Part shown: one piece after another, positions 1 through 64,000 of the stretch
Numbering within the stretch: position 1 is the first letter of the stretch
Layout: every line of letters begins with the position of its first letter
Position numbers and translations under genes: made by a program
Notes under the pieces: generated by a model
Seen by the model: only the letters and a program-made list of their open reading frames with translations
Told to the model about the DNA's origin: nothing
The model's database searches: none
NCBI GenBank assembly: GCA_029210625.1
Contig: JARGFU010000001.1
Coordinates: forward strand, 451,806-515,805
Reading direction: 5' to 3'
Length of the DNA: 64,000 nucleotides
Origin: Deltaproteobacteria bacterium
GTDB lineage: Bacteria; Myxococcota; Myxococcia; SLRQ01

Positions 1-1
1 C

Positions 2-562
2 GTGCGCCGGGTCGGCGGCGTGCGCTCCCTCGCGGTGGACGTGCGGGTCGTCGCCGCCACCAACAAGGACCTCGCCGCGCGGGTGGAGGAGGGCAAGTTC
101 CGCGAGGACCTCTACTACCGGCTCTCCTCGGTGCCCCTGCACCTGCCGCCCCTGCGCGATCGGCTGGATGATCTGCCCGCCCTGACCCGGAGCCTGCTCG
201 AGGAGCTGGCCCCCGAGCTCGGCGCCCGCTGCGAGCCCCTCACCGAGGCCGTGCTCGCCCGCCTGCGCCAGCACGACTGGCCCGGCAACACCCGAGAGCT
301 GCGCAACGTGCTGGAGCGCGCGATGATCCTCGCCGGCGGCCGCTGCATCGAGCCCTCCGACGTCGCCGTCTCCCGCCCCCGCGCCTCCACCGCGCCCGAC
401 CCCACCACCCTCGCCTTCGAGGGCATGACCCTCGACGAGGTCGAGCGCGAGCTCATCCGCCGCGCCATGGAGCGGGCCGGCGGCAACCAGGCCAAGGCCG
501 CGCGGGCGCTGGGCCTCTCGCGCGACACGCTGCGGTACCGGTTGAAGAAGCACGGGATGTGA
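2..562 (+). CDS. Sigma-54-dependent activator, C-terminal part (5' end outside window)
   Basis: The visible 186 residues are the second half of an NtrC-type AAA+ activator. They contain the VVAATNKDL and FREDLYYRL segments of the sigma-54 activation domain, the WPGNTRELRNVLERA motif, and a Fis-type helix-turn-helix at the C-terminus (GGNQAKAARALGLSRDTLRYRL). The protein would bind an upstream enhancer and remodel sigma-54 RNA polymerase by ATP hydrolysis. The Walker A, GAFTGA loop and any receiver or sensor domain lie left of the window, so its signal cannot be judged. The reading frame is open at the window edge, and the GTG codons near the edge are internal. A TMTC-like gene follows 13 bases downstream on the same strand and may be cotranscribed. 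Confidence 0.93.
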   Translation: MRRVGGVRSLAVDVRVVAATNKDLAARVEEGKFREDLYYRLSSVPLHLPPLRDRLDDLPALTRSLLEELAPELGARCEPLTEAVLARLRQHDWPGNTRELRNVLERAMILAGGRCIEPSDVAVSRPRASTAPDPTTLAFEGMTLDEVERELIRRAMERAGGNQAKAARALGLSRDTLRYRLKKHGM

Positions 563-575
563 GGTCGGGGTCTCG

Positions 576-2411
576 ATGACATCCGACCGCGAGACGAAGC
601 TGCGACGCTGGTGGTCACTGGCGGTCTTCGGGGCAGCGGTGGCGGTCTACCTGCCGACCCTGGGCCACGGCTTCGTCTTCGACGACGACGTGCTGGTGGT
701 CCGCAACGAGGTCGTCCATGAGGGCTCCCTCGCGCGCCTCTTCTCCACCAGTCACTGGGAGGGCGCCGGTCTGCGGGCCGATCTCTATCGCCCCATTCCG
801 GCCGCCACCTACGCTCTGGACCACGCCCTCTGGGGGCTCGATCCCCTCGGCTATCACCTGACGAACCTGCTGCTCCACGCGCTGGCCGCCCTGCTCCTGC
901 TCTGGCTGGCCTGGACCTGGCGGCTGCCTGCGCTCCCTGCGGGTCTCGCGGGCCTCGCCTTCGCCCTGCATCCCATCCACGTCGAGGTGGCGGCCCACGT
1001 CGCCGGCCGCAAGGACGTCCTGGTGACGGTCTTCTTGCTGGCGGCCCTCCTGGCCCACGCGCGGTGGCGCCGTGGTGGCGACGCGCGCTGGCTCCTGCTG
1101 GCACCCCTCTTCCTCGCCGCCGGGCTCTTCTCGAAAGAGAACGCGATCGTCGGGCTCGGATTGCTGCCCTTGCAGGACCTCCTCATCGACCGGAGAGAGC
1201 CGGTCCGGTGGCGACGTCTCGCGGCCCTCTATGGCGCCTACGCCCTGGTGACCCTCGGCTGGGCTGCGGCACGCTGGAGCGTCGTCGGCGCGCTCGCCTC
1301 CACCGTGGTTCCCTTCCTGGACAACCCCCTCGTCGAGGCGAGCCTCACCGGGCGCTGGATGACCGCACTGGCGGTGCTCGGCCGGGGCCTGGGAGCCCTC
1401 GTCTGGCCGACGACCCTCTCTCCCGACTACTCCTTCGATGCGCTGCCAGTGGTGCGCTCGGCGCTCGACCCCGGCTTCGTGGGCAGCCTCCTCCTCCTCG
1501 GCCTGCTCACCTGGCTGGCGGCGCGCAACTGGCGAGCACGGCCCGCCGTCACCGCCGGCCTGCTCTTCTGGGCCGGAGCCATCTTCCCGACCTCGAACCT
1601 CTTGCTGGTCATCGGAACCATCTACGGAGAGCGCCTGCTCTATCTCCCGAGCGCCGGCATCGCCCTGGCCGCGGCCGCACTGCTCCCCGCGGAGCTCGGC
1701 ATCGCCCGGCCTCGGGGCAAGGCGATCCTCGCGCTGGCGGCAGGCCTCCTGCTCGCCTGGTCGGCGAGGAACCTGCACTACTCCGCCGCCTGGGAGAGCG
1801 AGGCCACGCTCTTCGCCTGGGCCGCCCGGGCCGTGCCGGGATCGGCGAAGGTTCACCACAAGCTCGGTGAGCGAGCGATGGCCGAGGGACGCCACGCCGA
1901 GGCCGAGGCCGCCTTCGCCCGGGCGCTGGCCATTCACGACGAGGCCTTCCAGACCCACCGGGGTCGTGCGGCGGCGCTGCGCGGCCTGGGTCGCCTCGCC
2001 GAGGCCGAGGCCGCGCTGAGGCGGGTCGTCGAGCTGCGGGGCGACGACCCGGCCTCCCACTATGAGCTCGCCAGCCTCTACCGCGACCTCGGGCGGCTCG
2101 AGGACGCCCGGCCCCACTGGGAGAAGACCCTGGCCCTCGATCCCGCCCACGCCGGCGCGCTCGGCGACCTGGGCAGCTATCGCCACCTCCAGGGGGATAC
2201 CGCCGGAGCGGTTGTCCTCTGGTCCCGCGCGGCCCTCGCCGATCCCTCGAACGCCACCACCTTCTACAACCTGGGCCTCGGCAAGCTCGCCCTCGGTGAT
2301 CGGAGCGGTGCCCGCGAGGCCTGGACGCACTTCCTGAGGCTGGCCGGCCCCGAGCTGGCGCCACAGCGTGCCGAGGTGGAGCGCCGCCTTGGGAACCTGG
2401 CAGCGCCCTGA
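576..2411 (+). CDS. TMTC-like multi-pass membrane protein with C-terminal TPR repeats
   Basis: This 611-residue protein has an N-terminal hydrophobic half with roughly ten membrane spans and a C-terminal half of about five TPR units (for example AEGRHAEAEAAFARALAIHD and NLGLGKLALGDRSGAREAW). The first periplasmic loop carries HGFVFDDDVLVV, resembling the acidic first-loop motif of GT-C glycosyltransferases of the PMT/TMTC type. By family resemblance it may transfer a sugar from a lipid carrier, but this is inferred. The ATG at 576 sits just after the sigma-54 activator stop and gives a natural signal-anchor. Two paralogs occur in the window, at 2634-4370 and 22028-23992. It ends four bases before the convergent small gene at 2416. 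Confidence 0.85.
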   Translation: MTSDRETKLRRWWSLAVFGAAVAVYLPTLGHGFVFDDDVLVVRNEVVHEGSLARLFSTSHWEGAGLRADLYRPIPAATYALDHALWGLDPLGYHLTNLLLHALAALLLLWLAWTWRLPALPAGLAGLAFALHPIHVEVAAHVAGRKDVLVTVFLLAALLAHARWRRGGDARWLLLAPLFLAAGLFSKENAIVGLGLLPLQDLLIDRREPVRWRRLAALYGAYALVTLGWAAARWSVVGALASTVVPFLDNPLVEASLTGRWMTALAVLGRGLGALVWPTTLSPDYSFDALPVVRSALDPGFVGSLLLLGLLTWLAARNWRARPAVTAGLLFWAGAIFPTSNLLLVIGTIYGERLLYLPSAGIALAAAALLPAELGIARPRGKAILALAAGLLLAWSARNLHYSAAWESEATLFAWAARAVPGSAKVHHKLGERAMAEGRHAEAEAAFARALAIHDEAFQTHRGRAAALRGLGRLAEAEAALRRVVELRGDDPASHYELASLYRDLGRLEDARPHWEKTLALDPAHAGALGDLGSYRHLQGDTAGAVVLWSRAALADPSNATTFYNLGLGKLALGDRSGAREAWTHFLRLAGPELAPQRAEVERRLGNLAAP

Positions 2412-2415
2412 CACC

Positions 2416-2637
2416 TCAGTCGCCGATCATCTTCTCGGCCTGCTTCTTCTGGGCACCGAAGAAGTCCTTGAGGGCACCCCCCGCCATGCAGACCGAGTCG
2501 GGCAGCCCCTGCTTCACCTTGCAGTCGTACATGTAGGCGGGTCGCCGCACCCAGGCCCGGAAGTAGTCGCTGGTGAAGTAGAGGATCCCACCGGCAAGCC
2601 CGATGAGCGCCACGAGGATGAGAGCGGCCTTCTTCAT
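2416..2637 (-). CDS. Small membrane-anchored or exported protein, unknown function
   Basis: This 73-residue protein starts with MKKAALILVALIGLAGGILYF, a signal-anchor or uncleaved signal peptide, followed by a polar tail of about 50 residues with two cysteines (YDCKV and SVCMAGG). No family is recognised. Its ATG overlaps the stop of the upstream TMTC-like gene by four bases (ATGA), so translation is probably coupled and it belongs to the end of the surface-polysaccharide cluster. The two cysteines could form an intramolecular disulfide in the periplasm. The gene is real by start spacing and signal-like N-terminus, but its role is unknown. Confidence 0.7.
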   Translation of the reverse strand: MKKAALILVALIGLAGGILYFTSDYFRAWVRRPAYMYDCKVKQGLPDSVCMAGGALKDFFGAQKKQAEKMIGD

Positions 2638-4370
2638 GGGGCCGATCTAGCACGCCCCGGGCCGAAGCGCCTCTCGACCAGACCGAGGTTGTGGCGCGCC
2701 TCCTCGTTGGCCGGGTCGAGCTCGAGGGCCCGACGATAGGCCTCGTGGGCGGAGGGCAGGCCCCGCATGAAGCGGACCGTCCCCAGGGTGTTCCAGTAGG
2801 CGCTGCTCGACGGCGCCAGCTCGACGGCTCGCTCCGCGGCCGCTTCGGCCTCGAGCAGCCGCCCCACCGTGGCCAGCCACCGAGCCTGCAGGGCCTGGGT
2901 GCCGGCCTGGGCGGGGTCCACCGCGAGCGATCGCCGAAGGTAGTCACCCGCGGTGGCGACCTCGCCCAGCTCGAGGGCAACGGAGGCCGCCTGCGCCAGG
3001 TAGAGGGGATGATCCGGGTTCGAGACCACCACCGGCGCCAGCGCGGCCTTCGCACCCCGGAGGTCGCCCTCGAGCTCCATCGCCCGGGCGAGGAAGCTCC
3101 AGGCCCGGGCGCTCTTCGGTGAGACCTTCACCTCGTGCTCCCAGAGTGTCCTCGCCCCGGACCAGGGCAGGGCCTGGAGCAGGGAGAGGAGCGCGAGCAG
3201 GCCCACCAGGCCCCCGCCGGCCAGCCCGCGCCCTCGCTCGAGCCTCGCCACCCCGAGACCCACGACGAGTACGCCACCCACCATCGCCAGGGGGAGGCGG
3301 TGCTCGGCCATGGGAGTATTGAGGCCATAGACGAGGATGAGCACGAGGGAGAGCGAGAACCAGGCCAGGGAGAAACCGGTCGCCTTCGCCAGGCCTTCGC
3401 GGCGGAGCAGCCCCCAGCAGAGCGCGGCCAGGGCCGGCCAGACCGACCACCCCACGAGAGCCTGGAGCCCGGTCGGTGGTGGAACTTCGTGAACCAGGGA
3501 GAGCCCCCAGGGCACCACGGCCAGGCGCAGGAGGCCGAGGAGGGCCAGACCGCCCTGCGGCGGCCGGTCGAAGAGCGGAGCCTTCTGACTCCACGCGCGG
3601 GCACCCGTGGCCGAGGCCAGCGCCTCGGGCCGCGTCGCCTCGATCAGCTCCGGCCGCAGGAAGAGGAAGAAGACGAGATAGAGCCCGATGGGCAACAGCA
3701 CCGGCCAGGCCGCCAGCGGCCGCCTCCACCAGACGAGCTCCCTCCGGGTGAGCTGCGTCAGGAGCAGGGCTGGAAGCGCCAGGGCGACGGCCTCCTCCTT
3801 GGTGAGGAGCGCCAGGAGGACCAACAGGGGCACGAGCACTCTGGCCTTGCGCTCGAGCTCCTCCCACCGGAGCAGACCGGTGAGCGCGAGCAGGCCGAAG
3901 AGCGCCATCAGGAGCGACGAGCGCCCGGTCGCCAGCAGGATCGACTCGGAGAGGAGAGGATGGGCCACGAGGATCAGCGCGGTCCAGAAGCCCGCCCGCC
4001 GGGCCAGCTCGTCATCGACCCCGGAGATCAGCCGAGGCAGGAGCAGCCGCGTGAAGCGGGCCGCCGCCAACCCCAGGAAGAGCAGGAGCAGGAGCGAGGT
4101 CAGGCGATAGGGCCAGACAGCGCCCTGGCCGATCAACCCGTCGAAGAGGAAGGTCGTGAAGAGGACGGGCCGATAGAAGGGAGTGTGGGTCGAGGTCGAT
4201 CCCAACCAGGGATCGACGAAGAAGCGGGGGAGGCTGGCGAGATCCAGGAAGGCGGGGTTGCCGGCGATCTGATGGAGATCGTCGAACTGGAAGGGAGCCT
4301 GGAGCGCCAGGCCGTGGGCGACCCCGACCACCAGCAGGACTGCGCAGAAGAGGATGCCCGGCCGCTTCAT
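2634..4370 (-). CDS. TMTC-like multi-pass membrane protein with TPR repeats
   Basis: This 578-residue protein begins MKRPGILFCAVLLVV and carries FQFDDLHQIAGNPAFLDL in its first external loop, the same acidic motif seen in the paralogs at 576-2411 and 22028-23992. About ten hydrophobic segments follow, then about four TPR units to the C-terminus. The reading frame stays open further upstream, but the ATG at 4370 overlaps the upstream SGNH gene stop by four bases and gives a signal-anchor, so it is preferred. It lies in an operon with MBOAT and SGNH acylation genes, consistent with assembly or modification of a surface glycan; the glycosyltransferase activity is inferred from family resemblance only. 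Confidence 0.83.
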   Translation of the reverse strand: MKRPGILFCAVLLVVGVAHGLALQAPFQFDDLHQIAGNPAFLDLASLPRFFVDPWLGSTSTHTPFYRPVLFTTFLFDGLIGQGAVWPYRLTSLLLLLFLGLAAARFTRLLLPRLISGVDDELARRAGFWTALILVAHPLLSESILLATGRSSLLMALFGLLALTGLLRWEELERKARVLVPLLVLLALLTKEEAVALALPALLLTQLTRRELVWWRRPLAAWPVLLPIGLYLVFFLFLRPELIEATRPEALASATGARAWSQKAPLFDRPPQGGLALLGLLRLAVVPWGLSLVHEVPPPTGLQALVGWSVWPALAALCWGLLRREGLAKATGFSLAWFSLSLVLILVYGLNTPMAEHRLPLAMVGGVLVVGLGVARLERGRGLAGGGLVGLLALLSLLQALPWSGARTLWEHEVKVSPKSARAWSFLARAMELEGDLRGAKAALAPVVVSNPDHPLYLAQAASVALELGEVATAGDYLRRSLAVDPAQAGTQALQARWLATVGRLLEAEAAAERAVELAPSSSAYWNTLGTVRFMRGLPSAHEAYRRALELDPANEEARHNLGLVERRFGPGRARSAP

Positions 4371-5398
4371 TCCTCCGCTCCTCCGGCAAGGAGACCTCCT
4401 TGCTGCAGCGCCTCGACGAGCTCGCGGGTGAACTCTCGCTTGTCCCGGTAGTCCAGGTGCGAAGTGTCGGGCAGGCGGTAGCGCTGCAGCGCGGGAACGT
4501 CGGAGAGGTGCAGGGTCTCGGCGCCGGTCTCGGCTGCGAGGGCGTCCCAGTAGATCGCACGGGGGTAGTAGGCCTGATCGAGGACCCAGTGCTGATCCTG
4601 GGTCGGGAAGCGAAGGAAGACCACCCGTCCACCCCTCTCCTGGATCGCCTTCACCCAGGGCGCGACCGTGCGAGCCGCCACACGCCACGCCTCGAAGGGC
4701 ACCCGGCCCCGCTGGGCGTAGACCTGCTGGACGCGAGCGATCCGGCCCATGCGGTACCGGGCGAGGTCGATCATCCGGTAGTCCCCTTCGCGGGTCCGGT
4801 TGGCCAGGGTGCGCAGATAGAAGGGAGCCGGCACGCCCTCACCCGCGAGGAGGGAGAGCAGGATCCGGCGGAGGTTGAGGCTGGGGCTCAGGACCGTCAG
4901 GCGCTCCTGCGCCAGGGAGGCTAGCCGGCGATTCAAGAAGGCGTCGGGGCTCTTCTGGTCATGGTAGGCCTTCACCCAGGCCTGCTGGCTCTCGATCCGA
5001 TCGGCGCGAAGGCCGCCAGGCACCACCGACACCAGGACAGTTCCCCTGAAGTCCGGGTCCTCGGCCAGATCCCGGAGCGTGGCGAAGGGCGCCGAGCCAT
5101 CGATCGCCAGCTGCAACACCGTGTGATCAGGCAGGAGCCGCTCCATCTCCGACGGGTCCAAACCAAGCTGGATCCGGGAGGCCCCGAGGAGCACCACGAC
5201 CTTCTCCCCGTAGACGCGGCTGCGCTCGACCGCCCAGAGCGCGGGATCGTCGGTGACCGTCGGCAGATGCCCGACGGAGCGCCAGGCGGCCTCGGCGCCC
5301 CCGAGGATCGAGAGCGCCAGGAGGGCCGTCAGCCCCCAGAGCCGGAACGCCGGCAGCGGCGGGACCCTCTGTCTAGAACTGGAAGTAGATGAAGGCAC
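4367..5398 (-). CDS. SGNH-like (AlgJ/AlgX-type) acetyl-transfer partner of MBOAT
   Basis: This 343-residue protein has one N-terminal membrane span (LTALLALSILGGAEAAW) and a periplasmic SGNH-like domain. GASRIQLGLDP near residue 73 is the family G-x-S-R block, and DTSHLDYRDKREF near the C-terminus supplies the Asp-His pair. In alginate-type systems such proteins accept the acyl group from an MBOAT partner and place it on polysaccharide. The only usable start is GTG at 5398, which lies 26 bases inside the MBOAT gene, a strong sign of translational coupling. It overlaps the downstream TMTC-like gene by four bases. Confidence 0.82.
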   Translation of the reverse strand: MPSSTSSSRQRVPPLPAFRLWGLTALLALSILGGAEAAWRSVGHLPTVTDDPALWAVERSRVYGEKVVVLLGASRIQLGLDPSEMERLLPDHTVLQLAIDGSAPFATLRDLAEDPDFRGTVLVSVVPGGLRADRIESQQAWVKAYHDQKSPDAFLNRRLASLAQERLTVLSPSLNLRRILLSLLAGEGVPAPFYLRTLANRTREGDYRMIDLARYRMGRIARVQQVYAQRGRVPFEAWRVAARTVAPWVKAIQERGGRVVFLRFPTQDQHWVLDQAYYPRAIYWDALAAETGAETLHLSDVPALQRYRLPDTSHLDYRDKREFTRELVEALQQGGLLAGGAEE

Positions 5399-6794
5399 GA
5401 TCCTCTCCCGGCATCATGACGATGCCAGCCAGCATGATGGCCAGACCGAAGGCCAGGGCCCACCAGGGCGTTCTCGCCGCCACGGTCTCGACGGTGGCGT
5501 CTTTCATGGCCCACTGGAGTGCGACGACCCCCAGGGCGACACCGAGGCCGAGCCAGGCAGCATCCGATATGGGCAGGACTGCGGTGGTCTCACCCAATCC
5601 CACCATCGCCGCGACGATTCCGGTGCTACGCGGCAGGGTGTCGGCGCGGAAGAAGATCCAGGCGAAGCAGACCAGCACGAAGGTCCCGATGCGGCCGAGC
5701 GATAGCGCCAGGCCGCTCTTGGCCCATCCCGCGTTCACCAGCAGGACTTTCAACCCTCGCTCGAGTACCAGATAGAGGCCGTGGAGGGCTCCCCACACCA
5801 CGAAGTTCCAGGACGCCCCGTGCCACAAGCCCCCGAGCAACATCGTCAGGGAGAGGTTCACGTAGGTGCGGACCTGCCCGTGCCGGTTCCCGCCCAGGGG
5901 GATGTAGAGGTAGTCGCGCAGCCAGGTCGAGAGCGAGATGTGCCATCTCCGCCAGAAGTCGGAGAAGCCCATCGCCGCGTAGGGGAAGCGGAAGTTGTCG
6001 GGCAGCTCGAAGCCCAGGCACATCGCGCTACCGATGGCGATGGTCGAGTAGCCGGCGAAGTCGCAGAAGATCTGACCGGCGAAGGCCAGGGTGCCGATCC
6101 AGGCCCCCGCAGCGTCCGGGAGGACGGCCGCGTCGTAGTAGACCTCGACGACCGGAGCGAGGAAGCCGTCGGCCAGAACGACCTTCTCGAAGAGCCCGAG
6201 GACCATGAGCGCCAGGCCCCAGCCCAGCTCGTGCGCCGTGGCCCGGCGAGGCTCGACGCACTGGGGGAGGAACTGCGCGGAACGCACGATGGGGCCGGCG
6301 ACCAGCTGCGGGAAGAAGGTGACGTAGAGGGCGTAGTCGAGGAAGGAGTGCCAGGGCTTCCCGCGCCGGAGGTAGACGTCGAGCGTGTAGGAGAGGGTCT
6401 GGAAGGTATAGAAGGAAATGCCCACCGGCAGGACGATATCGAGGGCCACCGGCGAGTAGCTCACCCCCAGGCTCCCCATCAGCCAGGTGAAGTTCTCCAG
6501 GGCGAAGTTGCCGTACTTGAAGAAGACCAGCAGCCCGAGGTTCACTCCCAGGGTGGCCAGGAGGAGGAGCCTCCTGCGGCCCGGCGCCTCGGTCCGCTGG
6601 AGTCCCCGGGCGATGTACCAGTCCGCGACGGTGGAGACCCACAGGAGCAGCACGAAGGGCGGGTTCCAGGCCATGTAGAAGAGGTAGCTGGCCAGGAGCA
6701 GGTTGAGCTTCCTGGTCCACCAGGGCAGCCGCAGATGATGCAGGCCCAGGACGACCGCGAAGAAGACGACGAAGGTGTAGGAGTTGAAGACCAA
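5373..6794 (-). CDS. MBOAT family membrane-bound O-acyltransferase
   Basis: This protein of about 473 residues has roughly ten membrane spans and typical MBOAT blocks: VFNSYTFVVFF at the start, PVGISFYTFQTLSY, YVTFFPQLVAGPI, FSDFWRRWHISLSTWLRDYL and the conserved histidine in GGLWHGASWNFVVWGALHG. It moves acyl (usually acetyl) groups across the inner membrane for O-acylation of exported polysaccharide, together with the SGNH partner encoded immediately downstream. The start is uncertain: two in-frame TTG codons at 6806 and 6794 are available, and 6794 places the family motif directly after the initiator. No ATG or GTG fits. Confidence 0.9.
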   Translation of the reverse strand: MVFNSYTFVVFFAVVLGLHHLRLPWWTRKLNLLLASYLFYMAWNPPFVLLLWVSTVADWYIARGLQRTEAPGRRRLLLLATLGVNLGLLVFFKYGNFALENFTWLMGSLGVSYSPVALDIVLPVGISFYTFQTLSYTLDVYLRRGKPWHSFLDYALYVTFFPQLVAGPIVRSAQFLPQCVEPRRATAHELGWGLALMVLGLFEKVVLADGFLAPVVEVYYDAAVLPDAAGAWIGTLAFAGQIFCDFAGYSTIAIGSAMCLGFELPDNFRFPYAAMGFSDFWRRWHISLSTWLRDYLYIPLGGNRHGQVRTYVNLSLTMLLGGLWHGASWNFVVWGALHGLYLVLERGLKVLLVNAGWAKSGLALSLGRIGTFVLVCFAWIFFRADTLPRSTGIVAAMVGLGETTAVLPISDAAWLGLGVALGVVALQWAMKDATVETVAARTPWWALAFGLAIMLAGIVMMPGEDRAFIYFQF

Positions 6795-6866
6795 GTTCCG
6801 AACCAATCGTGAGGAAAATGCTGTAGACGCGCCCCTACCGCTGAGCCCACTCCTCGGAGTGGTTGT

Positions 6867-7826
6867 TCAGTTCATCATGTCTTCCGGCGCCCTCTTTGGC
6901 AGAAGGAGAAGGCCCAGGAGGGCCACCGCCAGATTCATGGTGACCTGCCAAAGGCGGGTTGCGACCGCGAGCATTGCGGCCTGTTCCGGCGGCATCCAAC
7001 TGCTGAGCAAGAGCAACATGGTGCCCTCCTGGACACCCAGCCCAGCGGGGGCGAAGAAGGCCAAGACACCGCTCAACCCTGCGACGATCAACGCTCCCCC
7101 GAGTTGGAAAAAAAGACTGGCTGGCACATCGAGCAGGGAGTGGACCAAGATCACGAACGCGAGAACAGCAACCAGGTGTTGAGCAATCGCCAACCCGAAG
7201 GCCCCCGCCAGCCTTCTCCGATCGGGAATCGCTTCTATCGGATTCCTGCCCAAGGCCCGGAGGAGGAGGTTCAGAGGCAGGAGGGAGTGCCGAGTCGCCA
7301 AGACGGCCACGGCCACCACGAAGAGAGCGGCCATCGGCAGGATCAACGGACTCCCGGAGTCGACCGCACCCAGGAACAGCACCCCCGTGATGGACGAGGA
7401 ACCAACGATGATCACACTGTAGAAGAACACAGTCACGGACGAGATCGCCGGCGAAACCCCCTCTAGCCTGGAGGCAAGCCAGATGAACCCGATCGTCGTG
7501 TGCACCCTGCCTGGAATGTACTTCCCCAGCATCGGAACCGTCGCGAGAACTACAGAACTCCGCAGAGGAACAGACACATCTACGGCCAAGAAAAGGACCC
7601 GCAAGATAGGCGCCCCGAGAACACCCGATACCGAAACCACAACGAGCGAAAAAGCCAATCCAGGGAGATCCACATTGAATGCACCCTCCTCGAGGTCCGA
7701 TAGATTGGCCGCAATGTGCTGAGACACGAAGACGACGACAGCAACCGCGATGCCGTGCTTCGCAATCCTTCCAAGCATTCGCAGCCGAGTCGATCCGCGC
7801 GACTCCCCGCTCCCCCGATCGCTCAT
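6867..7826 (-). CDS. UPF0104 / lysylphosphatidylglycerol synthase-type membrane protein
   Basis: This 319-residue protein is almost wholly hydrophobic, with about eight membrane spans. It has the PGRVHTTIGFIWLASRLEG region and the late glycine-rich block FFAPAGLGVQEGTMLLLLS typical of the LPG_synthase_TM/UPF0104 family. Members are found in glycan clusters and include flippase-like proteins and the membrane half of MprF; substrate specificity cannot be read from sequence. The ATG at 7826 overlaps the upstream FemAB-like gene by four bases. Codon use is less GC-rich than in the flanking genes, matching the foreign-looking middle part of the cluster. Confidence 0.8.
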   Translation of the reverse strand: MSDRGSGESRGSTRLRMLGRIAKHGIAVAVVVFVSQHIAANLSDLEEGAFNVDLPGLAFSLVVVSVSGVLGAPILRVLFLAVDVSVPLRSSVVLATVPMLGKYIPGRVHTTIGFIWLASRLEGVSPAISSVTVFFYSVIIVGSSSITGVLFLGAVDSGSPLILPMAALFVVAVAVLATRHSLLPLNLLLRALGRNPIEAIPDRRRLAGAFGLAIAQHLVAVLAFVILVHSLLDVPASLFFQLGGALIVAGLSGVLAFFAPAGLGVQEGTMLLLLSSWMPPEQAAMLAVATRLWQVTMNLAVALLGLLLLPKRAPEDMMN

Positions 7827-8863
7827 GGCCTGGCCGACCCGCTCTGGATCGCCCGCAGGGTCTTCACCATGCGCCGCCCAGGTCCCGTTCCCGCGGCCCG
7901 GAGAACCAGATCCAGCACCCTCATGTGTCCCCGCCGCAGCTCGAGATCAAAGCTCGGACAAGACTGAGGAGAGGCCCCCCACTTGGCCTTGAACCGTTGC
8001 AATTTTGCATCTCCCGGCCCGGAGGGCAGAAAATCGAAACTATGCAAACCCCGATCGATGGCCTGCTCGATGGCCGTGTGCAGGAGAAGGTCATTTGGAC
8101 ACCACGCCAGGCCCTCGGTCGCTGATCCACCCATCAAATAGTGCCGCCGGGATCGAGAGTCCACCGCGAGAATCCCGGCAATCGGACGTGTGTTCCGACG
8201 GGCCAAGAGCAGAACACCGCGCCCCTCGCGACACAGGTGACGATGCACCGCCCGCACGAAGTTCAAGCTGTATTTCGGAATCGCCCTGTTTCTCTCCATC
8301 GACTCCAGGTACAGCGAATAGAAGTCCATACAGTCCCGATCGCTCAACCCCACCATCACCTCGACACCGCCCCTCCTGGCCTTTCTGACATCGCGACGGA
8401 TGTTTCGACGAAAACCGGCCCAAACTTCCTCCTTGGTTCTCCCCTCGAAATCGAGAACATGGGTCTCACCCTCGATCGCCTCGAATGGAGGCTCCAGCAC
8501 CATTCCACCGTTGGGCTGATCCACGAACCGGGCTCGACTGAATCCGCGCCCCCGCAGGCTCGACTCAAGTAACCGGACCACCACTTGAGCCGGTGGGGCG
8601 ACACCCACCACTCCGCCATAGGGGAGACTCGAGTAAAACTGCTTCACCCAGAGGATACGCTTCGAGAAGCCAACCACTCCTCCGATCGCTTCTCCATTCT
8701 GCTTGAAGAACAGAACAGCAGGCTCCGCCCCTAGCCCTTCTTTCAGAACCGCCAACCACCTCGGCTCATGGAAGACCAGATGCGGGCCCCGCTCCAGCAA
8801 CCCCCCCCATCTCGAATCACGTGGCGATGCCACCTCGATCGCCCAAGCACTCGAATCACTCAC
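7823..8863 (-). CDS. FemAB-like GNAT acyltransferase
   Basis: This 346-residue protein resembles the GNAT/FemAB-like family (PF13480). It has an N-terminal half with WLAVLKEGLG and GVVGFSKRILWVKQF, then a second GNAT unit with FRRNIRRDVRKARRGGVEV, FYSLYLESMERN and the C-terminal FDFLPSGPGDAKLQRFKAKWG. Such proteins transfer amino acids or acyl groups onto peptidoglycan or sugars and are common in exopolysaccharide clusters. GTG at 8863 is the start, ten bases after the radical SAM stop. It overlaps the UPF0104-type gene by four bases. The actual acceptor in this cluster is unknown; modification of an amino-sugar is a reasonable guess. Confidence 0.8.
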   Translation of the reverse strand: MSDSSAWAIEVASPRDSRWGGLLERGPHLVFHEPRWLAVLKEGLGAEPAVLFFKQNGEAIGGVVGFSKRILWVKQFYSSLPYGGVVGVAPPAQVVVRLLESSLRGRGFSRARFVDQPNGGMVLEPPFEAIEGETHVLDFEGRTKEEVWAGFRRNIRRDVRKARRGGVEVMVGLSDRDCMDFYSLYLESMERNRAIPKYSLNFVRAVHRHLCREGRGVLLLARRNTRPIAGILAVDSRSRRHYLMGGSATEGLAWCPNDLLLHTAIEQAIDRGLHSFDFLPSGPGDAKLQRFKAKWGASPQSCPSFDLELRRGHMRVLDLVLRAAGTGPGRRMVKTLRAIQSGSARP

Positions 8864-8873
8864 GCGAGACCGC

Positions 8874-9887
8874 CTATTGCCTGCCGAGTTTCCGCCTGAC
8901 CAACCCGATCAACCGCCTCAACCCCTCTATTCCCAGTTCAATCTCATACTCGTCATCGAACGAAACAGACCAGTCGTCGCAGTCGTTGCAGGGAAAAGGA
9001 AGCGCGCCCCACTCTCCACGTCGGTGTTGCTGTCGCAACTCCTTCATTCTCCCTGTCCAGACCTCTTCGAGGCTCTGCTCCCGCACGTTTCCAGCAACGA
9101 ATCGGGCCTCCGGATCAGCCGAGCACATGGTCACATCACCCACGTGGGTGATCGCCAACGTATTCATCGCCCAGTAGCAGAGGTGACGGTCCCCCTTCTC
9201 GGCACCTCCCGAGACCGCATCAACCATGCCGGTCCAGGTCACCTTCTTCCGGACCTTGATGTCAGCACCACTACCTTTCCACAACTTGATGAAGCCCTCG
9301 AGTTCATGGGCGTTCTCGTCCATCTCTATGAACTGCACCTGCACATAGCAGCGTCTATTTCCAGGTTGCTTTTGCTGCAGTTCCAGGAAGTTCCGGACGT
9401 TAGCCACGACCTCCGAGTAGACCCCCCCGACCCTCACCTTGTCGTAGGTCTCCGATGTCGTAGCATCGATACCGACGTACATTCGATCGAGGCCGGCCCC
9501 GGTCAAACGGTGCGCCATCTCAGAATCGAGCAACACTCCATTGGTGTTGATGGCAACATCCTCGCACCCGGCATCCTTGGCATATCGAATCATCGAGTCG
9601 ATCGAGCGAAGGTCCTCTCGACCTTCATCATGCTTCCTCAGTAACAACGGCTCGCCGAAGAAGGCCAGCAACACCCTGGTATCCGGAGCCTTCGCCGCGA
9701 TCTCGTCGATGATCTTGGTGTAGAGCCCCCATTCCATTCTTCCCTGCTCCCGCTGCATCTCCTTGTGCGCGCACATCGAGCACTTGAGATTGCAGAAGTT
9801 CGTGGTGTCGATCGTGACCGTCTTGGGAAACGGCAGGTCTCGCCGGAACTCCAGCAACCGAACGAAATGAGGGACCGTGATCTTCAT
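8874..9887 (-). CDS. Radical SAM enzyme with SPASM-like C-terminus
   Basis: This 337-residue protein has the radical SAM cluster motif C32-x3-C36-x2-C39 (FCNLKCSMC) and a glycine-rich downstream segment. A C-terminal cysteine set (VTMCSADPEARFVAGN and PFPCNDCDDW) fits an auxiliary-cluster SPASM or twitch domain. SPASM enzymes modify peptides or sugars, and those in polysaccharide clusters are often dehydrogenases or epimerases of carbohydrate substrates; the substrate here is unknown. The ATG at 9887 has a good AGGAG ribosome site nine bases upstream. Base composition is lower in GC than the flanks. It sits between an acyltransferase and a FemAB-like gene in the same direction. Confidence 0.88.
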   Translation of the reverse strand: MKITVPHFVRLLEFRRDLPFPKTVTIDTTNFCNLKCSMCAHKEMQREQGRMEWGLYTKIIDEIAAKAPDTRVLLAFFGEPLLLRKHDEGREDLRSIDSMIRYAKDAGCEDVAINTNGVLLDSEMAHRLTGAGLDRMYVGIDATTSETYDKVRVGGVYSEVVANVRNFLELQQKQPGNRRCYVQVQFIEMDENAHELEGFIKLWKGSGADIKVRKKVTWTGMVDAVSGGAEKGDRHLCYWAMNTLAITHVGDVTMCSADPEARFVAGNVREQSLEEVWTGRMKELRQQHRRGEWGALPFPCNDCDDWSVSFDDEYEIELGIEGLRRLIGLVRRKLGRQ

Positions 9888-9938
9888 GAAACTGACTCCT
9901 GCATCAAAGTGCGGTTTGACTGCCTCTCGAAACCGCCT

Positions 9939-10388
9939 CTAGATGGGCAACTTCCGGATCAATCTGGCAGGAACCCCGGCCATCACACTTCCGGCCGGCA
10001 CATCTTTGGTCACGACAGAACCCGAACCAATCACCGACATTCGACCGATCGTGACACCTGGATGGATCACGGCATTGGCCCCGATCCAGACGTCGTCCTC
10101 GAGACAGATAGTCTCGCTCTTGCCTGGCATGAACTCGGCCACCCTGCTCTTGTTGGGGTTCGAGGAGGCCGCCAACACGACGCCCGGCGCGATCCCATTT
10201 CTCCGGCCGATCACCACTGTGGCTCCAGCCTCCAGATCGAGGATCATCCGGACCTGCATGTTCACGTAGGAGTCCGCTCCAATCTGAACGCCGGAAAAGC
10301 GGAAAAGCCGCATCCGGAGACCCGGAAGGGGGCAGAGAGTTGCGCTCAGTCCGGCGAGATGCCTGAGCTTCCTGAACAGGATCTTCAC
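9939..10388 (-). CDS. Left-handed beta-helix acyltransferase (hexapeptide repeat)
   Basis: This 149-residue protein carries hexapeptide repeats in two blocks (IGADSYVNMQVRMIL to IAPGVVL, and IGANAVIHPGVTIGRMSVIG) followed by the usual tail SVVTKDVPAGSVMAGVPARL. It likely acetylates a sugar using acetyl-CoA as a trimeric enzyme in the cytoplasm. The GTG at 10388 is chosen because it overlaps the upstream GT4 stop by four bases and has an AAGGAG ribosome site just upstream. An ATG at 10418 would add ten residues and lies inside the GT4 gene. It belongs to the polysaccharide cluster. Confidence 0.87.
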   Translation of the reverse strand: MKILFRKLRHLAGLSATLCPLPGLRMRLFRFSGVQIGADSYVNMQVRMILDLEAGATVVIGRRNGIAPGVVLAASSNPNKSRVAEFMPGKSETICLEDDVWIGANAVIHPGVTIGRMSVIGSGSVVTKDVPAGSVMAGVPARLIRKLPI

Positions 10389-11530
10389 TGGGCCCTCTCC
10401 TTGTTCTTTGCAGACCACTGACCAGCAAGACTCCGCGCCGAGGTCTCGATGGAGAGCTCGGCGGCAAGACTGGCGACGCCGGCCTCGAAGTCGGCGGAAT
10501 CTCCGCGCTCCATCTCCAGCATGGCCTCCGCGAGTCCTGCCTCGTCCTCGGCGTCCACCACCCTTCCGGCTCCGTGACGGGAGACCAGCTCACCCATGTC
10601 GCCCACCTCGGTGACGATCACCGGTGCTCCGAGCTGGGCGGCGTCGGAGAGGACCACCGGGAGGCTCTCCATCCGGGAGGGGATGACGACGCAGCGGGCC
10701 GACGAGAAGAGCTCGACCACTCGGGCCTCGTCGGCGAAGCCGCCGAGGGTGACGTGCTCACCCAGGCGCAGCTCGTCGATCAGCGAGCGCAGGGTAGCCT
10801 CCTCTGGACCACCGCCGTGGAGGGTCAGGCTCTGGGTGCCCCCGGCGTCGAGGTAGCGGCGCATCGCTCGCAGGAGCACGTCGACCCCCTTCACCTCGGC
10901 ATAGCGGCCGACGAAGGCGAAGCCCTCTCTCTCCTCGGGCATCACCTCGGGGCGGGGCAGCCGGCGGCTGCTGGCCAGGAAGTCGACCTCGACCCCTCCG
11001 AGGGCCGCGGCGTCCCGGCCGAGCTTCAGGCCATCGGCGAAGACCCGGTCGCTGTCGCGCAGGACCGCGGCGACCGCCCGGCGGAGGCCCGGGAGCTTGC
11101 CGTAGGTCCAGATGTCCGAGCCCAGGCACCAGGTGTCGTAGGGCACACCGGCCCGGTGCTTGAGCCAGCTCGCCAGCAAGCCCGAGGGCACCGCCCACAT
11201 GGCCAGCACCCGATCGATGGGCCGCTCGCGATGGAGCCGCTCGAGCGCCCAGATCCCCGCGGGGAAGAGGCTCGCCATGGAGGCCGCGTCGAGGGGCTGC
11301 CAGGGCTTCATCGAGGAGAGGGTCTTGGCCCCGCCGAGCCAGGGGAACCACTCCACGCTGATCCCCGGGGCGCTCACCTTCTGGCCCGGTCGCTTGTCGG
11401 GGGTCAGCACCGTCACCTCGTGCCCCAGCTCGTGCACGGCCAGAGCGAAGTCCTGCACGAAGAGCCCCGCGGCGGCCCGCGAGTCCTCGGGGTTCAGGGG
11501 GTAGGAGCTGGTGATGATGCAGAGGTGCAC
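10385..11530 (-). CDS. GT4-type glycosyltransferase
   Basis: This protein of about 381 residues is a GT-B fold glycosyltransferase. The N-terminus LCIITSSYPLNPEDSRAAAG is the GT4 Rossmann start with glycine loop, the middle has FAFVGRYAEVKGVDVLLRAM, and the donor site is SRMESLPVVLSDAAQLGAPV. It adds a sugar from a nucleotide donor to a growing lipid-linked glycan at the inner face of the membrane. The start is GTG at 11530; a TTG at 11548 in frame overlaps the upstream stop as TTGA and is the alternative. The open frame reaching further upstream is shadow of the aminotransferase gene. Confidence 0.88.
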   Translation of the reverse strand: MHLCIITSSYPLNPEDSRAAAGLFVQDFALAVHELGHEVTVLTPDKRPGQKVSAPGISVEWFPWLGGAKTLSSMKPWQPLDAASMASLFPAGIWALERLHRERPIDRVLAMWAVPSGLLASWLKHRAGVPYDTWCLGSDIWTYGKLPGLRRAVAAVLRDSDRVFADGLKLGRDAAALGGVEVDFLASSRRLPRPEVMPEEREGFAFVGRYAEVKGVDVLLRAMRRYLDAGGTQSLTLHGGGPEEATLRSLIDELRLGEHVTLGGFADEARVVELFSSARCVVIPSRMESLPVVLSDAAQLGAPVIVTEVGDMGELVSRHGAGRVVDAEDEAGLAEAMLEMERGDSADFEAGVASLAAELSIETSARSLAGQWSAKNKERAQ

Positions 11531-11544
11531 GACTTCACTCGACT

Positions 11545-12714
11545 TCAAGCGCCGGCCAGCGCGTCCTTCACCGCCCAGAGGACGTGCTCGACCTCGCTGT
11601 CGGTGAGCTTGGCCGAGAGGGGGAGACTCAGGGTCTGCCGGCCGATGCGCAGGGCCTCCGGCCACTCCTCGGCCTTCCAGCCGAGCCGCTCCTGATAGAC
11701 CGGATGCTCGGCGACCGAGAGGTAGTGGACGCCGGTGCCGACCCCCCGCGCGGTGAGCGCATCGAGGAGCGCGTCCCGGGAGAGCCCGCAGGCCTCCTCG
11801 TCGACGCGGATCGTGTAGAGGTGGAGGCCGTGGCGGGTGTCCTCGTCCGGAGGCGCCGGAGTGCCTAGGGGCAGTCCGGCCAGGCCCTGGTCGTAGCGGC
11901 TCCAGACTTCCTGCCGGCGGAGGTAGCACTCCTCCAGGCGGGCCAGCTGGTGGACACCCATGGAGGCCTGGAGGTCGGTCATGTTGGCCTTCCAGCCGAA
12001 CTCGACCACCTGGTAGTGCCGGAAGCCCTCGCCGCCGAAGCGCTTCCAGGCGTCCTTGGACATGCCGTGGAGGGCCAGTTGCCGGAGGCGCGCCATCCGC
12101 TCCGGGTCGGCGGCGAGGATCATCCCACCCTCGGCGGTGGAGAGGTTCTTGGTCGCGTAGAAGGAGAAGCAGCCGTAGGACCCGAAGGTGCCGGCCTTGC
12201 GGCCGTGGTACTCGGTCTCGATCGCGTGGGCGCAGTCCTCGATGAGGAGCAGCCCCGCGTCCTCGGCGAGCGTGGTGAGGGCGTCCATCTCGCAGGGGCG
12301 CCCGGCGAAGTGGACCGGCAAAATCGCCTTCGTTTTGGGGGTGAGGGCCTCGGCCACCCTCGCCGGATCGATGTTCTGGGTCACCGGGTCGACGTCCACG
12401 AGCACCGGGGTCGCCCCCGTGTGGTGGATCGCGTTGACCGTGGCGCAGAAGGTCAGCGGCGTGGTGATCACCTCGTCCCCCGGCCCGATCCCGGCGTCCA
12501 GGAGCGAGAGGTGGAGCGCGGCAGTGCATGAGGCCACGGCGACGGCGTCCTCGACTCCTTTGTAGCGCGCGAACTCACCCTCGAAGCGCTTCACCTTCGG
12601 ACCGGTGCCGATCCAGCCCGAGCGCAGGGTCGCGACGACCTCCTCGATCTCCTCCTCCCCGATGAGGGGCGCGCCGAAGACGATGAAGTCGGGCTTCGAT
12701 TCAGGCTTGCTCAT
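11545..12714 (-). CDS. DegT/DnrJ/EryC1 PLP-dependent sugar aminotransferase
   Basis: This 389-residue protein has the DegT-family fold: GSGWIGTGPKV-like entry (RSGWIGTGPKVKRFE), SCTAALHLSLLDAGIGPGDE, IEDCAHAIETEY, and the PLP-binding Lys189 in FYATKNLSTAEGG. These enzymes transfer an amino group, usually from glutamate, to a keto-sugar nucleotide, making an amino-sugar for surface polysaccharide. Its ATG lies 14 bases inside the upstream nucleotidyltransferase gene, so the two are probably cotranslated. An amino-sugar product would provide the acceptor for the acyltransferases encoded downstream, which is an inference from gene order. Confidence 0.93.
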   Translation of the reverse strand: MSKPESKPDFIVFGAPLIGEEEIEEVVATLRSGWIGTGPKVKRFEGEFARYKGVEDAVAVASCTAALHLSLLDAGIGPGDEVITTPLTFCATVNAIHHTGATPVLVDVDPVTQNIDPARVAEALTPKTKAILPVHFAGRPCEMDALTTLAEDAGLLLIEDCAHAIETEYHGRKAGTFGSYGCFSFYATKNLSTAEGGMILAADPERMARLRQLALHGMSKDAWKRFGGEGFRHYQVVEFGWKANMTDLQASMGVHQLARLEECYLRRQEVWSRYDQGLAGLPLGTPAPPDEDTRHGLHLYTIRVDEEACGLSRDALLDALTARGVGTGVHYLSVAEHPVYQERLGWKAEEWPEALRIGRQTLSLPLSAKLTDSEVEHVLWAVKDALAGA

Positions 12715-13447
12715 GGAGGAGGATCTCGTTGGCGTTCGAGAGGAGGATCTGGTTGGCCTCGGCCAGCGACTCGAAGGTGCCCGCGTCGGTCCAGCGGCCC
12801 CGGCAGACGTCGTACTCGAGCTCCTTGCGCTCGATGTAGACGTTGTTCACGGTGCTGATCTCGAGCTCCCCGCGATCCGAGGCCTCGATGCCCCGGATGA
12901 TCTCGAAGACCTCGGCGCCATAGAAGTAGAGGCCCACCACGGCGAGCGACGACTTGGGCTGGGCCGGCTTCTCCTCGATCTCGATGACCTGGTGCTCGTC
13001 GAGGGCGGCGACCCCGTAGCGCTCGGGATCCCCGACCTCCTTCAGCAGCACCCGCGCACCCTTCTCCTGCTTCCGGAAGGCATCGGCGTAGGGGGCGATG
13101 GTGCGCTCGAAGACGTTGTCCCCGAGGATGACGCACATCCGGTCGTCGCCGATGAAGTTCTCGGCCAGGGCCAGGGCGTGGGCGATGCCGCCGGCGGTCT
13201 CCTGCACCCGGTAGGTGAGGGAGACCCCGAAGACCGCGCCGCTGCCCAGGCAACGAACGACGTCACCCATGTGCTCGGTGCTGGTGACCACCAGGATCTC
13301 GTCGATGCCCGCCGAGGCCATCTGCCGGATGGGGTGAAAGAGCATGGGCTCGCGCCCGACCGGGAGGAGGTGCTTGTTGGTGGCCTTGGTCAGCGGGTCG
13401 AGGCGGCTGCCGAGGCCGCCAGCGAGGATGATGCCCTTGAGCTTCAC
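12701..13447 (-). CDS. RmlA-like sugar-1-phosphate nucleotidyltransferase
   Basis: This 248-residue protein begins with KLKGIILAGGLGSRLDPLT and continues NKHLLPVGREPM, the signature for nucleotide binding and pyrophosphorylase activity. Later blocks are LGDNVFE, YGVAALDE, GLYFYGAEVF and WTDAGTFESL. It would activate a hexose-1-phosphate with dTTP or UTP. The start is GTG at 13447, overlapping the stop of the winged-helix regulator by four bases. The C-terminus overlaps the aminotransferase gene by 14 bases. It is shorter than RmlA proper (about 290), matching the short glucose-1-phosphate thymidylyltransferase-like group. Confidence 0.9.
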   Translation of the reverse strand: MKLKGIILAGGLGSRLDPLTKATNKHLLPVGREPMLFHPIRQMASAGIDEILVVTSTEHMGDVVRCLGSGAVFGVSLTYRVQETAGGIAHALALAENFIGDDRMCVILGDNVFERTIAPYADAFRKQEKGARVLLKEVGDPERYGVAALDEHQVIEIEEKPAQPKSSLAVVGLYFYGAEVFEIIRGIEASDRGELEISTVNNVYIERKELEYDVCRGRWTDAGTFESLAEANQILLSNANEILLHEQA

Positions 13448-14019
13448 GACTCCTGCTCCTTGGTGTCGATGGCGGAGACGGTCCCGGACTCCCTCGACCA
13501 GAGGCACATCACGCTGCCCAGCGTGCCCTGATCGCGGAAGGCCTCGAACTCCCCCGCGGTGATGATGAGGGGACGGATCTTGCGCTGGATGTAGCGCTCG
13601 GTCTTGGCAATGACGTCCTGGAGCTGTTGCTGGTCGATCTGGCCGACGAGGACGACGTCGATGACGCCGGTGTCCTTGCCCTCCGCATAATCGCCGACCA
13701 GCCAGGCGCTCTCGAGCTCGCCGAGGCGCTCGATCACCGAGGTGACCAGGCTGTCGATGCCGGTCATCTTGCGGACGGCGGAGGCGAGCTCCGGAAAGAG
13801 GGGGTGCTTCCGGTTGGCCCGGTAGTAGATGCTCCGGCCGTCCTTCTCGCTCGTGAGCAGGCCGTGCTCGGTGAGGGAGTTCAGCTCGGTGCGCACGGCG
13901 TTGGTGCTCACGTCGAACTCGGTGGCCAGCTGCCGCAGGTAGGCGCGGGTGGCCGGGTTCAGGAAGAGCTTGACCAGGATCCCGATGCGGGTCTTGGAGC
14001 CGATGATCGCGTCCAGCAC
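13444..14019 (-). CDS. Winged-helix regulator with nucleotidyltransferase-like C-terminal domain
   Basis: This 191-residue protein starts with a winged helix (KTRIGILVKLFLNPATRAYL, then QLATEFDVSTNAVRTELNSL and the wing GLLTSEKDGRSIYYRANRKH). The second half has a minimal nucleotidyltransferase fold, with WLVGDYAEGKDTGVIDVVLVG in place of the usual G-S-x-A-x-G and D-x-D. The second catalytic Asp is replaced by Val, so that domain may bind rather than transfer nucleotides. It is the first gene of the downstream polysaccharide operon, overlapping the nucleotidyltransferase gene by four bases, and is likely its local regulator. GTG at 14019 is the start. Confidence 0.82.
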   Translation of the reverse strand: MLDAIIGSKTRIGILVKLFLNPATRAYLRQLATEFDVSTNAVRTELNSLTEHGLLTSEKDGRSIYYRANRKHPLFPELASAVRKMTGIDSLVTSVIERLGELESAWLVGDYAEGKDTGVIDVVLVGQIDQQQLQDVIAKTERYIQRKIRPLIITAGEFEAFRDQGTLGSVMCLWSRESGTVSAIDTKEQES

Positions 14020-14071
14020 GGCTATCGAGTAGCAAACTTACTCGTTAGTCGTCCAGGTATTTGATCCGAAA

Positions 14072-15100
14072 TCAGGGCCTGTTCGACCGTAAACCCTCGT
14101 AATACTGCTTCTTCTGGAAATAGAGGGTCCGCTCGAGGGTCAGGCGCAGACGGGCATGGGACTCGACCGTGATGGCGATGACCAGGAAGACCAGGGAGGT
14201 CCCCAGCAGGGCTCCCGACAGGAAGCCCGCCCAGAGGTGAGGGGAGAAGTGGCCGGTCGAGAGGAAGTGCCAGACGAAGAAGGAGGCCAGGCCCAGCCCC
14301 GGGGTCCCGAAGAGCCCGGAGAGCGCGAAGAAGAAGGTGAAGGGCCGGTAGTCCTTGAAGGTCGAGAGGATGATCCGGGAGGTGTTCTTCGCGTAGCGCA
14401 GGATGCTGGAGGCCACGCGGCTCTCGCCGTACTCCCGCTCGCCCCTCACCTTCAGGGGCACCTCGACGATCTTCAGGCCCTTGAATGCGAGATCGATGAA
14501 GGTCTCCTGGGTGTAGGTGAACTCCCCGAAGAGGTTGAGGCGCATCACCGCATCGGCATGGAACGCCCGGAACCCACAGGCCACATCGTAGAAGCGCTTG
14601 CCGATCAGGCTGCTGACGATCCAGGCCACCGCCGCGTTGCCGAAGCGCTTGACCACCGGCATCTGGGGGACGAGCGCCTTGTCCTTGAAGCGGGAACAGG
14701 TGGCGAAGTCGGCCTCACCCCGGCGTACCGGCTCGAGCAGCTTGGGGATGTCCTCGGGGGAGAACTGCCCGTCCGAGTCGATGTTGACCACGTAGTCGGC
14801 GCCGGCCTCGAGGGCCGCCTCGATGCCCGAGTGGAAGGCCGCACCGACCCCGCGAGGGCGGGAGTGAGAGATCACCTGAGCGCCCTTCTCCAGGGCGATC
14901 TCCGGAGTGCGGTCGGTGGAGCCGTCGTTCACCACGATGACCTTCACCTCGAGCCCGTCGATCGCGGGGATGCGGTCGATGACCTCTCCGAGGGTGGCCT
15001 CCTCGTTCAGGGCCGGGAGGATGACGCAGAGGGTTCCGCCTACCGGGACGGCAAGCTCGGTGTCGTTCAGGGGTGCGAAAGGTTCGGTGGGGGTGTCCAC
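14072..15100 (-). CDS. GT2 family glycosyltransferase with C-terminal membrane anchor
   Basis: This protein of about 342 residues has a GT-A domain: ILPALNEEATLGEVI, VIVVNDGSTDRTPEIALEKG, the metal-binding region YVVNIDSDGQFSPEDI, and ACGFRAFHADAVMRLNLFGE. It is followed by two C-terminal membrane spans near residues 255-320. It resembles polyprenyl-phosphate hexose synthases and likely makes a lipid-linked sugar donor of the kind TMTC-like GT-C enzymes use, which are encoded nearby. The start is taken as GTG at 15100 just ahead of the domain; longer open frame upstream runs into the promoter region of the divergent hydrolase gene. Confidence 0.87.
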   Translation of the reverse strand: MDTPTEPFAPLNDTELAVPVGGTLCVILPALNEEATLGEVIDRIPAIDGLEVKVIVVNDGSTDRTPEIALEKGAQVISHSRPRGVGAAFHSGIEAALEAGADYVVNIDSDGQFSPEDIPKLLEPVRRGEADFATCSRFKDKALVPQMPVVKRFGNAAVAWIVSSLIGKRFYDVACGFRAFHADAVMRLNLFGEFTYTQETFIDLAFKGLKIVEVPLKVRGEREYGESRVASSILRYAKNTSRIILSTFKDYRPFTFFFALSGLFGTPGLGLASFFVWHFLSTGHFSPHLWAGFLSGALLGTSLVFLVIAITVESHARLRLTLERTLYFQKKQYYEGLRSNRP

Positions 15101-15190
15101 GGCCGGGCAACCTATCCGAGAAACTCGCGTCAGCGAAGGACCCTGGTCGAAGCAGGGGAGCAGGTGCCGCGTTTGGGGTAGGCTGCCCGG

Positions 15191-16180
15191 ATGGGATACG
15201 CCCGCGAGAAGCTCCCCCACGAGTGCTACGCGCCGGATACGGGCGACGGATGGCTGCTGGATCTCTGCGTCTTCCGTGACCCCGAGGCCTTCGACCCGAA
15301 GCTCGCTCCCCTGGTGATGATCCCGGGCTACGGGATGAACACCCACCCCCTGACCTACCACCCCACCGGCGAGTCACTCACCGAGCACCTCTGCGGCCGC
15401 GGCTTCGAGGTCTGGGCCGCGAACCTGCGGGGTCAGGGCCGCAGCGCCCGGCTCTCGGGCCGGCGGCGCTACGGCTTCCCCGAGCTGGCGCTGACCGATC
15501 TGCCGGTCACCTTCCAGACCGTCCTCGAGCGGACGAAGACCGAGGCCAACACCCTCACCCCCATCGGCTGCTCCCTGGGCGCCTCGCTGGTCTACGCCTA
15601 CCTCGCCCACCACCGGGACGATCATCCCCTGCAGAGCATGGTGGCGGTGGGTGGCCCCCTGCGCTGGGACAAGATCCACCCTCTGCTGCGGGTCGCCTTC
15701 GGCAGCCCCCGGCTGGTCGGCAGCATCCCCATGGCCGGCACCCGCAAGCTGGCCGCCACCGCGATGCCCCTCATCAAGCGCCTCCCGAAGCTCGCGGCGA
15801 TCTACATGAACGCCTCGATCATCGACATGGAGGCCGCCGACGAGCTGGTGCTCACGGTCGAGGACCCCAACCCGGAGCTCAACCGGCAGATCGCCAGCTG
15901 GGTGGTGAAGAAAGACCTGGTGGTCGAGGGCGTGAACGCCTCCGAGGCCCTCACCGGCCTCGAGCTCCCCATCCTCTGCATCCTCGCCAACGCGGACGGC
16001 ATCGTCACTCCCGAGGCAGCGCTCTCGGTGAAGAAGATCGTCGATCACGGGTCGGTCGAGCTGCTGGAGGTCGGGGACGACGAGACCTGGTTTGCTCACG
16101 CCGACCTCTTCGTCTCGAATCACGCCCGGGCCCAGGTCTTCGAGCCGCTGGGGCACTGGCTGCTGGGTGCTCGGAACTGA
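15191..16180 (+). CDS. Alpha/beta-fold hydrolase
   Basis: This 329-residue protein has LVMIPGYGMNTHPLTYH (oxyanion region), EVWAANLRGQGRSARLSG, and the nucleophile elbow GCSLGASLVYAYLA with the serine in G-x-S-x-G. A late acidic residue (ILANADGIVTPE) and a histidine near FAHADLF complete the likely triad. There is no signal peptide, so it is probably cytoplasmic. It resembles lipase/esterase and polyhydroxyalkanoate-depolymerase-like hydrolases; the substrate is unknown. It is divergent from the GT2 gene with about 90 bases between the starts. The sulfatase-like lipoprotein gene follows 17 bases downstream. Confidence 0.82.
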   Translation: MGYAREKLPHECYAPDTGDGWLLDLCVFRDPEAFDPKLAPLVMIPGYGMNTHPLTYHPTGESLTEHLCGRGFEVWAANLRGQGRSARLSGRRRYGFPELALTDLPVTFQTVLERTKTEANTLTPIGCSLGASLVYAYLAHHRDDHPLQSMVAVGGPLRWDKIHPLLRVAFGSPRLVGSIPMAGTRKLAATAMPLIKRLPKLAAIYMNASIIDMEAADELVLTVEDPNPELNRQIASWVVKKDLVVEGVNASEALTGLELPILCILANADGIVTPEAALSVKKIVDHGSVELLEVGDDETWFAHADLFVSNHARAQVFEPLGHWLLGARN

Positions 16181-16197
16181 GAGCCGCGGAGAGACCC

Positions 16198-18171
16198 ATG
16201 CCTCAAAGGATTCTGCGCGCCTCGGTCCTTCTCGGACTCTTCCTCGCCACGGCCGCCTGCCCGAAGAGCGAGCCGACCTCCAGGAGCCCCGGACCCTCGG
16301 CTCCGGCGCCCGCTGCATCGCGCGCGCCGGATGTCCTCCTCATCACCCTGGACACTGCCCGGGCCGACCACTTCTCGACCGACGCCACCTCGTCCGAGGC
16401 CCGCCTGGCCTCGACCCCGGTCTTCGCAACCCTGGCCCGAGAGGGTGCGCTCTTCACCAACGCCCAGGCGCCGGTCCCCCTGACCCTCCCCTCCCACGCG
16501 ACGATCCTCACGGGACGCCTGCCCGAGCACCACCGCCTTCGGGTCAATGGAGCCTACCAGTGGGACGATGCCCTCCCCACCCTGGCCGAGCGCCTGAAGG
16601 CGGCGGGTTACACCACCGGAGCCTTCCTCGCTGCGGCGGTCCTCGACGCCCGCTTCGGCCTGGACGATGGCTTCGATCACTACGACGACGAGGTCGGCGA
16701 CCACGCCCAGGCCGGCGTCTGGGGAAACGCCCAGCGTCCCGGCACCGCTGTGATCGCCGCGGCGGCCCGCTGGCTGGAGGCGCAGCCCGAGGAGAGACCC
16801 ACTTTCGCCTGGGTGCACCTCTTCGATGCTCACCACCCCTACGCCTGTCCGAAGGCGCCAGGGATCTCCCGGGCCACCACCGACTACGGCCGATGCATCG
16901 AGTGGATCGACCACCTGGTGGGGCGACTCCTGGAGGGCTACCGGCGCCTGGGGCGCTACCAGCGAGCCGTGATCGCCCTGACCTCCGACCACGGCGAGAG
17001 CCTGGGTGAGCATGGTGAGCGCACCCACGGGATTTTTCTCTATCAGGCGACCCAGCACGTCCCCCTGATCCTGCGGCTGCCCGGCACCGCCGGTGGTCTT
17101 CGCATCGATGCGCCGATCCAGCTCGCTGACCTCGCACCGACCCTGCTCGCGGCCCTGGAGCTTCCGCGCCTCGAGGGCGCAGACGGAATCGACCTCGGCC
17201 CGGCCTTGCGGGGAGAGGGGCTCCCCGAACGCATCCTCCTCATGGAGAGCTACGCTCCCAGACTGCAGTATGGCTGGCATCCTCTGGTCGCGGCCCGCTC
17301 CGGGACGTCGAAGCTGGTGCGCGGCGCCGTCGAAGAGCTCTACGATCTCGAGGCGGATCCCGCGGAGCGAAAGGGGCTGGAAGTGAAGGGCTCCGAGGTC
17401 GCCGAGAAGCTGCGAGCCCACCTCGAGCTCGAGCACCGTCCTCCCTCGTCCGAGGAGTCTTTGGCACCGGATTCCGCCACCCAGGAGGAGCTCGGGGCGC
17501 TCGGTTATGTCTGGCACGACCCCGGACCGGCCAGCGAGACGGCGCCCCTCGCCGATCCTCGGGATCGAATCGGAACGCTCAACCGCCTCTCCGACGGTGA
17601 TTCGGCCGCAGCCCGGGGGAACTGGGCCGGGGCCCTGTCGATCTACGAGGAGATCCTCGCGGCCGAGCCACGCAATGCCATCGCCGCACGCAGCAGAGCA
17701 GCCGCGCTGCGTGCGCTGGGCAGGCTACCGGAAGCTGCCAGAGCCCTGAGGGAGGCGATCACGCTCTCCCCGCCAGACGCCTCGCTCCATCACAACCTCG
17801 GTCAGCTGCTCGTCCAGCTCCGGCAGCTGGAGGACGCCGAGGCAGCCTTCGGTCGAGCGGTGGAGCTCGACCCCGGGCACCATGCCGCCCGGGGCAATCG
17901 CTGGAACATCCTCTTCAGCACCGGCCGGCGTGCGGCAGCCATCACCGAGGCCGAGGCCGCGCTCGCGGCGGATCCGAAGGACGGCGAGGCGCGCCTCTTC
18001 CTCATCCTCGCGCGAGAGGGAGACAAGGGGCTGCCGGCGACCGCGGCCGCCCTCGAGCGGGCCCGAATCGAACATCCGGAGGATCCGGACCTGCGAGAGG
18101 GCCTCGTGAAGATCTACCGTCGCCTTGGGCGCGAGGCCGACGCCCGCGCCCTCGAAGCCTCAGCGCCCTGA
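16198..18171 (+). CDS. Sulfatase-like (alkaline phosphatase superfamily) lipoprotein with TPR repeats
   Basis: This 657-residue lipoprotein has a signal peptide ending ATAAC (Cys21). Residues 45-440 form a sulfatase-type hydrolase domain: metal motif VLLITLDTARADHF, the active-site loop PLTLPSHATILTG, and ALTSDHGESLGEHG. The nucleophile position (residue 96) is Thr, not the Cys or Ser that becomes formylglycine in true sulfatases. This resembles Thr-nucleophile phospho- or phosphoethanolamine transferases, so sulfatase activity is doubtful. Residues from about 465 form TPR repeats. GGAGAG precedes the ATG. The gene overlaps its convergent paralog by 12 bases at the 3' ends. Confidence 0.85.
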   Translation: MPQRILRASVLLGLFLATAACPKSEPTSRSPGPSAPAPAASRAPDVLLITLDTARADHFSTDATSSEARLASTPVFATLAREGALFTNAQAPVPLTLPSHATILTGRLPEHHRLRVNGAYQWDDALPTLAERLKAAGYTTGAFLAAAVLDARFGLDDGFDHYDDEVGDHAQAGVWGNAQRPGTAVIAAAARWLEAQPEERPTFAWVHLFDAHHPYACPKAPGISRATTDYGRCIEWIDHLVGRLLEGYRRLGRYQRAVIALTSDHGESLGEHGERTHGIFLYQATQHVPLILRLPGTAGGLRIDAPIQLADLAPTLLAALELPRLEGADGIDLGPALRGEGLPERILLMESYAPRLQYGWHPLVAARSGTSKLVRGAVEELYDLEADPAERKGLEVKGSEVAEKLRAHLELEHRPPSSEESLAPDSATQEELGALGYVWHDPGPASETAPLADPRDRIGTLNRLSDGDSAAARGNWAGALSIYEEILAAEPRNAIAARSRAAALRALGRLPEAARALREAITLSPPDASLHHNLGQLLVQLRQLEDAEAAFGRAVELDPGHHAARGNRWNILFSTGRRAAAITEAEAALAADPKDGEARLFLILAREGDKGLPATAAALERARIEHPEDPDLREGLVKIYRRLGREADARALEASAP

Positions 18172-20559
18172 GGCCTTCGCACCCGCCGCGAACTTGCGGG
18201 CCGTGGCGAGGTTCGCGCGAGTGGTCTCGTCCTTCGGAGCGAGCGCGAGCGCGCGCTCATAGGCAGCGATGGCTTCGGAGACGGCACCCCGGTTGAGCTG
18301 GATGGATCCGAGCGCACGCCAGGCCTCGACCGAGCCCGGATCGATGTCGACGGCCCGCTTCGCGACGGGCACTGCGTCCTCCAACCGATTCGAGCGGGCC
18401 TTGGCCTCGGCGAGCTGAGCCAGCACCTTCGCGGTGGCCAGGGGTGAGCCCTCCTGGACCTCGAGGAGAGCGTGCGCCTCGGCGATCCGATTCGCGTCGA
18501 GGAGCATCCGCCCGAGGGAGATCAGAGCTCCCTCATGATCCGCCTTGAGCGCCAGCACCTTCCGGTAGGCAGCGTCGGCCTCGGGGAGGCGTCCCGCCTT
18601 CAGGAAGTGAGTGGCGACGAGGAAGTGCAGCTCCGTGCTCTCCGGCGCCTTCTCGAGAGCTGACTCGAGGTACGCGACCATGGCCGCCTCTCCCTCCTCG
18701 GTCAGGATCGCCAGCGCAACCTCGGCCTGTGCCGCGCCGTCGAGCGCGTCCTCTCCAACGGCGGCCCGCGCCTCTCTCGCCACGACGGCATCTCGCCCGG
18801 TGGCCCGGAGGATCAGCCAGCGCTCCTGGCGCACCTCCCGATCGTCCGGGAACGCCTCGGCGGCACGCTCGATCCACCGCATCGCCCGATCGGGGCTGCC
18901 GCTGGAGCGGAAGCACCGGCCGAGGTTCAGGAGCGCCCCGCGCGCATCCTCGGACCCGGCGCGGGCCAGGAGACGATCGTAGACCTTCACCGCCTCCTCA
19001 CAGCCACGGGACAGGACCAGCAGATCGCCGAAGCGTCTGGCAGCGAAGTCGTTGGCGGGGTTCTCGGCGAGCACCGCGCGGTAGAGCTCGAAGGCCTGCT
19101 CGCGGCGCCCGGCGGTGTACAGGCCGTCGGCCCGGTCCATCCTTCCCTGAATCACGATCCCCACCCGCGGATCCAGGAGCGGCGCATCTGGCTTCTCCTG
19201 GACCTGGGACATGTCCACCCAGATGTACCCGAGGGCGCCGAGCTCCTCGCGGGTGCCCGGATCCAGCTCGAGCGCAGCCTCCTCTCCTGCTGGCGCCCGC
19301 GTGAGCTTCCCCAGGAGGCCTCGGAGCTTCTCGCCCTTCTCCTTCTGTACGCTGAAGAGGTTCTCCTTCTCCCGGGGATCGCCCTTCAGGTCGTAGAGCT
19401 CGTCCTCGCTCCCGGAGATCAGCTTCCATCCACCGGTCCGCAGCCCGGTCAGCTCGTGCCATCCGTACTGCAGCCGCGGCACCCAGCTCTCGATGTAGGC
19501 CGGCTCTTCCTGGTCCGACCCCTCGATCAGCCCACGCAGGTCACGACCCCGAACGCGCGCCGGGACCTCGAGGCCGGCCAGCGCGAGGAGCGTGGGCATC
19601 ACATCGATCAGGCGTGCCTGCGTCTCCACCTGGCGGCCGCCCGGCAGCCCAGGACCCCGCAACACCAGGGGGATCCTCTGGGTCGCATCGTAGATGAAGA
19701 CGCTGTGCGTGGCCTCACCGTGCTCGCCCAGACTCTCCCCGTGATCCGAGGTGATCACCATCGCGGCCCGATCGTAGCGGCCGAGCCTGCGGTAGCCTGC
19801 GACGAGCTCGCCGACGACGCGATCGACATAGGCGATCCCCGCCGCATAGGGGCGCCCCGGGTAGCGGCTGCGCTCGGGCTCGGGAGCCTCGTAGGGTGCG
19901 TGGGCATCGAAGAGGTGGACCCAGACGAAGGTCGGCTGGGTCTCGGCCTGCGCCCCCAGCCACGTGAGGGCGCGCTCGACCACGACCCGGCCGTCCCGCC
20001 TCGGATACTGGAAGAGCCCCGAGCCTCCGGCGATCCCCACGTCGTCATCGTAGGCGTCGAAGCCCTGGTCGAGCCCGTACTTCCGATCGAGCACCGAGGC
20101 TGCGACGAAGGCCCCCGTCTTCCAGCCCGCCGCCTTCAGGCGCTCGGCGAGGGTCTCCTCTTCCTCACCGAGCTTGAAGGTCCCGTTCGTCCGCACGCCG
20201 TGCTGCGGTGGGATCCGGCCGGTCATGAGCGAGGAGTGGGAGGGGAGCGTGGTAGGCGTCGGTGCGACCGCCTGGAGGAAGGCAACCCCCTCCCGGGCCA
20301 GCGCGTCGATGTTCGGAGTGGCGACGTCCGAGCCGGCGTGGCCGAAGTGATCGGCGCGGGCGGTATCGAGGGTGACGAGGAGGATATCTCGGGGTGTCTT
20401 CGTCGCGGCAGGAGACCTGACCTCCTGAGCCGCCTGCCGGGTCGCCTCCGGCCTCTCCTCCCGAGGACATCCTGCGGCAAGGACGAGAGACATCCCGAGC
20501 ACCAGCCTGGCCTGCCACGTCCGCGCTCCCTTCGAACCGCTCTCGAAGTGTCTCTTCAT
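18160..20559 (-). CDS. Sulfatase-like lipoprotein with extended TPR region
   Basis: This 799-residue paralog of the facing gene has a signal peptide with lipobox LAAGC (Cys31). The catalytic domain (about 55-470) has ILLVTLDTARADHFG, TTLPSHSSLMTGRIPPQHG and VITSDHGESLGEHG, again with Thr (residue 104) at the sulfatase Cys position. The C-terminal third is nine or more TPR units (for example EADAAYRKVLALKADHEGAL). The ATG at 20559 has GGAGAG upstream and follows a long shadow frame. Both proteins probably face the periplasm as lipoproteins, with the TPR arm presenting partners. The pair converges, so the shared ends may regulate each other by antisense transcription. Confidence 0.86.
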   Translation of the reverse strand: MKRHFESGSKGARTWQARLVLGMSLVLAAGCPREERPEATRQAAQEVRSPAATKTPRDILLVTLDTARADHFGHAGSDVATPNIDALAREGVAFLQAVAPTPTTLPSHSSLMTGRIPPQHGVRTNGTFKLGEEEETLAERLKAAGWKTGAFVAASVLDRKYGLDQGFDAYDDDVGIAGGSGLFQYPRRDGRVVVERALTWLGAQAETQPTFVWVHLFDAHAPYEAPEPERSRYPGRPYAAGIAYVDRVVGELVAGYRRLGRYDRAAMVITSDHGESLGEHGEATHSVFIYDATQRIPLVLRGPGLPGGRQVETQARLIDVMPTLLALAGLEVPARVRGRDLRGLIEGSDQEEPAYIESWVPRLQYGWHELTGLRTGGWKLISGSEDELYDLKGDPREKENLFSVQKEKGEKLRGLLGKLTRAPAGEEAALELDPGTREELGALGYIWVDMSQVQEKPDAPLLDPRVGIVIQGRMDRADGLYTAGRREQAFELYRAVLAENPANDFAARRFGDLLVLSRGCEEAVKVYDRLLARAGSEDARGALLNLGRCFRSSGSPDRAMRWIERAAEAFPDDREVRQERWLILRATGRDAVVAREARAAVGEDALDGAAQAEVALAILTEEGEAAMVAYLESALEKAPESTELHFLVATHFLKAGRLPEADAAYRKVLALKADHEGALISLGRMLLDANRIAEAHALLEVQEGSPLATAKVLAQLAEAKARSNRLEDAVPVAKRAVDIDPGSVEAWRALGSIQLNRGAVSEAIAAYERALALAPKDETTRANLATARKFAAGAKASGR

Positions 20560-20696
20560 CTCGAAGCTCTCCAGCCTCCCCCCGCGAGGCCGGCCGAGAC
20601 TACGCTTGGCCGGACCGTCTTGGCCACCACGGCCGAGTATCGGGCTCTCGCGTTCATCGCCTTGACCGGCCCCAGGCCCCGTGGGACGAAACCCCC

Positions 20697-22025
20697 GTGA
20701 GCCACGCCCGAGACGAACTCTCCTCCCGCATCGCATCAGGCAAGGCAGTCGTCGGCGTCGTCGGCCTCGGCTACGTCGGCCTGCCCCTCTCCCTCACCTT
20801 CGCCCGCAAGGGCGTGAAGGTCGTCGGCTTCGACATCGATCCGAAGAAGATCGAGGCGCTCGAGGCCGGCCGCTCCTACCTGGAACACCTGCCGGTGGAG
20901 GATCTCGGCGAGCTCGTCGGCGCCGGGATGCTCTCCCCGACCACCGACTACGGCCGGGCCGGCGAGTGCGACGCCCTCCTGCTCTGCGTGCCCACGCCCC
21001 TGACCCGCCACCGCGAGCCCGACATGAGCTACGTGGAGGGCACGGCGAGGGCCCTGGCGCCTCACCTGCGCCCGGGGCAGCTGGTGATCCTCGAGTCGAC
21101 CACCTACCCGGGCACCACCCGGGACCTGCTCTGGCCCCTCCTTGAGGAGGGCAGCGGCCTGAAGGTCGGCGAGGAGCTCTTCCTGGCCTACAGCCCCGAG
21201 CGCGAGGATCCGGGCAACCCGGACTTCGACACCCAGCGGATCCCCAAGCTGGTGGGCGGTCTCGACGCGCCGACCTGCGAGGCCGCGACGGCCCTCTACC
21301 GCCTCGCCCTCGACGAGGTCATCCCGGTCTCCTCGGCGCAGGTCGCCGAGATGGCGAAGATCTACGAGAACGTCTTCCGGGCCATCAACATCGCCCTGGT
21401 CAACGAGCTGAAGGTGCTCTGCGACAAGATGGAGATGGACGTCTGGGAGGTCATCGACGCGGCGGCCACCAAGCCCTTCGGCTTCATGCGCTTCACGCCG
21501 GGGCCGGGCCTCGGCGGCCACTGCATCCCGATTGACCCCTTCTACCTGACCTGGAAGGCCCGGGAGTTCGGGATCTCGACCCGCTTCATCGAGCTGGCCG
21601 GCGAGATCAACAACGCCATGCCCGCCTACGTGGTCGACCGCTGCACCGACGCGCTGAACGACGAGGGCAAGGCCCTCAAGGGCTCGCGAGTGCTGGTGCT
21701 CGGCGTGGCCTACAAGCCCGACGTGGACGACATGCGCGAGTCCCCGGCGCTGCCGATCATGAAGCTGCTCGAGGAGAAGGGCGCGGAAGTTCAGTTCCAC
21801 GACCCCCACGTGGCGCTCCTGAAGCCCTCCCGGAAGCACAAGCGGGAGCGGCGGTCGGTCGATCTGGACGCAGCCCGGTTGCAGGCCACCGACCTGGTGC
21901 TGATCGTCACCGATCACCGCGACGTCGACTACGGGTTGGTGGGCGCGGAGACGAAGCTGGTCGTCGACACTCGCAACGCCATGGCCCGCGTCGATGCTCC
22001 GCGGTCCCGGGTGGTGAAGGCCTGA
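20697..22025 (+). CDS. UDP-sugar 6-dehydrogenase (WbpA/WecC-type)
   Basis: This 442-residue protein has the NAD-binding start VVGVVGLGYVGLPLSLTF, FDIDPKKIEALEAG, STTYPGTTRDL, PGPGLGGHCIPIDPFYLTW (catalytic Cys in GGHCIP) and the C-terminal VLVLGVAYKPDVDDMRESPA. It oxidises a UDP-N-acetylhexosamine at C6 to the uronic acid using two NAD per turn, supplying an acidic sugar for surface polysaccharide. The start is GTG at 20697. It is followed two bases later by a TMTC-like gene, and it is divergent from the lipoprotein gene at 20559. The exact substrate (UDP-GlcNAc or UDP-ManNAc) is not decided by sequence inspection. Confidence 0.93.
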   Translation: MSHARDELSSRIASGKAVVGVVGLGYVGLPLSLTFARKGVKVVGFDIDPKKIEALEAGRSYLEHLPVEDLGELVGAGMLSPTTDYGRAGECDALLLCVPTPLTRHREPDMSYVEGTARALAPHLRPGQLVILESTTYPGTTRDLLWPLLEEGSGLKVGEELFLAYSPEREDPGNPDFDTQRIPKLVGGLDAPTCEAATALYRLALDEVIPVSSAQVAEMAKIYENVFRAINIALVNELKVLCDKMEMDVWEVIDAAATKPFGFMRFTPGPGLGGHCIPIDPFYLTWKAREFGISTRFIELAGEINNAMPAYVVDRCTDALNDEGKALKGSRVLVLGVAYKPDVDDMRESPALPIMKLLEEKGAEVQFHDPHVALLKPSRKHKRERRSVDLDAARLQATDLVLIVTDHRDVDYGLVGAETKLVVDTRNAMARVDAPRSRVVKA

Positions 22026-22027
22026 TC

Positions 22028-23992
22028 GTGCCCGGGCCGGTGCTCCCGGACCGGCGCTGGCTGCTGGCGGCGTGCGTGGCCCTGGCGGCGTGCGTGGCCT
22101 ATGCGAACTCGCTGGACGGGGCCTTCCACCTCGACGACCGTCACCACCTCGTCGACAATCTGGCCGTCCGGGATCTCGGGAACCTCCCGCGCTTCTTCGT
22201 GGATCCCGGGCTCTCCTCCTCCTCGGAGGACTCGCGGATCTACCGGCCGCTGGTGATGGTCAGCTTCGCCCTGAACCACGCCATGGGTGGGCTCGAGGTT
22301 CGCCCCTACCACCTCACGAACGTCGGCGCCCACGCGCTGACCTCGGCGATGGTCTTCCTGCTCCTGCTCTCGCTCCTCCAGGTCCGCGCGCCTGGTGAAG
22401 CCAGCGCCCGCTGGCCGGCGGCCGCTGGTGCCCTGCTCTTCGCCCTGCATCCCATCCAGACGGAGGCGGTCGACTACATCAACGCCCGCTCCTCCCTCTT
22501 CCTCACGCTCTTCCTGGTCGCCGCCGTCCTGGCCTACCTGCGCCATCGAGCCGTACGGCCGAGCGAGGGAAGGCCCCGGATCGACCGCTGGGTGATCCTC
22601 TCGTGGATATTCACGCTCGCCGCCTTCGGCTCCAAGGAGAGCGCGCCGGTGATCGTGGGCCTGCTGATCGCCACCGGCCTCTACCTGGACGGCGCCACCT
22701 GGAGGCGCGGCCTGCGTCGGGACCTCCCCCTCGTCCTGCCGATCCTCCTGCTATCGCTGGTCCCCATCGCCTTGCGCTTCACCTCGACCTCCTCCGGAGG
22801 AGGTCAACGCCTGCGGAGCATGGGCGACAACCTGCTGGTGCAAACCGTCGCGGTTGCCGGCTACCTGCGCTCGCTGGTCTGGCCCGATGACCTCGCCCTC
22901 TACCGGCACGTGCCTGCCATCGAGAGTGTGTCCTCGGGAGTGTTTCTCCTCTCGGCGCTCGTGATCGTCGGAGTGATCACCGGTGCGTTCCTGCTTCGTC
23001 GCAGGGCGCCAGGGGTGACCCTCGGGGCGGCCTGGTTCGCCTTTGCGCTGGCACCCACCTCCTCGTTCATTGCCCTCAACATGGTGGCCGCCGAGCGCCG
23101 CCTCTACCTGGCGATGGTGGGTGTAGCCCTGGCCGCCGCGACGAGCCTGCAGATTCTCGAGATCCGCCTGCGAGAGAGGGAGGCGAACCCGCTCCCCTTC
23201 CGCCTCGGCTCCGGCGCGATCCTGGGGACCCTGCTCGTGGTGACCCTCGGGCAAAATGGTGTCTGGCGCACCAGCACTGCCCTCTGGGAGAACACCACCC
23301 GCAAGCACCCGGAGAGTTGCGACGGCTGGATGAGCCACGCCGAGGCGCTGGCCGCCGAGGGGCGCCTCGAGGAAGCAGAGCAGTCCGCGCTGCGCTCCAC
23401 CGAGCTCTGCCCGGAGCGAGTCGGTGGGCTCTCGGTTCTGGCCCGGCTGCACCACCGGCAGGGCAAGTTCGAGCTGGCCGCCAGGGAGCTCCAGCGCATC
23501 ATCGACAGCGACGACCCCCGGTTCCTTTCGAAGGGAGAGATGAACATCGAGCTCGCCGAGGTCTACGAGAAGATGGGCCGCCTGGCCGAGGCCGAGGCCA
23601 TCTATCTGCCCTACCTCCAGAACATGGAGCAGCCCCCGGCCCGGGTGTTGGCGGGCCTGGGCCGGATCGCGACTGCACGGGGCCAGGCGGATCAGGGCGT
23701 GGAGTTGCTCCAGCGCGCCATCGCCCTCGATCCCGCCGCCGTGCGACTCCGGGGTGATCTGGCCCTGTGCCTACACAGCGCGGGCCGCTTCGCCGAGGCG
23801 ATCCCCCTCTACCGGGATCTTCTGGACGTCGAGCCAGCCAATTTCAGCATCACCTACAACCTCGGGCTGGCGCTGCTCAAGAGCGGCCAGCAGGGCGAGG
23901 CTCGCTCGACTTTCCAGCGCGTCCTGGGGCTCTGCCCCGACGACCGATGCCGCACCCAGGTGCAGCAACGGATCGCCGCGCTCTCACCCTGA
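22028..23992 (+). CDS. TMTC-like multi-pass membrane protein with TPR repeats
   Basis: This 654-residue protein is the third TMTC-like member. The first span is followed by GAFHLDDRHHLVDNLAVRDL, then RFFVDPGLSSSSEDSRIYRP, which closely parallels RFFVDPWLGSTSTHTPFYRP in the paralog at 2634-4370. About ten hydrophobic segments occupy residues 10-440, and five or more TPR units follow (for example GRLEEAEQSALRSTELCPE). It begins with GTG two bases after the dehydrogenase stop, suggesting one transcript. A role as GT-C sugar transferase on lipid-linked glycans is inferred from family resemblance. Confidence 0.85.
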   Translation: MPGPVLPDRRWLLAACVALAACVAYANSLDGAFHLDDRHHLVDNLAVRDLGNLPRFFVDPGLSSSSEDSRIYRPLVMVSFALNHAMGGLEVRPYHLTNVGAHALTSAMVFLLLLSLLQVRAPGEASARWPAAAGALLFALHPIQTEAVDYINARSSLFLTLFLVAAVLAYLRHRAVRPSEGRPRIDRWVILSWIFTLAAFGSKESAPVIVGLLIATGLYLDGATWRRGLRRDLPLVLPILLLSLVPIALRFTSTSSGGGQRLRSMGDNLLVQTVAVAGYLRSLVWPDDLALYRHVPAIESVSSGVFLLSALVIVGVITGAFLLRRRAPGVTLGAAWFAFALAPTSSFIALNMVAAERRLYLAMVGVALAAATSLQILEIRLREREANPLPFRLGSGAILGTLLVVTLGQNGVWRTSTALWENTTRKHPESCDGWMSHAEALAAEGRLEEAEQSALRSTELCPERVGGLSVLARLHHRQGKFELAARELQRIIDSDDPRFLSKGEMNIELAEVYEKMGRLAEAEAIYLPYLQNMEQPPARVLAGLGRIATARGQADQGVELLQRAIALDPAAVRLRGDLALCLHSAGRFAEAIPLYRDLLDVEPANFSITYNLGLALLKSGQQGEARSTFQRVLGLCPDDRCRTQVQQRIAALSP

Positions 23993-24049
23993 TGAGGCAT
24001 TGACGACGGGAAGAAGCGAGGGCACACCTGCCCCCCAAGGAGTCTCCCG

Positions 24050-24823
24050 ATGAACCACCACCTGCTCGCCCTGCTCGCTCCCCTCCTGCTGATCGCCGGC
24101 TGCCCCTCGGGGCCGGAGGCCGACACGACGCCGCCGGAGGTGGTGAAGCTCTCTCCGCCCATCGGGGCGACGGATGTGGATCCGGCGCTGAAGGAGCTGA
24201 AGGTCACCTTCAACGAGTCGATGAAGGGGAGCAGCTGGTCCTGGGTGCAGGAGAGCCCGGAGACGGCCCCGAAGCTGGGCGGCGAGCCAAAGTTCGATCC
24301 CACCGGGCGGATCAACACGGTGCCGGTGACGCTGGAGCCGGGCAGGGAGTACGTCATCTGGCTCAACAGCAAGGAGTTCTCGAACTTCGCCGACGTCTCG
24401 GGCAACGTGCTGGTGCCGGTGCGCTGGACCTTCCGGACGAAGGGTGAGGCGAAGGCCGGTGAGGGCGCCCCCGACGCGGCGCCCGCCGCGAAGGTCGACG
24501 CCCCGAAGGTCACCGCCACCTCGCCGGCCAACGGCGCCGTCGACGTCCCGCCGGGCAAGACCACCCTCACCGCCACCTTCGATCGCAAGATGAAGGACAA
24601 GGGCTGGTCCTGGGTGATGGAGCCGAAGGCCGACTTCCCCGCGCCGATCGGCGAGCCCTCCTTCGACGAGAGCTTCACGAAGAACTCGATCGAGGCGACG
24701 CTCGAGCCGGGGAAGACCTACGTGATCTGGCTGAACTCGGAGAGGTTCAAGAACTTCCAGGACGAGGCGGGCATCCCCGCGGAGCCCTTCCGCTGGAGCT
24801 TCACGACGGCGGCGGCGCAGTAG
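24050..24823 (+). CDS. Lipoprotein with two tandem Ig-like (Big_5) domains
   Basis: This 257-residue protein has a short signal peptide with lipobox LIAGC (Cys18). Two homologous domains of about 105 residues follow, joined by an Ala/Gly linker near residues 130-155. The parallels are VKLSPPIGATDVDP against VTATSPANGAVDVPP, SSWSWVQ against KGWSWVM, and LEPGREYVIWLNS against LEPGKTYVIWLNS. This is a clear internal duplication of an SbsA/Big_5-type Ig-like fold. A strong AAGGAG ribosome site lies 7 bases before the ATG. It may bind a surface partner; no enzymatic motif is seen. It precedes the menaquinone operon but is separated by a palindrome-rich gap. Confidence 0.8.
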   Translation: MNHHLLALLAPLLLIAGCPSGPEADTTPPEVVKLSPPIGATDVDPALKELKVTFNESMKGSSWSWVQESPETAPKLGGEPKFDPTGRINTVPVTLEPGREYVIWLNSKEFSNFADVSGNVLVPVRWTFRTKGEAKAGEGAPDAAPAAKVDAPKVTATSPANGAVDVPPGKTTLTATFDRKMKDKGWSWVMEPKADFPAPIGEPSFDESFTKNSIEATLEPGKTYVIWLNSERFKNFQDEAGIPAEPFRWSFTTAAAQ

Positions 24824-24838
24824 CCCCCCAGGGGAACC

Positions 24839-24871
24839 GTCAACGCCGTTGACACCCGCCGTCGACGGCGG
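24839..24871. repeat. Two adjacent palindromes ahead of the menaquinone operon
   Basis: GTCAAC-GCC-GTTGAC spans 24839-24853, and the perfect 16-base palindrome CCGCCGTCGACGGCGG spans 24856-24871. They lie between the Ig-like lipoprotein and the polyprenyl synthase gene. They could be operator half-sites or terminator arms, but no T-tract follows. The following 60 bases also contain self-complementary GCGC-rich sequence, suggesting a structured leader of the operon. Confidence 0.55.
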
Positions 24872-24990
24872 TGACAGCGGAGGAGCTCGCGGGGCGCGCA
24901 AGTGCGCGAGATCGCGTGCGCGTGCGTGCGCACGAGGGTGGTCCCGACCTTGCTCTGGGCAAGGGGCGAACCCCTTTTCCCGGAGGCAGC

Positions 24991-25983
24991 ATGTCCCCCG
25001 CCCTGGCCCAGGCCTCGAAGTCGACCCCGACGCCGCCCGATCCGCTCACCGTCCTCGAGGACCACATGCGGCGCGACCTCGCGCTGGCCCCGGGGGTGCT
25101 CGGGGAGGTGGCGCGGGAGGCGATCGCCGCGGGCGGAAAGCGGGTGCGGCCCCAGCTGGTCTACCTCGCCCACGAGGCCTGCGGCGGAGACGCCGAGGGC
25201 TGGCCCACCTGCGGGGTCTACGCCACCGCGGTGGAGTACCTCCACACGGCCACCTTGCTCCACGACGACCTCATCGACGGCGCGACCCTCCGGCGCGGGC
25301 AGGAGGCAGCCTACCGGCGCTTCGGCCCCAAGGAGGCGGTCCTCTCCGGTGACCTGCTCCTGGCCCGCTGCCTGATGCACATCACCTCGCCGGGCGACCC
25401 GGCCGCGGTGAGCGCCCTGGCCCGCGCGGCCGAGCGGGTCGCGGTGGGCGAGGCGATGGAGGTCGAGCTGACCCGCGATCCCGGCGTGGACCGCGACCGC
25501 TACCTCCACTACGCCACCTCCAAGACCGGCGCCCTCTTCGCCGCGGCCCTCGAGCTCGGCGCCCGCGCGGCCGGCGCCCCCGAGGCGCAGGTCGCCGCCC
25601 TGGCCGCCTTTGGCGAGTCGGTAGGCCTGGCCTTCCAGATCGCCGACGACCTCCTCGACGTCATCGGGGAGGAGGCCCGCACCGGCAAGCGCCCGGGCCT
25701 GGACCTGCTGGCCGGCGTGCCCAGCCTGCCGGTGGTCGAGGCCCTCGACGCCCTCGGCCCCGAGCGCGGCGAGGTGGTGGCGCAGCTCCTCTCGGGCGAC
25801 GCCCCGGAGAGCACCCTGGCCGACGCCCTGCGGCTGGTCGCCGAGCACGGCGTCGAGCCCTGCGTGGCGCGCGCCCGCGAGCTGGTCGACGAGGCCAAGG
25901 CCAGCCTGGAGCAGCTCCCCCTCTGCGATGCCCGCCTCGAGCTGGCCCGTCACGCCGAGAAGGCGGTGGAGCGGCTGTCGTGA
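24991..25983 (+). CDS. Trans-polyprenyl diphosphate synthase
   Basis: This 330-residue enzyme has both aspartate-rich motifs: DDLID in LLHDDLIDGATLRRG and DDLLD in FQIADDLLDVIGEE, plus GGKRVRPQL at the N-terminus. It condenses isopentenyl diphosphate to a long all-trans chain for the quinone tail. Its place as first gene of a menaquinone operon, followed by DAHP synthase and men genes, supports this. The ATG at 24991 is preceded by GGAGG, and the alternative upstream frame is excluded by this spacing. It overlaps the DAHP synthase gene by four bases. Confidence 0.92.
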   Translation: MSPALAQASKSTPTPPDPLTVLEDHMRRDLALAPGVLGEVAREAIAAGGKRVRPQLVYLAHEACGGDAEGWPTCGVYATAVEYLHTATLLHDDLIDGATLRRGQEAAYRRFGPKEAVLSGDLLLARCLMHITSPGDPAAVSALARAAERVAVGEAMEVELTRDPGVDRDRYLHYATSKTGALFAAALELGARAAGAPEAQVAALAAFGESVGLAFQIADDLLDVIGEEARTGKRPGLDLLAGVPSLPVVEALDALGPERGEVVAQLLSGDAPESTLADALRLVAEHGVEPCVARARELVDEAKASLEQLPLCDARLELARHAEKAVERLS

Positions 25984-27008
25984 GCGCGCTCCTCATCTCC
26001 CTGATCGAGGGGGCGGACGCCAAGCGCGTGCAGGGCGAGCTCGCCCGCCTGGGCCTCTGGTCCTCGGCCTCGCCGGGGCCGCGGCATACGGTCCTGCAGG
26101 TCGAGGCCCACTCGGCCCACGCCGGCCCTGAGACGATCGCCTTCATTGCCGCCCTCGAGGAGGTCGCCGAGGTCCACCACGCGGCCTCGCCCCACCCCGC
26201 CCTCGACGCCATGCCCCGCGTCCTCGAGGTCGGCCGGGTGACCTTCGGCGCCCGCCGCCCGCCGGTGCTGCTGGCCGGGCCCTGCAGCATCGAGTCCGAG
26301 GCCCGCATCCACGAGGTGGCTCGCGAGCTCGGGACCCAGGGCGTGGGCCTGCTGCGCGGCGGCGCCTTCAAGCCCCGCACCTCGCCCTACGCCTTCCAGG
26401 GTCACGGCGAGCGCGCCCTCAAGTGGATCCGCGAGGCCGCGAACGAGCACGGCCTCGGCGTCGTCACCGAGGCGATGGCCCCCGAGGAGGTGCCGGTCGT
26501 GGCCTTCTTCGCCGACCTCGTGCAGATCGGCACCCGCAACATGCACAACTTCCCGCTGCTCAAGGCGGCGGGCGAGGCGAGGAAGCCCGTGCTGCTCAAG
26601 CGCGGGCTGGCCGCCACGATCGAGGAGTGGCTGCTGGCGGCCGAGTACCTGCTGCACCACGGCGCCCCCGGCGTGATCTTCTGCGAGCGCGGCATCCGGG
26701 GCTTCGAGCCCAGCCAGCGCTTCACCCTCGACCTCGGCGCGGTCGCCCTCCTCTCGGAGGTCCACGGCCTGCCGGTGGTGGTCGATCCCTCCCACGCGGC
26801 CGGCCGCCGCGATCTGATCGCCCCCCTCGCCCGGGCGGGCCTCGCCGCCGGCGCGGCGGGCCTCCTCCTCGAGACCCACCCCGACCCGGCCCACGCCCGC
26901 TCGGACGGCCCCCAGGCCGTGCCCCTCGATCGCTTCGGCGCGCTCGCCGCCGCGGTGATGCCCCGGCACGAGCCCGACGCCCGGCGCGCGGCAGGAGGTG
27001 CAGCGTGA
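25980..27008 (+). CDS. aroF: 3-deoxy-7-phosphoheptulonate (DAHP) synthase, type I beta
   Basis: This 342-residue enzyme has a short N-terminal ferredoxin-like region (residues 1-75) then a DAHP synthase barrel: LLAGPCSIESEARIHEVA, LLRGGAFKPRTSPYAFQGHG, GVVTEAMAPEEV, QIGTRNMHNF, LLKRGLAATIEEWLLAAEY and VVVDPSHAAGRRD. It condenses phosphoenolpyruvate and erythrose-4-phosphate as the first step to chorismate. Chorismate is the substrate of the isochorismate synthase encoded next, so the operon feeds its own quinone precursor. GTG at 25980 overlaps the synthase stop by four bases; its own stop overlaps the menF start by four. Confidence 0.93.
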   Translation: MSALLISLIEGADAKRVQGELARLGLWSSASPGPRHTVLQVEAHSAHAGPETIAFIAALEEVAEVHHAASPHPALDAMPRVLEVGRVTFGARRPPVLLAGPCSIESEARIHEVARELGTQGVGLLRGGAFKPRTSPYAFQGHGERALKWIREAANEHGLGVVTEAMAPEEVPVVAFFADLVQIGTRNMHNFPLLKAAGEARKPVLLKRGLAATIEEWLLAAEYLLHHGAPGVIFCERGIRGFEPSQRFTLDLGAVALLSEVHGLPVVVDPSHAAGRRDLIAPLARAGLAAGAAGLLLETHPDPAHARSDGPQAVPLDRFGALAAAVMPRHEPDARRAAGGAA

Positions 27009-28417
27009 GCGTCCTCCCCCACGCCCCCCGGCCCACGCCCCGCGCGAAGGCGGCGCCGATCGAGGCGAGCCCCGCCGCGGCCCGGGCGCGGCACGCCGCG
27101 GGCGGCCTCGTCCTCGAGGCCCACCCCGTCCCCCTCGCCGATCCCCTCGTCCTCTGGGAGGCCCTCCCCGACGAGCCGGCGGCCTTCTGGCGCGCGCCCT
27201 CGGGCGAGCGCTTCTCCGGCGTCGGCGAGGCCCTGGCGATCACCGCCGGAGGACGGAGCCGCTTCCAGTCCCTGGCCGATCAGGCCCGGGAGCTCCTCGC
27301 CGGCCTCGAGCTGCCCTTCGAGGGGAGCCTGCGCCTGATCGGCGGCCTCGCCTTCGATCCCGAGGGCGGCCGCTCCTCGCTCTGGCAGGACTTCGGCCCG
27401 GCCCGCTTCGTCCTGCCCCGCTTCACCTACCTGCCCGGCACCCGCGAGGCGCGGCTGGTGGTGGTGCGCCGGCCGGACGACGACCCCGGCGCCCTGGAGG
27501 CCCGCGTCGCTCACCTGCGCGAGGCCCTCGAGACCAACGCCCCGGTGGCGCCCCAGGGCCTGTGGCCCGCGCACATCGAGCGGCTGCCCCGCGAGACCTG
27601 GTCCCACTGGATCGACCGGGTGCAGGCGGCGATCGGCAGCGGCGTGGTCTCGAAGGTGGTGCTGGCCCGGGAGAGCGTCCTCGATCTGCCCGTGCCCCTC
27701 TCGGCCCGGGCGATCCTCTCCCGCCTCGCCGCCGAGCATCAGGACTGCTTCTGCTTCGGGCTGCGTAGCGCCCGCCGCGAGGGCGCGCCCCAGGCGGCCT
27801 TCGTCGGCGCGAGCCCCGAGCGCCTGGTCCGCCTCGACCGGCGCCGGGTGCAGGTCGACGCCCTGGCCGGCACCGCCGGGGTGCCCGGCCGCGGCGCGAG
27901 CAGCAGCGCCCTGGAGCGCGCCGCCGAGGGGCTGCGCACCAGCCTGAAGGATCGCGCCGAGCACGAGTACGTGGTCGAGGCGATCCGCCAGGCGCTGACC
28001 CCGCTCTGCCCGATCCTCGAGATCGCCAAGGTGCCCGAGGTCCGTCAGCTGCGCCACGTGCTGCACCTGCATACCCCCATCGAGGGGCTGCTCTCCCGCG
28101 ACGCGCACCTCCTGGAGGTCGCCGCGGCCCTGCACCCCACGCCCGCCGTGGCGGGGACGCCCACCGAGGAGGCCCGCGCGATCCTCGGCGCCTGCGAGGG
28201 CCGCGACCGCGGCTGGTACGCCGGGCCGATCGGCTGGTTCGACGCCGAGGGCTCGGGCGAGCTCTGCGTGGGGCTGCGCTCGGGGCTCCTGCGCGGCCGG
28301 CAGGCCCACCTCTTCGCCGGGGCCGGCGTGGTCTCGGGCTCGCGCGCCGACGCCGAGTACGAGGAGACCCGCCTCAAGGAGCGCGCCCTCTGCCAGGCGC
28401 TGGGGGTGGCGCCATGA
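27005..28417 (+). CDS. menF: Isochorismate synthase MenF
   Basis: This protein of about 470 residues belongs to the chorismate-binding family. It has [63 protein letters not shown] and the C-terminal [20 protein letters not shown]. It converts chorismate to isochorismate, committing it to menaquinone. GTG at 27005 overlaps the DAHP synthase stop by four bases; the longer upstream frame is shadow. The ATG of menD overlaps its stop by four bases, so translational coupling runs across the operon. Confidence 0.93.
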
Positions 28418-30315
28418 CCCGCCCCATCTCCATGCAGCCCGGCGCGCTGCCGGCGAAGGCGCGGACCATCGCGCCGGCGGGCCTCACCCTCTCCGCGACG
28501 GCCGCCGAGCAGCCCCAGCCCGACTCGCCGGGCTACCAGCCCCCCTTCGCCCTCGGCCTCTCCGGCGGGCGCGCCGCGAACGCCCCCGAGGAGGCGGGCG
28601 ACCTCGCCCGCCACCACGCCCACGTACTGCTCGGCGCGCTGGAGCGCAGCGGGCTGCGCCAGGTGGTGATCTCCTCGGGCTCGCGCTCGACCCCCCTGGT
28701 GCTGGCGGCGGCCGAGCGGGCCGCGGCCGGCGGGCTGGTGCTGCACGACATCGTCGACGAGCGCAGCGCCGCCTTCTTCGCCCTGGGCCTCGCCCGGGCG
28801 AGCGGCGAGGCGCCCGCCCTGATCTGCACCTCGGGCTCCGCCGCGGCCCACTACCACCCGGCGGTCCTGGAGGCGGCCCACGCCGAGCTCCCCCTCCTGG
28901 TGATCTCCGCCGACCGTCCGCCCGAGGCCCAGGGCCGCGGCGCGCACCAGACGATCGATCAGGGCGCCCTCTTCCGGGAGGTCTGCCGGGCAACCCACCT
29001 CCTCGGCCTGCCCGATCCCCACCCCGACGCGATGCGGGGGGTGGCGCACCTCGCCGCGCGCGCCCTCTTCGAGACCCGGGCGCCCCGCCCGGGGCCGGTC
29101 CACGTGGTGGCCCCCTTCTGCAAGCCCCTGGAGCCGACGACCGGCGCGCGGGCGATGCGCCTGCTCGACCTGCCGCCGCCGCCTCGCTTCTTCGCCGGCG
29201 CGCCGCGGCCCGCGCCCGAGGCCCTCGAGCTGCTGGCCGCACGCTGCCGCCAGCAGCCCCGCGGGCTCATCGTGGCCGGCGCGCTGCGCGACCTCTCCGG
29301 CCCGGCCCGCGACGCGCTCTGGCGCCTCGCGAAGCTCACGGGCTACCCCGTCGCCGCCGAGGCGGGCAGCCAGCTGCGCCTCGACGGCGAGGCCCGTGAC
29401 GAGCGGATCGATCACTTCCCCGCGCTCCTCGCCCGCGGGATCCCCGCGGAGCTCGAGCCCCGGCTGATCCTGCGCCTGGGGGCCGAGCCCTCTCCGCTGG
29501 GCTTCGCGGCCTGGCTGGGGCGCCTCGAGAGCGAGGTCTGGCTGCTTGGCGAGGGGTTCGCCGCGGACGGCGAGAACCGCTGCGCGGGGATCGTCGAGGG
29601 CTCGCTCGGCGAGAGCCTGGCCGCCCTGGAAACTATCCTGGTTCAGGAGGAGGCCCCTGATTCCAGGTGGTTGGAGCGCTGGCGAGCCGCGGACCGGCAG
29701 GCCGGCGAGCAGCTCGCGCGGGTGCTGGCGCGGGGCGTCCTCGACGAGGCGGCCACCCTGCGGACGGTGCTGGAGCACCTGCCCGCCGGCGCCGAGCTCT
29801 ACCTGGGCAACAGCCTGACCCTGCGGATGGCCGACCTCTGCGGCTCCGGCGCGCTGGCCCGCTGCCGGGTGCACACCCAGCGCGGCACCAGCGGCATCGA
29901 CGGCACCGTGGCCGGCGCCGCGGGGGTGGCCGCCGCGAGCGGGCGGCCGGTGGTCTGCGTGCTGGGCGATCTCTCCCTGGCCCACGACCTGGGCAGCCTC
30001 GGCCTCGCCGCACGCAGCGCCGCGCCGGTGACGATCGTCGTCGCGAACAACGGCGGGGGCCGGATCTTCGAGCTGCTCCCCGCCGGGACCCGCGCCGAGC
30101 TCTCCGCCGCCGTCGAGCAGCACCTCGTGATGCCCGGGGCGCGCTCCTTCGAGCAGGCCGCCGCGCACTTCGGCCTCGCCTACCACCGGGTCGAGGATCG
30201 GGCCGCCCTGGCCGGCGCCCTCTCGGCGAGCGGGGGCTCGCGCCTCGTCGAGGCCGTCGTCCCGGCGCACGCGGCCCGTGACTTTCTCGCGGCACTTCGA
30301 GATAGAAGCGCCTGA
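28414..30315 (+). CDS. menD: 2-succinyl-5-enolpyruvyl-6-hydroxy-3-cyclohexene-1-carboxylate synthase MenD
   Basis: This 633-residue thiamine-diphosphate enzyme has [56 protein letters not shown], and a C-terminal ThDP site [20 protein letters not shown] with [15 protein letters not shown]. It joins isochorismate with 2-oxoglutarate. It has an extra N-terminal extension of about 65 residues, longer than E. coli MenD (556). Near 29630-29680 the codons (GAA, ACT, GTT, CCT, GAT, TCC, AGG, TTG) depart from the GC-rich neighbours; this patch coincides with the repeated 15-mer and hairpin described separately. Confidence 0.93.
29630..29667 (+). repeat. REP-like element inside menD (15-mer plus imperfect hairpin)
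   Basis: AAACTATCCTGGTTC at 29630-29644 is identical to the copies at 32909-32923 and 34146-34160. From CCTGG (29637-29641) it folds as CCTGG, T, TCAGG, an 8-base loop, CCTGA, TT, CCAGG (29663-29667), a ten-pair stem with a small internal loop. It is read in frame as part of MenD with unusual codons. Family identity is inferred from the shared head. Confidence 0.7.
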
Positions 30316-31055
30316 TGAGCCATCCCCTGCTGCTGCTCCACGGCTTCTCCCAGACGCCGGCCTCCTTCGACGCCCTGCGCGAGCATCTCCCGGAAGACCG
30401 CGAGGAGCTCGCCCCCTTCCTGCCCGGCCACGGGGACGAGCCCGCGGTGGACACCTTCGAAGAGGCCGTCGACCGGATCGCCGCGGGCCTGCCGGCGGGG
30501 AGGCCCGTGGTGCTGATGGCCTACTCCCAGGGGGCGCGCCTCGGCCTGGGCCTGATGATCCGCCACCCGGAGAAGGTCGCCCGCGCGATCCTGGTGGGCG
30601 GCCGGCCGGGGATGCCCGAGGGTCACGAGCGCTGGGCCCGCGCCCAGTGGGATCACAAGTGGGTCGACCTGCTGGAGACCAAAGGCATCGAGGCCTTCGT
30701 GAAGGCCTGGGAGCGGCAGCCGATCTTCCTGAGCCAGAGTGAGGAGATGCGGCTGACCCAGCGGGCGCTGCGGCGCTCGCACGATCCCCTCCACCTCGCG
30801 GGCGCGATGCGCTCGCTGGGCGTCTCGGTGATGCCCGACCTCTGGCCGCGCCTCGGCGAGGTGCGTACCCCCACCCTGCTCGCCGCGGGCGAGCTCGACA
30901 CGAAGTTCCAGCGGATCGCCGAGGAGATGGCCGCGCTGATGCCCGCCGCCCGCGCCGTCGTCGTTCCCGGCTGCGGTCACAACCCCTTCCTCGAGGATCC
31001 CGCCGCCGTGGCGGCCCTCCTCGACCAGCCCTTCCCCGAGCCTCCCGGGAGCTGA
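30315..31055 (+). CDS. menH: MenH-type alpha/beta hydrolase (SHCHC synthase)
   Basis: This 246-residue protein has [31 protein letters not shown], and the nucleophile elbow [12 protein letters not shown]. The late [13 protein letters not shown] histidine completes the triad. By position and family it removes pyruvate from the MenD product to form SHCHC. Its ATG shares one base with the menD stop. The fold is shared with many hydrolases, but the tight operon context makes MenH the best assignment. Confidence 0.88.
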
Positions 31056-31060
31056 CCGAC

Positions 31061-31984
31061 GTGCAGACCTCGAGCGAGACGCAGCTCGCCGGGCTGCCGA
31101 CGGCGGGCTCGGTGGACGCCTGGCTCCAGGCCATGCGGCCCCGGACCCTCCCCGCCGCCGCCGTCCCGGTGGTGGTGGGCTCGGCCCTCTGCTTCGTGCT
31201 GGGAGGCCTGCACCTCGGCGCCGCCCTGGCCGCCCTCTTCGGGGCGCTCTGCATCCAGGTGGGCACGAACTTCGCCAACGACGTCTTCGATGCCGAGAAG
31301 GGCGCCGACGGCCCCGAGCGCAAGGGCCCGCGGCGGATGGTCGCAGCCGGCGTGATCACCCCGGGCGCCATGCGCGCCGGCATCGGCGTCGCCTTCGGCC
31401 TCGCCACCCTCGCCGGCCTCTACCTGGTGTCGGTCGCCGGCTGGCCGGTGATCGCCATCGGCGTGGCCTCTCTCCTGGCCGGCCTCGCCTACACCGGTGG
31501 CCCCTTCCCGCTGGCCTACAACGCGCTGGGCGATCTCTTCGTGCTGATCTTCTTCGGCGGGGTCGCCGTCGGCGGCACCGTCTTCGTGCAGCTCGGCACC
31601 CTGCCGCCGACCACCTGGCCGCTGGCCCTGGGCGTCGGCGCCCTCTCCACCGCCCTGCTGGTGGTGAACAACCTGCGCGACGTGGACGAGGACCGCGGCA
31701 ACGGCAAGAACACCCTGGCCGTCCTCCTCGGCCGCCGCGGCGCGCTCCTCGAGCACGCCCTGCTGCTGACGCTGGCCTACGGCGCCGCCGGGACCCTGAT
31801 CGATCTCGACCTGCCCCTGACCTTCATCGCCCTGGGCACCGCGCCCGTCGCCGCCCGCCGGCACCTGCGCCTGCGCCGGGTGGAGACCGGCCCCGAGTTC
31901 AACGCCGAGCTCGCCGCCACCGGCAAGCTGCTCACCCTCTACGGCCTCTCGCTGGCGGCGGCGCTGATCGCCCCGATGCTCTAG
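31061..31984 (+). CDS. menA: 1,4-dihydroxy-2-naphthoate polyprenyltransferase MenA
   Basis: This 307-residue membrane protein of the UbiA superfamily has about eight spans. The first aspartate motif is [15 protein letters not shown], and the second is [23 protein letters not shown]. It attaches the long isoprenoid made by the first gene product to dihydroxynaphthoate in the membrane. The start is GTG at 31061, five bases after the menH stop. DHNA formation needs MenE and MenB, which are not in this window. Confidence 0.93.
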
Positions 31985-31993
31985 GCTACCGGC

Positions 31994-32920
31994 GTGCCCG
32001 GAACGCTCGAGCTGGAGGTCACCACCCTCGACACCCCCCGCCCCGGCCTGCGGATCGTCGCGCGCGACGGTGAGGGATCCGAGGGGGTCGGCGAGGGCTT
32101 CCCCCTGGTGGAGCGGGGCGGCGAGGATCTCTCCGCGGCCCTCGGCTGGATCGAGGCGCTGGAGCTCTCGGGCGATCCCCTCGCCCGGGCGAGGGAGGCG
32201 CACGCGCTGCTCGGGCCCGACTACCCGGTGGCGACCTTCGCCCTGGAGTGCGCGCTGCTCGCCCTGGCCGCGGCGCGGGCCGGCCGGCCCATCTGGGCGC
32301 TGCTGCGGGGCGAGGATCCCGAGGACGACGACGATCCGCCTCCCGTGCCGGAGCACAACGCGCTGCTGCCGGACGACGTCGATCTCGTCCCGGCCGCCGC
32401 CGCCGCGATCGCCGCCGGTTTCACCACGCTCAAGGTGAAGCTGGGCCGCCGCTCCTTCGAGGAGGAGCTCACCCGGCTCGAGGCGCTGCGCGCGGCCGTG
32501 GGCCCGCGGGTGCAGCTGCGGGCCGACGTGAACGGCGCCTGGAGCCTCGCCGAGGCGCCCGCCCTCCTCGAGCAGCTCGCAGCGCTCGAGCTCGAGTACC
32601 TCGAGCAGCCGGTGCCCGCGGCGGATCTGCCCGAGCTCGCCGCGTCACCGATCCCCCTGGGCGCCGACGAGTCCCTGGCCGACCCCGCCCTGGCCGACGC
32701 GCTCCTCGAGAGCCACCGCGCCGAGGTCTGGGTGCTCAAGCCCGGCGCCCTGGGCATCCACCGCACCCTCGAGCTGGCGATGCGCGCCCGGGCCGAGGGC
32801 CTCGACGTGGTGATCACCCACGCCGCCGATGGAGCGGTGGCGCTGGAGCACGCCCGGCAGGTCGCCCGCGCGCTCTCCCCCTTCCGCCTCGCCTGCGGCC
32901 TCCAACCCGAACCAGGATAG
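31994..32920 (+). CDS. menC: o-succinylbenzoate synthase MenC
   Basis: This 308-residue enolase-superfamily enzyme has a catalytic Lys in TTLKVKLGRRSFEEEL, metal ligands in LRADVNGAWSLAEAP (Asp), LEYLEQPVPAAD (Glu) and PLGADESLADP (Asp/Glu), and the second Lys in VWVLKPGALGIH. It dehydrates SHCHC to o-succinylbenzoate. The start is GTG at 31994. The stop codon lies inside the 15-mer repeat at 32909-32923, so the last few residues (QPEPG) may derive from the mobile element rather than ancestral menC. Confidence 0.92.
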   Translation: MPGTLELEVTTLDTPRPGLRIVARDGEGSEGVGEGFPLVERGGEDLSAALGWIEALELSGDPLARAREAHALLGPDYPVATFALECALLALAAARAGRPIWALLRGEDPEDDDDPPPVPEHNALLPDDVDLVPAAAAAIAAGFTTLKVKLGRRSFEEELTRLEALRAAVGPRVQLRADVNGAWSLAEAPALLEQLAALELEYLEQPVPAADLPELAASPIPLGADESLADPALADALLESHRAEVWVLKPGALGIHRTLELAMRARAEGLDVVITHAADGAVALEHARQVARALSPFRLACGLQPEPG

Positions 32921-32923
32921 TTT
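32892..32923 (-). repeat. REP-like element, left flank of transposase
   Basis: Read on the minus strand, AAACTATCCTGGTTC begins at 32923. CCTG (32916-32913), a three-base bulge, CGG, an 8-base loop, CCG and CAGG (32895-32892) form an imperfect hairpin. The head is identical to the copies in menD and at 34146, in inverted orientation to the latter. The hairpin lies in the menC 3' end, so part of the pairing uses coding sequence. Confidence 0.65.
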
Positions 32924-34160
32924 GGCGGACGCACGGTCCGAATCTCGGCCCCACGCCATGGTCCCAATGCCCCTGCACCGGGGCTCCTGCCCCGATCCCT
33001 ACGACGGCACGGGTTCTGCTGATGGCCGCTGGCATGGGAAAGCCACGCCAAGTCCTTCCGGGCAAGACCTACATGGTCTCCCGCAGATGCCTGCTGCGGA
33101 TGTTCCTGCTGCGGCCATCCAAGAAGGTGAACGAGGTCTTCCTCTACTGCCTGGCAGCTGCGGCAGAGCGCTTTGGGGTCGCGGTTCACTCCTTCTGCGT
33201 GATGTCGAATCACTATCACCTCGTGATCACTGACCAGCGAGGAGAGCTGCCTCTGTTCATGCACCTCCTCAACCAGCTGACCTCGCGCGCCATCAACTCC
33301 CTCCTCGGGAGGTTCGAGTCGTTCTGGGCCCAGGGCACGTACAGCGCCGTGGAGCTCCCCGATGATGATGCGATCATCGACAAGATCGCCTACACCCTGG
33401 CGAACCCCGTCTCCGCCGGCCTGGTGCAGACGGGCAGGTCGTGGCCTGGCCTACGAAACCTGCCCGAAGATGTCGGTTCGCGAGTCTTGGTCGTCCAGCG
33501 CCCTCTTCAGTTCTTCCGGAAGGACGGAGCTCTCCCGGCCGAGATCGCGCTCGAGATCGCTCTGCCTCCTTTTGAGGATCTGTCCGGAGAGGATGCTCGT
33601 TCCTGCATCGCTGCCGCTGTCGAGGCCCAAGAAGATGCGGCGCGTTCCCGGATCGCGGCAGAGGGTAGGAAGTTCCTGGGAAGACGCGCCATTCGCGACC
33701 AGAGTTCCTTCGACAGGCCCGACTCCAGGGAGTCGCGCTTTCGAATCAACCCCCGCACTGCAGGCCGCGACAAGTGGAAGCGAATCGAGACGCTGTCGCG
33801 ACTCCGCTCCTTCCTGGAAGCCTACCGGGAGGCCAAGGCCGCCTATCTTTCGGGGCATACCGGCGCGGTCTTTCCCGCTGGCACCTGGCTGATGCGAGTC
33901 AGGTACGGCGTCGCGTGTGCCGATACCGGATAGGTTCCGCCCCGCTGATTTCAGATCCGATTGGTATCCCATCCGGGTGGCGGAACGGGGTCCCGTACGT
34001 TCTGTGACCGGTGGAGACCCGCGACACCGCGTCGCACTGGCCGAAAACGGATCGACTCCGCTCCTTCTCCCGCTGAAGAGAGAGGAATCGGGCTCGCATA
34101 GACGCCTGGTACGGCAGAGCCCACGGCCCGGCAGGCTCCTTCCCGAAACTATCCTGGTTC
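32909..34160. mobile_element. Candidate RAYT transposon bounded by inverted 15-base sequences
   Basis: The outer limits are the inverted copies of AAACTATCCTGGTTC at 32909-32923 and 34146-34160. Between them lie the transposase gene and noncoding flanks of about 98 and 212 bases. In the right flank TTCCGCC (33935-33941) and GGCGGAA (33979-33985) form a weak inverted repeat. The unit sits between the menC and hemN 3' ends. Whether it moves as one unit, or the 15-mers are stable targets, is not shown. Confidence 0.5.
33022..33933 (+). CDS. REP-associated tyrosine transposase (Y1/IS200-like)
   Basis: This protein of about 303 residues is a Y1-type HUH transposase. The HUH metal site is SFCVMSNHYHLVITD, preceded by LPGKTYMVSRRCLLRMFLL, and ALAN-type blocks follow (IIDKIAYTLANPVSAGLV). 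Such enzymes nick single-stranded DNA through a tyrosine and act on REP hairpins. The long open frame upstream is shadow of menC; ATG at 33022 (or 33034) starts the domain. Codon use is less GC-biased than in the men genes. Inverted 15-mers flank it, at 32909-32923 and 34146-34160. The protein has a long C-terminal part rich in Arg that is not recognised. Confidence 0.85.
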   Translation: MAAGMGKPRQVLPGKTYMVSRRCLLRMFLLRPSKKVNEVFLYCLAAAAERFGVAVHSFCVMSNHYHLVITDQRGELPLFMHLLNQLTSRAINSLLGRFESFWAQGTYSAVELPDDDAIIDKIAYTLANPVSAGLVQTGRSWPGLRNLPEDVGSRVLVVQRPLQFFRKDGALPAEIALEIALPPFEDLSGEDARSCIAAAVEAQEDAARSRIAAEGRKFLGRRAIRDQSSFDRPDSRESRFRINPRTAGRDKWKRIETLSRLRSFLEAYREAKAAYLSGHTGAVFPAGTWLMRVRYGVACADTG

Positions 34161-34178
34161 CGGTCTAGACGGTCCGGG
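34146..34178 (+). repeat. REP-like element, right flank of transposase
   Basis: AAACTATCCTGGTTC at 34146-34160 is followed by CCTGG (34153-34157), TT, CCG, loop GTCTAGA, CGG, T, CCGGG (34174-34178). This gives an eight-pair imperfect stem with one G-T pair. The right arm covers the last codons and stop of hemN on the other strand, so part of the hairpin is coding. Confidence 0.62.
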
Positions 34179-35529
34179 AGAAGTTGCCGGGGCGGGTCTT
34201 TAGGTAGCCGTCGTAGAGCATCGCCACGTTGCGGACGAAGAGGCGGCCGAGCTCGGTGACCTTGATGCCCGCCTCGTCGCGCTCGATGAGCTGCTGCTCC
34301 TGCACGGCGTCGAGGCCGGGGAGCACGTCGGCAAAATAGGTGTCATGATCGACGTCGAACTTCTCCTTCAGGCGGCCGAAGTCCAGCCGGAAGGTGCACA
34401 TCAGATCGTGGATCGCGCTGCGGCGCACCTCGTCCTCGAAGGTGCGGGTCCAGCCGCGACTCAGAGGCAGGTGGCCGGAGTCGATGGCCGCGTCGTAGTC
34501 CTTGATCTTGTGGTGGTTCTGCGCGAACGCGCCGCCGAAGTCGGAGATGGCGGTGGCGCCCAGGCCCAGGATCTCCATCCGCGGGCCGGGCACGTAGCCC
34601 TGGAAGTTCCGCTGGAGGGTGCCGTCCTTGAAGGAGGTCGCCAGGGCGTCCCCCTCCTTGGCGTAGTGGTCCATCCCCACCTGCACGTAGCCGTTGGCGG
34701 TGAGGGTCGCCACGCAGTCGGCCAGCATCGAGGCCTTCTCCATCGCGGCCGGCAGCGCGCCGGTGTCGAGCTTGGTCTGGTGCGGCTTCACCTGGGGCAC
34801 GTAGGCGAAGGAGAAGATCGCCAGCCGGTCGGGGCCCAGCTCGACGATCTTCTTCACCGTGCGGTGGAAGGAGTCGAGGGTCTGGGTCGGCAGGCCGTAG
34901 ACCAGGTCCATGTTGATCGAGCCGAAGCCCGCCTTGCGGGCGGCCTTGAAGGCGCGCTCGGTCTGCTCGACGGTCTGCTCCCGGCCGATGGCGACCTGCA
35001 CCGAGGGCTCGACGTCCTGCAGCCCGAAGGAGGCGCGGCGGAAGCCCAGCGCGTGGAGCCACTCGAGCTGCCCCTCCTCGAAGTGCCGGGGGTCGACCTC
35101 GATGGCGAGCTCGGCGTCGGGGAGGAAGTTGAAGCGCTCCTTGAGGCCCCCCATGAGGGCCTCCATCTGATCCTTCTCGAGGTAGTTCGGCGTGCCGCCG
35201 CCGAGGTGGAGGTGCCCGACGGGGCGGTCCCCCACCAGCGCCACCGCCATCTCGGCCTCCTTGAAGACGCGCTCGAGGTAGGGGTCGCCGGCGAGCCGGA
35301 TGTTCTTCCGGACCACCACGTTGCAGGCGCAGTAGGTGCAGAGCTGCTCGCAGAAGGGCAGGTGGACGTAGAGCGAGAAGGGCTCACGGCTCTTGCCCGC
35401 CTCGGTCAGCGCGCTCTTCCAGGCCTCCTCGGTGAAGACCTCGCTGAAGAGGTTGGCCGTGGGGTAGGAGGTGTAGCGTGGACCTGGGCGGTCCAGGCGG
35501 GTGATCAGCTCTGGCGTCAACTCGACCAT
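34165..35529 (-). CDS. hemN: Oxygen-independent coproporphyrinogen III dehydrogenase
   Basis: This 454-residue enzyme has the radical SAM motif Cys60-x3-Cys64-x2-Cys67 with the following Cys69 (PFCEQLCTYCAC), typical of HemN. Others are HLHLGGGTPNYLEKDQ, ASFGLQDVEPSVQVAIGR, SINMDLVYGLPTQT and VPGPRMEILGLGATAISDF. It decarboxylates coproporphyrinogen III to protoporphyrinogen IX for heme under low oxygen. A GGAG ribosome site precedes the ATG. Upstream on the same strand are a 27-codon ORF and a sigma-54-type promoter, and a globin-coupled kinase lies beyond, which would suit control by oxygen. Confidence 0.94.
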   Translation of the reverse strand: MVELTPELITRLDRPGPRYTSYPTANLFSEVFTEEAWKSALTEAGKSREPFSLYVHLPFCEQLCTYCACNVVVRKNIRLAGDPYLERVFKEAEMAVALVGDRPVGHLHLGGGTPNYLEKDQMEALMGGLKERFNFLPDAELAIEVDPRHFEEGQLEWLHALGFRRASFGLQDVEPSVQVAIGREQTVEQTERAFKAARKAGFGSINMDLVYGLPTQTLDSFHRTVKKIVELGPDRLAIFSFAYVPQVKPHQTKLDTGALPAAMEKASMLADCVATLTANGYVQVGMDHYAKEGDALATSFKDGTLQRNFQGYVPGPRMEILGLGATAISDFGGAFAQNHHKIKDYDAAIDSGHLPLSRGWTRTFEDEVRRSAIHDLMCTFRLDFGRLKEKFDVDHDTYFADVLPGLDAVQEQQLIERDEAGIKVTELGRLFVRNVAMLYDGYLKTRPGNFSRTV

Positions 35530-35667
35530 GATGGATGCTCCGGATGATTCCCCTTCAGGGCCCCAGGGGTCTCTACCTCAAGTTTGACCCTTAAGGACAC
35601 CATCGGCCACCCCGGCGACTGCCAGGGGGTCCTCGCGTCAGGCGTCCTCGGGCGCTCGTCCCGGTCT

Positions 35668-35751
35668 TCAGGAGAGCAGGAGGGGCACGCAGACCGCTGC
35701 CGCCATGCCGGCCAGCACCGTCAGCGCCATCACCGTGTAGAGCCGATCCAT
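35668..35751 (-). CDS. Candidate 27-residue single-span membrane peptide
   Basis: ATG at 35751 reads MDRLYTVMALTVLAGMAAAV then CVPLLLS and stops at 35668. This is 27 residues forming one membrane span with a basic N-terminal residue. An AGAGG sequence lies about seven bases ahead of the ATG. It is too short for routine ORF calling, but sits between a -24/-12 promoter and hemN in the same direction, in an otherwise empty 440-base gap. Small hydrophobic peptides like this often stabilise or regulate membrane complexes; no specific function can be claimed. It could also be a leader peptide for hemN. Confidence 0.5.
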   Translation of the reverse strand: MDRLYTVMALTVLAGMAAAVCVPLLLS

Positions 35752-35784
35752 CGTCAAACCTCTCGAGCTGCGTTTCCGGGTCGT

Positions 35785-35809
35785 CCGGGTCCCCGAATAT
35801 CGGACCCGG
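35785..35809 (-). promoter_or_regulatory. Hairpin in the 5' leader of the 27-codon ORF
   Basis: CCGGGTCC (35785-35792) pairs with GGACCCGG (35802-35809) around a nine-base loop CCGAATATC. Flanking GTTTC and GAAAC add a second, alternative pairing (GTTTC 35772-35776 and GAAAC 35810-35814). It lies right at or just after the transcription start predicted from the -24/-12 element, so it would be the first structure of the leader. No T-tract follows. Confidence 0.5.
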
Positions 35810-35818
35810 GAAACCAAA

Positions 35819-35833
35819 GCAACGACCATGCCC
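35819..35833 (-). promoter_or_regulatory. Sigma-54-type -24/-12 promoter
   Basis: On the minus strand GGGCATGGTCGTTGC runs from 35833 to 35819, giving GG and GC elements separated by exactly ten bases, as in the consensus TGGCAC-N5-TTGC. The first T and the C before the final G of the -24 block differ. A start near 35807 would transcribe the 27-codon ORF and probably hemN. The nearby NtrC-type regulator encoded upstream is the obvious activator. Confidence 0.6.
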
Positions 35834-35969
35834 TGTCCCGACGATTCGCTAAGCGGCCGTATTCACGCCTCCACGAGGCGAACGCCCGTCCCTGGGCCGT
35901 GAATCAGCGCAGAAATTACCGGGGGATCCCCACCCCGATCGGCAAGGCCTGCCTGATGGGGGATGATCC

Positions 35970-37430
<1,461 letters not shown>

Positions 37431-37464
37431 GGTGCTCCCCTGGAAGGTTAAGCGCAAGAATTGC

Positions 37465-37480
37465 TGCATCCTTTGTGCCG
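37465..37480 (-). promoter_or_regulatory. Sigma-54-type -24/-12 promoter upstream of the NtrC-type regulator
   Basis: On the minus strand CGGCACAAAGGATGCA runs from 37480 to 37465. GGCAC and TGC match the consensus, and the GG and GC elements are ten bases apart. The predicted start is near 37454, 24 bases ahead of the ATG at 37430. This would make the regulator autoregulated. Confidence 0.55.
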
Positions 37481-37510
37481 ATATCGCGCCGTGTCGCGGT
37501 TGCCATGTAA

Positions 37511-37526
37511 CACGACGTTATTCGTG
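37511..37526. promoter_or_regulatory. Inverted repeat CACGA-N6-TCGTG between divergent signalling genes
   Basis: CACGA (37511-37515) and TCGTG (37522-37526) form a dyad upstream of the minus-strand -24/-12 element, in the gap to the globin-coupled kinase. It is a possible enhancer site for the NtrC-type regulator. One copy was seen; no matching dyad was found near the 35819 promoter. Confidence 0.35.
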
Positions 37527-37690
37527 CGATTTTCAGAACCGTCCCACGTGATCACCGGGTAAACACTCACGCAGGAATTTCCAGATACCCGGGGGGGCAG
37601 GCATCGGTTGCGTGACCTGGGGGATCTCACGCCCTTTTGGCCCGGAAGAGGTGTGGGCGAGGCGGGACGGCGGGAGTAAGGTCCGTCCTC

Positions 37691-38869
37691 GTGACCGACT
37701 CCGCCTTCCTGACCCGCCTGATGGCCCAGACCGGCTTCACCCAGGAGGACGCTGACCACCTCTCGAGGCTGCTGCCGGCGGTGGAGCCCCGGGCCCGGGA
37801 GCTGGCCGACCGCTTCTACGGCCGGATCGTGGCCGACCAGGAGGCCTTCGCCACCCTCGGGGGCAGCGAGGCCCGGGCCGAGCGCCTCAAGGTGACCATG
37901 GTCCGGTGGATCGTCTCCGGCCTCTCGGGCCCCCACGACCTCTCCTGGCTCGAGGCGCGGGCCCGGATCGGCCGGGTCCACGTGCAGATCGAGCTTCCCC
38001 AGCACCTGATGGTCACGGCCATGAACGGGCTGCGCCAGGATCTGCGGGAGATCCTGGAGGAGACCCTCGCCGGGGCCGGCGAGGCGCGGCTCGCCACCTC
38101 CCGGGCCCTCGACCGCCTCCTCGACCTCGAGCTGGCGATCATGCTCGACACCTACCGCGAGGACAGCCTCTCCCGGCTGGCCCGGCACGAGCGCCTGGCG
38201 ACCATCGGCGAGCTCGCCGCCAGCATCGCCCACGACCTGCGCAACCCCCTGGGGGTGATCGAGTCCTCCCTCTTCCTCCTCCGGCGCAAGGTCAGCGAGG
38301 AGGACGGGGCCAGCCGGCACCTGCAGAAGATCCACCGGCAGGTCGAGCGCTGCAACCGCATCATCACCGACCTCCTCGACCTGGTGCGCGGCCGCGAGCC
38401 CACCCTGGGCCCGGTGGAGCTCGAGGCCTTCTTCGCGGGGGTCCTCGAGCAGTCCGAGCTGCCGGAGAACCTCGAGGTGAAGCTGGAGATCGAGCCCGGC
38501 GCGAGCCTCGTCTGCGACGAGAGCCTGGCGACCCAGGCCCTCTGCAACCTGGTGGCGAACGCCCGCCAGGCCATCGGCCGGGCGAAGGGGACCATCGTCC
38601 TCTCGGCCCACGCCGGGGAGGAGGGCTGTGAGCTGCGGGTCAGCGACGACGGCCCCGGCTTCCCTCCCGAGCTGCTGACCCAGGCCTTCGAGCCCCTGGT
38701 CACCGGCCGCAGCAGCGGCGTCGGCCTCGGCCTGGCCATCGCCCGCGGGATCGTCGAGCGCCACGGGGGGCACGCCCGGGCCCTCAACGGGGAGGAAGGC
38801 GGCGCGAGCGTCCGCCTCTTCTTCCCCCGGGAGGGGGCCGCCGCGGGCCAGGAAGGGGGCCGGCCGTGA
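37691..38869 (+). CDS. Globin-coupled histidine kinase
   Basis: Residues about 10-160 form a protoglobin-like sensor: GFTQEDADHLSRLLPAVEP, ELADRFYGRIVADQEAF and the block RIGRVHVQIELP, whose His97 matches the heme-binding proximal His. The kinase half has H-box His181 in GELAASIAHDLRNPLGVI, an N-box LCNLVANARQAIGRA and ATP lid VSDDGPGFPPELL and VGLGLAIARGIVERHGG. It probably senses oxygen or another gas through heme and phosphorylates response regulators. The start is GTG at 37691; an upstream TTG at 37637 would add 18 residues. Its stop overlaps the double-receiver gene by four bases. Confidence 0.88.
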   Translation: MTDSAFLTRLMAQTGFTQEDADHLSRLLPAVEPRARELADRFYGRIVADQEAFATLGGSEARAERLKVTMVRWIVSGLSGPHDLSWLEARARIGRVHVQIELPQHLMVTAMNGLRQDLREILEETLAGAGEARLATSRALDRLLDLELAIMLDTYREDSLSRLARHERLATIGELAASIAHDLRNPLGVIESSLFLLRRKVSEEDGASRHLQKIHRQVERCNRIITDLLDLVRGREPTLGPVELEAFFAGVLEQSELPENLEVKLEIEPGASLVCDESLATQALCNLVANARQAIGRAKGTIVLSAHAGEEGCELRVSDDGPGFPPELLTQAFEPLVTGRSSGVGLGLAIARGIVERHGGHARALNGEEGGASVRLFFPREGAAAGQEGGRP

Positions 38870-39606
38870 TCGTCGGTGCCCGGGTCCTCATCGTGGACGA
38901 CAACAAGGACCTCGCCGAGAACCTGGCCGAGATCCTGGGCGATCTGGGCTACCGGGCCGAGGTGGCCCTCGACGGCTCCCGGGCCCTGGCCCGGCTGGCC
39001 GAGGACTGCTTCTCCCTGGTGATCACCGACCTGAAGATGCCCGGCCTCGACGGGGTACAGGTGCTCGAGCGGGTACGCGCCCACTGGCCGGAGCTGCCGG
39101 TGATCCTGATGACCGCCTACGCCCAGGAGGACCTCCTGGCCCGGGCGGCCGAGGGCGAGGCCGCCGCGAACGCGATCTTCTCCAAGCCCCTGGACCTCGA
39201 TGACCTGCTGGAGTCGGTGGCCCAGCTCTGCCCCCCCGACCGCCCGGTGCTGCTGGTGGAGGACGACGACGACCTGCGGGAGACCCTGGTCGAGGCCCTC
39301 TCCCGCACCTGCCCGGTGGAGATCTTCAGCTGCGCCGACGGGGCCGAGGCCCGGCGGACCAGCGAGGGCCGGGCCTTCTCGGTGGCCCTCCTCGACCTGC
39401 GCCTGCCCGACGAGGACGGCCTCGACCTGGGCACCTGGCTCCTCGCGCAGCAGGGCGAGGGGCAGCTGCAGGTGGTCTACATCACCGGCCACCGGGGGGA
39501 CTTCGACGCGGCGCTCCAGGAGGTGCTCGCCTCGCCGGCGGTCCACCTCCTGGAGAAGCCCTTCCCGCCCGAGCGGCTGCTGGCGGTGATCGAGGAGATC
39601 CTCTAG
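38866..39606 (+). CDS. Stand-alone tandem double-receiver protein
   Basis: This 246-residue protein is two receiver domains without an output domain. The first has VLIVDDNKDLAENLAEIL, Asp55 in ITDLKMPGLDG, LMTAYAQE and FSKPLDL. The second has VLLVEDDDDLRETLVEAL, its Asp in LLDLRLPDEDG, YITGHRGD and LEKPFPP. Both phospho-acceptor sites are intact, so it can act as a phosphate branch or sink between kinases. GTG at 38866 overlaps the kinase stop by four bases, and the receiver-PAS-kinase gene starts directly at its stop. Confidence 0.92.
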   Translation: MIVGARVLIVDDNKDLAENLAEILGDLGYRAEVALDGSRALARLAEDCFSLVITDLKMPGLDGVQVLERVRAHWPELPVILMTAYAQEDLLARAAEGEAAANAIFSKPLDLDDLLESVAQLCPPDRPVLLVEDDDDLRETLVEALSRTCPVEIFSCADGAEARRTSEGRAFSVALLDLRLPDEDGLDLGTWLLAQQGEGQLQVVYITGHRGDFDAALQEVLASPAVHLLEKPFPPERLLAVIEEIL

Positions 39607-41118
39607 ATGGCGCTCTCGGAATCTCGCATCCTGATGATCGACGACCACATCGATCTCGCCGAGGACCTCATGGAGATCCTCGAGGGGGTCGGCGCCACCG
39701 TCGCCCACGCCCGCACCGGGGCCGAGGCCCTCGAGCTGGCGAGGACCCCCTTCGACGTCGCGCTCCTCGACGTGAAGCTCCCGGACGCGACCGGCCTGGA
39801 GCTCCTGCCCAAGCTGCGGGCGGCCGGCGACGGCCTGGCCGAGATCCTCCTGGTCACCGGGCACGCCTCCATCGAGGACGCCATCGAGGCGGTGAAGGCC
39901 GGGGCCTACGCCTACGTCCTCAAGCCCTTCAACCCCGACGAGCTGCTGGTCGACGTCGAGCGCGCCCTGCGGCAGGTCCGCAGCACCCGCGAGGCCGAGA
40001 CCCTCCGCCAGACCCTCGGCGAGCGCGAGGCCCGCCTGCGGATCCTGGTCAAGACGGTGCAGGCCCTGCTCATCGAGATGGATCCCGAGGGGGTGATCCT
40101 CCAGGCGAACCCCGCCGCCTGCCACGCGGTGGGGATCACCAGCGGCGATCTCCTCGGCCGCAACTGGATCGAGGAGTTCATCCCCGAGAAGGAGTGGCGC
40201 GAGGCCATCGGCCTCCTGCGGCGGGTCGCCGGCGAGGGCGCCGAGATCCACCGCGAGAGCCGCATCGTGAGCTCCGCCGGCGGGCGGACCCGCGAGCGCT
40301 GGGTCAGCTGGACCCTCTCCCGCCTCCACGAGGAGGACGCCGAGCCCGGTCAGGGCGTGCGGATCTACGCCTCCGGCATCGAGACCACCGAGGTGAAGCG
40401 CCTGGAGCGGCGCTCGCGGGTCACCGAGAAGCTCGCCGCGGTGGGCACCCTGGCGGCCGGCCTGGCCCACGAGATCCGCAACCCGCTGAACGCCGCGACC
40501 CTGCAGCTGCGCCTGCTCGAGCGAGGGCTGCGGCGCCTGGACGAGGCCGCCGAGCCCCTCACCGAGCCCCTGGGGCTGGTGCAGGACGAGCTGGGCCGCC
40601 TCTCCCGGCTGCTCCACGAGTTCCTCACCTTCGCCCGGCCCGGCGAGCTGCAGACGATGAGGGTCGAGCTGGGCTCGGTGGCCACCAAGGTCGTCGGCCT
40701 GGAGGGCCCGGCCGCCGAGGAGGCCGGGGTCACGGTGAACCTCCAGCTGCCGAAGGGGCCGCTCGAGATCGAGGCCGATCGGGAGAAGGTCTACCAGATC
40801 CTCTTCAACCTGGTGCACAACGCCGTCGAGGCGATGCGCGGCGAGGGCGGGCAGGTCGAGGTGATCCTCGAGGAGGCCGAGGGAGGCGCGCGGCTGCGGG
40901 TGAACGACAACGGCCCGGGCATCCCGGAAGAGAACCTGAGCCGGATCTTCGAGCCCTTCTTCTCCACCAAGCCGGGCGGCACCGGCCTGGGCATGGCCAT
41001 CGTCCACAGCCTGGTGAGCGTCCACGGCGGGACCATCGAGGTCCACAGCCAGGGCGAGGGCACCCAGGTCGAGGTCTTCCTCCCCGAGACACCGCCGACG
41101 GTCGCCGGCGCCAACTAG
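39607..41118 (+). CDS. Receiver-PAS-histidine kinase
   Basis: This 503-residue protein has an N-terminal receiver (ILMIDDHIDLAEDLMEIL, Asp55 in LLDVKLPDATG, YVLKPFNPDELL), a central PAS region (LIEMDPEGVILQANPAACHA), and an H-box with His288 in AAGLAHEIRNPLNAAT. The ATP-binding part has FNLVHNAVEAM, NDNGPGIPEENLSRIFEPF and TGLGMAIVHSLVSVHGG. It has no membrane span, so it is cytoplasmic. It is the third gene of a signalling operon, starting immediately after the double receiver stop, and it may be phosphorylated through the first kinase, making a phosphorelay with the NtrC-type regulator. Confidence 0.93.
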   Translation: MALSESRILMIDDHIDLAEDLMEILEGVGATVAHARTGAEALELARTPFDVALLDVKLPDATGLELLPKLRAAGDGLAEILLVTGHASIEDAIEAVKAGAYAYVLKPFNPDELLVDVERALRQVRSTREAETLRQTLGEREARLRILVKTVQALLIEMDPEGVILQANPAACHAVGITSGDLLGRNWIEEFIPEKEWREAIGLLRRVAGEGAEIHRESRIVSSAGGRTRERWVSWTLSRLHEEDAEPGQGVRIYASGIETTEVKRLERRSRVTEKLAAVGTLAAGLAHEIRNPLNAATLQLRLLERGLRRLDEAAEPLTEPLGLVQDELGRLSRLLHEFLTFARPGELQTMRVELGSVATKVVGLEGPAAEEAGVTVNLQLPKGPLEIEADREKVYQILFNLVHNAVEAMRGEGGQVEVILEEAEGGARLRVNDNGPGIPEENLSRIFEPFFSTKPGGTGLGMAIVHSLVSVHGGTIEVHSQGEGTQVEVFLPETPPTVAGAN

Positions 41119-41141
41119 GTGCCCAACTAGGTGCCAGGCAC
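41111..41141. repeat. 12-base tandem duplication across the kinase stop, ending in GTGCC-A-GGCAC
   Basis: CCAACTAGGTGC occurs twice with period 12 from 41111, so the stop context TAG is duplicated, and the second copy runs into GTGCCAGGCAC (41131-41141), a perfect dyad. The first TAG (41116-41118) ends the receiver-PAS-kinase. A related GGTGCC/GGCACC dyad occurs at 62488-62510. Confidence 0.65.
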
Positions 41142-41171
41142 TTGGCAGATCGGCGGACGACGGAAGAAAAA

Positions 41172-41199
41172 CGCCCGTCCGCTCGAGAGCGGACGGGCG
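41172..41199 (-). terminator. Intrinsic terminator for minus-strand transcripts
   Basis: CGCCCGTCCGCT (41172-41183) pairs perfectly with AGCGGACGGGCG (41188-41199) around the loop CGAG. On the minus strand the stem is followed by TTTTTCTTCC, a typical T-tract. It would end transcripts coming from the ABC-F gene. On the plus strand no T-tract follows. Confidence 0.85.
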
Positions 41200-41346
41200 A
41201 GCAGGTTCCTTCACAACGGCGCTTATGGAAACCTTCACCCCGATCCGCTTGGTGGGGGCCTTGCCGGTCAAAGGGAAGGTGCTGGATCCTGGCCGTCGGG
41301 GAGCGTGAAGAACCCCGCTGGTACGTATTCAGCTCCCAGACATAGC

Positions 41347-41368
41347 AAGAAGCGATCCACGCTTTTTT
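41347..41368 (+). terminator. Intrinsic terminator for plus-strand transcripts
   Basis: AAGAAGCG (41347-41354) can pair with CGC plus T-residues (41360-41367) around loop ATCCA, with a T6 run at 41363-41368. The stem uses one G-T pair and overlaps the T-tract. It would end the kinase operon transcript. Confidence 0.6.
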
Positions 41369-41493
41369 CGCACCCCTCCGACCGATCTATCCATCTGAAA
41401 TCATTGAATAATCAAGATCTCGACCGATCCGCTCGGAGAAAACTCTGCGTCGCCCCGCCAACCGCACGCAGCAGGTGCACCAAGTGGGCGATA

Positions 41494-43455
41494 TCACCCG
41501 AGTTTTTCCCACTCCACGTAAAGAAGCGCTAACGAGGCCTCGGTCTTTTCGCGTTCCCGGCTGACCTCGCCGAGGCGGCCGGGGTCGGCGTGGATGCCGG
41601 GGTCGCAGAGGAGCTCGTCGAGCTCGGCCATCCTCGCCTCGGCCGCCTCGATCTTCTCCTGCACCTCCTCGAGCGCCCGGGTCCTCCGGCGCTCCTCCCG
41701 CTCGGCGGCCTTGCGCTCCTCCTTCTCCTGCTCCCGGCGGGCGATCCGCTCCCGCTTCTCGCTGGCCCGGTCCCCGGCCTCCCCTGCGGGCGCCGCCGCC
41801 GCGCCGCCCTCCTCGGCCCGCAGCCCGGCCGCGACCTCCTGCTCCCGCTTCCAGAGGTAGTCGTCGTAGTCGCCGGGGTAGCGGGCGATCTCTCCCCCCG
41901 GCCACACCTCCACCACCTGGGTGCAGACCCGGTTCACGAAGTAGCGATCGTGGGAGATGCAGATCAGCGCGCCGTCGTAGTCGGCGAGCGCCTGCTCGAG
42001 GACCTCCCGGCTGCGCAGGTCGAGGTGGCTGGTGGGCTCGTCGAAGAGAAGACAGTTCACGGGCCGGGTGAGGATCGCCGCCAGGGCCAGGCGCGCCTTC
42101 TCCCCCCCCGAGAGCACCCGGATGGGCTTGTCGACGTCGTCCCCCCGGAAGAGGAAGGCGCCGAGGGAGGAGCGCACCCGGGTCTCGTTCTCCTGGGGCA
42201 TCAGGCCCCAGAGGTACTCGAGCACGGTGCGGTCGACGGGCAGGGCCTCGGCCTGGTGCTGGGCGTAGGCGTGGAGCTGGACGTTGTGGCCGACGATCCG
42301 CGACCCGCCCTCGTAGCCGAGCTCGCCGGCGAGGATCTTCAGGAGGGTGCTCTTGCCGGCGCCGTTCACCCCCACCAGGGCGATCCGCTCGCCCCGGCGC
42401 AGGACGAAGTCGAGGCTCTCGTAGACCACCTTCTCGCCGTAGGCCTTCCGCAACCCCTCGACCTTCAGCACCTCGGCGCCGGTCCGGGAGGCCTCCGGGA
42501 GGCGGAAGACCATGTCGGAGACCTCGGACTCCGGCAGGGGCTCGATGGGCTCGGCCTCCAGCTTCTCGATGGCCTTGAGCTTGCTCTGCGCCTGCCGGGC
42601 CTTGGTGGCCTTGGCCCGGAAGCGCTCCACGAAGCGCATGCTCTCGGCGACCTTCCGCTGCCGCTTGGCGTGCTGCCGCTGGGCGTGCTCGTCCCGCTCG
42701 GCCTTCACCTCGAGGTAGCGCTGGTAGTTGCCGGGCACGGCCAGCAGGCCGGCCGAGCCCAGCTGGGCGATCGTCGTCACCCGCCGGTCGAGGAAGTAGC
42801 GATCGTGGCTCACCACCATCCAGGTGCCCGGGTACTCGGCGAGGAAGGCCTCGAGCCACTGCAGGCTCTCGAGGTCGAGGTGGTTGGTGGGCTCGTCCAG
42901 CAGCAGCAGGTCGGGCGCCGAGAGCAGCAGCCGGGCGAGGTGCACCCGCATCATCCAGCCACCGGAGAGCTCGGTGAGCGCCTTCTCCATCTCCTCCTCG
43001 GCGAAGCCCAGCCCCCGGAGGATGCGGCGGGCACGGGCCTCGAGGGTGTAGCCGCCGAGGGCCTCGAGGCGCTCGTGGAGGTGCGCCTGCTCTCCGATCA
43101 GCTCGTCGAGGGTGGTGCCCTCCTCGCCGCCCGCCGTCAGCGCCTCGGCGATGGCCGCGAGGCGCGCCTCGATGTGGGGGACCTCACCGCCACCGGAGAG
43201 GGTCTCCTCGAGGACCGTCCCCCTTCCGGCCCGGTCGATCTCCTGGGGCAGGTAGCCCACCGAGAAGCCCTTCGGCCGGATCACCCGGCCGGCGTCGGCC
43301 TCCTCCTCCCCGGCGAGGATCTTCAGGAAGGTGCTCTTCCCCGAGCCGTTGGCGCCCACCAGGCCGATCCGGCCCTGGACGGGCACGGTCCAGCTCACCT
43401 GCGAGAAGAGCGTCCGATCCGCGAAACCCTTCGCGATCGCGTCGAGAGCGAGCAT
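41494..43455 (-). CDS. ABC-F family ATP-binding protein
   Basis: This 653-residue protein has two ABC domains without membrane spans: Walker A GANGSGKST and GVNGAGKST, signatures ELSGGWMMRVHLARLLL and VLSGGEKARLALAAIL, and Walker B LLLLDEPTNHLDL and CLLFDEPTSHLDL. The linker between them is charged, and a long C-terminal coiled-coil tail is rich in Glu and Arg. ABC-F proteins act on ribosomes in translation or antibiotic resistance, not transport. ATG at 43455 is 33 bases after the FHA gene stop, same strand. The coiled-coil tail is the Uup/ABC-F type. Confidence 0.92.
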   Translation of the reverse strand: MLALDAIAKGFADRTLFSQVSWTVPVQGRIGLVGANGSGKSTFLKILAGEEEADAGRVIRPKGFSVGYLPQEIDRAGRGTVLEETLSGGGEVPHIEARLAAIAEALTAGGEEGTTLDELIGEQAHLHERLEALGGYTLEARARRILRGLGFAEEEMEKALTELSGGWMMRVHLARLLLSAPDLLLLDEPTNHLDLESLQWLEAFLAEYPGTWMVVSHDRYFLDRRVTTIAQLGSAGLLAVPGNYQRYLEVKAERDEHAQRQHAKRQRKVAESMRFVERFRAKATKARQAQSKLKAIEKLEAEPIEPLPESEVSDMVFRLPEASRTGAEVLKVEGLRKAYGEKVVYESLDFVLRRGERIALVGVNGAGKSTLLKILAGELGYEGGSRIVGHNVQLHAYAQHQAEALPVDRTVLEYLWGLMPQENETRVRSSLGAFLFRGDDVDKPIRVLSGGEKARLALAAILTRPVNCLLFDEPTSHLDLRSREVLEQALADYDGALICISHDRYFVNRVCTQVVEVWPGGEIARYPGDYDDYLWKREQEVAAGLRAEEGGAAAAPAGEAGDRASEKRERIARREQEKEERKAAEREERRRTRALEEVQEKIEAAEARMAELDELLCDPGIHADPGRLGEVSREREKTEASLALLYVEWEKLG

Positions 43456-43488
43456 CGAGCAAGAAGCGTCGTCCGGGGTCCGATCCCG

Positions 43489-44004
43489 TCAGCCCATCAG
43501 GGACTGCAGGGCCTCGAAGAGACCGTCCGGAGTGTGGAAGCGGAAGTGATAGCGGGAGAAGGAGACGATGGTCCGATCCTTCACCTCGATCCGCTCCAGC
43601 TGGGTGAGGCGGTTGCCGTTGACGAAGGTGCCGTTGGTCGAGCCCGGGTCGGTGATGAAGTAGCGATCGCCGGTCTCGCTCCAGGTGAAGTAGGCGTGGA
43701 ACTTCGAGATCTTCGCGTAGGGCAGGACGATGTCGTTGTTGCGGGTCCGGCCGATGCAGATCCGGTGCTCGAAGAGCGTGCCCTCGCGCTTCTCGAGCGG
43801 CAGCACCCGCAGGTCGGGGTGCGTCACCAGGTCGGTGGCGATCTCCAGGCGGGTCGCGCCGGGATCGGTCAGGTCGGTGCGGAAGCCCGGCGGCTCCGGC
43901 ATCCCCTCCGGCCGGTGCAAGAGCACGGGGTGGGGGAAGCGCGCGAGGAACCCCGCCCGGTCGAGCTCGCCGACCTCCTCGAAATAGCTACCCAGCGTCT
44001 TCAT
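43489..44004 (-). CDS. FHA-domain protein
   Basis: This 171-residue protein has a central FHA domain: ICIGRTRNNDIVLPYAKISK, then FHAYFTW and ITDPGSTNGTFVNGNRL, matching the Gly-Arg, Ser/His and Asn-Gly positions that bind phosphothreonine. The N-terminus MKTLGSYFEEVGELDRAGFL is a short conserved extension. No signal peptide is present. It precedes the ABC-F gene by 33 bases on the same strand, so the two may be cotranscribed. It may link protein phosphorylation to translation, which is speculative. ATG at 44004 is preferred to the upstream frame. Confidence 0.85.
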   Translation of the reverse strand: MKTLGSYFEEVGELDRAGFLARFPHPVLLHRPEGMPEPPGFRTDLTDPGATRLEIATDLVTHPDLRVLPLEKREGTLFEHRICIGRTRNNDIVLPYAKISKFHAYFTWSETGDRYFITDPGSTNGTFVNGNRLTQLERIEVKDRTIVSFSRYHFRFHTPDGLFEALQSLMG

Positions 44005-44219
44005 CGATGAACCTGGGGGGAAGATAGACCGGGTCGGGCCCGAGGCGAAGTGCCGGTGATCACAGATCAAAGAACCCCTCGAGAGGCCATATTCGAGCCC
44101 TGGCGGCCGGGGGCGTGGCATGATGGGCAGCCGAGGATCAGACTCTCCCCGGGACGGGACCCGGTGAGCGGCCGGTCGGGAAAGCTGGACTGAAGGTGGC
44201 GGATCTCTAGGATGGGCGC

Positions 44220-45365
44220 GTGAGCACGAAGGGACGCATTCTCCTCGTCGACGACGAGAAGGCGCTGCTCGACATCCTGCAGGCGCTCCTGGAGTCCGCG
44301 GGCTTCGAGGTGACCGCCTGCTCCGACGGCGCCACGGCGCTGGAGCTCTTCGAGGCGGACCCGACCGACGCCATCTTCACCGACCTGACCATGCCCTCCA
44401 TGGACGGGGTCGAGCTGATCCAGCGCATCCGCCGGATCGACCTCGACGTTCCGATCGTGCTGGTGACCGCCGCCCCGACGATGGAGTCGGCGATCCAGGC
44501 CGTCGAGTACGGCGCCATGCGCTACCTGCTCAAGCCGGTGCGGCAGGCCCTCCTGATCGAGGCGGCCGAGAAGGCCGTGCGCCTGCGGCAGATGGCCCGC
44601 CTCAAGCGGGAGGCCCTCCAGATGATGGGGGTGCTCGGCAAGGGCATCGGCGACCAGGCCGGGCTCATCGCCGTCTTCGAGAGCGCCCTCGACGCGCTCT
44701 TCTTCCACTACCAGCCGATCGTCCGCTGGTCCTCCCGGGAGGTCTTCGGCTGGGAGGCGCTGGTCCGCAGCAGCGAGGAGAAGATGCCCCACCCCGGCGC
44801 GCTCTTCGAGGCGGCCGAGCGCCTCTCCCGGGTCCTCGAGCTGACCCGCCGCATCCGCGCGATCGCCCCGGTCCCCTTCGCCGAGAAGGAGGACCTGCTC
44901 TTCGTGAACCTCCACGTGAAGGACCTGGAGGACGAGGAGCTCTTCCGGAAGGACTCGGCCCTGGCGAAGATCGCCGGGCGGGTGGTGCTGGAGATCACCG
45001 AGCGCCACTCCCTCGACGGCATCCCCGATCTGCGCGGCAAGATCCGCCGCCTGCGCGAGCTGGGCTTCCGCATCGCCGTCGACGACCTGGGCGCGGGCTA
45101 CGCCGGCCTCAACTCCTTCTCGATCCTCGAGCCCGACGTGGTGAAGCTCGACATGGCGCTGGTGCGCGACGTCCACCCCCACCCCACCAAGCAGCGGCTC
45201 GTGGGCTCGATGACCCAGCTCTGCTCGGACCTGGGGATGCAGATCATCGCCGAGGGCATCGAGTGCGCCGAGGAGCGCGACACCCTGGCCGAGCTGGGCT
45301 GCGATCTCTTCCAGGGCTTCTTCTTCGCCCGGCCGGCGGTGCCCTTCCCCGAGGTGAAGCTCTAG
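44220..45365 (+). CDS. Response regulator with EAL phosphodiesterase domain
   Basis: This 381-residue protein has a receiver domain (ILLVDDEKALLDILQALL, Asp in FTDLTMPSMDG, YLLKPVRQ) and a C-terminal EAL domain. The EAL blocks are FGWEALVRS, FVNLHVKDL, VLEITERHS, AVDDLGAGYAGLNSF, VKLDMALVRDV, IAEGIECAEE and FQGFFFARP. The catalytic residues look present, so it should hydrolyse cyclic di-GMP when phosphorylated or relieved. GTG at 44220 has AGGAT upstream. It is divergent from the FHA gene. It ends directly at the convergent xdhB stop with no gap. Confidence 0.92.
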   Translation: MSTKGRILLVDDEKALLDILQALLESAGFEVTACSDGATALELFEADPTDAIFTDLTMPSMDGVELIQRIRRIDLDVPIVLVTAAPTMESAIQAVEYGAMRYLLKPVRQALLIEAAEKAVRLRQMARLKREALQMMGVLGKGIGDQAGLIAVFESALDALFFHYQPIVRWSSREVFGWEALVRSSEEKMPHPGALFEAAERLSRVLELTRRIRAIAPVPFAEKEDLLFVNLHVKDLEDEELFRKDSALAKIAGRVVLEITERHSLDGIPDLRGKIRRLRELGFRIAVDDLGAGYAGLNSFSILEPDVVKLDMALVRDVHPHPTKQRLVGSMTQLCSDLGMQIIAEGIECAEERDTLAELGCDLFQGFFFARPAVPFPEVKL

Positions 45366-47675
45366 TCAGGCGCGCTGGCGCTCCACCGAGCGCAGCACGG
45401 CCTCGGCGGTCGCCGGCAGGGCCAGCTCGACCTCGCGGCCGGCGGGCCCGAAGGCCTGCACCGCCGCGCGCAGGGCGCCGACCACCGAGAGGGCCAGCAT
45501 CAAGGGGGGCTCGCCCACGGCCTTCGAGCCGTGGATCACGTCCGGCTGCGAGGCGCGCTCGAGCAGCTTCACCTCGAAGTGCTCGGGCATGTCCCCCGCG
45601 GCGGGGATCTTGTAGGTCGAGGGCCCCAGGGTGGCGAGGCGGCCGCCCTCCTCCCAGTAGAGCTCCTCGGTGGTGAGCCAGCCCATCCCCTGGACGAAGC
45701 CGCCCTCGATCTGGCCGAGGTCGAGGGTGGGGATGAGCGAGTTGCCCGTGTCGTGGAGGATGTCCACCCGCTTCACGCGGTACTCGCCGGTGAGGCCGCT
45801 CACCTCCACCTCGGTGATCGCGCCGCCGAAGGCGAAGTAGTGCGCCGGGCGGCCGGTCCCGGTGGACCAGTCGAAGGCGATGTCGGGGGTGGCGTAGTAG
45901 CCGGTGGCCGAGAGGGAGACCCGCTGCAGGTAGGCCGCCTGGGCCACCTCGGCGAAGCTCACCTTCCGGTCGGGCTCGCCGGCCACGAGGGCGTCGCCAC
46001 CAGCGAAGCGCACCTCGCCCTCCTGGCCGGCGGGCAGGCCGAGCAGGCCCGCCGCGACCGGGCGCAGGCGGGAGCGCAGCCGCTCGCAGGCCTCGCGCAC
46101 GGCCTGGCCGTTCATGTCCGAGCCGCTCGAGGCGGCGGTGGGCGAGGTGTTGGGCACCTTGTCGGTGGCGGTGGGCATCACCCGCACCGCCTCGGCCGGC
46201 AGGCCCAGCTCGTGGGCGCAGATCGCCCGCATCTTCGCGTGGAGGCCCTGCCCCATCTCGGTGCCGCCGTGGTTCAGCTGCACCGAGCCGTCGGCGTAGA
46301 TCAGCACCAGGGCGCCGGCCTGGTTGAGGAAGCTGGTGGTGAAGGAGATGCCGAAGCGCACCGGCGAGAAGGCCAGGCCCCGCTTGAGCCAGCGGCTCTT
46401 CTGGTTGAAGGCCTCGACGCGCTCGCGCCGCTCCTCGTATCCGGCGGAGGCCGAGAGCTCTCGCCAGATCCGCGGCAGGCGATCGTCGACCTCCTGCCCC
46501 CAGACCGTGGTGCCGCCGGTGACGCCGTAGAGGTTGGCGGCGCGCAGGCCGGCCGCGTCGACCCCGCGGCGCTCGGCCAGGCGGGAGAGGATCTCCTCGA
46601 TGACCACCATCCCCTGCGGGCCTCCGAAGCCGCGGAAGGCGGTGTTGGAGACCGTGTCCAGGCGCACGGCCCAGCCCTGGTAGCGGGCGTTGGGCACGAA
46701 GTAGGCGTTGTCGAGGTGGAAGAGGCAGCGCTGGAGGATGGCGATCGAGAGGTCGAGGCTGAAGCCGGCGACGGCGTAGCTCTTCACCTCGAGGGCCTGG
46801 ATCCGCCCCTCGGCGTCGAAGCCCGCCCGGTACTCCGAGCGCCAGGGGTGGCGCTTGCCGGTGACCCGGATGTCGGTCTCGCGATCGAAGCGGATGCGCA
46901 CCGGGCGGCCGGTGGCGTGGGCGCCGAGGACGGCCAGGCCCACCGGGTAGTTGCCCTGGCTCTCCTTGCCGCCGAAGGCCCCGCCCATGCGGGGGCTCTC
47001 CACCACGATCTGCGAGCGGGGCACGCCGAGGATCTCCGCGGCCTTGGCCTGGCACTCGCTGGGGTGCTGGGTCGAGGCGCTGACGAAGTAGGTCTGCCCC
47101 TCCCCGGGCACGCAGCGGGCGGCGTGGGTCTCGAGGTAGAGGTGCTCCTGCCCCGGGCTCTCGACGACCCCCTCGAGGACCTCGGCGGCGCCGGCGAGGG
47201 CGGCGTCGACGTCGCCCCGCTCGAGCTTCAGCGGACCTCCGAGGAAGTCATCCTTCTCGATGGCGGCGACGAGATCCAGCGAGGGCTCGAGCACCTCGTA
47301 GTCGATCCTCACCTGGGCCGCGGCGACGCGGGCCTGCTCGAAGCTCTCGGCGAGCACCAGCGCGACCATCTGGCCGACGTAGTGCACCTCCTCGTCGGCC
47401 AGGAGCGGCTCGTCGTGGGCGATGGGCCCGGCCTGGTTGAGCCCCGGCACGTCGGCGCCGAAGAGCACGGCGTGCACCCCGGGCAGGGCCCGGGCGGCCC
47501 CGGCGTCCGTGCCGGTGATCCGCGCGTGGGCGTGGGGCGAGACGACCGGGTAGCCGTGGAGCTCGCCGGGCAGCAGGGGCTGGTCGTCGACGTAGGTGGC
47601 CGTCCCCCGCACGTGGAGCTCGGCGCTGTCGTGGAGGCCCGGGCGATGGAGGGGCGTGGCGCGGTCCTTCTTCAT
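45366..47675 (-). CDS. xdhB: Xanthine dehydrogenase molybdenum-binding subunit
   Basis: This 769-residue subunit belongs to the molybdenum hydroxylase family. It has ELHVRGTATYVDDQPLLPGE, GGAFGGKESQGNYPV, FRGFGGPQGMVVIEEIL, HGGTEMGQGLHAKMRA, SSGSDMNGQAV and the catalytic Glu in SKAVGEPPLMLALSV. It oxidises hypoxanthine and xanthine at the molybdopterin site. The ATG at 47675 shares one base with the xdhA stop, giving TGATG coupling. The longer open frame upstream is shadow of xdhA. The XdhB-type split (FeS/FAD in one subunit, Mo in the other) matches the bacterial form. Confidence 0.93.
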   Translation of the reverse strand: MKKDRATPLHRPGLHDSAELHVRGTATYVDDQPLLPGELHGYPVVSPHAHARITGTDAGAARALPGVHAVLFGADVPGLNQAGPIAHDEPLLADEEVHYVGQMVALVLAESFEQARVAAAQVRIDYEVLEPSLDLVAAIEKDDFLGGPLKLERGDVDAALAGAAEVLEGVVESPGQEHLYLETHAARCVPGEGQTYFVSASTQHPSECQAKAAEILGVPRSQIVVESPRMGGAFGGKESQGNYPVGLAVLGAHATGRPVRIRFDRETDIRVTGKRHPWRSEYRAGFDAEGRIQALEVKSYAVAGFSLDLSIAILQRCLFHLDNAYFVPNARYQGWAVRLDTVSNTAFRGFGGPQGMVVIEEILSRLAERRGVDAAGLRAANLYGVTGGTTVWGQEVDDRLPRIWRELSASAGYEERRERVEAFNQKSRWLKRGLAFSPVRFGISFTTSFLNQAGALVLIYADGSVQLNHGGTEMGQGLHAKMRAICAHELGLPAEAVRVMPTATDKVPNTSPTAASSGSDMNGQAVREACERLRSRLRPVAAGLLGLPAGQEGEVRFAGGDALVAGEPDRKVSFAEVAQAAYLQRVSLSATGYYATPDIAFDWSTGTGRPAHYFAFGGAITEVEVSGLTGEYRVKRVDILHDTGNSLIPTLDLGQIEGGFVQGMGWLTTEELYWEEGGRLATLGPSTYKIPAAGDMPEHFEVKLLERASQPDVIHGSKAVGEPPLMLALSVVGALRAAVQAFGPAGREVELALPATAEAVLRSVERQRA

Positions 47676-49132
47676 CACTTCACCTGCACCGTGGCGGTGG
47701 GCCGATCGGGGAGCCGGGGGACCTTGGTCTCCCGGGTCTCGTCGAAGAAGCCGAGCAGGAGGTTGCGGGCCACCGTCCGGCGGTACCAGGCCGAGCCGCG
47801 CACGTCGTCGATGGGCGTGAAGTCCTCGTCGAGGGCCGCCGCCGCCGCGGCCACGCGCTCGTAGCTCCAGGGCTCGCCGCGCAGCAGGCCTTCCGCCCGG
47901 GGCGCCCGGGCCGGGGTCGCCGCCATCCCGCCGAAGGCCAGGCGCACCTCGGTGACCCGCTCCTCCGGATCGAGGTCGACGAAGAAGCAGGCCGAGACCG
48001 TGGCGATGTCCAGCTGCCGGCGCTTGCTCACCTTGTAGGCCGCGCGCAGGCTGCGGGGAGAGGGCCGGGGGATCTCCACCGCGGCGAGGACCTCCCCGCG
48101 CTGCAGGGCGGTCGTCCGGTAGGCCGGCCAGAACTCGGCGGCCGGGATGCGCCGCTCGCCGTGGCGGGAGCGCGCGATCATCGTGGCGTCGAGGGCCAGG
48201 AGCACCGGCGGCGTGTCGCCGACCGGGGAGGCGTTGCAGACGTTCCCCCCGAGGGTGCCGCGGTGCTTGATCTGCCGCGACCCGAAGAAGCGCAGCATCC
48301 GCGCCAGCGTGGGCAGCGCCTCCCTCGCGAAGACCTCGACGTCGGCGAGCGGGACGGTCGACCCGATGCGGTGGCCGCCCTCGATGGGGACGATGCGCCG
48401 GAAGGGCGGGATCGCCTCCACCGAGACCAGGCAGGGGTGGTGCTTCCCGCCCTTGGTGACCTCGAGGCCGAGGTCGGTGCCGCCGCAGACGATGCGGGCG
48501 TCGGGGTTGGTGTCGAGGGCGTCGTAGAGCCCGTCGTAGTCGACGGGCCGGAAGAAGCGCTGGTTCTCGCCGGCGCGGTAGCTGAACGCGGCGGCCGCCT
48601 CGGCCTCCTCGGAGAGGCGCTCGCGGAAGCGATCGTCGGGGCGGCTGCCGGCCACCCGGGCGAGGGCCTCGTGCAGGGGGCGGTAGCCGGTGCAGCGGCA
48701 GAGGTTGCCCGAGAGCTGATCGTCGCGCCGCGCGTCCGAGTCGAGGTCCTCCCGGTAGGTGGCCTCGAAGAGGGAGAGGGCGAAGCCCGGCGTGCAGTAG
48801 CCGCACTGGGAGCCGGCCCCGTCCCGGATGGCGGCCTGCGCCGGGTGCAGCCCGCCGTCGGCGCCGGCGAGCCCCTCGACCGTGTAGATCCGCCGGCCGT
48901 GCACCATCGGCAGCAGCAGCAGGCAGGAGCAGACGGTGCGGTAGCCGGGGCCGCCGCTCATCTCGGGATCGAGGAGGGCCACCGAGCAGGCGCCGCAGTC
49001 GCCCTCGGCGCAGCCCTCCTTGGTGCCCGGCAGCCCGGCGTGCTCGCGCAGGTAACCCAGGAGGGTGGTGGTCGGCGGCAGGTCGTCGATCTCCACCCGG
49101 CGATCGTTCAGATAGAAGGTCAGCTTCTCCAT
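47675..49132 (-). CDS. xdhA: Xanthine dehydrogenase small subunit (FeS/FAD)
   Basis: This 485-residue subunit has two [2Fe-2S] clusters: CAEGDCGACSVALLD with a later Cys (RTVCSC), and QCGYCTPGFALSLFEATY with GNLCRCTGYRPLHEAL. The C-terminal FAD-binding half has ARIVCGGTDLGLEVTKGGKH and RGTLGGNVCNASPVGDTPPV. It carries electrons from the Mo subunit to NAD. GAGG precedes the ATG at 49132. Xanthine dehydrogenase maturation genes (xdhC) are not in the window. The lipoprotein gene lies upstream on the same strand. Confidence 0.94.
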   Translation of the reverse strand: MEKLTFYLNDRRVEIDDLPPTTTLLGYLREHAGLPGTKEGCAEGDCGACSVALLDPEMSGGPGYRTVCSCLLLLPMVHGRRIYTVEGLAGADGGLHPAQAAIRDGAGSQCGYCTPGFALSLFEATYREDLDSDARRDDQLSGNLCRCTGYRPLHEALARVAGSRPDDRFRERLSEEAEAAAAFSYRAGENQRFFRPVDYDGLYDALDTNPDARIVCGGTDLGLEVTKGGKHHPCLVSVEAIPPFRRIVPIEGGHRIGSTVPLADVEVFAREALPTLARMLRFFGSRQIKHRGTLGGNVCNASPVGDTPPVLLALDATMIARSRHGERRIPAAEFWPAYRTTALQRGEVLAAVEIPRPSPRSLRAAYKVSKRRQLDIATVSACFFVDLDPEERVTEVRLAFGGMAATPARAPRAEGLLRGEPWSYERVAAAAAALDEDFTPIDDVRGSAWYRRTVARNLLLGFFDETRETKVPRLPDRPTATVQVK

Positions 49133-49189
49133 GATGGCCTCGTCTCGAAGGAAGAGAAGTACCGGGAAGGCCGCCGCCAGAGAAGGGAG

Positions 49190-51625
49190 TCAGTAGCTCC
49201 AGGGTCCCGGGAGGAGCACCAGCAGGTCGCAGTCGCGCTGACCGGCGGCGTCCTCCCCCAGGCGCAGGAGGCTCGGATCCGCCTCGAGGGCGCCCGCGAG
49301 CCGCACCTCCCGCACGACGCCCTGGTCGACGCGAAGCCAGGCCCGATCCCGCTCCCAGGAGAGCGCCAGGCGGTGCTCGGCGTCCTCGGCGGGCGCCGCG
49401 CCCTCGAGGGAGGTGGCCTGCGGCGCGCCCCCGAGCGTCCCCTCCAGCACGAGATCACTGCCCCGCTGGACGACCCGCAGGACGTCGTCGGTGCCCCCCC
49501 AGACCTCGAGGAGGGTGCAGGCCGCCTCCCGGCCTGCGAGCGGGGTGCCGAGGACCGGGCCGCGGCGGTAGACCGAGACCACCGAGCCCTGCCGCGCCGA
49601 GAGAGCCACCGGGACCCCGAGCCGGTCGTCGCCGTCGAGGCGGACGAAGCCGCCCTGATGGGAGCCCGCCACCGTGGCCGGGAAGAGCTCGAGGGGCACC
49701 GCCGCCAGCGGGAGGAAGTAGGCGTCGTCCACCACCAGCTCGGCGTCGCTCATGTGCTCGGGCGCGCCCCAGCGGACGATGTCGTTGTGGGCGTTGAGGG
49801 TCGAGTCCTGCCACCGGCGGCCGACGCCGGCGACGTGCACCCACCCATCGCTCGGCTCCCTCACCCTCACCGAGAACTTCTGCCCCTCGCTCACCGGCCG
49901 GGTGAGGGAGAAGAGGCTGCCGTTGGTGATGCTGATCCCGGGGGACTGGCCGCCGACCCAGCGGAAGAAGCCGCCGGCGGCGTAGTAGCCCTCCTGCACC
50001 TGCCCGGGGGGCGTCTGCCGCAGGTGGGCGAAGCCGCCCCGGCCGGTGCCGCTGAAGTCGGCGAGGTAGCGCAGGGCGCTCTGGCCGGAGTGGACCTCGG
50101 CGGTCTCCCGGAGGGCCTCGACGGCGACCTCGTCGATCTCGTGCTGCCACCCCTCCGGCTGCCAGGGGTCACCCACCCCCCGCTCGAGGGAGGGGTTGAT
50201 CAGCAGGTTCTTCTGGACCTCGATGACGTGACAGCCCATCGAGCCGATCCCGTCGCCCACCCCGAGGTGGAGGCGCACCTCGCCGGTGCCCGCGGGCACG
50301 TCACCGGTGAAGAGCAGCACCTCGGGCGCGTCGGCCGTCGCCCCTCCGGACAGCCCCACCCCCTCGATCGAGGCGATGCCCACGCCGTCGGCGGCGACCT
50401 CCAGCCGGGGCTGGCCGGTGCTGCCCTCGCGGATCCAGCAGAGGGCCCGCACCACGAAGGACTCCCCGGCCTGCAGGGGCAGGCCGTGGGAGAGGCCCTG
50501 GCCGGGCTGAGCGACGGTGAGGGTGAGGCCGAGGCCCAGGCGGCGCTCGGCCGGCGGCAGGAAGCTCGCGCCGGCGTCGATGACGAAGCCCTGGATCCCG
50601 GAGCCGAAGGAGAAGAGGCCGTGGCCGGCGAGGAGGTCCTCGCCCAGGGGGTGCGCGTAGGCCTCGCCCTCCTGGCCGAGGCGGCCGGGGCGCTGGCGGG
50701 TGGGCAGCGCGAAGAGCAGATCCCAGCTGCCGGTCACCGAGGCCGGATCCCGGCCGGCCTGGATCGCCGCGAGCTCGTCGCCGTGGCCCAGGTCCAGCCC
50801 CTCGCCGGTGCTCCCGTCGTGGAGGGGCCGCCGGTAGACGTGGAGCCCCTCGATCCGGGCCCGCGCCGGGGAGGGCTGCTGCTCGCTGGCGACGCCCAGC
50901 AGCTGCACCGGACCGGGGAGGTCGATGTCGACGAGGTTCGAGGTGGTGACCCGCTGCCGCACGGCGCCGAGGTCGGCGACGAAGTCGGTGGTGCCGGAGG
51001 TGTAGGCCGCGCCCCAGCGCAGCACGAGGAGGCGGGTCTCCCCGGCGCTCCAGCCCGAGGCGAGGCCGGTGAACTCGACGGGCACGCCGCTGCGCCGCTC
51101 GAGGCGCAGGGTGCCGTCGGGCAGCACCCTCACCCCGAGGCCGGCCACGCTCATCAGCCCGGCGCCGCCGGGAGGGAGCTCGGCCGTCGACCACTCGGGG
51201 GTGATCCAGGCCAGCACCGTGCCCCGCGAGAGGTCCAGGCGCTCGTGGAGGGTGTCGCCCAGCCGCGCACCGGCGGTCCAGGAGATCCGATCCTGGCTCT
51301 CGAGCTCGATGCTGCGCGGGTCGCCCTGGAGCAGCGGGGCGTGCTCGAAGACGCCCGGGAGGGGGCGCGCGCCGAGGCCGGGATCGAAGTCCAGCTGCGC
51401 CGGGCAGGTGTTGCGCGGCTCGGCGCAGAAGGGCAGCTCCACGCAGAGCCCCTCGGGGATGCACTGCCAGAGCGACCCGGGGCGATCGGCCGCGAAGCGC
51501 TCCTCGCAGTCGCGGGTGTGGTCGCAGTCCACCCGCTTGCCGTCGAGGGTCGGCGCCGGGCAGGCGGAGAGGAGGAGGAGCAGGCTCAGCCCCCCGACGA
51601 GCCCCCTTCTGTGTGACCCTCCCAT
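49190..51625 (-). CDS. Large lipoprotein with LamG-like (concanavalin A-like) regions
   Basis: This 811-residue lipoprotein has signal peptide LSLLLLLSAC (lipobox LSAC) and a cysteine-rich start (CDHTRDCEERFAADRPG, then CVELPFCAEPRNTC). Several beta-rich regions follow, such as GTVLAWITPEWSTAE and RIEGLHVYRRPLHDG, resembling LamG/Laminin-G-like or carbohydrate-binding jelly-rolls. A repeat of such units near 620-800 also fits. No catalytic motif is seen, and it is likely surface exposed. ATG at 51625 is chosen because the earlier open frame is out of context and lacks a signal. It may be an orphan surface protein; it is 57 bases ahead of xdhA and unrelated in function. Confidence 0.75.
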   Translation of the reverse strand: MGGSHRRGLVGGLSLLLLLSACPAPTLDGKRVDCDHTRDCEERFAADRPGSLWQCIPEGLCVELPFCAEPRNTCPAQLDFDPGLGARPLPGVFEHAPLLQGDPRSIELESQDRISWTAGARLGDTLHERLDLSRGTVLAWITPEWSTAELPPGGAGLMSVAGLGVRVLPDGTLRLERRSGVPVEFTGLASGWSAGETRLLVLRWGAAYTSGTTDFVADLGAVRQRVTTSNLVDIDLPGPVQLLGVASEQQPSPARARIEGLHVYRRPLHDGSTGEGLDLGHGDELAAIQAGRDPASVTGSWDLLFALPTRQRPGRLGQEGEAYAHPLGEDLLAGHGLFSFGSGIQGFVIDAGASFLPPAERRLGLGLTLTVAQPGQGLSHGLPLQAGESFVVRALCWIREGSTGQPRLEVAADGVGIASIEGVGLSGGATADAPEVLLFTGDVPAGTGEVRLHLGVGDGIGSMGCHVIEVQKNLLINPSLERGVGDPWQPEGWQHEIDEVAVEALRETAEVHSGQSALRYLADFSGTGRGGFAHLRQTPPGQVQEGYYAAGGFFRWVGGQSPGISITNGSLFSLTRPVSEGQKFSVRVREPSDGWVHVAGVGRRWQDSTLNAHNDIVRWGAPEHMSDAELVVDDAYFLPLAAVPLELFPATVAGSHQGGFVRLDGDDRLGVPVALSARQGSVVSVYRRGPVLGTPLAGREAACTLLEVWGGTDDVLRVVQRGSDLVLEGTLGGAPQATSLEGAAPAEDAEHRLALSWERDRAWLRVDQGVVREVRLAGALEADPSLLRLGEDAAGQRDCDLLVLLPGPWSY

Positions 51626-51707
51626 CGCCGCGCCGGACTCTATCACGGCCAAAAGGGGCGGGCTCGCGGCTTTGCCCCCTCCGGAGCCCTCGTGCGAGAC
51701 TGCCGCC

Positions 51708-52394
51708 ATGAGAAGGTCTGGTCCGGGGATGGTGGTGGTGCTGACGGCCCTCGCGGGTCTCACCCTGGGGGGGTGCCAGGAGACCTGCCCCGACGACGGA
51801 ATGCTCAAGGGGGAGGCGCCCCCGAAGGGGACCGAGGTCTGGTGCGAGATCGTCGGGAGCGAGGGCGAGAACCTGCGCCACGGGGAGCGCAAGGTCTGGT
51901 GGGAGACCGGCAAGCTCAAGCTCCACGAGCGCTACGCGCGCGGGAAGCTCCACGGCCGGCAGCTGACCTACCACGAGAACGGCAAGGTCTTCCGGGACGA
52001 GAGCTTCGCGGAGGGGGTCAAGCACGGGCCCTCGAAGACCTTCTTCGAGAACGGCGCGCCCTGGCGGGCCGGTGAGTTCGCGCAGGGCAAGCGGCAGGGC
52101 AAGTGGGTCGAGCACGCCCTCGGCGGCGCCAAGGCCCACGAGGGGGAGTTCGCCGCCGACAAGCGCACGGGCCACTGGATCTTCTACTCGCAGACCGGCG
52201 TCCCCGAGAAGGAAGTTCAATACGAGGAGGGCCGCCTCCACGGCCCCTGGTGGACGTGGCACCCCGTCGGCCAGAAGGCCATCACCGGCACCTACGTCGA
52301 CGGGAAGCGCGACGGCGTCGAGCTCCACTTCGACAAGAGCGGCAACGAGATCGAGCGCATCACCTGGAAGGCCGGCAAGCGGGTGGGCGGCTAG
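51708..52394 (+). CDS. MORN-repeat (YwqK-like) lipoprotein
   Basis: This 228-residue protein has a signal peptide ending LTLGGC and about six to seven MORN_2-like repeats such as LHGRQLTYHENGKVFRDESF, KHGPSKTFFENGAPWRAGEF, KRQGKWVEH and LHGPWWTWHPVGQKAITGTY. Such proteins are called YwqK-family antitoxin-like, but the repeats alone indicate a structural role. It is divergent from the large lipoprotein, with 82 bases between the starts. It converges with the GGDEF-EAL gene with two bases between the stops. Confidence 0.83.
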   Translation: MRRSGPGMVVVLTALAGLTLGGCQETCPDDGMLKGEAPPKGTEVWCEIVGSEGENLRHGERKVWWETGKLKLHERYARGKLHGRQLTYHENGKVFRDESFAEGVKHGPSKTFFENGAPWRAGEFAQGKRQGKWVEHALGGAKAHEGEFAADKRTGHWIFYSQTGVPEKEVQYEEGRLHGPWWTWHPVGQKAITGTYVDGKRDGVELHFDKSGNEIERITWKAGKRVGG

Positions 52395-52396
52395 AC

Positions 52397-54109
52397 CTAG
52401 CCCAGCTCCTGGGCCGGGCCGGGCTTGCCGAAGAGGAAGCCCTGCAGGCGATCGCAGCCCTGGTCCGCCAGCATCCGGCGCTGCCCCTCGGTCTCGACCC
52501 CCTCGCCCACCACCTTCATGCCCAGGCCGTGGGCCAGGGCGATGACCGCGCCGGCGATGGCGTCGCCGTGCTCCTCCCGGTCGATGTCCTTCACGAAGGA
52601 GCGATCGATCTTCACCACGTCGGCGGGGAAGGTCTTCAGGTAGGAGAGCGAGGAGTAGCCGGTGCCGAAGTCGTCGATGGCCAGCGAGCAGCCCAGCTCC
52701 TTGAGCGCCGTCAGCCGGGAGATCGCCCGGTCCACCTGCTCGACCATCACGCTCTCGGTCACCTCGAACTCGAAGCGCTCGGGCGCGACCCCGTGCCGGT
52801 CGAAGGTCTGGGCGACGTAGTCGAGGAGATCGGACTCGCCCAGCTGGGTCGCCGAGAGGTTCACGGCGATCTTCCAGGGCGGCAGCGCCGCGGCGCTCCA
52901 GCGCGCGCACTGGCTCGCGACGGTGTCGATCACCCAGCGCCCGATCGGCCGGATCAGGCCCGTGGCCTCGGCGACGGGGATGAAGCGGACCGGAGAGATG
53001 GGGCCATCGGTGGGGTGGAACCAGCGCAGGAGGGCCTCGCAGGCGACCAGCTCGCTGGTCTTCGCGTCGAAGATCGGCTGGTAGTGGACGGCGAGCTCGC
53101 CCCGCTCCAGCGCCCGGTGCAGATCCGAGCCCAGCTTCAGGCGCGCCTGGCGGCTGTGCTCGAGATCCACGCTGTAGAACATCCAGGGGCGGCCCTCGTC
53201 CTTGGCCCGGGTCATCGCCGCGGCGGCGCAGCGCACCAGCGCCTCGGGGTGGGTCTCGTCGTCGGGGCAGAGGCCCACGCCGATGCGGGTGGAGAGGAAG
53301 ATCTCCTGCCCGGGGAGCTGGATCGCCTCTCCCACCGCCCGGGAGATCTTCTGGGCCACCACCGCCGCGGCGCCGCGCTGCTGGACGTCCCGCAGGAGCA
53401 CCACGAACTCGTCGCCGCCGAGGCGGGCGACCAGATCCTCGCGGCGCACCGTCTCCGAGAGCCGCTCGCCCACGATCCGCAGCACCCGGTCCCCCAGCCC
53501 GTAGCCGAAGGCCTCGTTGACGAGGTGGAAGTCGTCGATGCCCAGGAAGAGCACCGCCACCGCGTCGTCGGTGCCGGCGATGCGGTGCACGGCGTCGTCG
53601 AGCTGCTCCTGGAAGACGCCCCGGTTGGGCAGGTCGGTGAGGCGATCGTAGGAGTGGGCGAAGGCCAGGTCCTCCTCGAGGCCCTTGCGCTTGGTGATGT
53701 CGGCGAAGTCGGCCGTGTAGAAGCAGACCGCGCCCTCCTCCCGCACCGCCGAGAGGGTCACCACCGCCGGATAGATCCGGCCGTCGTCGGCCTTCATCCA
53801 GACCTCGCCGGTCCAGCGGCCCTCCTCCCTCAGGGTGGCCTCGACCTTCTCGAAGAAGGCGGGCGCCTGGCGCTCGGTGCGGAAGGAGCGCAGGTCGGCG
53901 CCGAGGATCTCCGGGATGGGCCGCTCGATCATCCGCCCGAAGGCCGGGTTGGCGTCGAGGATGTTCCAGTGCGCGTCGGCGATCACCAGGCCGTGCTCGG
54001 CGTGCTGGAAGATCGCGTCGCGCAGGCGCAGGCGGCCTCCCTCGTCGAGGCCCTCATGCTCCTGAACGGACTCCAGCCCTGCTTTCTCGATGCATTTCCC
54101 GGATGCCAC
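52397..54109 (-). CDS. PAS-GGDEF-EAL protein (cyclic di-GMP turnover)
   Basis: This protein of about 570 residues has a PAS domain (FQHAEHGLVIADAHWNILDA), a GGDEF domain with intact motif ARLGGDEFVVLLRD, and an EAL domain with ACEALLRWFHPTD, AVNLSATQLG, FEVTESVMVE, AIDDFGTGYSSLSYL, VKIDRSFVKDI and GEGVETEGQ. All catalytic motifs look complete, so it could both make and break cyclic di-GMP, with PAS sensing. The start is taken as GTG at 54109 with GGGAG upstream; a TTG at 54124 in frame has no ribosome site. Confidence 0.9.
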   Translation of the reverse strand: MASGKCIEKAGLESVQEHEGLDEGGRLRLRDAIFQHAEHGLVIADAHWNILDANPAFGRMIERPIPEILGADLRSFRTERQAPAFFEKVEATLREEGRWTGEVWMKADDGRIYPAVVTLSAVREEGAVCFYTADFADITKRKGLEEDLAFAHSYDRLTDLPNRGVFQEQLDDAVHRIAGTDDAVAVLFLGIDDFHLVNEAFGYGLGDRVLRIVGERLSETVRREDLVARLGGDEFVVLLRDVQQRGAAAVVAQKISRAVGEAIQLPGQEIFLSTRIGVGLCPDDETHPEALVRCAAAAMTRAKDEGRPWMFYSVDLEHSRQARLKLGSDLHRALERGELAVHYQPIFDAKTSELVACEALLRWFHPTDGPISPVRFIPVAEATGLIRPIGRWVIDTVASQCARWSAAALPPWKIAVNLSATQLGESDLLDYVAQTFDRHGVAPERFEFEVTESVMVEQVDRAISRLTALKELGCSLAIDDFGTGYSSLSYLKTFPADVVKIDRSFVKDIDREEHGDAIAGAVIALAHGLGMKVVGEGVETEGQRRMLADQGCDRLQGFLFGKPGPAQELG

Positions 54110-54181
54110 GGCTGCTCCCTGCAAGCGCCATCATAGTGGTTTCCCGGGAGCGCGTCACAATCTCACTGGAAATCTCTGGAC

Positions 54182-56554
54182 CTACTGCAGCAGCCGGACC
54201 TCGAGGGTCCGGGTGGCGCTCTGCCCCTGGCCGTCCTCGACCAGGATCTCGTGGCGCCCGGCCCGGGGCTGCCACCAGACCGGCTCCCGGGCGGGAGCCT
54301 GGCCCAGGAAGTCGCCGTTCACGAACCAGGAGAGGAGGCCGTCGCCCGCCGGGCTCTCGGCCTCCAGGGGGATCTCCTGGGCGTCGAGGGGGAGATCCGG
54401 GCGCAGGAGCGCCGTCATCCCCGCGGGGGGCGAGAGGATCGCCGGGGGCTTCTCGGCCGGCGCCTCGCCGCAGCCCGGCGCCAGGGCCGGGGGCTCGGGC
54501 AGGACCCGCTGGGCGCGGGAGAGGAAGCGCCGCACGCTGGCCGGCCAGCGCAGGTAGGCGCGGGTGACGTACTCCCTCCCCTCCCGGCAGCCCGGCCGCA
54601 CCTGCAGGCCGCTCTTCACCTCCACGTCCACGGCGACGTGGTAGGGGCAGGGGGTGGTGGGGACGGAGCGCGAGAGGCCCAGGACCTCGGTGGTGTGCTC
54701 GCAGGCCGGGCCCGGCAGGTGGCCCGAGTAGGTGCAGACCTCGATCTTCGCGAGGTCGGCGGGCGGGGCCTCGCGCGGGGTGGGCACGCCCCGGCGGGCG
54801 AGCCCCTCGAGGACGTCGAAGAGGAGGGGCCCGGCGGCCTCGGCGCCCACCAGCGCGACGCTCGGGGTGTTGTCGAGGTTGCCCAGCCAGACCGCGGCGG
54901 TGAGCTCGGGCCCGCTGCCGGCCGCCCAGGCGTCCCGGTGGCCGTAGCTGGTCCCGGTCTTCCAGTGGACGTCCCGGGGCAGGCTCACCCGGCGCCTCCC
55001 CGGGAAGTCGGGCCGGTCCCGGCGCGCCAGGGCCCGGCGGGTCAGGTAGGCCGCCCCGGGGGAGAGGACGCGCAAGGAGAGGGCCTGCAGGGGCCTCGCC
55101 TCGTCCACCACCAGGCGCGGCACCCTCCCCTCTCCATCGTGGGCCAGCATGGCGTAGAAGCCGGCCAGCTCCAGGGGCGTGACCTCCACCGCGCCGATGG
55201 CGGCCGAGAGCCCGTAGTGGCCGGGGTGATCGACGAGGTGCCGCGCCCCCAGCTGCCGCAGCGTCCCCACGAAGCGCTCGACCTTCACCTCCTTGAGGAG
55301 GTTCACGAAGGGCACGTTGAGCGAGCGGGAGAGGGCGTCCTCCATACGGGTGAGGCCGGTGAAGGCGCCGTCGTAGTTGCGCGGCGTGTAGCCCCGGTAG
55401 TCCACCGGGATGTCCGAGACGAGGTGCTCGGGCAGGGCCAGCCCGCCGTCGAGGGCCATGGCGTAGATGAAGGGCTTGAGGGCCGAGCCCGGGGAGCGGG
55501 GCGCGTCGAAGGCGGGGATCTGATCCCCGGCGGCGCCGCTGCCGAAGCGGGTGCCGCCGACCAGGGCCCGCACCTCACCGCTGCGGTGATCGATCACCAC
55601 GATCGCGCCGTGGCGGATCCCCGCCGGGGCCAGCTCGGCCTGCGCCGCCTGCAGCACGTCCTCGGCGAGGCGCTGGGCGCCCCGGTCGAGGGTGCTGATG
55701 AGCCGCGCGCGATCGGGGTGACGCTGGCGCAGGTAGTAGGCGGCGTGGGGCGCCTCCCGGGCGAAGGGGGTCAGGTGGGTGGGCACCGGCACCGCCCGCA
55801 GCTCCTCGAGGCGCTGCGCCACCGGCCGGGGCTCGCCCTCCCCGTCGGGCAGCGCACCCAGGTGCGCGAGGCGCTCGGCGATCTCGTCCCGCGCCGCCTT
55901 CAGCCTTCTCGCGTTGCGCTCGCTGGGGTGGCGGTCGTTGGGGTCCTGGGGCACCGCGAGCAAGAGCGCGATCTCCTCGGCCGAGAGCCGCCGGGCGGCG
56001 TGCCCGAAGTAGGCCCAGGAGGCGGCCTCCAGCCCCTCGACGTTTCCGCCGTAGGGCACCAGCTGCAGGTAGCGCTCGAGGATCTCCCGCTTCTCCAGCA
56101 AGAGCTCGAGCTGCACCGCCCGCAGGGCCTCCACCATCTTCGAGCGCAGGGTGCGGGGCCGCGGCTCGGCCAGCCGCACCAGCTGCATGGTCAGGGTGCT
56201 GCCGCCGGAGACGACCCGCCCGGCCCGCAGGTTCACCCACACCGCCCGGGCGACGGCGAGGGGATCGACGCCCCCGTGGGTGAAGAAGCGCTTGTCCTCC
56301 AGGCGCAGCAGCGCCGTCAGGTAGCCGGGGTCCACCTCCTCGAGGGGGACCGCGATCCGGACCTTCTCGTCGGGCGAGAGGAAGACGTGGGCGGGCTGGC
56401 CGTCGCGGTAGGTGATGACCTGAGAGGAGGGCAGGGAGAGGCGCGGCGGCAGGGGCACGAGGTGGGCGGCGAGCACCACGGCCCCGAGGGCGAGGGAGAG
56501 ATAGATCCCCCACCCCAGGAGCCCGCGCCGGGTGCTGGCCGCCATCCACCGCAT
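54182..56554 (-). CDS. pbpC: Penicillin-binding protein 1C
   Basis: This 790-residue class A PBP has one N-terminal membrane anchor. The glycosyltransferase (GT51) domain has LEDKRFFTHGGVDPLAVARA, VVSGGSTLTMQLVRLAEPRP and VPYGGNVEGLEAASWAYFG. The transpeptidase has SxxK in RSPGSALKPFIYAMALDGG, SxN in LSRSLNVPFVN and KTGTSYGHRDAWAAG, and the PBP1C C-terminal domain completes it. It polymerises and cross-links peptidoglycan. It is directly downstream (six bases) of the alpha-2-macroglobulin gene, the same pairing as pbpC and yfhM in E. coli, where the partner inhibits attacking proteases. Confidence 0.95.
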   Translation of the reverse strand: MRWMAASTRRGLLGWGIYLSLALGAVVLAAHLVPLPPRLSLPSSQVITYRDGQPAHVFLSPDEKVRIAVPLEEVDPGYLTALLRLEDKRFFTHGGVDPLAVARAVWVNLRAGRVVSGGSTLTMQLVRLAEPRPRTLRSKMVEALRAVQLELLLEKREILERYLQLVPYGGNVEGLEAASWAYFGHAARRLSAEEIALLLAVPQDPNDRHPSERNARRLKAARDEIAERLAHLGALPDGEGEPRPVAQRLEELRAVPVPTHLTPFAREAPHAAYYLRQRHPDRARLISTLDRGAQRLAEDVLQAAQAELAPAGIRHGAIVVIDHRSGEVRALVGGTRFGSGAAGDQIPAFDAPRSPGSALKPFIYAMALDGGLALPEHLVSDIPVDYRGYTPRNYDGAFTGLTRMEDALSRSLNVPFVNLLKEVKVERFVGTLRQLGARHLVDHPGHYGLSAAIGAVEVTPLELAGFYAMLAHDGEGRVPRLVVDEARPLQALSLRVLSPGAAYLTRRALARRDRPDFPGRRRVSLPRDVHWKTGTSYGHRDAWAAGSGPELTAAVWLGNLDNTPSVALVGAEAAGPLLFDVLEGLARRGVPTPREAPPADLAKIEVCTYSGHLPGPACEHTTEVLGLSRSVPTTPCPYHVAVDVEVKSGLQVRPGCREGREYVTRAYLRWPASVRRFLSRAQRVLPEPPALAPGCGEAPAEKPPAILSPPAGMTALLRPDLPLDAQEIPLEAESPAGDGLLSWFVNGDFLGQAPAREPVWWQPRAGRHEILVEDGQGQSATRTLEVRLLQ

Positions 56555-56560
56555 CGCTCG

Positions 56561-59500
56561 CTACTCGCTCCAGGGGCCAGCCACGTCCAGCGTGCCGCCG
56601 CCGGCCCGGGCCCAGATCTCCGGGTCGTACATGGCCTCGGCCTCCACCGGCGGGATCGTGAAGACCCCGGCGGTGGTCGCCCGCACGGCGTAGACCACCT
56701 CCACCCGGGCGTTGCGGCTCAGGGTGCCGAAGACCTCGATCCGATCGTCGCGGACGTTCATGTGGTCGGCGGCCCAGCGGCGGTTGGCGTCGCCGAGGAA
56801 GGAGAGGTCCCCGCCGCGCCCGAGGCGCGGGTTCTCGATCTCGAAGCCCGCCGGCAGGCGATCGACCAGGGCCACGTTGTTCACGTCCTCGGGGTAGGAG
56901 CCCGAGAGGGTGAGCTTCACGTAGACCACCTCCCCGAGCTTCACCCGGGGCGCGGTCTCGCTGATCCGGCTGCCGCTCGCGTCGTAGTAGGTGCGGGTCA
57001 CCGCCAGGCCCTCGCCGCCGAGCTTCCAGCTCTCGTCGGTGCGCACGCCCTCGGAGGCGAGCACCAGGTAGACCTTGCCCTCCTCCTTCGAGGGCAGGGT
57101 GAGCTTCACGCTGTCGTACTCGGAGGCCCGGTAGACCGCCCAGGAGCGATCGCCGGACCTGTCCGCCTGCGGCCTGGGCTGCGCCCCCAGCACCTTGCCG
57201 TTGGCCTTCAGCTCGGGCTTGCCGAACTTCGTGCCCTGCCCCAGCACCCGCTTGCCCAGGCCGGTGACCGACCAGGCCAGCTCCTGCGTCGTGTAGTAGC
57301 CGGAGGGATGGTTCTGGAGGCGCTGGTAGACCGCCCGCGCCAGGGGCTCGCCGGTGGGGTCGTCCCCGAAGAGGTCGGCGTGGATGTTCAGCGCGATCGC
57401 CCGCGCCCGGCGGTCGGAGTAGAAGCTCCAGCCCCGGCTGCGGTAGTCGCTGTCGTAGGGGGTGAGGTCGGGGCTCTTGAGCTCCGCCTCGTAGCGGCGG
57501 TCCCCCGAGAGGTAGACCGCGGCCTTCAGGAGCATCATGGCCTCGGCGTTGGCGCCAACGCGCCACCGGTAGGAGCCCTGCCACCACCAGGGCTCCCACC
57601 ACCAGCCGTGGGTGATCAGGGACTGGGCCCGCGCCTTCTTGCCCTTGCCCGCCAGGGCCAGGACGTAGTGGACGTAGGGCTCGTCGTAGTAGCCCCAGTA
57701 GTAGCGCCAGCTGCGCCGCGGATCGAAGCGGCCGTACTGCTCGACGGTGCTCTCGAGCCACTGGATCGCGTCGTTCAGCCGCGCCTCGTCCACCGGGAAG
57801 CGCTGCTTCTTGGCGTCGAGGAGGAAGTGGATGGCGTAGGCCGTGCCCCAGGGCTGGGGATCGGTCCCGCCGGGCCAGTAGGCGAAGCCACCCGAGGGGG
57901 TCTGCATCGAGAAGATCCGCTCGATGCCCGCCATCACCATGTCCTCGGCCTTCGCCGTGGCCGCCAGCTCGGGATCCACCCGGTCGACGTAGTTGGCCAG
58001 GTAGAGGAGCGGCCGCGCCGAGGAGGTCGTCTGCTCGATGCAGCCGTAGGGGTAGCGCAGCAGGTGCTTGAGGTGATCGAAGGCCGGCGCGTAGGGGTTG
58101 TCGGTCACCCAGAAGGTGCTGCGCTCGGAGAGGGGCACCCAGCCCTCGAGGTAGGGGCGCAGGTCGGTCTCGCCTTGCCCCAGCTCGATCGTCTGCAGGC
58201 GCCGGACCTTCGGGCCCGAGGGCAGGATGGGCACGTCGTTGTTCTGCTCGAAGCTGTGCCCGCCGCCGCTGACGATCACCTTGAAGTGGGCCGCGCCGGA
58301 GGCGGCCAGGACCTCGGCGCCGAAGACCACGGTGTCGCCCTGGCCGTCCTTCAGGCTCATCTTCGCCAGGCCGTCGCCCAGCACCTTCACCGGCCGGGTC
58401 TGGTCTCCCTCGGGGGCGGTCAGCCCCGGCACCCGCAGGGGCGAGACATCGAGCTTCACCTTCACGTCCTGGGGCTTGCCCGAGACGTTGGTGACGAAGA
58501 CCGGGATCTTCAGCTGGTCGTCCTTGGTGAGGAAGCGCGGCACCGTGGCCTGCACCACCAGCGGATCGCGGACGATCACCTTGGCCTCGGCCCGGCCGAT
58601 GCGCTCCCGGTCCGCGCTCACCGCCATCACCCGCAGGGCGCCGCGGTACTCGGGGACGTCGAACTCGACCTTGGCCTTGCCGCTCTTGTCGACCTTCACC
58701 GTGCCGGACCAGAGGGCCACCGGCTTGACCGGCTGCACCCGGCCCAGGTCGCCCTCTCCGCCCTCCTCGTCCTCGTCACCGCCGGTGCTGCTCGTGGGCC
58801 CGGCGGGGGGCAGGAGGATCGACCAGCCGACGGTCTCGTAGGTCTGCACCCCCAGCCCGCGGCGCACGAAGATCGCCGGGAGGGGATCGGGGGACTGGAA
58901 CTTGGTCAGGGAGAGGATGCCCTCGTCCACCGCCGCCACCGTGACGTGGGCCGGCGCCTCGAGCGGCCCGAGGTCGAGCTGGACCTCGAGCTTGCTGTTG
59001 GAGCGCACCTCCTTGGGGGCCATCAGCGAGAGCTCGTGGGTGAACTCGGTGGGCCGCACGGTGAAGGACTGCACGCCGTAGGCCCGGCGGGTGCTCGGCG
59101 CGTCCGAGCCGCGCACCTGCGGATCGAGGAAGAGCAGGGCGGAGACGTAGACGTTGGGGGAGAACTTCTCGAGGTCGAGCTCGAAGCTCTGCGGCCCCGC
59201 CTTCACCTCGCGCCACTCCTGGTGGACGAGCTCGTCGGTCTCGGCGGTGAAGAGCAGCCGGCCCTGGAAGGGGGCGGTGAGCTCGAAGGTCGCCTTCTCG
59301 CCGACCTCCAGCTTGGGCGGCCCGCTGATCTCCAGCCAGGAGGGCTTGTCCGGCCGCGGGGTGGAGTCGCTCTCCTCGTGACCCCAGTAGTACCAGTAGC
59401 CCCCCGAGCCCTGGACCTCGAGGCCGGCGCGGGCGCCGCCGGCGTGGGCGCGCACGAGGTACGCCCGGGCGTTGACCGGCGGGGTCCAGGCCACCTTGAA

Positions 59501-62401
59501 GCGGCCGTTCTCCACCTTCACCTGCTGGCGCGCCTCGCGGGCGGTGCGGCGCCAGTAGCGGTAGCTCGAGCCCTCGTCCTCGTCGTAGTACCAGCCCCAC
59601 TCGTCCTCGAGGCGGTAGAAGTCGACGGTGATCTCCTCGAGGTCGGTATAGGGCTTCCCCTCCCAGTCGACGACCACGCCCTCGACCGGGAGCTGCTTGC
59701 CCTGGCTGACCCGGCTCACCTTGGAGGCGAGCCCGATGTAGAACTTCTCCGGGTGCACCATCACCCGGGCGCTGCCCACGGTGGTGCGGCCGCTGCCGGC
59801 CTCGAAGACCGCCGCCCGCACCAGGGCCATGGCCGGCCCGTCGATGGTGCCGCCCTCGGCGGCGGTGGGGCAGTCGAGCTGGGTGCCGCCCTCGGCGTCG
59901 AGGACGCCCGAGGACTCGCCCAGGTTCAGGGGCCGCGGCGCCTTGGCGTTGCCGAGCCAGCGGCTGAAGGTGAAGCCCTTCACGCCCTCGGGCGAGAAGT
60001 TGGTGGGCACGAGGTTGCAGGAGAGCTCGACCCGGTGGTCGGCGGGCACCCCGCCGAAGAGGTAGCGCGCCCCCACCGCGACGGTGATCGGCTCGCCCTG
60101 GAGGAAGCCGGGCCGGGCGCCCTGGGCCTCGACCTTCATCCGCTCCGGGACGAACTCCTCGACCTGGAAGCCGTAGGCGCCGACCTGGCGCTTCGCGACC
60201 ATCAGGCTGACGTTGTAGTGGCCGGTCGTCGCGAACTGGGCGAAGCGCACGTCGAGGCTGACCAGGCCCGCCGCGTCGGTGAGCAGGCGCCGCGAGGTGA
60301 TCTTCTTGCCCCGCGGATCGGTGACGAACATCCGCACCGGCATCCCCTGCTTGGGCGCGGTGCCCGCCTCCTTGCGCACCAGGCCCATCAGGTGGGCCTG
60401 CTCACCGGGGCGGTAGACCCCCCGATCGCTGTAGAGGTAGGCGCGGTACTTCCGGCGGGAGCGGAAGGGCTCCCCGTGGACCTGGGCGTCCTCGATGCTC
60501 ACCTTCAGCTCGTCGAACTTCAGGTAGGAGAGGTCGTCGCCGTGCCGGGCGATCAGCGCGAAGGGCTGGGTCTTGTCCACCCCCGGCTCGGGCAGGTCGA
60601 TCCGGCAGCCCTCCTCGCTGGAGGTGGTGCACTCGCCGATCACCTTGCCGCTGGGCCGGATCAGCTGCACGCGCACGCCCGAGCGCAGGCGGCCGTCCTC
60701 GGCGCCCAGCGCCCAGGTCGAGACGCTGCGGCCCCAGGGGTGCTTCTCGTCACCGCCGGTGCGCTTGGCGATCAGGTGGAGATCGGTGAGCACCATCCGG
60801 GAGGTGTCGCTGACCTGCGGGGCGTCGAGGCGCAGCTCGATCAGGCCCCGGGTCTCGGGCGGCACCAGATCGCTCACGTCCACCCAGGTCGTCTGCAGCT
60901 CGTCCGGCGCGGCCTTCAGGGGGATCGTGCGCTGGGCGACGAGGTCGCCCTCGCGGTAGTCCACCGACTCGGAGGAGTCGGACATCCAGAAGGTGAGGTT
61001 CTTCTCCGGCACCACCCGCAGGGTGAGGGTCGCTTTCTCCAGATTCAGGTGGGCGATGGGGATCTGCTTCCAGGACGAGCGCGGCAGGTAGCGGCCCTTG
61101 GCGACGAAGCGCAGCTGGGGCTTGCGGGCCGGGACCGAGAAGGTCTGGAGGTGGTCCTTCATCAGGACGCCGCCGTCCTGGGTGCGGGCGCCGGCGTCGA
61201 TGGCCACGCTGTAGCTGCCGCGCTGGAAGTCACCGAAGATCCGGAAGCCGCCGCCGCTGGGTGAGGTGGTGAACTTCACCGCGGGGGTGATGTGGATCTT
61301 CTCCGCGGCCTCGTCCTCGTCGAGGACGCAGCGAGGCGAGAGGCTGGAGTAGGAGCGGCCCAGGTTGCGGTCGTAGTAGTAGCGATCGCCCCGCACCGCG
61401 TCGTCGTCGCAGATCACCTCGAGGTAGAAGCCGTTGCCGCCCTCGGCGATCCCCACCTCGCGGATGTCCATCGAGGCGCCGCCGTAGAGGACGATCTCCC
61501 GGCTCGCCGCCTTCGCCTGCACCTCGGGCTCTCCCGCCATGGGCAGCCCCGCGGCCAGCTCGAGCATCAGCTTGCGCGCCGGCTGGATGGCGCTGCCGCT
61601 CAGGGTGACGCTGAAGACCGAGGATCGCGCGTCGGCGCCCATCCGGGTGAACCAGGGTCCGCGCTCGGCCTTCACCACCGGGGTGAGGGTCTGGCCGCCC
61701 TCCTTGATGGCGAGCCGCGACTGCAGGTCGCTCTGCATGGCGGGGCCGGTGAGGTGCAGCTTCAGGGAGGCCTGCCGGCGGCCGTAGACGACCCGCTCGA
61801 CCATCGCCCGGTCGAGGCCGAAGGCCGGGGTCTCGAAGCTCTCGACCCAGGGGCTGGGCTTGGGCGGGGTGATCGTCCCGCTGCGGCTCTCGACGCTGGC
61901 CAGCGAGACCTCGTAGCGCTTGCCCGGCGCGAAGGGCTGCTTGGGGGTGAAGGTGAGGGTCGAGGGGGAGGTGAAGTGCAGCTCACCCTCGGTCTTCGGC
62001 TGGATGAGGAGCCTCGTCTCCTTGGCGTTCGCCCGGCGGCCGCCGTGCACGACGGGCAGGGCGAACTGGATCTCGATCTTGCTCGGGGGCAGGCCCGGCG
62101 TGCCGACCGCCTGGATCACCGGCTGGAGGTCCTGGGCGGTCAGGGGCCGCTGGACGACCTCCGCGGGCGCCTCACCCGGCGCGCTGCCCTCCTCGCCGGC
62201 CTCCCCGACGGCCGCCTCGCCGGCCTCTCCCTCGCCGGATCCCTCGGACCAGGCCTCCTCCTCGGCCGCCTCGGCGCTCTCCTCGGTGCTGGCAGCGTCC
62301 TCGCCCCCACCCTCCTTCTTCTCGGGGCAGCCTGCGCTCGCCAGGAGCACCAGGGCCAAGATCGAGAGAAGGGACCGTCCCGTCCATTGCCAGCCCATCA
62401 T
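56561..62401 (-). CDS. Alpha-2-macroglobulin family periplasmic lipoprotein (thioester-containing)
   Basis: This 1,946-residue protein has a signal peptide with lipobox ASAGC and an acidic, Glu/Ala-rich N-terminal linker. MG-like domains follow, including ARPGFLQGEPITVAVGARY and DRGVYRPGEQAHLMGLVRKE, and the thioester motif is YPYGCIEQTTSSARP, with Cys1454 in this numbering. The C-terminal part is a receptor-like domain. In bacterial relatives it traps attacking proteases after bait-region cleavage to protect the periplasm. It forms a pair with pbpC six bases downstream. The ATG at 62401 has AAGGAG upstream; an upstream ATG at 62440 lacks a signal and is not preferred. Confidence 0.94.
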   Translation of the reverse strand: MMGWQWTGRSLLSILALVLLASAGCPEKKEGGGEDAASTEESAEAAEEEAWSEGSGEGEAGEAAVGEAGEEGSAPGEAPAEVVQRPLTAQDLQPVIQAVGTPGLPPSKIEIQFALPVVHGGRRANAKETRLLIQPKTEGELHFTSPSTLTFTPKQPFAPGKRYEVSLASVESRSGTITPPKPSPWVESFETPAFGLDRAMVERVVYGRRQASLKLHLTGPAMQSDLQSRLAIKEGGQTLTPVVKAERGPWFTRMGADARSSVFSVTLSGSAIQPARKLMLELAAGLPMAGEPEVQAKAASREIVLYGGASMDIREVGIAEGGNGFYLEVICDDDAVRGDRYYYDRNLGRSYSSLSPRCVLDEDEAAEKIHITPAVKFTTSPSGGGFRIFGDFQRGSYSVAIDAGARTQDGGVLMKDHLQTFSVPARKPQLRFVAKGRYLPRSSWKQIPIAHLNLEKATLTLRVVPEKNLTFWMSDSSESVDYREGDLVAQRTIPLKAAPDELQTTWVDVSDLVPPETRGLIELRLDAPQVSDTSRMVLTDLHLIAKRTGGDEKHPWGRSVSTWALGAEDGRLRSGVRVQLIRPSGKVIGECTTSSEEGCRIDLPEPGVDKTQPFALIARHGDDLSYLKFDELKVSIEDAQVHGEPFRSRRKYRAYLYSDRGVYRPGEQAHLMGLVRKEAGTAPKQGMPVRMFVTDPRGKKITSRRLLTDAAGLVSLDVRFAQFATTGHYNVSLMVAKRQVGAYGFQVEEFVPERMKVEAQGARPGFLQGEPITVAVGARYLFGGVPADHRVELSCNLVPTNFSPEGVKGFTFSRWLGNAKAPRPLNLGESSGVLDAEGGTQLDCPTAAEGGTIDGPAMALVRAAVFEAGSGRTTVGSARVMVHPEKFYIGLASKVSRVSQGKQLPVEGVVVDWEGKPYTDLEEITVDFYRLEDEWGWYYDEDEGSSYRYWRRTAREARQQVKVENGRFKVAWTPPVNARAYLVRAHAGGARAGLEVQGSGGYWYYWGHEESDSTPRPDKPSWLEISGPPKLEVGEKATFELTAPFQGRLLFTAETDELVHQEWREVKAGPQSFELDLEKFSPNVYVSALLFLDPQVRGSDAPSTRRAYGVQSFTVRPTEFTHELSLMAPKEVRSNSKLEVQLDLGPLEAPAHVTVAAVDEGILSLTKFQSPDPLPAIFVRRGLGVQTYETVGWSILLPPAGPTSSTGGDEDEEGGEGDLGRVQPVKPVALWSGTVKVDKSGKAKVEFDVPEYRGALRVMAVSADRERIGRAEAKVIVRDPLVVQATVPRFLTKDDQLKIPVFVTNVSGKPQDVKVKLDVSPLRVPGLTAPEGDQTRPVKVLGDGLAKMSLKDGQGDTVVFGAEVLAASGAAHFKVIVSGGGHSFEQNNDVPILPSGPKVRRLQTIELGQGETDLRPYLEGWVPLSERSTFWVTDNPYAPAFDHLKHLLRYPYGCIEQTTSSARPLLYLANYVDRVDPELAATAKAEDMVMAGIERIFSMQTPSGGFAYWPGGTDPQPWGTAYAIHFLLDAKKQRFPVDEARLNDAIQWLESTVEQYGRFDPRRSWRYYWGYYDEPYVHYVLALAGKGKKARAQSLITHGWWWEPWWWQGSYRWRVGANAEAMMLLKAAVYLSGDRRYEAELKSPDLTPYDSDYRSRGWSFYSDRRARAIALNIHADLFGDDPTGEPLARAVYQRLQNHPSGYYTTQELAWSVTGLGKRVLGQGTKFGKPELKANGKVLGAQPRPQADRSGDRSWAVYRASEYDSVKLTLPSKEEGKVYLVLASEGVRTDESWKLGGEGLAVTRTYYDASGSRISETAPRVKLGEVVYVKLTLSGSYPEDVNNVALVDRLPAGFEIENPRLGRGGDLSFLGDANRRWAADHMNVRDDRIEVFGTLSRNARVEVVYAVRATTAGVFTIPPVEAEAMYDPEIWARAGGGTLDVAGPWSE

Positions 62402-62784
62402 CGCTTCGTCTCCTTCGGAGGGTGAGGAACCTGCGGCCACCGCGCGCGCCGGTGATCACGTTGCCGGAGGCACACAGGGATCGTGGCCCGGTGCCCACGC
62501 GAGGCACCGGATCTGGCCTTCTTCGCCGCCATCGAGCGGTCATCAGGCAAGCATCGATCCAACCCCGGCATCGAGCCGGGACTCTACCCCCTGGGGGGCC
62601 CGGCGTAGAGGGTGGCGGACCCCTGAAAATCGACCGGCCCCCCTCTGTGCACCGTTCACGGACTGGCTAGACTGATGGCTGCCGACCCGGCTGCGGCCCT
62701 GGCGGCCCCCACCCAGGAAGCAGGTCCTCGCGCCTGCCTTCGCAAGCGGGGTCATCTAGCCGCGTCGAGGAGCAACCGGATCCC
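62402..62784. other. Divergent intergenic region with stacked hairpins, no gene
   Basis: This 383-base gap between the divergent alpha-2-macroglobulin and SET genes holds no convincing ORF. CCGGTGCC (62488-62495) pairs with GGCACCGG (62503-62510) around CACGCGA. CCCGGC (62564-62569) pairs with GCCGGG (62575-62580), and CTCTAC (62582-62587) with GTAGAG (62605-62610). They may be terminators or regulatory structures; no T-tract is present. Promoters for both genes must be in this gap, but no clear consensus was recognised. Confidence 0.55.
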
Positions 62785-63417
62785 ATGATCCACCCTGCGA
62801 CACGTCTGTCCTTCATCGACGAGCAGATCGGCTTCGGAGTGATCGTCACCGAGCGGCTACCTGCTGGAACCATCACCTGGGTGCAGGACCCGCTCGATCA
62901 GCTGCTGCCAGCCGACGCGAGCTCGCTGCCCTCCGGGCACTACCGGGCCACCCTGGAGAAGTACACCTTCATCAACCGCAGCGGTCAGCGCGTCCTGTGC
63001 TGGGACATCGGCCGCTACATGAACCACAGCTGCGAGGCCAACACCTTCAGCCCCGGCCTCGACTTCGAGATCGCGATCCGGGACATCGAGGTCGGCGAGC
63101 AGCTCACCAGCGACTACGGCGCCCTCAACCTGGAGGAGCGCCTCGAGTGCCGCTGCGGCTCGCCCCGCTGCCGGGGAGTGGTCGAGCCCGAGGACTTCGT
63201 CCGCCTCGCCCCCGAGTGGGACGCGATGGTGCGGCGCGCCTTCCCGGCCGTGAGCCGCGTGCCCCAGCCGCTCTGGGACCTCGTGACGGAGCGGGAGCTC
63301 GTCGAGAAGGGGATCGCCGATCCGCCGAGCCTGCCCTCCATCCTGGTCCACCGGGTGGTGGCGGCCAACGGCGCGGCCCACCGGGGCGAGAACGGCGCGG
63401 CCAGCCCGGCGTGGTAG
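62785..63417 (+). CDS. SET-domain protein (putative lysine methyltransferase)
   Basis: This 210-residue protein has a SET fold. GFGVIVTERLPAGTIT opens it, RYMNHSCEANTFSPGLDF is the NHSC motif for cofactor and substrate, GEQLTSDYGALNLEERLEC is the catalytic Tyr region, and CRCGSPRCRG is a cysteine-rich post-SET zinc site. SET proteins methylate lysine with S-adenosylmethionine and are mostly eukaryotic, with bacterial members in some phyla. No signal peptide is present. The YcaQ-like gene starts ten bases after its stop. Target protein unknown. Confidence 0.88.
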   Translation: MIHPATRLSFIDEQIGFGVIVTERLPAGTITWVQDPLDQLLPADASSLPSGHYRATLEKYTFINRSGQRVLCWDIGRYMNHSCEANTFSPGLDFEIAIRDIEVGEQLTSDYGALNLEERLECRCGSPRCRGVVEPEDFVRLAPEWDAMVRRAFPAVSRVPQPLWDLVTERELVEKGIADPPSLPSILVHRVVAANGAAHRGENGAASPAW

Positions 63418-63427
63418 CCTGCCGGGC

Positions 63428-64000
63428 GTGCCTCGACGCTCGCCCGTGACCGCACGAGGGGCGGAGGTCCTCGATCGCGAGGACGCCCGCCGCCTCGCCC
63501 TCTGCTCTGCCGGGCTCCTGGCGCCCGGGGAGCAGGGGCTTCCCGCGCGCGCGCGCGGGGGTGGGCTGCGCCCCGGCGAGCCCCACTTCGAGTACTGGGG
63601 GCACGAGGCGTCGTGGCTTCCCTTGCGCTTGTTCCCGGTCTTCGAGTTCCGACGCCGGGCGTTTCGCCACCACCCCTGGTGGGGGGACGTGATCGGCAAG
63701 CATCGCAAGCTCGCCCGGGACCTGCTGGAGCGCATCGAGGCGGAGGGTCCCCTGCGCTCGGCCGACCTGGAGGGCCGGGGCAGCCGGGGCTGGTGGGACC
63801 TGAAGGTCAGCCGCAAGGTCGCCGCGGCCCTCTGGTCCTCGGGAGAGCTGGCCATCCGGGAGCGGGTGGGCTTCCAGCGCAGCTTCGACCTCACCGAGCG
63901 GGTGATCCCCGCGGCGCTGCGCGCCGAGCGGGTGAGCGAGCGAGCGGCGCTGGAGCGCCTGGCCCTGCTGGCCCTGCGCGGCCACGGCTGGGCGAGCACC
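63428..64000 (+). CDS. ycaQ: YcaQ-like winged-helix DNA glycosylase, interior segment missing, 3' end outside window
   Basis: The frame from GTG at 63428 stays open to the window end (191 codons). HFEYWGHEASWLPLRLFPVF, GPLRSADLEG and SFDLTERVIPAALRAERV match the YcaQ/AlkX DNA glycosylase family (HTH_42), which unhooks DNA cross-links. However the family segment that should lie between ARRLALCSAGLLAPGE and the FEYWGHEASWLP block, containing the catalytic Gln-x-Asp and the RAHHL-type sequence, is missing: only about 20 residues separate them, where about 70 are expected. The join lies in a run of GCGCGCGC (63545-63560). It may be a deletion or an artefact. The gene otherwise reads normally. Confidence 0.75.
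   Translation, partial: MPRRSPVTARGAEVLDREDARRLALCSAGLLAPGEQGLPARARGGGLRPGEPHFEYWGHEASWLPLRLFPVFEFRRRAFRHHPWWGDVIGKHRKLARDLLERIEAEGPLRSADLEGRGSRGWWDLKVSRKVAAALWSSGELAIRERVGFQRSFDLTERVIPAALRAERVSERAALERLALLALRGHGWAST

Follow-up and report, generated by a model that had tools for sequence, protein, structure and literature searches.

A putative sigma-54 promoter and a 27-codon open reading frame ahead of hemN, beside genes of an NmpRSTU-type oxygen-sensing system

The window analyzed here, a stretch of 64,000 nucleotides, carries hemN, which encodes an oxygen-independent coproporphyrinogen III oxidase, and directly upstream of it on the same strand a homologue of nmpR (Table 1). Divergent from nmpR, homologues of nmpU, nmpT, and nmpS form one cluster (37637 to 41118) whose genes overlap or abut. 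On the other side of hemN, an IS200-like (Y1) transposase frame (33034 to 33930, plus strand) separates it from a gene that we take to be a putative menC. NmpR, NmpS, NmpT, and NmpU make up a signaling system of Myxococcus xanthus (PMC6211767) and, judged by domain make-up, the four genes here are an NmpRSTU oxygen-sensing system. The first-pass annotation of this DNA, whose elements and promoter reading hold up and whose sRNA proposal does not, overlooked the adjoining system, which is the main point of the locus.

The nmpR homologue is 52 to 55% identical to nmpR-like genes that adjoin nmpU/nmpS in relatives, and its true start may be internal to the called frame. In the nmpU homologue, His115 and Tyr61 align without gaps with His99 and Tyr45 of the globin-coupled kinase AfGcHK (PDB 5ohe), which are its proximal and distal heme residues, respectively (PMC8697598). 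As with AfGcHK from Anaeromyxobacter sp. Fw109-5, a globin-coupled kinase bearing these residues precedes a two-receiver protein. The target genes in Anaeromyxobacter are stated to be unknown (PMC11841059), whereas the present system adjoins a hemN promoter.

Table 1. Features of the hemN-nmp region, in window coordinates
Feature	Positions	Strand	Basis or remark
hemN, oxygen-independent coproporphyrinogen III oxidase	34165-35529 (ATG 35529)	minus	TIGR00538, 519.6 bits (cut-off 325)
27-codon ORF MDRLYTVMALTVLAGMAAAVCVPLLLS, one hydrophobic span	35668-35751 (ATG 35751)	minus	AGAGG ribosome site at 35759-35763
Perfect 8-bp inverted repeat CCGGGTCC-N9-GGACCCGG	35785-35809		at predicted transcription start
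Putative sigma-54 (-24/-12) promoter GGGCATGGTCGTTGCT	35833-35818	minus	GG-N10-GC with flanking consensus; score 14.7 of 16.4 (simple weighted consensus)
Perfect 5-N5-5 dyad CGCCT-CGTGG-AGGCG	35866-35880	minus	-47 from sigma-54 site; candidate activator site
Terminator-like hairpin 3' of nmpR	35911-35932 (stem 35932-35920)	minus	would set nmpR apart from hemN transcript
AGGCA-GGCCT-TGCCG	35940-35954	minus	fits invariant NmpR core GCA-N5-TGC; candidate distal NmpR site, -121
nmpR homologue, NtrC-like response regulator	35970-37469	minus	receiver, sigma-54 activator ATPase, Fis-type HTH
nmpU homologue, globin-coupled histidine kinase	37637-38869	plus	Protoglobin+HisKA+HATPase; PDB 5ohe match
nmpT homologue, two receiver domains	38866-39606	plus	domain make-up
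nmpS homologue, receiver-PAS-histidine kinase	39607-41118	plus	domain make-up

Only two sites in the window, that at hemN included, score at least 14 as sigma-54 promoters, a count not above the reversed control. The stricter motif GGCAYG-N4-TTGCW, however, has 16 matches genome-wide, the hemN site among them, whereas the reversed pattern has 1; most of the 16 sit 1 to 110 nt ahead of plausible start codons. The genome also contains what a sigma-54 promoter requires, namely, rpoN (single copy) and an enhancer-binding activator (NtrC-like, with a sigma-54 activator ATPase). Given the excess over the reversed control, the placement of most matches just before gene starts, and the presence of rpoN, the -24/-12 site is very probably a genuine sigma-54 promoter, from whose position a transcription start is predicted at about 35807 on the minus strand. 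The earlier description of a -24/-12 promoter with GG and GC ten bases apart was correct, its start near 35807 included, and the same reading is favored by sigma-54-like sites at the hemN genes of relatives.

In a set of 30 loci of the class with a hemN match, one of them that of the window, sigma-54-like sites at hemN reach 13.2 or higher in 16, and 13 of the 30 have a GCA-N5-TGC core 44 to 58 nt before the best-scoring sigma-54-like site. The relatives' site is mostly TGGCACG-N4-TTGGA, about 60 to 65 nt ahead of the hemN match. By this comparison, a sigma-54/NmpR-type hemN promoter is widespread in the class. Further, hemN adjoins nmpR in G049, and in G028 some 3 kb separate it from nmpU; these genomes represent two further families. 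A scan of named genomes found no closer relatives by hemN. As a separate observation, a -12 element of TTGGA, not TTGCA/T, is conserved at hemN in 12 genomes (loci L015, L017, L018, L020-L022, L024-L026, and L028-L030).

In M. xanthus, NmpR binds pairs of GCGCA-N5-TGCGC sites before sigma-54 sites, the promoters bound include that of hemN (mxan_5532), and hypoxia induction of a reporter for another NmpR target, mxan_4236, is NmpR dependent (PMC11841059). The present locus shares with that system the four proteins by domain make-up, the NtrC-like output regulator, and a sigma-54 promoter before hemN, which in M. xanthus is a demonstrated NmpR target (PMC6211767, PMC11841059). It differs from that system in having nmpR immediately ahead of hemN, with nmpU on the other side, in having no recognizable NmpR double site, and in the small ORF carried by its long hemN leader. 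No double site of the M. xanthus type (GCGCA-N5-TGCGC) is present upstream of the hemN promoter, where a single weak GCA-N5-TGC core is found instead (-121), and perfect NmpR consensus sites are not enriched genome-wide (9 versus 8 in the control). The perfect dyad at -47 occupies the usual place of the promoter-proximal NmpR site of relatives (-44 to -48) with a sequence unlike the NmpR consensus; CGCCT-N5-AGGCG, with 110 occurrences per strand of the genome, is too common to be informative as an NmpR motif and was rejected.

Since paired NmpR sites are missing at this promoter, we infer direct control by NmpR from other evidence: the adjoining NmpRSTU genes, the binding of NmpR at hemN in M. 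xanthus, the sigma-54/NmpR sites of relatives, and the proximity of hemN to nmp genes. On these grounds, the -24/-12 site is most likely an NmpR/sigma-54 hypoxia promoter of hemN. The missing pair would also fit a real sigma-54 promoter served by an NtrC-type activator other than the adjacent NmpR, as would the existence of further NtrC-type activators in the genome (for example, at L086:1160-2503) and the case of G032, in which hemN has NmpR-like sites yet the best NmpU match covers the kinase domain only. We regard such an activator as improbable, given that nmpR is the adjacent gene, that NmpR targets hemN in M. xanthus, and that 3 of the window's 26 GCA-N5-TGC cores fall within the two intergenic stretches on either side of nmpR, against 0.16 expected per 400 bp.

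Under control by NmpR, low oxygen would be sensed by the globin of NmpU and relayed through NmpS to NmpR, as in M. xanthus, and the neighboring NmpR would activate the hemN promoter, raising oxygen-independent heme synthesis in hypoxia. With its regulator gene directly upstream of hemN, the arrangement carries the NmpRSTU-hemN link, shown in M. xanthus, over to a further family of the class. No PF01218 match to hemF was found at an E value of 0.001 or below in this 98% complete genome, and hemN may be its only coproporphyrinogen oxidase of this type. In this the genome differs from M. xanthus, and hemN may therefore have to be made in the presence of oxygen as well, which counts against a purely hypoxic promoter.

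The 8-bp repeat of Table 1 is the eight-pair hairpin of the arrangement for which an sRNA-like leader had been proposed. The repeat is present and may stabilize the 5' end of the message; by our own estimate, an intergenic region this long would hold about 0.2 such repeats. The stability of the hairpin, however, equals that of shuffled sequence, with z scores of 0.0 for the 40 nt that begin at 35807 and 0.38 for the whole leader. RNA starting at 35807 would keep six of the eight pairs, with two pairs preceding the predicted start. Rfam gave no match in the leader, and a simple scan found no terminator-like site between the small ORF and hemN. A perfect repeat right at the start site could still suggest a regulatory RNA element or sRNA, a reading that ordinary folding, the two lost pairs, and the Rfam result make highly improbable, and the sRNA or structured leader was rejected.

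The long leader, 278 nt here versus 34 to 51 nt to the hemN match in most site-bearing relatives (173 nt in L019), contains the 27-codon ORF, which sets the locus apart from those of relatives. The first-pass annotation gave the order of AGAGG, ORF with hydrophobic span, and hemN correctly, and the ORF itself goes beyond chance expectation. Not one of 3,000 shuffled leaders contained an ATG ORF of 20 or more codons with a comparable hydrophobic span, and among the window's 247 ATG ORFs of 20 to 60 codons, this ORF alone combines a ribosome site, a hydrophobic span, and the GC3/GC2 codon signature; both figures are descriptive rather than proof, the ORF criteria having been set after the ORF was seen. 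Its GC content at codon positions 1, 2, and 3 (0.70, 0.44, and 0.93) resembles that of hemN (0.66, 0.40, and 0.97) and nmpR (0.69, 0.44, and 0.96). As no other of the 247 shows ribosome site, hydrophobic span, and codon composition of this kind together, the ORF is probably translated. A chance, untranslated frame within a long leader, to which the lack of any homologue in 146 other genomes of the class (E value of 0.1 or below) would correspond, is unlikely in view of this joint signature and of a hydrophobic span that the shuffles did not reach. The homologue search included one other genome of the same family, which is 85% complete and has no close match to the present hemN.

The ORF is a plausible gene for a small membrane protein; the regulatory role suggested for it at first was a guess. 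In size, single hydrophobic span, ribosome site, and position before a heme gene, it resembles small bacterial membrane proteins (single span, fewer than 50 residues), and the peptide has no sequence relation to any named family: Pfam and NCBIfam gave nothing above cut-off, with DUF1072 below it at an E value of 0.043. The ORF may instead act mainly as a leader cistron, its translation adjusting hemN output or the stability of the message, while the peptide itself has no function. A good ribosome site, the lack of homologues in the genomes searched, and a leader so much longer than those of relatives would suit such a cistron. The strongly hydrophobic span is not what chance would give, and the ORF stop lies 138 nt ahead of the hemN start, too far for direct coupling; on balance, we consider this possible, though somewhat unlikely. 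Returning to a functional peptide, the ORF stands out clearly as a candidate for an unannotated membrane peptide induced in hypoxia. More specifically, its product could be a new lineage-specific protein of this kind, made with HemN under oxygen-sensing control, whose action would be on heme synthesis, on a terminal oxidase, or on the sensor system itself, a proposal that we hold as doubtful.

The terminator-like hairpin that nmpR has of its own, the lack of a terminator-like site between the ORF and hemN, and the lack of a sigma-70-like site or second promoter in the same stretch (simple scan) point to the ORF and hemN as a putative operon. The sigma-54 promoter would thus give rise to a two-gene message, with the membrane peptide encoded first and hemN second, and the peptide would probably be made and inserted in the membrane. 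Taken as a whole, an NmpR-controlled hypoxic sigma-54 promoter driving an ORF-hemN message, with a peptide that is probably translated and membrane inserted, is a reasonably likely reading of the locus.

Sigma-54-like sites were also noted at two further loci of this genome. The first, L086 (G000:C10:146000-162000), is a heme-copper oxidase cluster in which a strong sigma-54-like site (score 15.4) directly precedes a redox gene; upstream, the cluster has a kinase and an NtrC-type regulator of its own. A CGTGAATNCGG-like motif common to the hemN promoter and a cytochrome oxidase operon promoter (at -35 and -33) is a lead only, since it was found post hoc and shared 15-mers are not above shuffles. 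At the second locus, L088 (G000:C1:449030, just before the window), a strong sigma-54-like site accompanies a multi-heme cytochrome gene, and the region upstream of that gene and the hemN promoter region both contain CGCTGATTC[AG]CGG.
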